From a virus, in the IMG/VR virus record IMGVR_UViG_3300032516_000242, positions 1 to 20,602 of that record: a stretch of DNA of 20,602 nt; one strand, given 5' to 3'. Below are positions 1-20,602 of this stretch, piece by piece (position 1 is the first letter of the stretch; each line of letters begins with the position of its first letter). The translations under genes and the position numbers were made by a program. The notes beneath the pieces were generated by a model. It was not told the origin of the DNA, ran no database searches, and saw nothing but the letters and a program-made list of their open reading frames with translations.

Positions 1-31
1 GAGAAAGTCCTTTCATCTATGTTTAAATAAT

Positions 32-107
32 GCCCCGCTGACGTAATTGGTAGTCGTACTAGTCTCAAACACTAGGTGTGAGGGTTCGAATCCCTCGTGG
101 GGTACCA
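32..107 (+). tRNA. tRNA-Leu(CAA), short variable arm
   Basis: The acceptor GCCCCGC pairs with GTGGGGT and is followed by A73 and CCA. The T-arm is GAGGG-TTCGAAT-CCCTC, and the anticodon stem CTAGT/ACTAG carries loop CTCAAAC, giving anticodon CAA. The variable region is only about 4 nt (GTGT), whereas bacterial tRNA-Leu is normally class II with a long variable arm. The pairing is otherwise complete, so the gene is probably functional. Leu identity rests on the anticodon and A73. Confidence 0.9.
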
Positions 108-113
108 AACATT

Positions 114-210
114 GGGATCTGTGGCGTGCTTGGCCCTAGGCGCATTATGCCAAGTGAGTCCTTGGAGTAGCTCGAGAGAGTGGCGGGTTCGAATCCCGTA
201 GGTTCCACCA
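114..210 (+). tRNA. aberrant class II tRNA, probably Leu(GAG)-like
   Basis: The acceptor GGGATCT/AGGTTCC with A73-CCA and the T-arm GCGGG-TTCGAAT-CCCGT are clear. A variable-arm stem CTC/GAG (171-179) indicates class II. The D and anticodon region is odd. A D-stem GCG/CGC can form with an oversized loop, about 5 extra bases follow, and the anticodon hairpin CCAA/TTGG has an 8-nt loop containing GAG (or a 6-nt loop with a CCAAG/CTTGG stem). It could be a diverged functional tRNA, a frameshifting tRNA or a decaying copy. Confidence 0.6.
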
Positions 211-217
211 GACAAAC

Positions 218-292
218 GGGCCGCCAAATACGGTGGGAATTGTATTCCCAAGTCATGACTTACGAGCGCTTCGCGGGCGCTGCGGTCCACCA
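218..292 (+). tRNA. tRNA-like gene lacking a D-arm
   Basis: The acceptor GGGCCGC pairs with GCGGTCC, followed by A and CCA. The T-stem AGCGC/GCGCT is perfect, but its loop TTCGCGG lacks the invariant A58. An anticodon-type hairpin TGGGA-ATTGTAT-TCCCA (anticodon TGT by position, Thr) is followed by a variable hairpin AGTC/GACT. Only 9 nt separate acceptor and anticodon stem, so no D-arm can form. It is either a degenerate tRNA or an armless tRNA-like RNA. Confidence 0.45.
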
Positions 293-298
293 TTCACT

Positions 299-364
299 AA
301 GACTGTGTTAATATTCCCTCCGTCGGAGGTATCACTTCCGCCCCTGACAGTATGGGGCAGTCTT
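299..364 (+). ncRNA. candidate structured RNA between tRNAs
   Basis: Bases 299-304 (AAGACT) pair with 359-364 (AGTCTT). Inside are two hairpins: CCTCC-GTC-GGAGG (317-329) and GCCCC/GGGGC (340-344 with 354-358). There is no T-loop consensus or CCA. The shape is a three-way junction of roughly tRNA size. The function is unknown and the call rests on pairing only. Confidence 0.3.
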
Positions 365-371
365 ATACAGG

Positions 372-446
372 TACGATATTAGCTCAGAGTAAGAGCGCCA
401 CCCCGCAACGGTGGAGGACGTGGCTAATCCAAACCACATGTCGTAG
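372..446 (+). tRNA. degenerate tRNA-Cys(GCA)-like
   Basis: The acceptor TACGATA pairs with TGTCGTA, the D-arm GCTC/GAGC is good, and the anticodon stem CCACC/GGTGG is perfect with loop CCGCAAC (anticodon GCA). Position 33 is C instead of the near-invariant U. The T-arm has only a GTGG/CCAC stem with a 10-nt loop lacking TTCRA, and CCA is not encoded. It is probably a decaying or specialised copy; another Cys(GCA) tRNA lies at 3867-3958. Confidence 0.5.
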
Positions 447-453
447 AAAATTT

Positions 454-531
454 GCCCGGAGAGTGCAGCTGGTGAAGCCATCCTCCTTACAAGTGGAAAA
501 ATGTAGAGTTCGATTCTCTATCCGGGTACCA
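454..531 (+). tRNA. tRNA-Val(TAC)
   Basis: The acceptor GCCCGGA/TCCGGGT ends in A73-CCA, and the T-arm TAGAG-TTCGATT-CTCTA is perfect. The anticodon loop CTTACAA gives TAC, with one T-T mismatch in its stem (TCCTC/GTGGA). The D-arm pairs weakly. The gene ends 16 nt before the next CDS. Confidence 0.8.
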
Positions 532-535
532 TACA

Positions 536-543
536 GATAAATA
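536..543 (+). promoter_or_regulatory. late-promoter-like box GATAAATA
   Basis: GATAAATA fits the NATAAATA form of T4-type late promoters. It lies 4 nt before the ATG at 548, with no Shine-Dalgarno sequence in between, so a transcript starting about 6 nt downstream would be essentially leaderless. The same arrangement recurs at 4407 and 4661. Confidence 0.4.
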
Positions 544-547
544 TAGA

Positions 548-1075
548 ATGAATTTAGCAGAAATACTTAACGAAGGACGTGACGCCCCGCTGTATCATGG
601 TATGACCCCAGCTAAGGCTCGGTCAGTATTTACTAGAGATACTCTTCCTGCAAGTTGGACACATAATATTCCTGGTTTAGGTAAAGTACAAGGAAATAGT
701 TTCTCAAGAAACAAACTATTAAAGTACGGATATGTGGTCATAACTGTGAACCAGACTAAGTTAGCACAGACATACAAAATAATTCCCTTAGATGGCGAAT
801 ATGTTCATAGTGCTAGACACGACGGTGTTCCATCTACTCTTCCATATGCAAGAGACAGAAATGCAATTAATATGTTTGGTGATAAAAAACTGCCGGCACA
901 ATTATTGTCAGAAGAATTTGTTGTAGGAGATATATCTAATTTACACAAATATATTCTAAGTATTTCGGTTGGCGAGTCGGACTTTGGAAGGGAGATACTA
1001 AAGAAAAATCAAATTTTAGAACTTAGAAAATTTTCTCAGAGGTATGCCGATAAGTGGAATATTGAACTAAAATAA
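548..1075 (+). CDS. ADP-ribosyltransferase-like phage protein with capsid-targeting-like leader
   Basis: This is a 175-residue protein. The N-terminus (MNLAEILNEG) resembles the short leaders of T4 internal head proteins, and contains an L-x-E triplet of the kind cut by T4-type prohead protease. LYHGM (residues 15-19), SFSRN (51-55) and LSEEF (120-124) appear in the order expected for an ADP-ribosyltransferase fold (Tyr-His, Ser-x-Ser, E-x-E). The Alt protein of T4 is a packaged enzyme of this kind, though much larger. No Shine-Dalgarno sequence precedes the ATG; a GATAAATA box sits directly upstream. It is a single gene between tRNAs on the same strand. The ART assignment is from motifs only, and a generic phage structural protein remains possible. 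Confidence 0.55.
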   Translation: MNLAEILNEGRDAPLYHGMTPAKARSVFTRDTLPASWTHNIPGLGKVQGNSFSRNKLLKYGYVVITVNQTKLAQTYKIIPLDGEYVHSARHDGVPSTLPYARDRNAINMFGDKKLPAQLLSEEFVVGDISNLHKYILSISVGESDFGREILKKNQILELRKFSQRYADKWNIELK

Positions 1076-1127
1076 AAATTCGGCCTCCCCATAGGCATAG
1101 TATTAGCGCAAGCATTGGGAACTATTT

Positions 1128-1220
1128 GGGAGATGATGCAGAGCGGCCTCTGCCCCTGTCTTGAAAACAGATGTATCGATGAAGAATCGGTAGGCGATCG
1201 ACACGACCCTTCTCCCGCCA
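1128..1220 (+). tRNA. tRNA-Ser(TGA)
   Basis: GGGAGA pairs with TCTCCC, followed by G73 and CCA, as expected for Ser. The anticodon hairpin CTGT-CTTGAAA-ACAG gives TGA. The long variable arm CGAT-GAAGA-ATCG confirms class II. The T-arm is poor: a TCGACAC loop flanked by weakly pairing bases, with no clean TTCRANY. Confidence 0.75.
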
Positions 1221-1226
1221 TAATAT

Positions 1227-1300
1227 GCGTGCTTAGTTAAATGGTATAATCGTTGGTTGCCATCCACCAGTCAAGGGTTCGATTCCCTTAGCCCGCACCA
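1227..1300 (+). tRNA. tRNA-Gly(GCC)
   Basis: The acceptor GCGTGCT/AGCCCGC has one T-C mismatch and ends in A73-CCA. The T-arm AAGGG-TTCGATT-CCCTT is perfect. The anticodon loop TTGCCAT gives GCC, on a stem with one mismatch (GTTGG/CCACC). It starts 6 nt after the previous tRNA. Confidence 0.82.
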
Positions 1301-1311
1301 ATTTCTTTTAC

Positions 1312-1406
1312 GGATGGTTGAAGTGCAATAGGCAAGCACGCAAATCACTGGAATCATATTTGACTCTTTCCAAAGGGTTGTGGTTCAAATCCATCGCCAT
1401 CCGCCA
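1312..1406 (+). tRNA. tRNA-Ser-like with enlarged anticodon loop
   Basis: The acceptor GGATGGT/GCCATCC with G73-CCA, the D-arm GTGC-AATAGGCAA-GCAC, the variable hairpin CTTT-CC-AAAG and the T-loop TTCAAAT are all present. The anticodon arm is CAAAT/ATTTG closing a 12-nt loop that contains TGGAA, so the likely anticodon is GGA (Ser) in a non-canonical loop. It may be a modified or decaying tRNA-Ser. Confidence 0.6.
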
Positions 1407-1407
1407 A

Positions 1408-1488
1408 GTTCTAAAGGGTACATACAGCAAATTAAAAACTTTTATTGATAAAAAGCAAAAACTGTATCCTGAATATATTTTCGCGTAG
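1408..1488 (+). pseudogene. short ORF fragment E1 following a tRNA
   Basis: Directly after the tRNA CCA, 26 sense codons read VLKGTYSKLKTFIDKK and then QKLYPEYIFA before TAG, which lies inside the acceptor stem of the next tRNA. No plausible start codon with a ribosome site is present. DNA and peptide resemble fragment E2 at 3307-3402 (shared LK..Y.KL and YI, with synonymous Leu and Ile codons). The ends can also pair as an RNA hairpin: AGGGTACA (1415-1422) with TGTATCCT (1463-1470). It is either a gene remnant or a structured spacer. Confidence 0.35.
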
Positions 1489-1557
1489 TGGCAGAGCGGC
1501 TAGAGCGCCTCCCTCATAAGGATGAATACACTGGTTCGAATCCAGTCTACGCGACCA
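1482..1557 (+). tRNA. tRNA-Met/Ile2 (CAT)
   Basis: The acceptor CGCGTAG pairs perfectly with CTACGCG, followed by A73 and CCA. The T-arm is ACTGG-TTCGAAT-CCAGT. The anticodon loop CTCATAA gives CAT. The stem lacks the three G-C pairs of an initiator tRNA, so it is an elongator Met or a lysidine-type Ile2 tRNA. Confidence 0.85.
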
Positions 1558-1564
1558 ACACAAT

Positions 1565-1637
1565 CTCTCGTCCAATGGACTTGGTGGCCAGTCTTCGAAA
1601 CTAGCTTACAGTGGTTCGACTCCACTACGAGGGTCCA
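1565..1637 (+). tRNA. tRNA-Arg(TCG)
   Basis: The acceptor CTCTCGT/ACGAGGG ends in T73-CCA. The T-arm AGTGG-TTCGACT-CCACT is perfect. The anticodon loop CTTCGAA gives TCG on stem CCAGT/ACTAG, which has one mismatch. The D-arm is short, with stem CC/GG. Confidence 0.82.
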
Positions 1638-1688
1638 AATTTAGAAGGGTGGTGACGCGGCCCGGATTAAAGCAGCGTCGATAATTAT

Positions 1689-1765
1689 ATCTCTATCGTC
1701 TAGTGGCTTTAGGACGCTACCCTCTCAAGGTGGAAAGTCGGGTTCGAATCCCGATAGGGATGCCA
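1689..1765 (+). tRNA. tRNA-Glu(CTC)
   Basis: The acceptor ATCTCTA/TAGGGAT ends in G73-CCA. The T-arm TCGGG-TTCGAAT-CCCGA and the anticodon stem CTACC/GGTGG are complete. Loop CTCTCAA gives anticodon CTC, and G73 fits Glu. The 51 nt before it (1638-1688) hold a GACGC/GCGTC hairpin and nothing else recognisable. Confidence 0.9.
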
Positions 1766-1770
1766 TACAT

Positions 1771-1845
1771 GACCCTATCGTCTATCGGTTAGGACGTTAG
1801 CCTTTCACGCTGAAAAGCGGGGTTCGATTCCCCGTAGGGTCGCCA
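1771..1845 (+). tRNA. tRNA-Glu(TTC)
   Basis: The acceptor GACCCTA/TAGGGTC is perfect with G73-CCA. The anticodon arm TTAGC-CTTTCAC-GCTGA gives TTC. The T-arm is CGGGG-TTCGATT-CCCCG. It is the second Glu acceptor in tandem, 5 nt after the CTC species. Confidence 0.93.
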
Positions 1846-1853
1846 AAAACAAT

Positions 1854-1927
1854 CGGGGATTGGTGCAATGGAAGCATAACTGGCTCTGAACCAGCAGCCG
1901 ACAGTTCGATTCTGTCATCCCCTGCCA
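1854..1927 (+). tRNA. tRNA-Gln(CTG)
   Basis: GGGGAT pairs with ATCCCC. Pair 1-72 is an open C-T, which fits the weak first pair typical of Gln tRNAs, and G73-CCA follows. The anticodon arm CTGG-CTCTGAA-CCAG gives CTG. The T-arm is GACAG-TTCGATT-CTGTC. Confidence 0.88.
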
Positions 1928-1932
1928 ATTAT

Positions 1933-2034
1933 CGCTGTGAGACTTGGTGTCCGGGACCGTGCGCGCAACCCGACGAGGCGGTTCGATTCCGTCCTTACTG
2001 GTGATTCAGGTTCGATTCCTGACGCAGCGGCTCA
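1933..2034 (+). tRNA. tRNA-like gene with two T-arm-like hairpins
   Basis: The acceptor CGCTGTG pairs with CGCAGCG, followed by G and CTCA instead of CCA. A canonical T-arm TCAGG-TTCGATT-CCTGA is at 2006-2022. A second hairpin, GGCGG-TTCGATT-CCGTC (1977-1993), has an identical loop; by position it would be the anticodon arm with anticodon CGA (Ser). The 5' part is about 15 nt longer than a normal D region. It could be Ser(CGA) with an enlarged D region, or a recombinant of two tRNAs. Confidence 0.4.
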
Positions 2035-2047
2035 ATTACAGGAGAAG

Positions 2048-2275
2048 ATGATGTTAAGCATTAAGGATATGGTGAGAGACGGAAAGAAAGTAACATTTAT
2101 GTTTTATCGCCAACGAGAACTCTGGTATAAGACCGAAGATGGCTTTGAATTTCCTGTTCCCATTGAAGATGCCGGTGACGGTGTCTTTCTAAACGAAGAT
2201 AAGGCAATGCTGTTCATGCGCTATATCAGAAAGCATATGGAGATGATTGCTAAAGAGAAGGCATTAGTAGTATAA
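2048..2275 (+). CDS. small conserved-looking phage protein, unknown
   Basis: This is a 75-residue acidic/basic mixed protein (MMLSIKDMVRDGKK...). The start at 2048 is chosen because AGGAGA precedes it at good spacing; the reading frame is open further upstream only through the tRNA-like gene. A second ATG follows immediately at 2051. No signal peptide, membrane segment or recognised catalytic motif is visible. It is aromatic- and methionine-rich near the C-terminus. It lies in the tRNA array, between a tRNA-like gene and tRNA-Ser(GCT), and is probably co-transcribed with them. I do not recognise the family. Confidence 0.75.
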   Translation: MMLSIKDMVRDGKKVTFMFYRQRELWYKTEDGFEFPVPIEDAGDGVFLNEDKAMLFMRYIRKHMEMIAKEKALVV

Positions 2276-2283
2276 TAAAATAT

Positions 2284-2375
2284 GGGTGATTGGCAGAGAG
2301 GCTTATCGCAACGGTTTGCTAAACCGTCGGGTCACGCAAGTGGCCCCAGAGGTTCAAATCCTCTATCACCCGCCA
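2284..2375 (+). tRNA. tRNA-Ser(GCT)
   Basis: The acceptor GGGTGAT/ATCACCC is perfect with G73-CCA. The anticodon arm ACGGT-TTGCTAA-ACCGT gives GCT. A long variable arm and the T-arm AGAGG-TTCAAAT-CCTCT are present. It is a fully canonical class II tRNA. Confidence 0.93.
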
Positions 2376-2382
2376 AATAATT

Positions 2383-2709
2383 ATGAACTTTATAATCGAT
2401 CCAGAATATCTAACATCCATTACAATCGTGACGGATCACATAAAGAGTCTGCCCGAGGATGAGCAATTGATTCAAAAGCTTAAAGGACATTCTTACACCT
2501 CTGTTAGATCTATTGATCATCCAGAATTCTCTAAGTTGAGAGAACAACTCGGGACAGACGGTTTTATAAAGATCGAACGTGGCTGGTGGAATGGTGATGT
2601 GGTAAAGAAGCCATTTTCAATAAATGGAGCAAAATTTAAGAAGAATGAAGCATTTCATAGTGGATCAGCAATCAAATATACAATTGATTCGAAATTGAAA
2701 AAGAAATAG
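2383..2709 (+). CDS. unknown phage protein
   Basis: This 108-residue protein begins 7 nt after the CCA of tRNA-Ser(GCT), with no Shine-Dalgarno sequence, so translation may use a leaderless or processed mRNA made when the tRNA is cut out. The sequence is charged, with a lysine-rich end, and contains the segment GWWNGDVVKKPF. No membrane segment is present. It ends in TAG, one base before the ATG of the next gene, so the two are a translational pair. I do not recognise the family. Confidence 0.7.
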   Translation: MNFIIDPEYLTSITIVTDHIKSLPEDEQLIQKLKGHSYTSVRSIDHPEFSKLREQLGTDGFIKIERGWWNGDVVKKPFSINGAKFKKNEAFHSGSAIKYTIDSKLKKK

Positions 2710-2710
2710 C

Positions 2711-2998
2711 ATGCAAGAAGATTTGAACCAAATAAAGCAACATTTAGAAATAGCTGCGGAACTTGCTCAGCAATGGCAAGTAAGGGTGCAGAATACCGAA
2801 GGCGACAGCGATTTATACCGCAAGCTTGCGTTTTACCTAACACCGTCGTTGTATCACTGGATAAGTGGTATGCAAGCTGGCAATATGAAGGATTTAGAAA
2901 ATACATTGGCACAAAGAGCTAAAGAGGCAGACGTTAAGCCACAACCACTTGCTCATAAGGGAGATGGACACAAGGTATTGACAGAAGTAAAGAAATAA
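2711..2998 (+). CDS. unknown phage protein, helical
   Basis: This 95-residue protein is largely alpha-helical in character (QEDLNQIKQHLEIAAELAQQ near the start). The C-terminal tail is basic, with several lysines. The start ATG lies just after the TAG of the preceding gene (TAGCATG), which indicates coupling. There is no recognised motif. It ends 9 nt before tRNA-Lys. The helical pattern suggests a small binding or oligomerising protein; no function can be assigned. Confidence 0.7.
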   Translation: MQEDLNQIKQHLEIAAELAQQWQVRVQNTEGDSDLYRKLAFYLTPSLYHWISGMQAGNMKDLENTLAQRAKEADVKPQPLAHKGDGHKVLTEVKK

Positions 2999-3007
2999 AG
3001 TAATATT

Positions 3008-3081
3008 GGGGTTGTAATTCAATGATAGAATATCCGGCTTTTAACCGGTCAACCAGGGTTTGATTCCCTGCAGCCCTACCA
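3008..3081 (+). tRNA. tRNA-Lys(TTT), copy 1
   Basis: The acceptor GGGGTTG/CAGCCCT ends in A73-CCA. The anticodon arm is TCCGG-CTTTTAA-CCGGT. The T-arm CAGGG-TTTGATT-CCCTG has C56 replaced by T, as also seen in the CTA tRNA at 19017. Confidence 0.9.
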
Positions 3082-3088
3082 AATATAT

Positions 3089-3164
3089 GGATCCTTAACT
3101 CAAATGGCTAGAGACCTGCCTTTTAAGCAGAGTGATATCAGTTCGATGCTGATAGGATCTACCA
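3089..3164 (+). tRNA. tRNA-Lys(TTT), copy 2
   Basis: The acceptor GGATCCT/AGGATCT ends in A73-CCA. The anticodon hairpin CTGC-CTTTTAA-GCAG gives TTT. The T-arm is ATCAG-TTCGATG-CTGAT. Its body differs clearly from copy 1, so this is not a recent duplicate. The next 59 nt (3165-3223) hold a TTTGCTG/CAGCAGA pairing and no gene. Confidence 0.9.
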
Positions 3165-3223
3165 AACTGTTGATTTGCTGGTGATAGGAAACTAGATGGC
3201 AGCTGGAAAGACAGCAGATACAT

Positions 3224-3307
3224 GGGGTGGTAGACCACTAAGGAGATGGAGCGGACTGTAAATCCGTTGCTAACGCCCGCCAGGATCGTTACCCGGACGC
3301 CCCACCA
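3224..3307 (+). tRNA. tRNA-Tyr(GTA)
   Basis: GGGGTG pairs with CGCCCC, then A73-CCA. The anticodon arm GCGGA-CTGTAAA-TCCGT gives GTA. A long variable region fits class II Tyr. The T-arm CCAGG-ATCGTTA-CCCGG lacks the usual TT at loop positions 54-55 and has one mismatch. Confidence 0.82.
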
Positions 3308-3402
3308 AGTTTCTAAAGAGTGTTTACCGCAAACTAAACAAAATTTCAAACTATTATCTTGAAAAGAAAGCGCACTCTGACTATATAAAGGATAGAAAAT
3401 GA
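3307..3402 (+). pseudogene. short ORF fragment E2 following tRNA-Tyr
   Basis: Beginning at the CCA of tRNA-Tyr, 31 sense codons read KFLKSVYRKLNKISN and then YYLEKKAHSDYIKDRK. The frame ends in TGA overlapping the next start (ATGA at 3399). The open frame extends back only to TAA at 3271 and contains no ATG, GTG or TTG. It resembles fragment E1 at 1408-1488. A stem AGAGTGT (3317-3323) with GCACTCT (3372-3378) is also possible. It is either a gene remnant duplicated with tRNA 3' flanks or a structured spacer. Confidence 0.4.
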
Positions 3403-3785
3403 CACACAAAATTGCTATTATTACGACACGCGATTGTTGTTATAATGATTATGACGATGAATATAGTAAGATCATTGATAGCATCACTGATTGGGAAGAT
3501 GTTTCCGACGAAGAATTTCAAACTTTGAAGTTTGCCTCATCAAGGCTTGGGTTCGCATTATTAGAACGTCCGAGTGATATGAAGAAATTTATTGCCAAGA
3601 CTATCACTGATTATATGGCTATTGCAAAGGCTGAAGCAGAACGCGCAGAAGTAGAAAAGAAAAAGCGCGAAGAAGCAGCACTTCAACGTAAATTTAAGAA
3701 AGATTTCAATGATAAGGCATCCAAGGAAAAGATGTTAGCAAGACTATCACAAGAACTTGGTGTTGATATCGTTAAAAAAGTCTAA
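3399..3785 (+). CDS. unknown phage protein with coiled-coil C-terminus
   Basis: This is a 128-residue protein. The first half is acidic (YNDYDDEYSKIIDSITDWED). Residues about 65-110 are a long, highly charged helix rich in A, E, K and R (KAEAERAEVEKKKREEAA), likely a coiled coil. AAAGGA sits 7 nt before the ATG. Its ATG overlaps the stop of fragment E2 (ATGA). No enzymatic motif is visible. A scaffold- or adaptor-like role is possible, but this is only inferred from composition. Confidence 0.8.
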   Translation: MTHKIAIITTRDCCYNDYDDEYSKIIDSITDWEDVSDEEFQTLKFASSRLGFALLERPSDMKKFIAKTITDYMAIAKAEAERAEVEKKKREEAALQRKFKKDFNDKASKEKMLARLSQELGVDIVKKV

Positions 3786-3797
3786 GAAGCTAGCCTA

Positions 3798-3863
3798 ATG
3801 GCTGGTGGTATGTCCCCAGATGTGATCAAAGTGGCCTCTACACTATTAGATATTAGACTATGA
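3798..3863 (+). CDS. possible 21-codon micro-ORF
   Basis: This is an ATG-started 21-codon frame (MAGGMSPDVIKV...) in the 81-nt gap between the coiled-coil gene and tRNA-Cys. It ends in TGA 3 nt before that tRNA. No clear ribosome-binding site is present. It could be a leader peptide, a remnant or chance. Confidence 0.15.
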   Translation: MAGGMSPDVIKVASTLLDIRL

Positions 3864-3866
3864 ATT

Positions 3867-3958
3867 GGCCAGGTAGCAAAGCGGCCGAACGCACCCGTCT
3901 GCAAAGCGGGAAACTACCTAGGTATACATCGTTGGTTCGAATCCAACCCTGGCCTCCA
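3867..3958 (+). tRNA. tRNA-Cys(GCA) with long variable arm
   Basis: The acceptor GGCCAGG/CCTGGCC is perfect with T73 (U73 is a Cys identity base) and CCA. The anticodon arm CCCGT-CTGCAAA-GCGGG gives GCA. The T-arm is GTTGG-TTCGAAT-CCAAC. Between anticodon and T stems lie about 20 nt forming TACC-TA-GGTA, so it is class II in shape, whereas bacterial tRNA-Cys is normally class I. Confidence 0.88.
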
Positions 3959-3970
3959 GTTTTGATATAC

Positions 3971-4040
3971 GGGACCATAGCCAACATTGACTTCACTGAG
4001 TAGCTACTGTGGGGGCCGGCGGTAACTATGAACAAGTCCT
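3971..4040 (+). ncRNA. candidate structured RNA, domain 1
   Basis: GGAC (3972-3975) pairs with GTCC (4036-4039), and CATAG (3976-3980) pairs with CTATG (4026-4030). Inside is the palindrome AGTAGCTACT (3999-4008) and a G/C-rich segment. There is no T-loop consensus and no CCA, so it is not a tRNA. The function is unknown. Confidence 0.35.
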
Positions 4041-4050
4041 AGACAGGCTA

Positions 4051-4147
4051 TTCCACTCATGTGCAATACGGGGGCATCCTGTTGAGCATACCAGGGGCCC
4101 GGTAAGCACATATAAACACTCGCTGCGAGTAATGTGTAAAAGTGGAA
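4051..4147 (+). ncRNA. candidate structured RNA, domain 2
   Basis: The outer stem is TTCCACT (4051-4057) with AGTGGAA (4141-4147). Next is TGTGC (4060-4064) with GCACA (4106-4110), continued by TACGGG (4067-4072) with CCC and GTA (4098-4104) around a bulged G. This is capped by TCCTG/CAGGG (4077-4081 with 4092-4096). A second hairpin is ACTCG-CTG-CGAGT (4118-4130). Nested pairing across 97 nt, with no ORF or tRNA, makes a real RNA likely. No known family is recognised. Confidence 0.45.
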
Positions 4148-4164
4148 CATATATCAATTTATTT

Positions 4165-4241
4165 GCCCCTCTACGCTAATTGGCAGTGCGGTCAGACTTA
4201 AAATCTGAAGGTTCTCGGTTCGAATCCGAGGAGGGGTACCA
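4165..4241 (+). tRNA. tRNA-Leu(TAA), short variable arm
   Basis: The acceptor GCCCCTC/GAGGGGT ends in A73-CCA. The anticodon arm TCAGA-CTTAAAA-TCTGA gives TAA. The T-arm CTCGG-TTCGAAT-CCGAG is perfect. The variable loop is only AGGTT. It shares the class I-like Leu architecture of the tRNA at 32-107. Confidence 0.92.
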
Positions 4242-4249
4242 GAATCTGT

Positions 4250-4324
4250 TGGGGTGATATGCAATGGTATGCATACTGGTCTTTGAAACCAGGTTAGAAG
4301 GTTCGATCCCTTCCTCCCCTGCCA
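4250..4324 (+). tRNA. tRNA-Gln(TTG)
   Basis: GGGG pairs with CCCC. Pair 1-72 is an unpaired T-T, consistent with the weak first pair of Gln tRNAs, with G73-CCA. The anticodon arm CTGGT-CTTTGAA-ACCAG gives TTG. The T-arm is GAAGG-TTCGATC-CCTTC. Confidence 0.88.
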
Positions 4325-4329
4325 AATAT

Positions 4330-4404
4330 GTCGCCATCGTTCAACGGATAGGACGGAACGCTACGAACGTTCAAATAGGGGTTCGATTCCTCTTGGCGGC
4401 TCCA
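4330..4404 (+). tRNA. tRNA-Arg(ACG)
   Basis: The acceptor GTCGCCA/TGGCGGC ends in T73-CCA. The anticodon arm GAACG-CTACGAA-CGTTC gives ACG (read as ICG after deamination). The T-arm is AGGGG-TTCGATT-CCTCT. It is the last tRNA of the main array. Confidence 0.92.
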
Positions 4405-4406
4405 GT

Positions 4407-4414
4407 GATAAATA
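4407..4414 (+). promoter_or_regulatory. late-promoter-like box GATAAATA
   Basis: GATAAATA begins 3 nt after the tRNA-Arg CCA and ends 5 nt before the ATG at 4420. Using T4 late-promoter geometry, transcription would start at or very near that A, giving a leaderless mRNA. No Shine-Dalgarno sequence is present. Confidence 0.45.
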
Positions 4415-4419
4415 GCAAT

Positions 4420-4593
4420 ATGAAGCTACAAGAATTGTTTGAATCACCTAAGCCCATCAAGGCTACTAAGGTAAAGATTGAGAAGGGGTTAACAAGGGAC
4501 GAGGCACTTAAAGCCGCACCTTGGAAAAAATCCTACGGTGATTGTAGAGGTTTTTCGTACGATAAGAAGACAGGTGTAGCAACCTGGATATAA
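4420..4593 (+). CDS. small basic protein with capsid-targeting-like leader
   Basis: This is a 57-residue protein. The N-terminus MKLQELFESP resembles T4-type capsid-targeting leaders of internal head proteins; L-Q-E fits the (L/I)-x-E prohead-protease rule. The rest is lysine-rich (PKPIKATKVKIEKG) and ends in SYGDCRGFSYDKKTGVATWI, a beta-rich segment. The start at 4420 is chosen because the frame upstream runs only through tRNA genes. A GATAAATA box lies directly upstream and a strong terminator follows. A packaged DNA-associated protein is an inference; the family is not recognised. Confidence 0.7.
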   Translation: MKLQELFESPKPIKATKVKIEKGLTRDEALKAAPWKKSYGDCRGFSYDKKTGVATWI

Positions 4594-4606
4594 AATTAGA
4601 ATATTT

Positions 4607-4641
4607 GAAGCCCGCTATTGGAAACAGTAGCGGGCTTTTTT
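4607..4641 (+). terminator. rho-independent terminator closing the tRNA array
   Basis: AAGCCCGCTA (4608-4617) pairs with TAGCGGGCTT (4628-4637) around a 10-nt loop and is followed by T residues to 4641. It lies 14 nt after the MKLQELFE gene and separates the tRNA array from the next operon. Confidence 0.93.
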
Positions 4642-4660
4642 GTGACCGCAATTTTATTAT

Positions 4661-4668
4661 GATAAATA
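4661..4668 (+). promoter_or_regulatory. late-promoter-like box GATAAATA
   Basis: GATAAATA sits just after the terminator and 8 nt before the ATG at 4677, at the head of the plus-strand PP-loop operon. It is the only promoter-like signal seen for that operon. Confidence 0.5.
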
Positions 4669-4676
4669 CGCATATA

Positions 4677-5123
4677 ATGATAAAAGAAATAAATTTTGAA
4701 ACTATTCTTCCTATATGGAGGGATAAGTTATGGCCTGGTCGTGTATCTGCTATAGAGACTCATAGTGCTATGCTTCATCTCTATACAGAATATGATATGG
4801 GCAACTTTTTATTACCAGTATGGTATATTGGATATTATGAAGATAACGAACTAATAGGCGTCAATAGCGGGCATATGTGTGTCGATGGTAGTGCTCGCTC
4901 GCGCGGCCTGTGGATTATGCCGGAATTCCGCAAAAACGGTCGTGGAAAACAACTTCTAGGGGCAACGATAGCAAAGGCTAGGGAATATAATGCCTCTTCT
5001 ATATGGAGTTATTCGAGAAAAACATCTTGGCCAACATATAAATCAGTGGGATTTATATTGACCTCGGATTGGCAGCAGAGCGAGACCAGTGAAGCAAATG
5101 CATACTGCTATCTAGAATTATGA
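4677..5123 (+). CDS. GNAT-family N-acetyltransferase
   Basis: This 148-residue protein is predicted to transfer an acyl group from acyl-CoA to an amine. The GNAT core is visible: RGLWIMPEFRKNGRGKQLL contains the beta4 strand and the R-x-x-G-x-G/A-type pyrophosphate loop (motif A). SYSRKTSWPTYKSVGFIL matches motif B, with the usual aromatic-lysine-x-x-GF pattern. The start is set at 4677 because the in-frame ATG at 4659 overlaps the GATAAATA box; the longer form would add 6 residues. Its TGA overlaps the next ATG (ATGA), so it opens a tightly coupled five-gene operon. The minus-strand operon also begins with a GNAT gene. Confidence 0.82.
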   Translation: MIKEINFETILPIWRDKLWPGRVSAIETHSAMLHLYTEYDMGNFLLPVWYIGYYEDNELIGVNSGHMCVDGSARSRGLWIMPEFRKNGRGKQLLGATIAKAREYNASSIWSYSRKTSWPTYKSVGFILTSDWQQSETSEANAYCYLEL

Positions 5124-5962
5124 AATATCAGTTTGATCCATTTATTTTCTATTATGATGAGGTCGATTGGCCTATCTATGATTTTAGAACAGAATGTATT
5201 ATGGCTGCACATAAGGCAGCTTCAATGAATGTGAAAGGATTGCCTATTATTGTAACAATGAGTGGTGGACTTGATAGTGAGCTTATTGCTGAATCTTTAT
5301 ATCAGGCTAAAATACCATTCCGCGCTTTGATAGGTAAATTACAAGTACAGGTTGCTACAGAAACAATAATATTGAATGAACATGATTATAGTTATGCAGA
5401 AAAATGGTGTCATAATCATGGTATCGAAATAGAATATTGTAATTTAGATGTATATAAAAATGCACAATTATTGACAGAATATTCGATATTTTCTAAAGGG
5501 TTTTCGCCGCAATATGCATGGCATATGTATCTAATGAAATATGCCAGTGATAATGGGTATTTCTTTATTTCAGGGTTAGGAGATATAGATATTGTATTAA
5601 GAAATGGCGAATATTATTGTGCCGATACACAACGAGAATGGTCAATTGATATATTCTGTGAAACTTATAATCTAAATGGAATTATTAGGTTTGTAAAATT
5701 AGATTCCCGTCTAACAGCAGCTTTTCTGGAACTGAAATCAGTAAAGAGTCTAATGAAGGATAGGGCAGAAATTTTATTGCAACATAAACATCGGTGCTTT
5801 TCTGAGGTATTTCCGAATATGGAAAATAGACCTAAATTTACAGGATTTGAAAAGATACAAGAATGGGATTCTATACTCCGAAACTATATGAAGAAGCATA
5901 ATGGGCAACACGATACCATTTCGTATATACCTATATCTTACTTTCAAACAAAGGAACTATAA
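5120..5962 (+). CDS. PP-loop (asparagine-synthetase-type) protein 1
   Basis: This is a 280-residue protein. Residues 47-53 (MSGGLDS) form a complete PP-loop of N-type ATP pyrophosphatases, which activate a carboxylate or carbonyl as an adenylate for attack by nitrogen or sulfur. The following ELIAESL helix also fits. There is no N-terminal glutaminase domain, so ammonia or another nucleophile must come from elsewhere. The region around residue 150 (FISGLGDIDIVLRNG) may correspond to the second nucleotide-site motif of asparagine synthetases. It is coupled by overlap to the GNAT gene upstream (ATGA) and to the unknown downstream (TAATG). The substrate is unknown. Confidence 0.8.
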   Translation: MKYQFDPFIFYYDEVDWPIYDFRTECIMAAHKAASMNVKGLPIIVTMSGGLDSELIAESLYQAKIPFRALIGKLQVQVATETIILNEHDYSYAEKWCHNHGIEIEYCNLDVYKNAQLLTEYSIFSKGFSPQYAWHMYLMKYASDNGYFFISGLGDIDIVLRNGEYYCADTQREWSIDIFCETYNLNGIIRFVKLDSRLTAAFLELKSVKSLMKDRAEILLQHKHRCFSEVFPNMENRPKFTGFEKIQEWDSILRNYMKKHNGQHDTISYIPISYFQTKEL

Positions 5963-6543
5963 TGTTAGCAAATTTCTTCTCTATAGGTGATAAAAATTAT
6001 CTTAACAACGCAGTTGTTATATCGGATGCATTGAATAGAATTATTGAAATTTTTGAAGATGTTAAGAACTTCAAAATTCAATTTAGAAAACCCTTCCTAT
6101 CTCAGGGAGAATTTACCGTAAGTACAAATAAACTCGATGGACATATTACCGGAGAATTTGATACAGAGAAATTTCATTTTTATTTTTCCTATTCTCCAAC
6201 CGGTATTGCCTTAGAAAATAGAACAGCTACCAGATATGATATAGAAAAAGAAATCAATCCCTTCAATATTTGCTATAATATTACCGATCATTGTCGTGGC
6301 GTTATAGAGGCAGGATTTGAGAAAGTATACGGCACCATGACTGAAAAAGATAAAGTCATCTTTGTTATATTTGAAGTGCCAGATACCTCTGTGTTTTCCT
6401 CTGTTATTAAAAATCAGATTATGCCAGCAATGCGTATAACAGAAGCCGAACAAACAGGAGATCGTCGATTCAAAATATCTGTTTATCTTGGTGATCAATT
6501 ATTGGGTTATCGTTATAGCACAGTAAAGGAATTCATTGTATGA
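5962..6543 (+). CDS. unknown protein of the PP-loop operon
   Basis: This 193-residue soluble protein has no signal peptide. AAAGGA precedes the ATG, which overlaps the previous TAA by one base. Its composition suggests a mixed alpha/beta fold, with a strand-rich middle (GEFDTEKFHFYFSYSPTGI). It ends VKEFIV with TGA overlapping the next ATG. I do not recognise the family. Its place between a PP-loop protein and an SGNH-like protein, with overlapping stops and starts on both sides, implies equimolar production and a role in the same pathway, perhaps as a partner subunit. Confidence 0.75.
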   Translation: MLANFFSIGDKNYLNNAVVISDALNRIIEIFEDVKNFKIQFRKPFLSQGEFTVSTNKLDGHITGEFDTEKFHFYFSYSPTGIALENRTATRYDIEKEINPFNICYNITDHCRGVIEAGFEKVYGTMTEKDKVIFVIFEVPDTSVFSSVIKNQIMPAMRITEAEQTGDRRFKISVYLGDQLLGYRYSTVKEFIV

Positions 6544-7403
6544 CCTATTGGAACGAAAAAGAAGATTTGCATATTCGCTTCTGGAATACGGATATATATG
6601 GAAGTTATTGGAAAATAAGACATGAAATTAATGAACAAGGATATCGTGGTGATGAATTACAATCAAGTAAGGTGATATTTCTTGGAACATGTGATATTAT
6701 GACTAATCTTACGGATAAGACACAGAGATGGTCAGAACTTGTCCATTCTAAATTACATGGAGATCAACCTTTTATTGCTTTGGGAACGGTTGCGTCGGGT
6801 TTGCCGACAATGATAAGACGATTATATTCGTATATACAAAATTTTGGTGCACCTGAATTGGTATACATGACTATACCTCGGTTCGATGGGTCTGAATTTG
6901 TAAATAAATCGGGTAATTGTTATAATGTAAGTTCCAGAGTAGGTTCAGCGAACTTCTGTAGGCGAGCAGACTTCGTTGATGATGAAGAACACACAGTTTG
7001 GCTTATGCAACTCGAAGCTAACAAGAAACTAAATAATATTCATAATATGCAATATATCCTCGAGGAGAGATTTGCATTTATTGAAACAATATGTAAAGCA
7101 AATTCAATTAAACTAAAATGGACATTTAATCCATCGGATGCTGCCATTACGGTATTGTATAGAAATCACCGAGTATTTGAACATATTAGTGACTTCATGA
7201 AAGATGCTTTTGTAGGTAATCCCGAAGTGAAAGATCAGATGTTTGATAGATCTATCGGCCCCGAAACACATAAAGAAATATATAATAAGTTTATTGGAGA
7301 TGAAAAGTGGAATTATAATAAACTATGTGAAGTAGCAGAATACAATTTCAAATGGTTGGGTCGCCAATACGGTAATGAATTAATTAAGATGGAAGAGTCA
7401 TGA
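6540..7403 (+). CDS. SGNH/GDSL-hydrolase-like protein with Cys at the nucleophile position
   Basis: This is a 287-residue protein. GYRGDE followed by KVIFLGTCDIMTNL (about residues 34-57) resembles block I of SGNH hydrolases (GYRG...LGDSxT), but the nucleophile position carries Cys51 rather than Ser. GTVASGLPTMIRRLYSYI fits the Gly-containing block, and DRSIGPETHKEI (Asp236, His244) may supply the acid and base. Family members hydrolyse or transfer acyl esters. No signal peptide is visible, so it acts in the cytoplasm. It is coupled to its neighbours by a GTATGA overlap upstream and ATGA downstream. A catalytically altered transferase, thioesterase or binding protein are all possible. Confidence 0.55.
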   Translation: MTYWNEKEDLHIRFWNTDIYGSYWKIRHEINEQGYRGDELQSSKVIFLGTCDIMTNLTDKTQRWSELVHSKLHGDQPFIALGTVASGLPTMIRRLYSYIQNFGAPELVYMTIPRFDGSEFVNKSGNCYNVSSRVGSANFCRRADFVDDEEHTVWLMQLEANKKLNNIHNMQYILEERFAFIETICKANSIKLKWTFNPSDAAITVLYRNHRVFEHISDFMKDAFVGNPEVKDQMFDRSIGPETHKEIYNKFIGDEKWNYNKLCEVAEYNFKWLGRQYGNELIKMEES

Positions 7404-8311
7404 TTTATACCTCCGAAAATAATTGGTATAGTTGGCAATATGGTGATGATGAATTATTCGGTAGGCAAACCGGCGGCCTCGCCTTTAAAACTCGATATTC
7501 TAAATATTATGGTCATGTTGATAATTTTGGTAATGAGTTGCAAAAGGCCGCAAAAAGTACACTAGATTATTTTCCGGATTTGCGACCGTCTATTCTTTTT
7601 AGCGGTGGCTCAGAAAGTGAAATCGTATTAAGGACGTATATTAATATTGGTGCAAATCCTAATGTTTACATAATAAGATATGAGGACGACATTAATATTG
7701 TTGATGTGAGTTATGCAATTGCTATATGTACTTCCCTTAATATTAAATATAATCTGATAGATTTTAATATTAAGAAATTTTACGAAAATGATGCAGAAAC
7801 TATTTCCGAACAAGCCCAAATTGATGTTCCTGCAGCATTACCGCAACTAAAATTTCTTAATTATGTAGAAGGATTGCCCATTTACTGTTCGGGCGACCAA
7901 TCATGGTATAGAACACATGATAATTATAATATTCGCGGAACCTGGATTCTTAAATGCTATGAGCACGATGCCGGATGGTCAAAGTATATTCGTTATATTA
8001 ATCGTCCAGCTATAGGAGAGTGGCTTAAATGGACACCCGGATTAGTGTTGTCTTATATCGACCTTAACTGGTTTAAAAAATTAATTAACGACGAATATTA
8101 TGGTAAATTGGGTGTTAATTCTACTAAACTAATAGGTTATAGAGAAGCATACCCAGATTTAATTGCCAGGCAAAAATTAACAGGAATGGAAACTATTCGT
8201 CCATTGATTGACGAATTTAAAGCATTTTTGGAAAAGAAATATCAGGGATTACCTTACCGTAATGAAGTTGTACGCACGCTCGAAGAACTTCGGAACGAAA
8301 TTACTGGATAG
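7400..8311 (+). CDS. PP-loop protein 2 with altered loop (SGGSES)
   Basis: This is a 303-residue protein. ILFSGGSESEIVLRTY (residues 65-80) aligns with the PP-loop of protein 1, but the canonical Asp is Glu72 (SGGSES instead of SGGLDS). A later YCSGDQSWYRTHD may match the second nucleotide-site motif. It may be a reduced-activity or regulatory partner of protein 1; the Glu could still bind Mg2+. It is coupled to the SGNH-like gene by ATGA and is the last gene of the plus operon, converging with the TctC gene (3' ends overlap by 11 nt). The family is inferred from motif and neighbours. Confidence 0.7.
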   Translation: MIYTSENNWYSWQYGDDELFGRQTGGLAFKTRYSKYYGHVDNFGNELQKAAKSTLDYFPDLRPSILFSGGSESEIVLRTYINIGANPNVYIIRYEDDINIVDVSYAIAICTSLNIKYNLIDFNIKKFYENDAETISEQAQIDVPAALPQLKFLNYVEGLPIYCSGDQSWYRTHDNYNIRGTWILKCYEHDAGWSKYIRYINRPAIGEWLKWTPGLVLSYIDLNWFKKLINDEYYGKLGVNSTKLIGYREAYPDLIARQKLTGMETIRPLIDEFKAFLEKKYQGLPYRNEVVRTLEELRNEITG

Positions 8312-9233
8312 GAACAAGTTTTAATTGATTTGTGAATTTTGTTCGCTCTTCCTGAGCAAATTTTCTAAAATCTTCGGAAGTGGTATTAGAAGGCATAGGA
8401 AATATGCCTACTTTCTTAAATTTTTCCTGTAACTGTTTATCTTCTAAGATATGAGTTAGCATATTATTGTGCGAAGCAACAGTTGTTTCATCTGTTCCGG
8501 GTCCTGTAACAAACCCAAACATAGTAGAATCCTCAAGTATATTGGGTACAAATTTTCTTAATTTAGGATACTCCTTAAGTTCGTCGGCATCGGCACCAGC
8601 ATTTGCCACGATACGAACGAGACCACTAGATACCTGAGATTGAATTGTAGTATATGGAACAAACGCATAATCTACGTGTCCGCCCATCACATCTATAACA
8701 GCGGGTCCGACACCCTTATATTCGGCAATAATGGCATTTTTAGAGTCTGTCTCTTTTATAAGAAGAGATGATAATATTCTTAAACCTAATGCGCCGGATG
8801 CAAATGATACAGGTTTGCTAGATTTTAAATCGCCTAGAACCTCTGGTAATGATTTTGTATTCTTTGGATTTGTAATTAATACATTTGGTGTAAATCCGAC
8901 CATTTTTATATATGTTAGAGTTTGTGGATCAAATTTTCTAACTTCGTCTAGACTTGGAATAATTGAATAGGCATACTGTGCCTGACTGGTAATGCAAATG
9001 AGATTTTTATCGTCGACCCTCGAGACACATTCATTCATACCGATTATACCACCAGCACCTGCCTTTATCTCAATTGCATTTTTATATCCTAATTTAATAC
9101 CGGTTTCGGAAATTAATTGACCCACGATATAATTTCCACCACCGGGTGGAAATCCAACAAGTATTGTAAGATTATCGGCATACGAATTCATTGCTAATAC
9201 CGTAAGCACAGCAAGGAGGATTTTTTTAATCAT
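8301..9233 (-). CDS. TctC/Bug-family periplasmic solute-binding protein
   Basis: This is a 310-residue protein, close to the usual length for the family. An N-terminal signal peptide (residues 1-20, ending NSYA) is followed by LVGFPPGGGNYIVGQLI, the hallmark first motif of tripartite-tricarboxylate-transporter binding proteins, and GAGGIIGMNECVSR, the second. GVGPAVIDVMGGHVDYAF fits the later conserved helix and ligand loop. Relatives bind carboxylates or small amides in the periplasm and deliver them to TctAB. The start is supported by TGGAGAATC just before the ATG. No membrane subunits are nearby, so it would use a host TctAB, act in sensing, or serve another role. It is unusual cargo for a phage. 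Confidence 0.9.
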   Translation of the reverse strand: MIKKILLAVLTVLAMNSYADNLTILVGFPPGGGNYIVGQLISETGIKLGYKNAIEIKAGAGGIIGMNECVSRVDDKNLICITSQAQYAYSIIPSLDEVRKFDPQTLTYIKMVGFTPNVLITNPKNTKSLPEVLGDLKSSKPVSFASGALGLRILSSLLIKETDSKNAIIAEYKGVGPAVIDVMGGHVDYAFVPYTTIQSQVSSGLVRIVANAGADADELKEYPKLRKFVPNILEDSTMFGFVTGPGTDETTVASHNNMLTHILEDKQLQEKFKKVGIFPMPSNTTSEDFRKFAQEERTKFTNQLKLVPIQ

Positions 9234-9258
9234 GATTCTCCAGAATAAATTATATGTA

Positions 9259-9266
9259 TATTTATT
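9259..9266 (-). promoter_or_regulatory. late-promoter-like box AATAAATA (minus strand)
   Basis: Read on the minus strand this is AATAAATA. It ends 25 nt before the ATG of the TctC-type gene, leaving room for its leader and TGGAG ribosome site. It faces away from the plus-strand box at 9295. Confidence 0.4.
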
Positions 9267-9294
9267 TAAATATTTGTTCTTATAAGTATCATTT

Positions 9295-9302
9295 GATAAA
9301 TA
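9295..9302 (+). promoter_or_regulatory. late-promoter-like box GATAAATA
   Basis: The plus-strand box lies 20 nt before the ATG at 9323. A GGGAG ribosome site (9310-9314) lies in the transcribed leader, giving normal promoter and RBS geometry. Confidence 0.5.
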
Positions 9303-9322
9303 GTTTAAATGGGAGAATTATT

Positions 9323-9640
9323 ATGATTCAATATACAAGATCTTATACAAGACCAAGTACATTAGTGGCCTGGTGGTTTGAAGTTACATTAGCTGTTCCT
9401 AGATCAGTCTTTCATGACAGGATGATAGCAGCATATTATGCTACAGGAAAAGTACTCTCAGAGGATACAGTAATATCTCCGGACGGATTAACACTTACCT
9501 GGACAGGAATCTGGGAAAGTGAAGCAGCATTTAACGAATATGATATTGATTCTGTCCTAAATACATATTGGGTACTTAAAGACGATTACAATACATCAGT
9601 GGATATCATTAAGGGTCCGCTAGGAATTCAAACAATTTAA
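9323..9640 (+). CDS. small unknown protein, possible dimeric alpha/beta-barrel fold
   Basis: This is a 105-residue protein starting MIQYTRSYTRPS. The start at 9323 is set by GGGAG 8-12 nt upstream; an earlier in-frame ATG (9254) would add an implausible leader across the promoter box. The alternating pattern TLTWTGIWESEAAFNEYDID is like the strand-helix units of antibiotic-monooxygenase or EthD-type dimeric barrels, but this is weak. It is the only plus-strand gene inside the minus-strand block, and its stop overlaps the stop of the PP-loop 3 gene. It could be a separately regulated member of the same pathway. Confidence 0.7.
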   Translation: MIQYTRSYTRPSTLVAWWFEVTLAVPRSVFHDRMIAAYYATGKVLSEDTVISPDGLTLTWTGIWESEAAFNEYDIDSVLNTYWVLKDDYNTSVDIIKGPLGIQTI

Positions 9641-10551
9641 ATTTTCGTTAAGCACGTAATTGGCTTATTCCTGAATTTATTTTTATTCATTGATCGCATA
9701 TACATTCTTATTTCATAATTAGATTCCAGTGAATCTTCCCAATTTGTAGTCTTGTAATTGAATATCAGGTCGGGCCAGAGAGTATCGACTAGAACGCGGG
9801 TATCTATTCTTTTATTTTCTTTAACCATTAGTGGATGATGAAAATAAGATCTTAATAATAACGGTGACGAAGCATAAAAGTACATTTCACATGCTCGGTG
9901 ATTCGTTAGAGCCCATTGTCTATAATAAACTTCTGTAATGCTTATCGGTATGCCATTATACGAACCGTTGCTATTAGCTAAAGATTCGTAATCCGGCCCA
10001 CTTTTTTGTGGATCACCCTCGCCGCCTATAATATAGGTATTAAATGGAATTCTTTCTAGTAGGTATGGCAGGCATAGATATGTTGGCTTTTCTGCCTGTA
10101 AATTTTTGTAATTTTTTTCTAGTACAGAATCAAATGCTTCTTCCTTTGATAAAGAAATTACATTGAGTTTTGTACCTAACTCGGCTGCTAGATCTTGAGA
10201 CATTTTTAATGCCCGTGAATTAATATTCCAAATATCTAGAAACCATAATTCAAATGGTATTCCTTGTGTTGCTGCTTCTCTAGCAATAATTTCACTGTCG
10301 GCCCCTGATATACAAATAGAGAGGGGCATGTTAGCCGAGCTGTGTAAATCTGTAATTGTTTTTCTTATTGCATACTTTAAATCAGATGTAATTAAGTCAT
10401 CATCTATAGTATATGTAAATTCGAAAGAACTGCCATCTATATTAGAAATTGGTGAAAAATATTCTTTATTAAATGACCACCGTACATGTCTTGGAACGGA
10501 TAAACACACGTTTCGAGAATCTTTGTTATCGTAATCTATTAGTCGAGTCAT
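9637..10551 (-). CDS. PP-loop protein 3, degenerate loop (SGADS)
   Basis: This is a 304-residue protein. ICISGADSEIIAREAA (residues 79-94) resembles the PP-loop of protein 1 (SGGLDSELIAESL) with one residue missing, so nucleotide binding may be changed. IIGGEGDPQKSGPDY later in the chain resembles the GEGADE-type second motif of asparagine synthetases. The lengths and loop positions of proteins 1-3 are similar, so they are probably paralogues. Its ATG overlaps the TGA of the AsnB-like gene upstream in the same operon (ATGA). No glutaminase domain is present. The substrate is unknown. Confidence 0.72.
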   Translation of the reverse strand: MTRLIDYDNKDSRNVCLSVPRHVRWSFNKEYFSPISNIDGSSFEFTYTIDDDLITSDLKYAIRKTITDLHSSANMPLSICISGADSEIIAREAATQGIPFELWFLDIWNINSRALKMSQDLAAELGTKLNVISLSKEEAFDSVLEKNYKNLQAEKPTYLCLPYLLERIPFNTYIIGGEGDPQKSGPDYESLANSNGSYNGIPISITEVYYRQWALTNHRACEMYFYASSPLLLRSYFHHPLMVKENKRIDTRVLVDTLWPDLIFNYKTTNWEDSLESNYEIRMYMRSMNKNKFRNKPITCLTKI

Positions 10552-11627
10552 TCTTTGTTAATTTCTATATTTTGAATTCTATATATTCTGTTGTCTTCGA
10601 TACCTAATGCATTATATTTGTATGTACCTGTTACAAGTATTCTGTATAGCGAAGGAACCTTTATCTTTGTTGTTGTATAATTACCTAAATCTATGTATTT
10701 TTCTATAAACAGTCTTGATGCCAGTTTATGATTATACCTGCTTGGCGGTGATCCCCATTTAGGCATATTTCCAAATAATGATAGAATTTGAAAATCTGGA
10801 GTATTGAAAAATGTATCAAATATTTTCAATTCAGAATCGTGTGTTATGACATCCAGAAAGTTAGTAAAGCACAATGTTCTTAATGCAACAGATTGCCATT
10901 TGCATGAAAAATTTAACCACCACCTCAGGTCTGCCATTGTGTTAAGTGGTACGGTAGCATTTTCTACTAAATTTCTTAGGACTCTATGTAAATATGGTTT
11001 TGCTGTTTCATTTACCTTACTGATAATAAACATTTTTTCAATATTATCTTCGTTTATTTCCTCGTCAAAGAAATCCATGACATGGTGTAGAAGTCCGCCA
11101 CCAAATAATTGATCGGCATTTTCCCCCATAACATATCGATCGACGGTTGTATTTGGGTTGTTTATATTGTCTAATGCCGTATTTGCTGATGTAAGTTTAA
11201 AATATGGAAGAATGATTTTATTCCAGAATTTTGGATTTTCGATAATAGAATGTTGGCTAGCAGCAATTGTAATTTGATTGTAATTTCCTATACCGTTTTG
11301 TATTGCAATCCAGAAACTAAGAACAACAACGGTACTATCCAGGCCACCACTATAGAATATAACTATATCTTTACTTTCCTTCAATATTTCCTTGGCTCTG
11401 TTAATACATACTTCATCATAGCGGAGATTAATCGGGCCTTCGGGCTTCGGGGGAATGCCATATAGTATTTTAGTCTCAAATGGGGTTTCTAATGCATTAC
11501 TTCTGTCGATCAGGCTTGCGTTAGGACTAACAATCTTAAATAATTCACAAAAATCTAATAATTTCTTGTTTGATTCCCGTTGAGCTTGTTCTTTTAAAAA
11601 CAAGGGCATATAATAGATAATTTTCAT
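10548..11627 (-). CDS. asparagine-synthetase-like (AsnB C-domain) PP-loop protein 4
   Basis: This 359-residue protein is the most canonical of the four. IVIFYSGGLDSTVVVLSF (residues 88-105) is a full PP-loop, and GENADQLFGGGLLHH (168-182) matches the G-E-G-A-D-E-L-F-G-G motif of asparagine synthetase and beta-lactam or lasso-peptide cyclase relatives. These enzymes adenylate a carboxylate and form an amide. The N-terminal ~85 residues are not a glutaminase domain (no Cys2). Starts and stops overlap with both neighbours (ATGA at 10548 and 11624), so it is translated with them. Amide formation with free ammonia or an amine donor is the most direct prediction. Confidence 0.85.
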   Translation of the reverse strand: MKIIYYMPLFLKEQAQRESNKKLLDFCELFKIVSPNASLIDRSNALETPFETKILYGIPPKPEGPINLRYDEVCINRAKEILKESKDIVIFYSGGLDSTVVVLSFWIAIQNGIGNYNQITIAASQHSIIENPKFWNKIILPYFKLTSANTALDNINNPNTTVDRYVMGENADQLFGGGLLHHVMDFFDEEINEDNIEKMFIISKVNETAKPYLHRVLRNLVENATVPLNTMADLRWWLNFSCKWQSVALRTLCFTNFLDVITHDSELKIFDTFFNTPDFQILSLFGNMPKWGSPPSRYNHKLASRLFIEKYIDLGNYTTTKIKVPSLYRILVTGTYKYNALGIEDNRIYRIQNIEINKE

Positions 11628-12232
11628 ACCTGTCCTATTCTAACAGTTTCATTAATAACCGTGGTTTTCCAGGCTAAGAATTCTTGCTCAGTCTCAACAA
11701 GTCTTAATGAATTACTATATTTCCAAATTAGTGTTTGTTTTCTGAAGTGTACTGATAAAAGAGATTCGGCTAGGAAATTAAGATGTTTACTGGCAACCTC
11801 AAAACTCATATTCATGCACCGAGCATATTCTGTAATATATTGTACCTTGTGCTGATAAAACATCGGTAAATCATCGGTAGTAAGGTCGCTTAGGTTATCA
11901 TATGAGCTACCGACTATTGTTGCCTGTTCGAGCAGAAGATAAAACCCTTTTGCTAGCCTTTGGGCAATTTCACGTTTCTTAATTAATTCCGGAGTTATTG
12001 TACCGGTGTATTCGGAAAATTGTCCTGTACCGTAGTGATAGATCCAATATTGATCGGTAAACCAATTTTGATTTACACTCCTTGTCATATAATCTCCGTA
12101 TTGTACAGCCGATGTATCAAGAATACTACTTACAATAAATTTTACAGTTTCATTTGATCTGGAGGAATACAAGATAACATCTGTTGCTCTATCAGCAACA
12201 AAACTCATTCCAAAATAGTTTATATGTAACAT
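11624..12232 (-). CDS. unknown protein of the minus PP-loop operon
   Basis: This 202-residue protein appears soluble and mostly alpha-helical in its second half (KKREIAQRLAKGFYLLLEQA), with several aromatic residues. No signal peptide or catalytic motif is recognised. It lies 1 nt downstream of the secreted protein gene and overlaps the AsnB-like gene through ATGA. It is comparable in size and operon position with the 193-residue unknown in the plus operon, but similarity is not obvious by eye. It could be a partner or carrier subunit for the PP-loop enzymes. Confidence 0.72.
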   Translation of the reverse strand: MLHINYFGMSFVADRATDVILYSSRSNETVKFIVSSILDTSAVQYGDYMTRSVNQNWFTDQYWIYHYGTGQFSEYTGTITPELIKKREIAQRLAKGFYLLLEQATIVGSSYDNLSDLTTDDLPMFYQHKVQYITEYARCMNMSFEVASKHLNFLAESLLSVHFRKQTLIWKYSNSLRLVETEQEFLAWKTTVINETVRIGQV

Positions 12233-12233
12233 T

Positions 12234-12611
12234 TTATTTTATCATTGTCGTACAAAGTTTTTCTGTAATAGGTACCAATTCGGGATCAATTTTAGAAAAT
12301 TCTTTAGCACTCATTGTTGTGGCTATTTCTTCGTTGTTTTTGAATAGTTTGTGGTGTGTATTGGTTATAGGATTAAATACTTCTGTCAGGGTACGTCTAT
12401 GCAGTTTCAATTTACAATCCACTGTGACAATAAAAAAGCCGATTGTATTTTTTGGGGCAATCGTATCATCTGTATATTGTTTTGTTACAAAGAAAACTAT
12501 TCTTGGATCGATTAAAAGCGGCATATATCCGTCTTTATTAACAAGTTCGATTTTATGTGCATGCGCTGTGGTAGATAATGTTAATAGCAAATATATTAAT
12601 ATTTTCTTCAT
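12234..12611 (-). CDS. small secreted protein, unknown
   Basis: This is a 125-residue protein. MKKILIYLLLTLSTTAHAHK is a textbook signal peptide with cleavage after AHA, so the mature product of about 106 residues is periplasmic. It has at least two Cys (VDCKLKL and EKLCTTM) that could form a disulfide. No family is recognised. It is the second gene of the minus operon, 8 nt from the GNAT stop. With the TctC-type protein this makes two exported proteins beside the PP-loop enzymes, suggesting that uptake or an envelope step is involved. Confidence 0.78.
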   Translation of the reverse strand: MKKILIYLLLTLSTTAHAHKIELVNKDGYMPLLIDPRIVFFVTKQYTDDTIAPKNTIGFFIVTVDCKLKLHRRTLTEVFNPITNTHHKLFKNNEEIATTMSAKEFSKIDPELVPITEKLCTTMIK

Positions 12612-12619
12612 AATTTACT

Positions 12620-13078
12620 TTAAGATAATTTTTTGCTCATTCGGTAGAAATCACCAGTTCTTCCTGCTTTTTCGCAGGACTTAATGCTGGCTATATTATT
12701 TACATGAACTAGTCCCGTAATATAATTTATTCCAGCTTCTTTTGTTAACTTTTCTAATTCGATATGACACATGGAATAAACATCCAATCCTCTCCACGCT
12801 GGATCTGTAAAACTTAGCAATATCCAATTTTGTAGAACACCAAATTGATATTTATAATAACATATTCCGCCAATGGGAATTTCATCACATTCAGCCCAAA
12901 TAACTTCAGCTGTGTTGAAGATTCCTACTCCATTTTCTATAGCAAATCCCTTTTCTATTAATTCTGCCGATGCCCTGAGCATTATTGGTGTTGCCCTGCA
13001 TTCTGTAAGTCCGTTGCTGTAGAAGATCTTAGCAATTTTTCCATTCTTAAGAATAGCATCTTCTTTTAGAATTCTCAT
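12620..13078 (-). CDS. GNAT-family N-acetyltransferase 2
   Basis: This is a 152-residue protein. The start at 13078 is preferred because GGGGA (in AATGGGGAAT) lies just upstream; an in-frame ATG at 13093 would add five residues. The fold is indicated by AEVIWAECDEIPIGGICYYK (beta-turn-beta), then SFTDPAWRGLDVYSMCHIEL, where WRGLDVY takes the acetyl-CoA loop position, and ITGLVHVNNIASIKSCEKAG, the typical GNAT motif B with Asn and KAG. It opens the minus operon under a GATAAATA box (13109-13116), mirroring the plus operon. Substrate unknown. Confidence 0.8.
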   Translation of the reverse strand: MRILKEDAILKNGKIAKIFYSNGLTECRATPIMLRASAELIEKGFAIENGVGIFNTAEVIWAECDEIPIGGICYYKYQFGVLQNWILLSFTDPAWRGLDVYSMCHIELEKLTKEAGINYITGLVHVNNIASIKSCEKAGRTGDFYRMSKKLS

Positions 13079-13108
13079 ATGTATATTCCCCATTAAACTA
13101 TGTTTTTA

Positions 13109-13116
13109 TATTTATC
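13109..13116 (-). promoter_or_regulatory. late-promoter-like box GATAAATA (minus strand)
   Basis: GATAAATA read on the minus strand, 30 nt before the GNAT start at 13078 and the only promoter-like signal of the minus operon. It is back-to-back with the plus-strand box at 13181, forming a divergent late-promoter pair. Confidence 0.55.
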
Positions 13117-13180
13117 ACAGTAGAACGGTATATTAAGATATATTTGTATAGGACAGATAACAACACAAGCAACCAATGAT

Positions 13181-13188
13181 GATAAATA
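13181..13188 (+). promoter_or_regulatory. late-promoter-like box GATAAATA for the spanins
   Basis: TGATAAATA is followed by CGGAGA (ribosome site) and ATG at 13208. A late box upstream of a lysis gene pair matches the expected timing and supports the motif as a real promoter. Confidence 0.65.
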
Positions 13189-13207
13189 CAATAACGGAGA
13201 TTATATT

Positions 13208-13594
13208 ATGTGGTTATCATTATTGACAAATAAATATGTTTTAATGGGTATTGCTATTGCTGTACTCGGGGCATACATTTTCTTCTTGAGAAGTAATTTA
13301 CAAACCTGCGAAGCAGAAAAGAAAACACTTGAGGCAGAATTAGCAGTTTCGCAAGCGTCCGTTAAAGGTCTGCAATTGGCAATTACAGAACAGAATTCGG
13401 CAATTGAAAAAATGAAGACTGATGCTGATACCCGTGAAAAATCACATCAGCAAGAAATTACTAAAGCAAAAGTCAAGGCCGATGGATTTAGGAAACAAGC
13501 CGCTGATTTATTGAAAAGAACCATTCCACAAAATGTATCAAGATGCGATGCTGCAAATATTATAATCAATGAGGAGCTTCAGCGTGTTAAATAA
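13208..13594 (+). CDS. i-spanin (Rz-like)
   Basis: This is a 128-residue protein. A short N-terminus is followed by a single transmembrane segment (about residues 10-27, MGIAIAVLGAYIFFL). A long periplasmic coiled coil comes next (CEAEKKTLEAELAVSQASVK through HQQEITKAKVKADGFRKQAA). This N-in, C-out layout is that of Rz, the inner-membrane spanin that disrupts the outer membrane at lysis together with an Rz1 lipoprotein. The overlapping lipoprotein gene at the 3' end confirms the pairing. Good ribosome site CGGAGA; late-type box upstream. Confidence 0.88.
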   Translation: MWLSLLTNKYVLMGIAIAVLGAYIFFLRSNLQTCEAEKKTLEAELAVSQASVKGLQLAITEQNSAIEKMKTDADTREKSHQQEITKAKVKADGFRKQAADLLKRTIPQNVSRCDAANIIINEELQRVK

Positions 13595-13856
13595 ACTTAT
13601 AATTACCGCAATGGTAATTTTTCTGGGTGCCTGTGCTACCGATGGACCTGTAATTAGTACAGTGATTCAGAAGGTTGAAGTACCTATTGCTGTTCCATGT
13701 AAAGCAGAAGTTCCATCTAAGCCAGATTTTAGTTTTGATAAGGCTACCGCTGAACAAGATATATTTGAAAAATCAAAAGCTTTATTGGCAGATAGAAAAT
13801 TACATCTTGGATACGAGGAAGAGCTGTTAGCCGCCTTGGATTCTTGCATCAAATAG
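13584..13856 (+). CDS. o-spanin (Rz1-like lipoprotein)
   Basis: The GTG at 13584 is chosen because GAGGAG lies 8 nt upstream, giving 90 residues beginning MLNKLIITAMVIFLGAC. An ATG at 13569 would add five residues and lose that spacing. The lipobox LGAC places the mature N-terminus at Cys17. The chain has a proline-containing segment (VPIAVPCKAEVPSKPDF) and a helical end. It overlaps the Rz-like gene by 11 nt, an arrangement typical of overlapping Rz/Rz1 pairs. It acts in the outer membrane at the last step of lysis. It ends in TAG. Confidence 0.85.
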   Translation: MLNKLIITAMVIFLGACATDGPVISTVIQKVEVPIAVPCKAEVPSKPDFSFDKATAEQDIFEKSKALLADRKLHLGYEEELLAALDSCIK

Positions 13857-13878
13857 CAATCTAAGCTATACTAAGGTC

Positions 13879-13989
13879 TGAGATATTATTCGACCGTAAA
13901 TGTCGTTAACATGAGTTCGATCGGCTCGTCTGCATACGGGGCTGTAAATAATCATAGGGTGATTTGGTCATCATCCGGATAGTATCTCA
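13879..13989 (+). ncRNA. candidate structured RNA between Rz1 and the RNase P RNA locus
   Basis: TGAGATATTAT (13879-13889) pairs with ATAGTATCTCA (13979-13989), 11 bp with one G-T. Inside are CGAC-CGTAAAT-GTCG (13891-13905), ATGAG/CTCGT (13911-13915 with 13925-13929) around a TTCGATCGG loop, and GGGTGAT-TTGGTC-ATCATCC (13957-13976). The element is a closed multi-branch fold in an otherwise gene-free gap, just upstream of a sigma70-like promoter. No known class is recognised. Confidence 0.45.
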
Positions 13990-13998
13990 ACTAAACAA

Positions 13999-14027
13999 TT
14001 GACAATCATGAAAATAGAAAATATACG
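13999..14027 (+). promoter_or_regulatory. sigma70-like promoter upstream of RNase P RNA
   Basis: TTGACA (13999-14004), 17 nt, TATACG (14022-14027). The -35 is perfect and the -10 has 4 of 6 bases. Transcription would begin near 14034, inside the small ORF, and read into the RNase P RNA. Confidence 0.5.
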
Positions 14028-14193
14028 CAATAGACAGTTACTCGAATGGTATGAATGTTGGGTTAGGGTTAATCACTATGACCCTTTCGAGACCCCACCA
14101 CTCCCACCCTTCGAGAAAGACGATATTGAATATGAACTATTGAGAAGAATGAAAGAATTTGATTACTTGGACAACTGCTGGTCGAAAGATTAG
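14008..14193 (+). CDS. small acidic unknown protein
   Basis: This is a 61-residue protein (MKIENIRNRQLLEWYECW...), rich in aromatic and acidic residues, with PPLPPFEKDDIEYELLRRMK as its most distinctive segment. The composition looks like a real protein. However, the ATG has no Shine-Dalgarno sequence and lies inside the -35/-10 spacer of a predicted promoter, so it would need transcription from upstream. The 3' end overlaps the first 33 nt of the RNase P RNA. An alternative TTG at 13999 exists. It may be real, or a by-product of the RNA locus. Confidence 0.5.
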   Translation: MKIENIRNRQLLEWYECWVRVNHYDPFETPPLPPFEKDDIEYELLRRMKEFDYLDNCWSKD

Positions 14194-14507
14194 AGGTAAG
14201 TTCGGGGCTGCAAAGAACAGGGCTTGTCGCTCTGTGGAAGTATATCTTTAATGTCTGCCATAAAGAAAAGGATGATATGGCCCCTGGTTTTTATGGGTGT
14301 AAGCCTCGAGGAACCCTACACTAGAAGCTCTATACGTTTGTACCACAACGACTCCGCAGCAACACAAACAGAACCCGTTGACGCTGTTCGCCGAGGGTTC
14401 GGGTTGTGGCACCTATGATCCATTTTGAAAGGTGGGGAGGACGGCTAAATACCGTAGATGAATGGTTGTCACCCGTAAGGGCACAGAACCCCGGCTATAG
14501 GGTAATC
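14161..14507 (+). ncRNA. rnpB: RNase P RNA, phage-encoded, divergent
   Basis: This is the catalytic RNA that removes 5' leaders from pre-tRNAs. The 3' conserved region is plain: GTAGATGAATGGTTGTC (14454-14470) and CACAGAACCCCGGCTATAG (14482-14500) match the bacterial AGATGAATGnnTGTC...ACAGAACCCGGCTTA block. The 5' conserved region AGAGGTAAGTTCGGGGCT (14192-14209) matches GAGGAAAGTCCGGGCT. The P4 strands TCGGGG and CCCCGG change together relative to E. coli CCGGG/CCCGG. P1 is GATTACTT (14161-14168) with GGGTAATC (14500-14507). P3 is CTGGTC-GAAA-GATTAG (14178-14193). A long-range pair CCACAAC/GTTGTGG (14343-14349 with 14403-14409) and GAACCC/GGGTTC close the specificity half. GACGGCTAAATACCG precedes the 3' block, as CAAATAG does in bacteria. 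About 347 nt is slightly short. T8 follows at 14511. It fits with maturing the phage tRNA array. Confidence 0.87.
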
Positions 14508-14528
14508 AAATTTTTTTTGGAGATAAAA

Positions 14529-14969
14529 ATGAAATGTAAATTAGCAATGATAGTAATTGTATTATCCCTTACCGGATGTGCAACAAACAATGAACAGAGT
14601 GGTGCATTAATCGGTGCCGTTGCCGGCGGAGTTATCGGACATCAAGTTGGTGGCGGATTCGGCAGAGTTCTCGCAACAGGTGTTGGAGTTATGGTAGGAT
14701 CAATGGTTGGTGGAAATGTTGGTCGACATATGGATAGACAAGACCATACACAAGTAGTAAGGGCACTTGAGACTACTCCGAGTGGACAAGCGTCATCGTG
14801 GAAAAATCCCGATTCTGGAAATCAATATGCTGTAACTCCAACTCGTACATATGAATCGAGTGGTCATCCTTGCCGCGAATATACAACAACTGCATGGATT
14901 GGTGGAAAACAGGAACAGGTATATGGAACTGCATGTCGTCAAGCAGATGGAAGCTGGAAGACAAAATAA
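14529..14969 (+). CDS. glycine-zipper lipoprotein, 17-kDa surface-antigen type
   Basis: This is a 146-residue protein. The start at 14529 has GGAGA 6-10 nt upstream. MKCKLAMIVIVLSLTGCATN is a lipoprotein signal with the modified Cys at 17. Residues about 25-70 form a glycine zipper (SGALIGAVAGGVIGHQVGGG, then VGSMVGGNVGRHMD), which inserts into membranes. The C-terminal part (SGHPCREYTTTAWIGGKQEQ, then YGTACRQADGSWK) matches the surface-antigen domain of proteobacterial 17-kDa antigens. It was probably acquired from a proteobacterial host and may alter the outer membrane. It lies between the RNase P RNA and the release factor; AAGAGG for the next gene overlaps its stop codon. Confidence 0.88.
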   Translation: MKCKLAMIVIVLSLTGCATNNEQSGALIGAVAGGVIGHQVGGGFGRVLATGVGVMVGSMVGGNVGRHMDRQDHTQVVRALETTPSGQASSWKNPDSGNQYAVTPTRTYESSGHPCREYTTTAWIGGKQEQVYGTACRQADGSWKTK

Positions 14970-14977
14970 GAGGTAAT

Positions 14978-15085
14978 ATGAAAAGACTTTTGGAAATTCG
15001 TGCCGCGGAAGGCGGAGAAGATAGTGCCTTATTTACAAAGGATTTAGCACAAGCATACCAACGACATTTTGATCGCGTAGGCTGA
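14978..15085 (+). CDS. RF1-like release factor, N-terminal part ending at in-frame UGA
   Basis: From ATG 14978 (AAGAGGT just upstream), 35 codons read MKRLLEIRAAEGGEDSALFT and KDLAQAYQRHFDRVG, then TGA. LEIRAAEGGEDSALF is the start of the release-factor domain 2 signature (I-E-I-R-A-G-x-G-G-x-E-A-x-L-F in RF1). In bacterial RF1 the residue after this helix is a conserved Trp (GW or RW), exactly where TGA stands. Downstream the same frame continues through 8 codons into the rest of the factor at 15110. The first ~100 residues of normal RF1 (domain 1) are absent. Confidence 0.82.
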   Translation: MKRLLEIRAAEGGEDSALFTKDLAQAYQRHFDRVG

Positions 15086-15109
15086 ATTAATCACTTAGTA
15101 AAGGATACA

Positions 15110-15646
15110 TTGGGTGAAATCTATATAGAAGTATCTGGTATAGATTTATCCAAATTAGAGAATGAAGCAGGTGGTCATCGTATCCAACGAGTTCCGCCCA
15201 CAGAACGTAAAGGTAGAGTTCATACTAGCACCGTGACAGTAGCTATCACTGATCCTGAAATACAGGTAAAAGAGTATAAAGATTCAGACTTTAAGATTGA
15301 ATGGTATAGCGGCACAGGTGCTGGTGGACAGCATCGTAATAAACACCAAAATTCGTGCAGAATAACATATTTGCCCACTGGTCAGACTGCCACGGCACAA
15401 TGTCGTTCACGGCAAAATAGCCAAGAACAGGCGAAAGCAGCACTGTTAGAAACGCTTAATTCACACGCGGATAAAGAGTTTAAGATTGGTATAGATGCTA
15501 ATCGTAGGCAGCAAGTCGGATCTGGTATGCGTGGAGATAAAATTAGAACATACCGTTTTCAAGACGATGTGGTAAAAGATCATATCTCTGGAAAGTCAGC
15601 ATCAGTAAATAAGGTGCTAAAAGGATTTTTTGATTTAATGTGGTAA
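15110..15646 (+). CDS. RF1-like peptide chain release factor, main part (GGQ)
   Basis: This is a 178-residue part in the same frame as the fragment at 14978. GGHRIQRVPPTERKGRVHTS contains a P-x-T tripeptide (residues 29-31) at the codon-reading loop, so it is of RF1 type (UAG/UAA), not the SPF of RF2. GTGAGGQHRNKHQNS (residues 69-83) carries the GGQ that triggers peptidyl-tRNA hydrolysis. RQQVGSGMRGDKIRTYRFQD is the usual domain 4 region, and it ends in LMW. Translation could come from UGA readthrough (about 222 residues in total) or from reinitiation at TTG 15110, which has AAAGGA 5 nt upstream. Either form lacks domain 1, as in some short phage or rescue-type factors. Confidence 0.88.
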   Translation: MGEIYIEVSGIDLSKLENEAGGHRIQRVPPTERKGRVHTSTVTVAITDPEIQVKEYKDSDFKIEWYSGTGAGGQHRNKHQNSCRITYLPTGQTATAQCRSRQNSQEQAKAALLETLNSHADKEFKIGIDANRRQQVGSGMRGDKIRTYRFQDDVVKDHISGKSASVNKVLKGFFDLMW

Positions 15647-15656
15647 GGAGAATAAT

Positions 15657-16163
15657 TTGTCCAATAGCCTGATATTTGCAATTGTAGCAAGTGTGACAAT
15701 TCATTTCTTTGTTTTATTTTATTCAACGCGGATTACTCTAAAAGAACCGCCCAAATCAAATCCTATTGCCGAAACTAAAAAAGATGCCGTAGAAAGAATA
15801 GAGGTTAGATTGCTTCCAAAAGAGCAGGCATTAGAGACATCCGTAATAACAAAGAATGAACTCAGCATAATTCCAAAGAAATCATATCCATCAGATTCAA
15901 GAATCTGTAGTGGTAAGGATAAAGATTATAGAGGCATTGGAATCATATATAATCCTATCACTGGTCTAATATTACATGCTCCGACCTATTATCCTGCCTA
16001 TCAAGCTGGACTGAGAGTAGGTGATATGATTCTTAGTCCTGATACGCCATACACAGACGAAGCATATACTGATATTCAATATATAAGACCGAATGGTGAT
16101 AGTATACGGCAATCAATTCTAAGAATAAAAATTGATAATATTTGTTTCACTGAGGATAAATAG
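15657..16163 (+). CDS. membrane-anchored PDZ-domain protein (TTG start)
   Basis: This 168-residue protein starts at TTG 15657, supported by AAGGAG at 15645-15650. Residues about 4-21 (SLIFAIVASVTIHFFVLF) form an N-terminal anchor. A linker of about 60 residues follows, then a PDZ-type core: GIGIIYNPITGLILHA followed by YPAYQAGLRVGDMILSPDT, the hallmark A-G-L-x-x-G-D-x-I-L strand and helix. The layout resembles type II secretion GspC or regulated periplasmic protease adaptors, but no protease domain is present. It is separated by 10 nt from the release factor, so probably co-transcribed. It ends in TAG, directly before the tmRNA promoter. Confidence 0.78.
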   Translation: MSNSLIFAIVASVTIHFFVLFYSTRITLKEPPKSNPIAETKKDAVERIEVRLLPKEQALETSVITKNELSIIPKKSYPSDSRICSGKDKDYRGIGIIYNPITGLILHAPTYYPAYQAGLRVGDMILSPDTPYTDEAYTDIQYIRPNGDSIRQSILRIKIDNICFTEDK

Positions 16164-16164
16164 G

Positions 16165-16193
16165 TTGACAATATAGCAGTTTTCTGTTATAGT
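16165..16193 (+). promoter_or_regulatory. strong sigma70 promoter for tmRNA
   Basis: TTGACA (16165-16170), a 17-nt spacer, and TATAGT (16188-16193). It is near consensus, with a start predicted near 16200, just upstream of the tmRNA acceptor piece. Confidence 0.88.
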
Positions 16194-16199
16194 TGTATT

Positions 16200-16340
16200 G
16201 TTGGTAGCGAAAGGGGAATGTAAGAGTACCGTATCGTAAGGGTGAAAGCCCCCTAGACCCGGTACCGCCAGCAATTATTGTTGTATGAAGTTGATAAAAA
16301 GAGGTTCCGGACGGGAGTTCGATACTCCCCATCTCCACCA
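16200..16340 (+). ncRNA. ssrA: permuted tmRNA, acceptor piece
   Basis: This half ends in CATCTCC-A-CCA (16330-16340) and carries a T-arm GGGAG-TTCGATA-CTCCC (16313-16329). CATCTCC pairs with GGGGATG at the start of the coding piece (16359-16365), with G-T at pair 3-70, the alanine identity signal required for charging. Because the CCA-bearing half precedes the 5' half, the gene is circularly permuted, as in alphaproteobacteria, cyanobacteria and some betaproteobacteria. Bases 16341-16358 are the intervening loop, with CCGTA/TACGG (16346-16360), removed to give two RNAs. The 5' end is placed from the promoter and is approximate. Confidence 0.87.
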
Positions 16341-16358
16341 ATTAACCGTACCAGATAC

Positions 16359-16572
16359 GGGGATGAAATGGCTTCGACGGGGCAATGAGTATTGAGATGG
16401 ACAACACGGTAGGCGATGACCGTAAATCAAGCAAAACTCGTAAATGCAAACGCAAATACAACCGAGACAGTAGCACTTGACCTATCAGCTTTGGCTGACA
16501 GCGATATGATGCTTCTAGCTGCCTAAGAAACAGCAGTCTCCGGGGTAGGATATACCTTGTAAACCAAAACAC
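16359..16572 (+). ncRNA. ssrA: permuted tmRNA, coding piece with tag
   Basis: GGGGATGAAATGGCTTCGAC (16359-16378) is the classic tmRNA 5' end. An ACGGT/ACCGT hairpin (about 16405-16423) may be part of the first pseudoknot. The open tag frame begins with GCA at 16446 and ends in TAA at 16524-16526. In ribosome rescue this RNA enters stalled ribosomes with SmpB (not seen here) and adds a degradation tag. The 3' end is not precise; the piece ends before the terminator at 16573. Confidence 0.87.
16446..16526 (+). other. tmRNA proteolysis-tag reading frame
   Basis: There are 26 sense codons: ANANTTETVALDLSALAD then SDMMLLAA, then TAA. It ends in LLAA, fitting the hydrophobic LAA-type C-terminal degron. 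It is longer than most bacterial tags (roughly 8-15, some longer). The first codon GCA (Ala) fits a normal resume codon; the exact resume point is inferred. Confidence 0.7.
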
Positions 16573-16598
16573 CATGGGCCTTCGGGCCCATTTTCTTT
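16573..16598 (+). terminator. rho-independent terminator after tmRNA
   Basis: ATGGGCC-TTCG-GGCCCAT is a 7-bp stem with a stable TTCG tetraloop, followed by TTTCTTTT. Confidence 0.95.
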
Positions 16599-16617
16599 TA
16601 CAAAATTATTTGTGAGA

Positions 16618-16625
16618 GATAAATA
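16618..16625 (+). promoter_or_regulatory. late-promoter-like box GATAAATA with structured leader
   Basis: GATAAATA lies 78 nt before the ATG at 16704. The leader holds GCCCA-ATCGG-TGGGC (16631-16645) and ACAGACT/AGTCTGT (16651-16657 with 16677-16683). GCAC/GTGC (16644-16647 with 16684-16687) would extend the second stem at the expense of the first. Confidence 0.5.
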
Positions 16626-16703
16626 CTTTTGCCCAATCGGTGGGCACCTAACAGACTTTAACAATTTTGAGCACTTAGTCTGTGTGCTGTAAGAAAGGAA
16701 AAC

Positions 16704-17672
16704 ATGATGTATCAAAACAAATTCGTCGTCGCTATTAAATCTGGCGGCAAAATTCTCAGAGAAGCAAAAGACCTAGTCGCATTACCATTTGGAAGCGAAT
16801 TCAGCGTCTTGGTTAAAAATCTCAACTCACGTAGAGCAAAATTTACCTTACACATTGATGGACAAGATGTCCTGGGTGGACAAGAAATTATTGTTGACGC
16901 AAACAATGAAGTTGAAATGAAGCGTTTTATCCGCAACGGAAATATGAATGAAGGTAATGCCTTTAAGTTCATTGAGCGCACAGCAGCAATTGAAGATGGT
17001 CCTCGTGGAATCAAAATGGATGACGGTGTAGTCCGTGTTGAGTTTTGGTTTGAGCAAGAGGCACCGGTTGTAACAACAACCTATCATCGTGATGTTTGGT
17101 GGGATGAGTATTATCGTAGTCCGAGATATTTCTACAAACTCCCGTATTATTATACCGATGGTCCAATCTATGGTTCCATTACTAGTACAGCAGGTGATCT
17201 CCAAAATGTAAAACTTGGATCAACTGCGGTAAAATCTAATGGTATTATGCGAGGTGCGGGCGTCGGCGGTAATGCTACACAGACAATGAACAATGTATTT
17301 GCGGCTAACGCATCTAACTCATCCGCAACCATTAGTGGATCTTTAAAAGAAGCTGCCGCATCATATAATTCAGCAACAATGGATGGTTTTTCAACAGAGA
17401 CTGTTCCACAGGCCGATGTAACAGTTACCAACGATGTTGGTATTACTGTACCAGGTTCGAAGGTTGAACAAAAGTTCCACTCTGTATATGGATTCAAAGC
17501 TGAATCACAATCGCATGTTATTGTAATCAGATTAGCTGGACGTTCAGGAGCAATCAACATTGTTGCTCCAGTCACGGTCAAAACTAATGCAAAATGTGAA
17601 ACCTGTGGTAAGACCAATAAACATTATGCAAGATTTTGCATTGATTGTGGAACAAGTCTGCGATTAGTCTAA
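16704..17672 (+). CDS. phage protein with C-terminal zinc ribbon, unknown role
   Basis: This is a 322-residue protein. The start at 16704 follows AAGGAA; a second ATG is next to it. The N-terminal ~125 residues form a beta-rich domain (YQNKFVVAIKSGGKILREAK, LPFGSEFSVLVKNLNSRRAK, later DGVVRVEFWFEQEA). The middle is rich in Tyr, then in Ser, Ala, Thr and Asn (low complexity). The C-terminus CETCGK...FCIDCG (Cys298, 301, 312, 315) is a treble-clef or ribbon zinc site. This domain order suggests a surface or structural phage protein with a metal-stabilised tail, but no function is known to me. It has a late-type promoter and a structured leader; the next gene overlaps it by one base. Confidence 0.8.
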   Translation: MMYQNKFVVAIKSGGKILREAKDLVALPFGSEFSVLVKNLNSRRAKFTLHIDGQDVLGGQEIIVDANNEVEMKRFIRNGNMNEGNAFKFIERTAAIEDGPRGIKMDDGVVRVEFWFEQEAPVVTTTYHRDVWWDEYYRSPRYFYKLPYYYTDGPIYGSITSTAGDLQNVKLGSTAVKSNGIMRGAGVGGNATQTMNNVFAANASNSSATISGSLKEAAASYNSATMDGFSTETVPQADVTVTNDVGITVPGSKVEQKFHSVYGFKAESQSHVIVIRLAGRSGAINIVAPVTVKTNAKCETCGKTNKHYARFCIDCGTSLRLV

Positions 17673-17929
17673 TGAAATATACAATATACACTTCATCCAT
17701 TGCGCATGATAATGTATTAGACACATTAATCGCCTATGGTGCCCAGATATTACATATCAATAGATATACCTATGGTAAGAAATTAATGGTTCCACATTAT
17801 GATGTAGATGTGGATGAAGATTGTATATTTGAATTAAAGGAAAGATTTAATCAGGAAATACTTATATTTGAATATAATAATAGAGCATTTGAATGCTTAT
17901 TATTCAGTCAAAATTGTAAGAACTGGTGA
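17672..17929 (+). CDS. small unknown protein coupled to zinc-ribbon gene
   Basis: This is an 85-residue acidic protein (MKYTIYTSSIAHDNVLDTLI...). The start ATG overlaps the preceding TAA (TAATG), so translation is probably coupled; a longer frame into the upstream gene would be out of its context. There is one strand-rich core (KKLMVPHYDVDVDEDCIFEL) and three Cys. No motif is recognised. It ends in TGA, 1 nt before the sigma70 promoter at 17931. Confidence 0.68.
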   Translation: MKYTIYTSSIAHDNVLDTLIAYGAQILHINRYTYGKKLMVPHYDVDVDEDCIFELKERFNQEILIFEYNNRAFECLLFSQNCKNW

Positions 17930-17930
17930 C

Positions 17931-17959
17931 TTGACAAGCAAAGCCATTATTGTTAAAGT
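17931..17959 (+). promoter_or_regulatory. sigma70-like promoter with flanking dyad
   Basis: TTGACA (17931-17936), 17 nt, TAAAGT (17954-17959). The arms AAGCCA (17941-17946) and TGGCTT (17962-17967) flank the -10 box and could be an operator. Transcription would start near 17966, leading into the structured leader. Confidence 0.6.
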
Positions 17960-17975
17960 AGTGGCTTGTTAGAGA

Positions 17976-18143
17976 CATAAACACGGTATACTATAGTTTT
18001 AAAGTAGAACAACCATTAGATTCTAATGGGAGGCCTGGCAAGCGCGATACCTGGAAAGTACCTACTGTGTTTATGAAACGAGTATAAGGGCGGTATGTCG
18101 CACTCAGTTTATAACTGAGATCAGTCTACTCGTTTCATAAATA
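17976..18143 (+). ncRNA. complex leader RNA with T-armless tRNA-like domain
   Basis: CATAAACACGGTA (17976-17988) pairs with TACTGTGTTTATG (18063-18075), 13 bp with one G-T. TTTATGAAACGAGTA (18070-18084) pairs perfectly with TACTCGTTTCATAAA (18127-18141). The two stems share TTTATG, so their full forms are mutually exclusive. The first domain contains hairpins TACT/AGTA and CCATTA-GATTC-TAATGG. The second contains GCG-GTATGT-CGC (18090-18101), like a D-arm, and CTCAG-TTTATAA-CTGAG (18103-18119), a canonical anticodon arm with anticodon TAT (Ile), but no T-arm and no CCA. Together with the sequence to 18271 it fills the 342-nt gap before the next gene. A regulatory leader or an anticodon-arm decoy is possible. 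Confidence 0.6.
18136..18143 (+). promoter_or_regulatory. late-promoter-like box CATAAATA
   Basis: CATAAATA overlaps the 3' arm of the 15-bp stem. Transcription from it would begin near 18149, producing a short leader that contains the GGAGA ribosome site and the ATG-ATG-TAG mini-ORF. Confidence 0.35.
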
Positions 18144-18175
18144 CAGTTACAATTTAACCAACGGAGAATACCACT

Positions 18176-18184
18176 ATGATGTAG
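18176..18184 (+). other. mini-ORF Met-Met-stop(UAG) upstream of the 18272 gene
   Basis: ACGGAGAATACCACT precedes ATG ATG TAG (18176-18184), with a strong ribosome site at good spacing. If UAG were read through, the frame would continue for 7 more codons (VYFNST region) to TAA. It could act as a stalling or sensing leader for the downstream gene; it may also be a relic. Confidence 0.35.
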
Positions 18185-18271
18185 GTCTATTTTAATTCTA
18201 CTTAAGAATATTTGATTATTCGGCATTGCAATTTTGTTAGTAAATCAAATCAATTTTTAAGGAAGATAATC

Positions 18272-18658
18272 ATGTTTAATTTTTTCAAGTCCAAAAAGGA
18301 CACAACCGAAGCCAACACAACTACTTCGGAGGCTACAAAGCCAATCAAGGACATTCGTCCGCAGTGGAAAGCACTTGCTGCCGCCCGCGAAATCACCAAA
18401 GAAGATATTGCTGCACTCTGCATCTGGCGCGCCCTTTATAAAGAGCAGGTACCGGAAGGCGCAAAGACACGGCTGCATAAAGCATTCAAACCAATTACAA
18501 ATACGGTCAAACTTGAGAATGGTGCGTATCCTTACGGAGCATTAGAAACTGCGCTTAATTCAATCAAGTATTCTAATTTTGCAAAATGGTTGGATGCTAA
18601 TGAATTAAAACTATTGCTTGATGCAGCACGAACTACAAAGGATGCAGGAATAAAATGA
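18272..18658 (+). CDS. unknown soluble phage protein
   Basis: This is a 128-residue protein. AAGGAAG 7 nt upstream fixes the ATG at 18272. The N-terminus MFNFFKSKKDTTEANTTTSE is a short amphipathic lead followed by a Thr/Glu linker. The rest is alpha-helical (WKALAAAREITKEDIAALCI, FAKWLDANELKLLLDAARTT). No catalytic motif is recognised. Its TGA overlaps the ATG of the peptidyl-tRNA hydrolase gene (ATGA), so the two are made together. Its long leader RNA suggests regulated expression. Confidence 0.78.
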   Translation: MFNFFKSKKDTTEANTTTSEATKPIKDIRPQWKALAAAREITKEDIAALCIWRALYKEQVPEGAKTRLHKAFKPITNTVKLENGAYPYGALETALNSIKYSNFAKWLDANELKLLLDAARTTKDAGIK

Positions 18659-18981
18659 ATTCATACATTTATACTTTTATTAGGGAGGACCTTTCTCCCG
18701 AACAAAAGATTGTCCAACTCGGACACGCATGTCATGAAGCAGGCAAATTATTGAATCATTCGGAACATAAGCATGTTTCGAGTTTGATTTTACTTTCTGC
18801 CAAGGATGAACACGATCTCAAGATGATCTCTCGTAAGATTGATTGTGCTGGAATCGACCATCACATGTTCTTTGAACCGGATAATGATATGGGTTATAGT
18901 GCAATTTGTACCAGACCTGTCATTAGTGATCGAGAGCGTACATTTTTCCGTAAATGGGACTTGTATAGACACACCTATTGA
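18655..18981 (+). CDS. PTH2-type peptidyl-tRNA hydrolase
   Basis: This is a 108-residue protein. The PTH2 fold is indicated by YTFIREDLSPEQKIVQLGHA (strand, R-x-D-L, then the helix with K, Q and H), SLILLSAKDEHDLKMISRKI (strand and helix) and FEPDNDMGYSAICTRPV, matching E-P-D-x-G-x-x-A-I-A-x-x-P of the family. These enzymes release peptides from peptidyl-tRNAs that drop off ribosomes. PTH2 is mainly archaeal and eukaryotic but occurs in bacteria and phages; bacterial housekeeping Pth is unrelated. It fits with the tmRNA, the release factor and the nearby tRNA. Translationally coupled to the gene upstream. Confidence 0.8.
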   Translation: MNSYIYTFIREDLSPEQKIVQLGHACHEAGKLLNHSEHKHVSSLILLSAKDEHDLKMISRKIDCAGIDHHMFFEPDNDMGYSAICTRPVISDRERTFFRKWDLYRHTY

Positions 18982-19006
18982 CATTAAATAGGAGAGCCCT
19001 TAAAAT
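18978..19006 (+). promoter_or_regulatory. sigma70-like promoter for the CTA tRNA
   Basis: TTGACA (18978-18983), 17 nt, TAAAAT (19001-19006). Predicted start near 19013, 4 nt before the tRNA. GAGCCC (18994-18999) and GGGCTC (19007-19012) flank the -10 and could be an operator or a weak hairpin terminating the PTH2 message. Confidence 0.7.
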
Positions 19007-19016
19007 GGGCTCACAT

Positions 19017-19091
19017 GCGCTGGTAGCTTAATGATAAAGTACGAGCCTCTAAAACTCAGGGTTGTGGGTTTGATTCCCACTCAGCGCACCA
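19017..19091 (+). tRNA. tRNA with anticodon CTA (amber suppressor)
   Basis: The acceptor GCGCTGG/TCAGCGC ends in A73-CCA. The D-arm is GCTT/AAGT, the variable loop GGGTT, and the T-arm GTGGG-TTTGATT-CCCAC. All segment lengths are canonical, which fixes positions 34-36 as CTA (19049-19051) in loop CTCTAAA, the same loop as classical amber suppressors. The anticodon stem CGAGC/ACTCA has C-A mismatches at 27-43 and 31-39. It would insert an amino acid at UAG; which one cannot be told from the sequence. Confidence 0.82.
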
Positions 19092-19102
19092 TACAATTTA
19101 TT

Positions 19103-19588
19103 ATGACACGAGTAAACTTAGTTCCTGTTGAAGATTTAGCCGATCAACATCTGTTCGCCGAGTGGCGCGAACTCAAAATGATTCCAGCGAAGGTCAGAAA
19201 GCTCTGGCTGTCTAATACTGTTAATATGATAAGCATGAGGGTAAATTCGGTTCCGGAATATACAATGTCTACAGGACATGTAACATTCTTCTATGATAAA
19301 ATAGAATGGTTATATCGGCGCCATCTGGCACTGACCGAAGAACTTGAAAAACGAAACTTTAATATTTCCAATTATGATTCTTACTCGGGATTCTATCATG
19401 GTATACCGGGTGAACTTATCGGCAATTGGAAACCAACAATTAGGGAAATTAAAATAAATGTTGGTCGAATATCCGAACGGTTACATCAACGGCCAAATTG
19501 GTATAGATATTATGGCGATATTATGCCACCCGAATTCTTCATAGAGAAATACACCCAACAATTGCTTGTTGACACAATTATTGCCTAG
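19103..19588 (+). CDS. denV: T4 endonuclease V-like pyrimidine-dimer DNA glycosylase
   Basis: This 161-residue protein (T4 DenV has 138) excises UV-induced cyclobutane pyrimidine dimers and nicks the abasic site. MTRVNLVPVEDLADQHLFAE then WREL aligns directly with the T4 N-terminus, keeping Thr2 (nucleophilic alpha-amine after Met removal), Arg3 and Glu23. TGHVTFFYDKIEWLYRRHLA and RISERLHQRPNWYRYYG match the middle and C-terminal DNA-contacting parts. About 15 extra residues follow at the end. The start at 19103 is fixed by this alignment. The ATG is 12 nt after the tRNA CCA, without a Shine-Dalgarno sequence. It ends in TAG. Confidence 0.95.
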   Translation: MTRVNLVPVEDLADQHLFAEWRELKMIPAKVRKLWLSNTVNMISMRVNSVPEYTMSTGHVTFFYDKIEWLYRRHLALTEELEKRNFNISNYDSYSGFYHGIPGELIGNWKPTIREIKINVGRISERLHQRPNWYRYYGDIMPPEFFIEKYTQQLLVDTIIA

Positions 19589-19597
19589 TGTTATACT
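19569..19597 (+). promoter_or_regulatory. strong sigma70 promoter for the HD gene
   Basis: TTGACA (19569-19574), 17 nt, TATACT (19592-19597), overlapping the 3' end of denV. AAGGAG and the ATG at 19619 follow. Confidence 0.85.
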
Positions 19598-19618
19598 ATA
19601 ATCACTAAGGAGAATTCT

Positions 19619-20059
19619 ATGAAACGCGGCGAAATGCTCAACAAAATGCTTGTTTTGGTAACAACCCAATTTGACGGCGTTTTTGATAGGGGTGGTGTTC
19701 CCTATGTTCTGCATTGTCTGAAGGTTATGCACTATCTAAAATCTGACGATGAGGAACTTCAGTGTATCGCACTGGGTCACGACTTGGTTGAGGACACAGA
19801 TGTAACTTACTTTGATTTACGCGAACTTGGATTTAGTGATCGTGTAATCGAAGGTATCCGTGCCATGACTAAGGTACCCGGGGAAACCAACGATGAATAC
19901 ATGGTTCGCATCAAAGCTAACCCCGATGCTATTCGCACCAAACTTAGTGATTTGCGTCACAACAGTGATATTCGTCGTTTGAAGGGTGTTACCGCTAAGG
20001 ATGTGGCACGCATTGAAAAGTACCATAAGATGTATCTTGAGCTAAGGGATCTTCTTTAG
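19619..20059 (+). CDS. RelA/SpoT-type HD-domain hydrolase (possible ppGpp hydrolase)
   Basis: This is a 146-residue single-domain protein. His32 in PYVLHCLKV, HDLVEDT (residues 54-60, the HD and downstream ED pair), and KLSDLRHN (residues 108-115, the last Asp and Asn) reproduce the metal site and signature of RelA/SpoT and Mesh1-type ppGpp hydrolases. There is no synthetase, TGS or ACT domain, so it is a small alarmone hydrolase type. It would lower (p)ppGpp and keep the host translating; other nucleotide substrates are possible. It has its own sigma70 promoter and AAGGAG site. Its 3' end overlaps the convergent endonuclease gene by 18 nt. It ends in TAG. Confidence 0.88.
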   Translation: MKRGEMLNKMLVLVTTQFDGVFDRGGVPYVLHCLKVMHYLKSDDEELQCIALGHDLVEDTDVTYFDLRELGFSDRVIEGIRAMTKVPGETNDEYMVRIKANPDAIRTKLSDLRHNSDIRRLKGVTAKDVARIEKYHKMYLELRDLL

Positions 20060-20602
20060 CCTACACTTTTCTCCATGATACCTACTATAGGCACCTGGCG
20101 GCATATCTTTATTGCAATATTGACATGTTAATTTTTTTCTATTTTTGGCCCGAATTGACATAAGATGTTTAGTTTCTGTTGATTGAATCTTACCAAACAT
20201 TCCATTGAGTTCTCCCGATCTATCTATACCTATTAAGGATTGGGAGATTTTTTTCTTATGTTCTTCGGATTTTGGTGAATGAAAATTTGATGTATCTTTT
20301 CTTGGTTTTCTAAGTTTTTGAATATGTTCCTCGGATTTTGGTTGTTTTCTTCCAGCAACAGATCCACCTGTCGCAAATTTTTTCTGATTATAATATTTTG
20401 AGTTTAACTCAGTATCCTTTATACAATCTAACCATCTCTGTTCAGATTTTAAAACATCATATTTATTGCCGATAATATATTCAATAACTTTTCTTCTAAA
20501 GGATTGTGGTCTCTTATTATATGCTCGCATGAATCTTATTCCGGAACCAAGATATCCGTCATCGATGCTACCGCTGTGGGATCCGATATAGAACATTCTC
20601 TT
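20042..20602 (-). CDS. GIY-YIG/NUMOD3 homing-type endonuclease, N-terminus cut by window edge
   Basis: The visible 186 codons lack the first catalytic strand. YIGSHSGSIDDGYLGSG is the second part of a GIY-YIG nuclease domain (Y-I-G-S-H...D-D-G-Y-x-G-S-G). RKVIEYI and SEQRWLDCI follow as expected, with Glu65 the likely metal ligand. KPKSEEHIQKLRKPRK-type units occur twice (KQPKSEEHIQKL, SPKSEEHKKKI) and are NUMOD3 DNA-binding repeats. A C-terminal CQYCNKDM...H..KC may bind zinc. The frame is open to the window end, so the ATG at 20596 is probably internal. Genes of this kind spread between phage genomes by cutting an empty site. Confidence 0.87.
   Translation of the reverse strand, partial: KRMFYIGSHSGSIDDGYLGSGIRFMRAYNKRPQSFRRKVIEYIIGNKYDVLKSEQRWLDCIKDTELNSKYYNQKKFATGGSVAGRKQPKSEEHIQKLRKPRKDTSNFHSPKSEEHKKKISQSLIGIDRSGELNGMFGKIQSTETKHLMSIRAKNRKKLTCQYCNKDMPPGAYSRYHGEKCRLKKIP

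Follow-up and report, generated by a model that had tools for sequence, protein, structure and literature searches.

Coupled PP-loop enzymes and partner proteins in a recurrent, apparently undescribed island of large T4-type phages, with a possible role in making an amide-type product

What does a phage do with two facing operons that together encode four enzymes of the asparagine synthetase B (AsnB) type? To our knowledge, virus-borne small-molecule pathways are little known, and the original prediction for this locus read its ten genes as one phage pathway whose substrate could not be deduced. The window, by which we mean the whole stretch of DNA analysed, corresponds to one whole IMG/VR record (20,602 bases) and resembles a fragment of a lytic T4-type phage. 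It encodes endonuclease V, an HD hydrolase, Rz/Rz1 spanins and a permuted tmRNA, together with 15 clustered tRNA genes that flank the island and one further tRNA gene. The tmRNA is of betaproteobacterial type, a hint that is the sole clue to the host. The T4-type capsid protein Gp23 scored over the cut-off in 16 of 48 related contigs tested (28-353 kb); the window is too short to show it. Among named phages, close DNA or protein matches were found to none except Pseudomonas phage Cygsa01, in which a protein annotated as MnmA groups with PPc, one of the PP-loop families described below.

All ten genes were present, and their open reading frames, strands and overlaps were verified. The features of the island are as follows, with L016 denoting a related locus in another phage.

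4661..4668, plus strand: GATAAATA late-promoter-like box before GNAT1, kept before the L016 orthologue at 1713-1720
4677..5123, plus strand: GNAT1, acetyltransferase-like (PF00583, E 5.4e-9); L016 orthologue 67% identical
5120..5962, plus strand: PP1, AsnB-type PP-loop protein of family PPa, loop SGGLDSE; L016 orthologue 46% identical
5962..6543, plus strand: U1, for which no relative was found
6540..7403, plus strand: protein that is SGNH-like by the motif FLGTCD only, with no profile match
7400..8311, plus strand: PP2, AsnB-type PP-loop protein of family PPa, loop SGGSESE; orthologues in 31 locus groups
8301..9233, minus strand: TctC/Bug periplasmic carboxylate-binding protein (PF03401, E 8.4e-16), signal-peptide-like N-terminus; identity to viral relatives 40-43%
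9259..9266, minus strand: AATAAATA box, TctC's own promoter-like box
9295..9302, plus strand: GATAAATA box before the ABM5 gene (box scan)
9323..9640, plus strand: small protein of family ABM5, 105 aa, overlooked in the original prediction, behind its own GATAAATA box
9637..10551, minus strand: PP4, PP-loop protein of family PPa, in the clade with the one-residue-shortened loop SG-xDSE (tree and alignment)
10548..11627, minus strand: PP3, PP-loop protein of family PPc, with SGGLDS and GENADQLFGG (family clustering)
11624..12232, minus strand: U2, member of a family sitting directly upstream of PPc genes
12234..12611, minus strand: small protein, signal-peptide-like N-terminus read from the sequence
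12620..13093, minus strand: GNAT2, family f23 (PF00583, E 0.0037); 13 genes in 9 groups
13109..13116, minus strand: GATAAATA box before GNAT2 (box scan)
13208..13856, plus strand: Rz/Rz1 spanin pair (phrog_739, E 1e-6), the right flank of the island, common to L016

Both GNAT calls held, and the genes are tightly packed. Gaps between genes are -4, -1, -4 and -4 in the plus operon and -4, -4, +1 and +8 in the minus operon, where overlaps of the ATGA type join PP4, PP3 and U2. The operons had been described as mirror images; they are not so by descent, since PP1, PP2 and PP4 belong to family PPa and PP3 to PPc. The plus-strand ABM5 gene stands between TctC and PP4, and TctC has a box of its own. 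The ABM5 family comprises 70 genes across 32 locus groups, and a PDB search with it gave no relative. Boxes of GATAAATA occur 8 times in the window against 2.4 expected. One lies ahead of each GNAT-led operon, as predicted, but others precede further genes (536, 4407, 13181) and the box is thus not specific to the GNAT operons. It looks like a T4-type late promoter. Over all loci, boxes of this type preceded 99 of 304 operon-leading genes of islands and 128 of 939 others.

The PP-loop proteins are the core of the island, and their four predicted signatures were recovered: SGGLDS (PP1), SGGSES (PP2), SG-ADS (PP4) and SGGLDS (PP3), those of PP1 and PP3 being canonical and those of PP2 and PP4 altered. 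PP1, PP2 and PP4 form three deep clades of PPa, joined through intermediates. Profile comparison links PPa with a third family, PPb, and with PPc (E 1e-8 to 1e-9), in the case of PPc around the loop only. The strict SGGxDS pyrophosphate loop is kept in 95/118 PPa, 144/150 PPb and 16/18 PPc proteins. The original prediction took the altered loops to be what one would expect if active and inactive paralogues form complexes, and this fared differently for the two proteins. The D-to-E change of PP2 is confined to the window and a few relatives; because most of its orthologues carry SGGVDS, PP2 was rejected as a member of an inactive lineage. In the PP4 clade, SG-xDSE is found in 4/4 members (branch support 0.998) and a canonical PPc partner in 3/4, a pairing that agrees with the idea of active and degenerate partners, short of proof.

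Structure places these enzymes near AsnB. A model of PP2 built from 46 sequences (pLDDT 96.7) had as its best PDB matches asparagine synthetase B (1ct9, E 1.6e-5) and beta-lactam synthetase (1mc1, E 4.9e-5); matches to the AsnB-type fold were partial (TM on query 0.37-0.48), and the top match among viral models was an uncultured-phage protein (TM 0.88). The predicted fold is thereby upheld for PP2, while PP3 was modelled poorly beyond its PP-loop core (pLDDT 66), and its model matched no PDB entry below E 0.001. Conserved positions in PPa are the loop S-G-G-x-D-S-E, N99, G163 and the C-terminal K243, K259 and E264; we take the C-terminal Lys to resemble the catalytic Lys region of AsnB. As predicted, Pfam and NCBIfam scans found no glutaminase domain in the PP-loop proteins (280-359 aa). 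CxxC motifs were seen in 0/46 PPa, 1/50 PPb and 0/8 PPc sequences, and a conserved catalytic Cys is absent, the top Cys column reaching at most 54% in PPa and 24% in PPb. Asparagine-synthetase-like enzymes act at carboxyl groups when lasso peptides and nitrile RiPPs are made, and the QueC-like Cap9 does so in CBASS. A PP-loop enzyme with neither a glutaminase domain nor a conserved Cys pair fits carboxylate adenylation and amide formation and argues against thiolation or QueC chemistry; the QueC and thiolase readings were disfavoured for their missing cysteines. The PP-loop families and U2 fall in no described Pfam family and have no functional assignment in PHROGs, and scanning with PP1, PP3 or the SGNH-like protein singly brought up no relatives.

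The gene at 8301-9233, predicted to be an exported protein of no known kind, is a TctC/Bug solute-binding protein: PF03401 matches over its whole length (58.7 bits against a cut-off of 27) and its closest PDB match is 7ndr (E 1.6e-19). It was the TctC query that first uncovered viral relatives of the island. The search gave three viral contigs in which a TctC 28-43% identical lies directly downstream of a PP-loop gene; alignments from such TctC-linked loci yielded 28 PP2-type loci and 212 PPb relatives, from which 79 loci were kept. After mechanical gene calling and clustering, the collection stood at 112 loci in 75 independent groups, distant family members being partly checked by profile. 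The loci were found through PP-loop genes, so that the density of partners is biased upward. They hold 150 PPb and 118 PPa genes. The gene set co-occurs in other large phages, as the single-pathway idea requires, and the four proteins did not resolve into unrelated folds.

TctC itself is represented by 91 genes in 45 groups. A PP-loop gene lies directly upstream on the same strand of 41 of these, mostly with a 4-base (ATGA) overlap, and PPb is the class with which TctC is coupled in viral contigs. After de-duplication, 26 such adjacencies remained, compared with 10.3 +- 2.7 after shuffling within islands (maximum 21 in 2,000 shuffles), a comparison in which part of the ascertainment bias may persist, since PP-loop genes were used to find the loci. 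By a crude test, signal-like N-termini are present in 81/85 TctC proteins and in 0/14 of the DctP relatives encoded in related islands, and for this reason metabolite binding may outweigh import. No TctA or TctB permease gene was recognised in the general gene lists of the loci; the host could supply the permease. A tctA match has been noted in a SUP05 virus contig (PMC4164917). DctP matches in the phage collection appear to be bacterial contamination and were set aside. Bacterial contigs with PPb relatives numbered five only, four of them Bacteriovoracales MAGs with a different context.

A second coupled unit lies in the minus operon. Scanning with PPc gave 448 relatives, and among 57 independent groups a U2-like gene lay directly upstream in 72 of 94 cases. 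These genes fall into three groups, one including U2 of the window, that profile comparison links to one another (E 5e-8 to 2e-16). Searches with U2 gave nothing significant in PHROG and nothing in Pfam at E 1. Three loci (L152, L154, L170) repeat the order GNAT2-U2-PPc, and L011/L130 repeat GNAT2-U2-PPc-PP4 beside ABM5 and PP2. Because this order recurs, we regard the minus operon as a conserved cassette, into which the gene for the secreted protein (12234-12611) seems to have been inserted. The close tie between U2 and PPc could also mean that the enzyme modifies a protein or peptide, acting on the carboxyl of U2 or of a virion protein that U2 presents. The translational coupling in those 72 cases would suit such a role, as would the conserved C-termini of one U2 group, the action of asparagine-synthetase-like enzymes on peptide C-termini (PMC13060819) and the position of the PPc pair of Cygsa01 immediately behind tail-fibre-type genes. 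However, U2, about 200 aa long, does not divide obviously into leader and core, neither a protease nor an RRE or transporter was identified, the last U2 codon is constrained by the ATGA overlap itself, and the desaturases of related islands (below) and TctC would be left unexplained. We therefore consider protein modification unlikely.

The island varies greatly in what else it carries. Besides the genes for GNAT1 and PP1, L016 shares with the window PP2 (55% identity) and Rz/Rz1 (46% and 69%), and the GNAT1-Rz/Rz1 insertion site is common to these two phages; between the flanks of L016 lie one B12 radical SAM gene, two copies each of TctC and PPb, and two more PPa genes. Fatty-acid desaturases are frequent (139 genes in 42 groups; present in 38 of 45 PPa groups), and in 17 of the 31 groups with PP2 orthologues a same-strand fatty-acid hydroxylase or desaturase gene precedes the PP2 gene. 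Other islands hold GNATs, B12-type and SPASM radical SAM enzymes, fatty-acid hydroxylase, P450, Rieske proteins, Asp/Arg hydroxylase, TauD-type (2OG) oxygenases, nitronate monooxygenase-like proteins, DctP and ACP. Genes for ketoacyl synthase, AcpS, ACP, acyl transferase and ATP-grasp proteins, as well as a weak AMP-binding match, occur in some relatives, and L032 combines ketoacyl synthase, AcpS and ACP with seven further desaturases. Desaturase, hydroxylase and PPb genes are all absent from the window.

Gene sets that differ so widely among phages are also the pattern expected of unrelated cargo in a hypervariable region, which would gather auxiliary genes that share no single pathway, like the pelagimyophage host-recognition cluster. 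Single radical SAM, desaturase and 2OG genes are known in phages (PMC7029224, PMC7678222), and the islands have tail-fibre, tRNA or spanin genes close by. Set against this, ATGA-coupled pairs repeat, the orders FAH-PP2-PPb-TctC and GNAT2-U2-PPc-PP4 are conserved, and the same families co-occur in up to 45 groups; a gathering of unlinked genes thus seems a doubtful account. That the island remodels the host envelope, altering membrane lipids or the surface so as to block superinfection or aid lysis, is improbable: desaturases, fatty-acid hydroxylase, the possible SGNH protein and exported proteins would suit it, as would the adjoining Rz/Rz1 and the late promoters, but no dedicated glycosyltransferase set was seen, TctC and the multiple PP-loop proteins would go unexplained, and the lipid enzymes are absent from the window. 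The SGNH call is itself no longer upheld, having found no profile support. Modification of tRNA or nucleic acid by enzymes like MnmA, TtuA, TilS or QueC, helped by GNAT and radical SAM proteins, is very improbable, since the weak matches to MnmA, QueC and TtuA around the PP-loop and the tRNA genes beside this and many related islands are outweighed by the lack of a catalytic Cys or CxxC, by AsnB as the best full-length fold match, by the 25 of 50 scanned loci in which no tRNA or tmRNA gene was found, and by a poor fit to desaturases and a periplasmic TctC.

We tentatively favour the view that large T4-type phages exchange a biosynthetic island, of which the region is one variant, and that its late cassettes would make an ATP-dependent amide-type product, probably derived from an acyl chain or carboxylate. 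The island would be transcribed late from GATAAATA-type promoters. Each PP-loop enzyme most likely binds ATP and adenylates a carboxylate, and attack by an amine or ammonia would give the amide. Each class would be paired with its own coupled partner: TctC, which most likely captures a periplasmic carboxylate, would serve PPb elsewhere and the PPa/PPc enzymes in the window; U2 would work with PPc (PP3) and a PP4-type companion of altered loop, the PP2 class with acyl-chain desaturases or hydroxylases, and the GNATs would acylate an amine. The predicted product, formed late in infection, is a lipid or a small metabolite of amide or acyl-amide type. The substrate had been held not deducible; it can be narrowed, probably to carboxylates or acyl chains, by the partners and neighbours of the PP-loop genes, namely carboxylate binders, acyl-chain enzymes and, in some islands, ketoacyl synthase, AcpS, ACP and acyltransferase; nucleic acid, one of the predicted targets, becomes less likely. 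All genes of the block may serve one pathway, as predicted.

A wider and still more tentative possibility is that T4-type phages possess modular small-molecule machinery in which each PP-loop amide ligase has a dedicated binder or presenter (TctC, cytosolic DctP, U2) and is exchanged as a cassette, some versions being fatty-acid- or polyyne-like, so that phages would make their own natural products. The first searches placed the island in 75 independent locus groups, to which several hundred PPc relatives in viral contigs are added; PPb-TctC and U2-PPc-PP4 are clear testable units. If these are active, large phages would be shown to make their own metabolites or lipids, and substrates would become available for an orphan group of amide ligases.

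How does the island compare with known systems? Within an incomplete coverage of the literature, we found no description of a PP-loop/TctC or PP-loop/U2 gene set; its novelty is provisional, and this recurrent type of phage island is apparently undescribed. The pelagimyophage/cyanomyophage hypervariable host-recognition cluster (PMC7029224) resembles it in being a variable T4-type island with radical SAM or desaturase genes; PP-loop/TctC/U2 cassettes are not described in the accessible part of that source, and the flanks here include GNAT1 and Rz/Rz1. In the QueC family, which includes Cap9 and QatC (PF06508), PP-loop enzymes also take part in conflict between phages and bacteria, and anti-phage defence is a known setting for QueC-like enzymes (PMC13279940, PMC11996544); in contrast, the island proteins reach PF06508 only below threshold (E 0.009-0.1) and have no Cys motif. 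With TctC/Bug solute-binding proteins, the island TctC shares full-length PF03401 and, by the crude test, a signal peptide. It differs in its coupling to PP-loop genes, in having no TctAB recognised beside it in the gene lists of the loci, and in that related islands carry DctP with no signal peptide. Asparagine-synthetase-like enzymes that act on peptides (PMC13060819, PMC5067487) include the lasso cyclase McjC and the RiPP nitrile/amide synthetases (PesC), which likewise work with a small coupled partner. In the island, neither a precursor peptide nor a B protease or transporter was found, and U2 is about 200 aa long. The likeness to the C-terminal domain of AsnB and to the beta-lactam and carbapenam synthetases lies in the PP-loop, the fold and the predicted ATP-dependent amide chemistry, which the lactam synthetases perform with no need of glutaminase, as predicted for the island enzymes. 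These enzymes stand apart in having no glutaminase domain, an identity of about 10-12% and no Pfam family reached, and in occurring as several paralogues per island, each with dedicated partners.

Three further features were found in the window:

14978-15646, plus strand, release-factor-like phage gene with the GGQ motif GTGAGGQHRNK
16240-16617, plus strand, circularly permuted tmRNA encoded by the phage and betaproteobacterial in type (131 bits against Rfam RF04321, 93 bits against RF01850)
19017-19091, plus strand, tRNA whose anticodon is CTA (ARAGORN assignment: Pyl)

The release-factor-like gene is interrupted by a single in-frame TGA (15083-15085), both sides of which are release-factor-like in the same frame; the codon may be recoded, may serve to control read-through, or may mean that the gene is broken. 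Judging from its sequence type, the tmRNA gives a hint of the host. The CTA-anticodon tRNA, also found in related loci L010 and L022, is a possible amber suppressor. Phage tRNA arrays adjoin the islands in many contigs, though not all (L002:16547-19002; likewise L003, L006-L008, L037, L069 and others).

Outside the window, related loci gathered via the PP-loop genes included the following:

L116:7977-9658, PPb-family relative coupled to a methyltransferase gene, Bacteriovoracaceae MAG
L005:7688-9837, two PPc-family genes annotated as MnmA, Pseudomonas phage Cygsa01
L112:2441-3400 and gene family f32, TRAP-type DctP solute-binding proteins
L107:14899-16775, TctC gene, after which comes a gene resembling malonyl-CoA acyltransferase (PF00698, E 1.5e-24)
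L032:12366-20833, genes for AcpS, an ATP-grasp protein, a ketoacyl synthase, seven desaturases and an ACP, adjoining the island of a viral contig

The Bacteriovoracaceae gene is a non-phage member of the PPb family and lies near genes resembling spermidine synthase and, on reading of the sequence only, HTTM. The Cygsa01 pair directly follows tail-fibre-type genes, and its MnmA annotation is doubtful. None of 14 DctP proteins of these phages has a signal peptide, so these proteins would be cytosolic.

The L032 set resembles a polyyne-type biosynthetic cluster.

What the first reader, a model, noticed from the sequence alone, without database searches (positions are those of the whole stretch)
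14978..15646. RF1-type release factor interrupted by an in-frame UGA at a conserved Trp position
The frame before and after TGA (15083-15085) is the same and both sides are release-factor sequence. Position 36 corresponds to the conserved Trp of RF1 domain 2, so UGA is one base from TGG. UGA serves as an ordinary stop elsewhere in the window (several ATGA overlaps), so global UGA-to-Trp recoding is unlikely. Readthrough would make a P-x-T (UAG/UAA-reading) factor conditional on weak UGA termination, meaning low RF2. This parallels RF2 autoregulation, but by readthrough rather than frameshift. A TTG with AAAGGA at 15110 offers reinitiation instead.
Basis: partly seen in the sequence, partly recalled or inferred. 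Interest (0 to 1): 0.85.

Follow-up and report, generated by a model that had tools for sequence, protein, structure and literature searches.

The report
Stop-codon-gated release factor in huge phages
Very large bacteriophages carry their own translation-termination protein, and nearly all of them hide its gene behind an early stop codon that the ribosome must read through or slip past, so the phage probably uses the gene to sense how well the infected cell is stopping protein synthesis.

Summary
The in-frame TGA at 15083-15085 is real and selected. All 80 nearest homologues found in viral contigs have TGA at that codon, and all 88 distinct genes of this class do. The search peptides did not span the codon. 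Of 80 bacterial RF1 relatives, 79 have no stop; the exception is phage-like. In the wider family (domain-1-less, RF1-type factors of huge phages, one clade nested in bacterial RF1) the same region carries a readthrough UGA, one or two shifted UGAs, or a prfB-like +1 frameshift: CTT before UGA (28), UAG (5) or UAA (2) in 35/35 genes. UGA is not reassigned: it ends 77-155 genes per genome, and the RF gene is the only convincing conserved in-frame UGA found. Bacterial RF1 mostly has Trp at the column (16/22). Codons just 3' of the UGA have the lowest synonymous change in the gene, with a covarying hairpin in part of the class. Best reading: programmed UGA readthrough (Trp) making the phage RF1 conditional on weak UGA termination. 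Recoding is strongly inferred; sensing is untested. Closest precedents: prfB frameshift, Mimivirus eRF1.

The parts
14970..14973 (+). SD-like GAGG before the release-factor gene
   Evidence: sequence; 66/88 class A genes start at an ATG exactly 35 codons before the TGA with 4-5 of 6 SD matches
14978..15646 (+). RF1-type release factor gene (domains 2-4 only), one frame with internal TGA; full product 222 aa
   Evidence: AlphaFold2 model of the read-through protein pLDDT 89.6
14978..15082 (+). 35-codon leader ORF; encodes the first strand and helix of domain 2, so it belongs to the folded product
   Evidence: DSSP of the model: E2-9, H14-34, E37-44
15083..15085 (+). programmed UGA, codon 36, at the RF1 Trp column; +4 base A
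   Evidence: 88/88 class A genes UGA; +4 base never T (0/88; 166/525 ordinary TGA stops have T)
15086..15117 (+). 3' element: low synonymous change in the class; hairpin site. In the window a stem 15091-15099 / 15109-15117 is possible but weak
   Evidence: (rank 1 of 213 windows in clade 1, 34 of 213 in the window's clade), covariation, (window z +0.5, not significant)
15176..15229 (+). stop-codon recognition loop HRIQRVPPTERKGRVHTS, residues 67-84 of the read-through protein (Q181, P-P-T186, V192, H193, T194 in T. thermus RF1 numbering)
15320..15337 (+). GGQ catalytic motif (GAGGQH), residues 115-120 region
   Evidence: GGQ in 143/143 class A-D phage genes tallied
15657..16163 (+). neighbouring ORF, 168 aa, no family found; not shown to belong
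16248..16617 (+). permuted tmRNA gene downstream of the RF gene (trans-translation); neighbour in the window's close relatives
   Evidence: (RF04321, 131 bits)

Best explanation
The gene makes a phage-borne RF1-type release factor by programmed readthrough. Ribosomes start at ATG 14978 and reach UGA at codon 36. Most terminate there, giving a useless 35-residue peptide. A fraction decode UGA, most likely as Trp by near-cognate Trp-tRNA (the host's, or the phage's own tRNA-Trp), and complete the 222-residue factor. Readthrough competes with RF2-dependent termination, so output rises when UGA termination is weak (RF2 short or overloaded during infection). The new factor then terminates at UAA/UAG, relieves RF2 of UAA work and restores UGA termination: an indirect negative feedback. 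Shown here: anatomy, conservation, absence of UGA reassignment, context signals, sister genes with a +1 frameshift at the same place. Inferred: actual readthrough, Trp as the residue, the sensing role, and closure of the loop through UAA.
For: TGA in 80/80 nearest homologues and 88/88 class A genes. 79 of 80 bacterial RF1 relatives have no stop; the exception is a phage-like MAG contig. Trp is the residue of 16/22 bacterial RF1 at that column. UGA terminates 77-155 genes in each class A genome, and a conserved-in-frame-stop scan finds the RF gene as the only convincing UGA case. +4 base is never U: 0/88 against 166/525 ordinary UGA stops (Fisher 9e-14; 0 of 22 diverged representatives, P=2e-4). 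Synonymous change in codons +1 to +9 is the lowest of 213 windows in clade 1, with a covarying hairpin. The N-terminal 35 residues form the first strand and helix of the fold. The same gene in sister lineages uses UGA at 38/43/51 or a CTT+stop +1 frameshift with SD-like stimulator in most. Five of five class A genomes carry tRNA-Trp(CCA); G011 also has two UCA tRNAs.
Against: No expression data. Codon-recognition residues of class A are those of RF1 (UAA/UAG), so the product should not terminate at its own UGA; direct autoregulation as in prfB is not implied. The hairpin is clear only in one subclade and weak in the window itself. In class B genes the UGAs sit at columns that are not Trp elsewhere, so Trp need not be the required residue there. 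Five phage members lack any recoding site, so it can be lost.
Confidence: 0.7

Rival explanations
1. Direct autoregulation: the phage factor itself recognises UGA (broadened or omnipotent specificity) and represses its own readthrough or frameshift, exactly as RF2 does.
For: UGA is invariant in class A and dominant in class C; class C also tolerates UAG (5/35) and UAA (2/35), as an all-stop reader would; codon-loop His193 is Gln in most of classes B, C and D; in class C, Gln193 goes with UGA in 19/28 and His193 with UAG/UAA in 5/7 (small numbers, not significant).
Against: Class A, including the window, keeps the RF1 set Q181, P-P-T, V192, H193, T194, which in known RF1 rejects UGA.
Confidence: 0.18
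2. Timed switch: the gene is off early and turned on when phage tRNAs (tRNA-Trp, or UCA tRNAs in some genomes) accumulate, so readthrough reports infection stage and not RF2 supply.
For: tRNA-Trp in 5/5 class A genomes, 26 tRNA-Trp genes found near the RF gene in 88 class A loci, none in the class C contig G007; three of the first five tRNA-Trp have a U11-A24 pair like the Hirsh suppressor; G011 has two UCA tRNAs.
Against: Few complete genomes tested; class B genome G008 also has a tRNA-Trp; frameshift classes C and D need no suppressor, yet gate the gene at or near the same place.
Confidence: 0.2
3. Fixed attenuator: UGA only keeps a toxic factor low at basal leak; nothing is sensed.
For: RF overexpression is costly in bacteria (PMC12421855).
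Against: A weak start codon or SD would do this more simply; the repeated choice of a stop codon, by two recoding routes, at the same site of an RF gene points to termination itself.
Confidence: 0.12
4. Pseudogene, assembly error or private mutation.
For: None beyond the stop itself.
Against: 80/80 homologues from independent assemblies, preserved frame and protein downstream, intact GGQ and PxT.
Confidence: 0.01
5. UGA means selenocysteine, or UGA is reassigned genome-wide (Trp or Gly code).
For: A hairpin follows the UGA in many class A genes.
Against: Column is W/F/L/Y, never Cys, in bacterial RF1; UGA ends 77-155 genes per genome; no other convincing gene with conserved in-frame UGA.
Confidence: 0.02
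6. Reinitiation at a downstream start makes a separate C-terminal protein.
For: Window has TTG at 15110.
Against: No conserved start or SD in 88 genes; residues just after the UGA and the 35 before it belong to one conserved fold.
Confidence: 0.02

Closest known systems
Bacterial RF2 (prfB) programmed +1 frameshift
   Same: A class-I release factor gated by an early UGA; in phage classes C and D the same CUU-stop cassette, with SD-like stimulator and +4 C in most of class C
   Different: The phage factor is RF1-type and lacks domain 1; the site is in domain 2 in class C; class A uses in-frame readthrough; class C accepts UAG in 5/35 genes against 0 of 8,164 in prfB (PMC12421855; Fisher 1e-12)
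Mimivirus/Megavirus eRF1 (R726/mg280)
   Same: Virus-borne release factor needing UGA readthrough and a CUU-UAG or CUU-UAA +1 shift; Trp proposed at UGA with an A in the D arm of viral tRNA-Trp (PMC3521657)
   Different: Eukaryotic-type factor, unrelated fold; both events in one gene. The phages use one route per lineage, in bacterial-type RF1
Bacterial RF1 (prfA)
   Same: Fold, GGQ, PxT and codon loop
   Different: Bacterial genes have no in-frame stop (79/80 here, the exception phage-like; PMC12421855 finds no programmed shift in prfA) and have domain 1
PrfH (with RtcB2)
   Same: Domain-1-less class-I RF
   Different: Much weaker match (TIGR03072 40 bits, cut-off 167); no RtcB partner seen in the window

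Membership tests
Bacterial RF1 (prfA) family | RF1 sequence profile and GGQ | tested here: met
   prfA models 7e-53 (below the curated full-length cut-off because domain 1 is absent), GGQ in 143/143 class A-D genes
Bacterial RF1 (prfA) family | PxT motif and RF1 codon-loop residues | tested here: met
   class A: Q181 88/88, PPT 88/88, H193 86/88, T194 86/88
Bacterial RF1 (prfA) family | N-terminal domain 1 | tested here: not met
   profile match starts at PCRF position 103 of 194; ATG with SD just before
Bacterial RF1 (prfA) family | Releases peptides at UAA/UAG | not testable with these tools
   needs an in vitro release assay
prfB-type programmed +1 frameshift | CUU + UGA, +1 shift, upstream SD | tested here: not met
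   window and class A are one frame with GGN before UGA; met in sister class C (CTT 35/35; SD-like in 29/35) and in part in class D
Programmed UGA readthrough | UGA conserved while the frame and the protein on both sides are conserved | tested here: met
   88/88
Programmed UGA readthrough | Context signals (weak +4 base, 3' element) | tested here: met
   no +4 U; lowest synonymous change and covarying hairpin in part of the class; weak in the window's own clade
Programmed UGA readthrough | Measured full-length product | not testable with these tools
   no expression data
Selenoprotein (UGA-Sec) | Cys or Sec at the column in relatives | tested here: not met
   W16 F4 L1 Y1 in bacterial RF1
UGA-reassigned genetic code | UGA not used as terminator; in-frame UGA in many genes | tested here: not met

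The most novel reading that the evidence does not exclude
Huge phages carry a whole family of RF1-type factors under stop-codon-sensing translational control that evolved interchangeably as in-frame UGA readthrough or as +1 frameshift at UGA, UAG or UAA. It would be the readthrough form of release-factor control that was predicted before prfB was sequenced but reported absent from bacterial release factors, and a parallel to the Mimivirus eRF1 gene.
Probability: 0.6. Interest if true: 0.9.

Novelty: new variant of a known kind. Interest (0 to 1): 0.86.

Why it matters
A 2016 review of recoding (PMC5009743) says that readthrough control of RF2 was considered before its gene was sequenced, that no RF2 gene has such an in-frame UGA, that the RF1 counterpart is unknown, and that no known organism substitutes readthrough for the RF2 frameshift; only a giant virus of amoeba comes near. 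Here both routes occur in one gene family of bacterial viruses, at about the same codon. It suggests that termination capacity limits huge-phage infection and is monitored, gives a natural set for comparing readthrough with frameshifting as sensors, and explains why gene callers would cut these genes in two.

Tried and rejected
Error/pseudogene: rejected by conservation. Reinitiation at TTG 15110: no conserved start or SD. Selenocysteine: no Cys at the column. Global UGA recoding: UGA is an ordinary stop; a first stop-conservation scan was swamped by antisense shadows and redone with filters, leaving the RF gene plus two shadow-like hits. RNAalifold over 53 diverse sequences found no consensus fold, so the hairpin rests on explicit pair counting and is claimed only for part of the class. 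Codon-loop residue against stop identity in class C: suggestive, not significant. Papers: no earlier report found in the held library; bioRxiv is not held.

Full report
WHAT IS THERE. The window is a 20,602-base IMG/VR virus record with 17 tRNA/tmRNA genes found by ARAGORN. At 14978-15646 lies one open frame of 222 codons before the final TAA, codon 36 of which is TGA. Read through, it is a class-I release factor of RF1 type: PCRF 1.4e-22 and RF-1 4e-16, prfA 7e-53, best solved relative T. maritima RF1. It begins at PCRF position 103, so domain 1 is missing. ATG 14978 has an SD-like GAGG in front. AlphaFold2 on 33 window and locus sequences gives pLDDT 89.6. The 35 residues before the TGA are the first strand and long helix of domain 2, and strand 37-44 follows at once, so the two sides form one fold.

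CONSERVATION. A search of viral contigs with six peptides, none spanning codon 36, gave 239 relatives, of which the best 80 were kept. All 80 have TGA at that codon. With more distant searches I catalogued 153 distinct full-length genes with a profile in all three forward frames. Class A, the window's class (88 genes): one TGA at profile position 35-37, TGA 88/88, Gly codon before it 86/88. Class B (15 genes; e.g. the 735-kb phage LR756501): mostly TGA at position 43 and/or 51, some at 38, 46 or 47. Class C (35 genes): +1 frameshift, stop at position 37, always directly after CTT, stops TGA 28, TAG 5, TAA 2, +4 C in 23, SD-like sequence upstream in 29. A published 485-kb phage, LR745208, has the same arrangement, GGAGGGGTCTTTGAC. 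Class D (5 genes): CTT TGA in a short 5' leader with the body in the +1 frame; not every leader has a clear start codon. Five further phage genes show no recoding site (L116, L155, L171, L185, L201) and one (L156) has TAG and TAA. Two bacterial-type RF1 and two RF2 genes were also in the catalogue. Control: of 80 bacterial RF1 relatives, 79 have one frame and no stop; the exception, L305, is a MAG contig with a phage-like +1 shift. Lak phages carry an uninterrupted full-length RF2-type gene.

TREE. A maximum-likelihood tree of 107 sequences (quick search, SH-aLRT only) puts all phage domain-1-less factors in one clade (99) nested in bacterial RF1, with RF2 outside. Classes A, B, C and D cluster strongly, and the genes without recoding are scattered, which suggests losses. 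UAG and UAA stops are scattered within class C, so stop identity changed several times while CTT stayed. L160, an in-frame CTA TGA case, sits inside the frameshift clade, an apparent example of one route replacing the other.

NOT A CODE CHANGE. In five class A contigs of 342-369 kb, UGA ends 77-155 of about 280-310 long ORFs. A scan of six genomes for in-frame stops conserved between genomes gave five UGA sites: three are the RF gene, the other two look like shadows of other frames. Four of the five class A contigs have no UCA tRNA; G011 has two. In the window several genes end in TGA.

SIGNALS AROUND THE UGA. The base after UGA is never T in 88 genes, against 166 of 525 ordinary UGA stops in the class A genomes (Fisher 9e-14; genes are related, and on 22 diverged representatives P = 2e-4). 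+4 U is associated with less readthrough (abstract of PMC5289835). In clade 1 (60 genes) synonymous change in codons +1 to +9 is 0.34 of expectation, lowest of 213 windows, while codons -9 to -1 are at 0.99; in the window's clade (23 genes) the fixed +1 to +9 window ranks only 34 of 213, though windows centred on +1 to +3 are the lowest. A stem (CGCC-u-GAUA / UAUC-uu-GGCG, six bases after the UGA) is paired in 74% of cells against 66% shuffled and 28-45% slid, with covariation 0.277 against 0.175, 0 of 500 shuffles. RNAalifold finds no single consensus over all 53 sequences, and the window's own stem is weak. So a 3' stimulator is likely in part of the class and unproven in the window.

WHICH RESIDUE. 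Bacterial RF1 has Trp at this column in 16 of 22, else Phe, Leu or Tyr. Trp-tRNA is the usual near-cognate reader of UGA (general knowledge; also PMC3521657). All five class A genomes carry tRNA-Trp(CCA), and three of the first five sequences have a U11-A24 pair as in the Hirsh suppressor (pairing read by eye). The complete class C contig has none; class B G008 has one. This is suggestive only.

HOW IT MOST LIKELY WORKS. Class A factors keep the RF1 codon-reading residues, so the product should stop at UAA and UAG, while its own expression is limited by UGA termination, the work of RF2. When RF2 is short or overloaded, readthrough rises, more phage RF1 takes over UAA sites, RF2 is freed for UGA, and readthrough falls. 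UAA is the commonest stop in four of the five class A contigs, which fits. The loop is my inference. The main rivals are direct autoregulation by a factor with wider specificity (supported a little by UAG/UAA use in class C and His193-to-Gln in classes B-D) and a timed switch driven by phage tRNA-Trp or UCA tRNAs.

COMPARED WITH WHAT IS KNOWN. It works like prfB, but the window's gene is not a prfB-type frameshift (no CUU, no shift). Mimivirus and Megavirus eRF1 combine UGA readthrough with CUU-UAG/UAA frameshift in an unrelated factor. The recoding review states that no RF2 gene has an in-frame early UGA, that the RF1 counterpart is unknown and that readthrough has not replaced the RF2 shift in any known organism. 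Prince et al. find 98.6% TGA, 1.4% TAA and no TAG in 8,164 prfB cassettes, and no programmed shift in prfA; 5 TAG of 35 in phage class C is a clear difference. Al-Shayeb et al. list RF1/RF2, tmRNA and SmpB in huge phages; the passages found mention no recoding. No earlier report was found in the held papers; preprints were not searchable.

LIMITS. No expression evidence; related sequences inflate counts; several contigs are fragments; hosts are unknown; tRNA-Trp linkage rests on eight genomes, one of them incompletely read.

Noticed in passing
window 16248-16617; L002, L004, L005, L007, L011: A permuted tmRNA gene lies next to the RF1-type gene in the window and close relatives (4 to 1352 bases after the matched RF region); in genome G001 smpB is also within about 0.9 kb of the RF gene. 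Termination and rescue genes may form a cluster.
   Followed up: partly
window 19017-19091; genomes G001, G002, G004, G006, G007, G008: A tRNA with CUA anticodon (amber suppressor type, called Pyl by ARAGORN) in six of the eight huge-phage contigs scanned, although UAG still ends genes and no convincing conserved in-frame UAG was found. Its use is unexplained.
   Followed up: partly
L479:19793-19869 and 19929-20002 (genome G011): Two tRNAs with UCA anticodon (would read UGA) in a class A phage.
   Followed up: no
L488 (LR745208): Class C factor whose codon-recognition loop is shortened (HRVQRTSNGRIHSS, the PxT motif missing) while GGQ remains; specificity unclear.
   Followed up: no
L160:4001-4663: In-frame CTA TGA CTG in a gene nested in the frameshift clade: apparent natural conversion of frameshift to readthrough.
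   Followed up: partly
window 5120-12232: Cluster of ORFs with overlapping starts and stops and no Pfam or PHROG match for those tested; several contain SGGxDS-like motifs (e.g. MSGGLDSELIAES, YSGGLDSTVVVLS) reminiscent of PP-loop ATPases.
   Followed up: no
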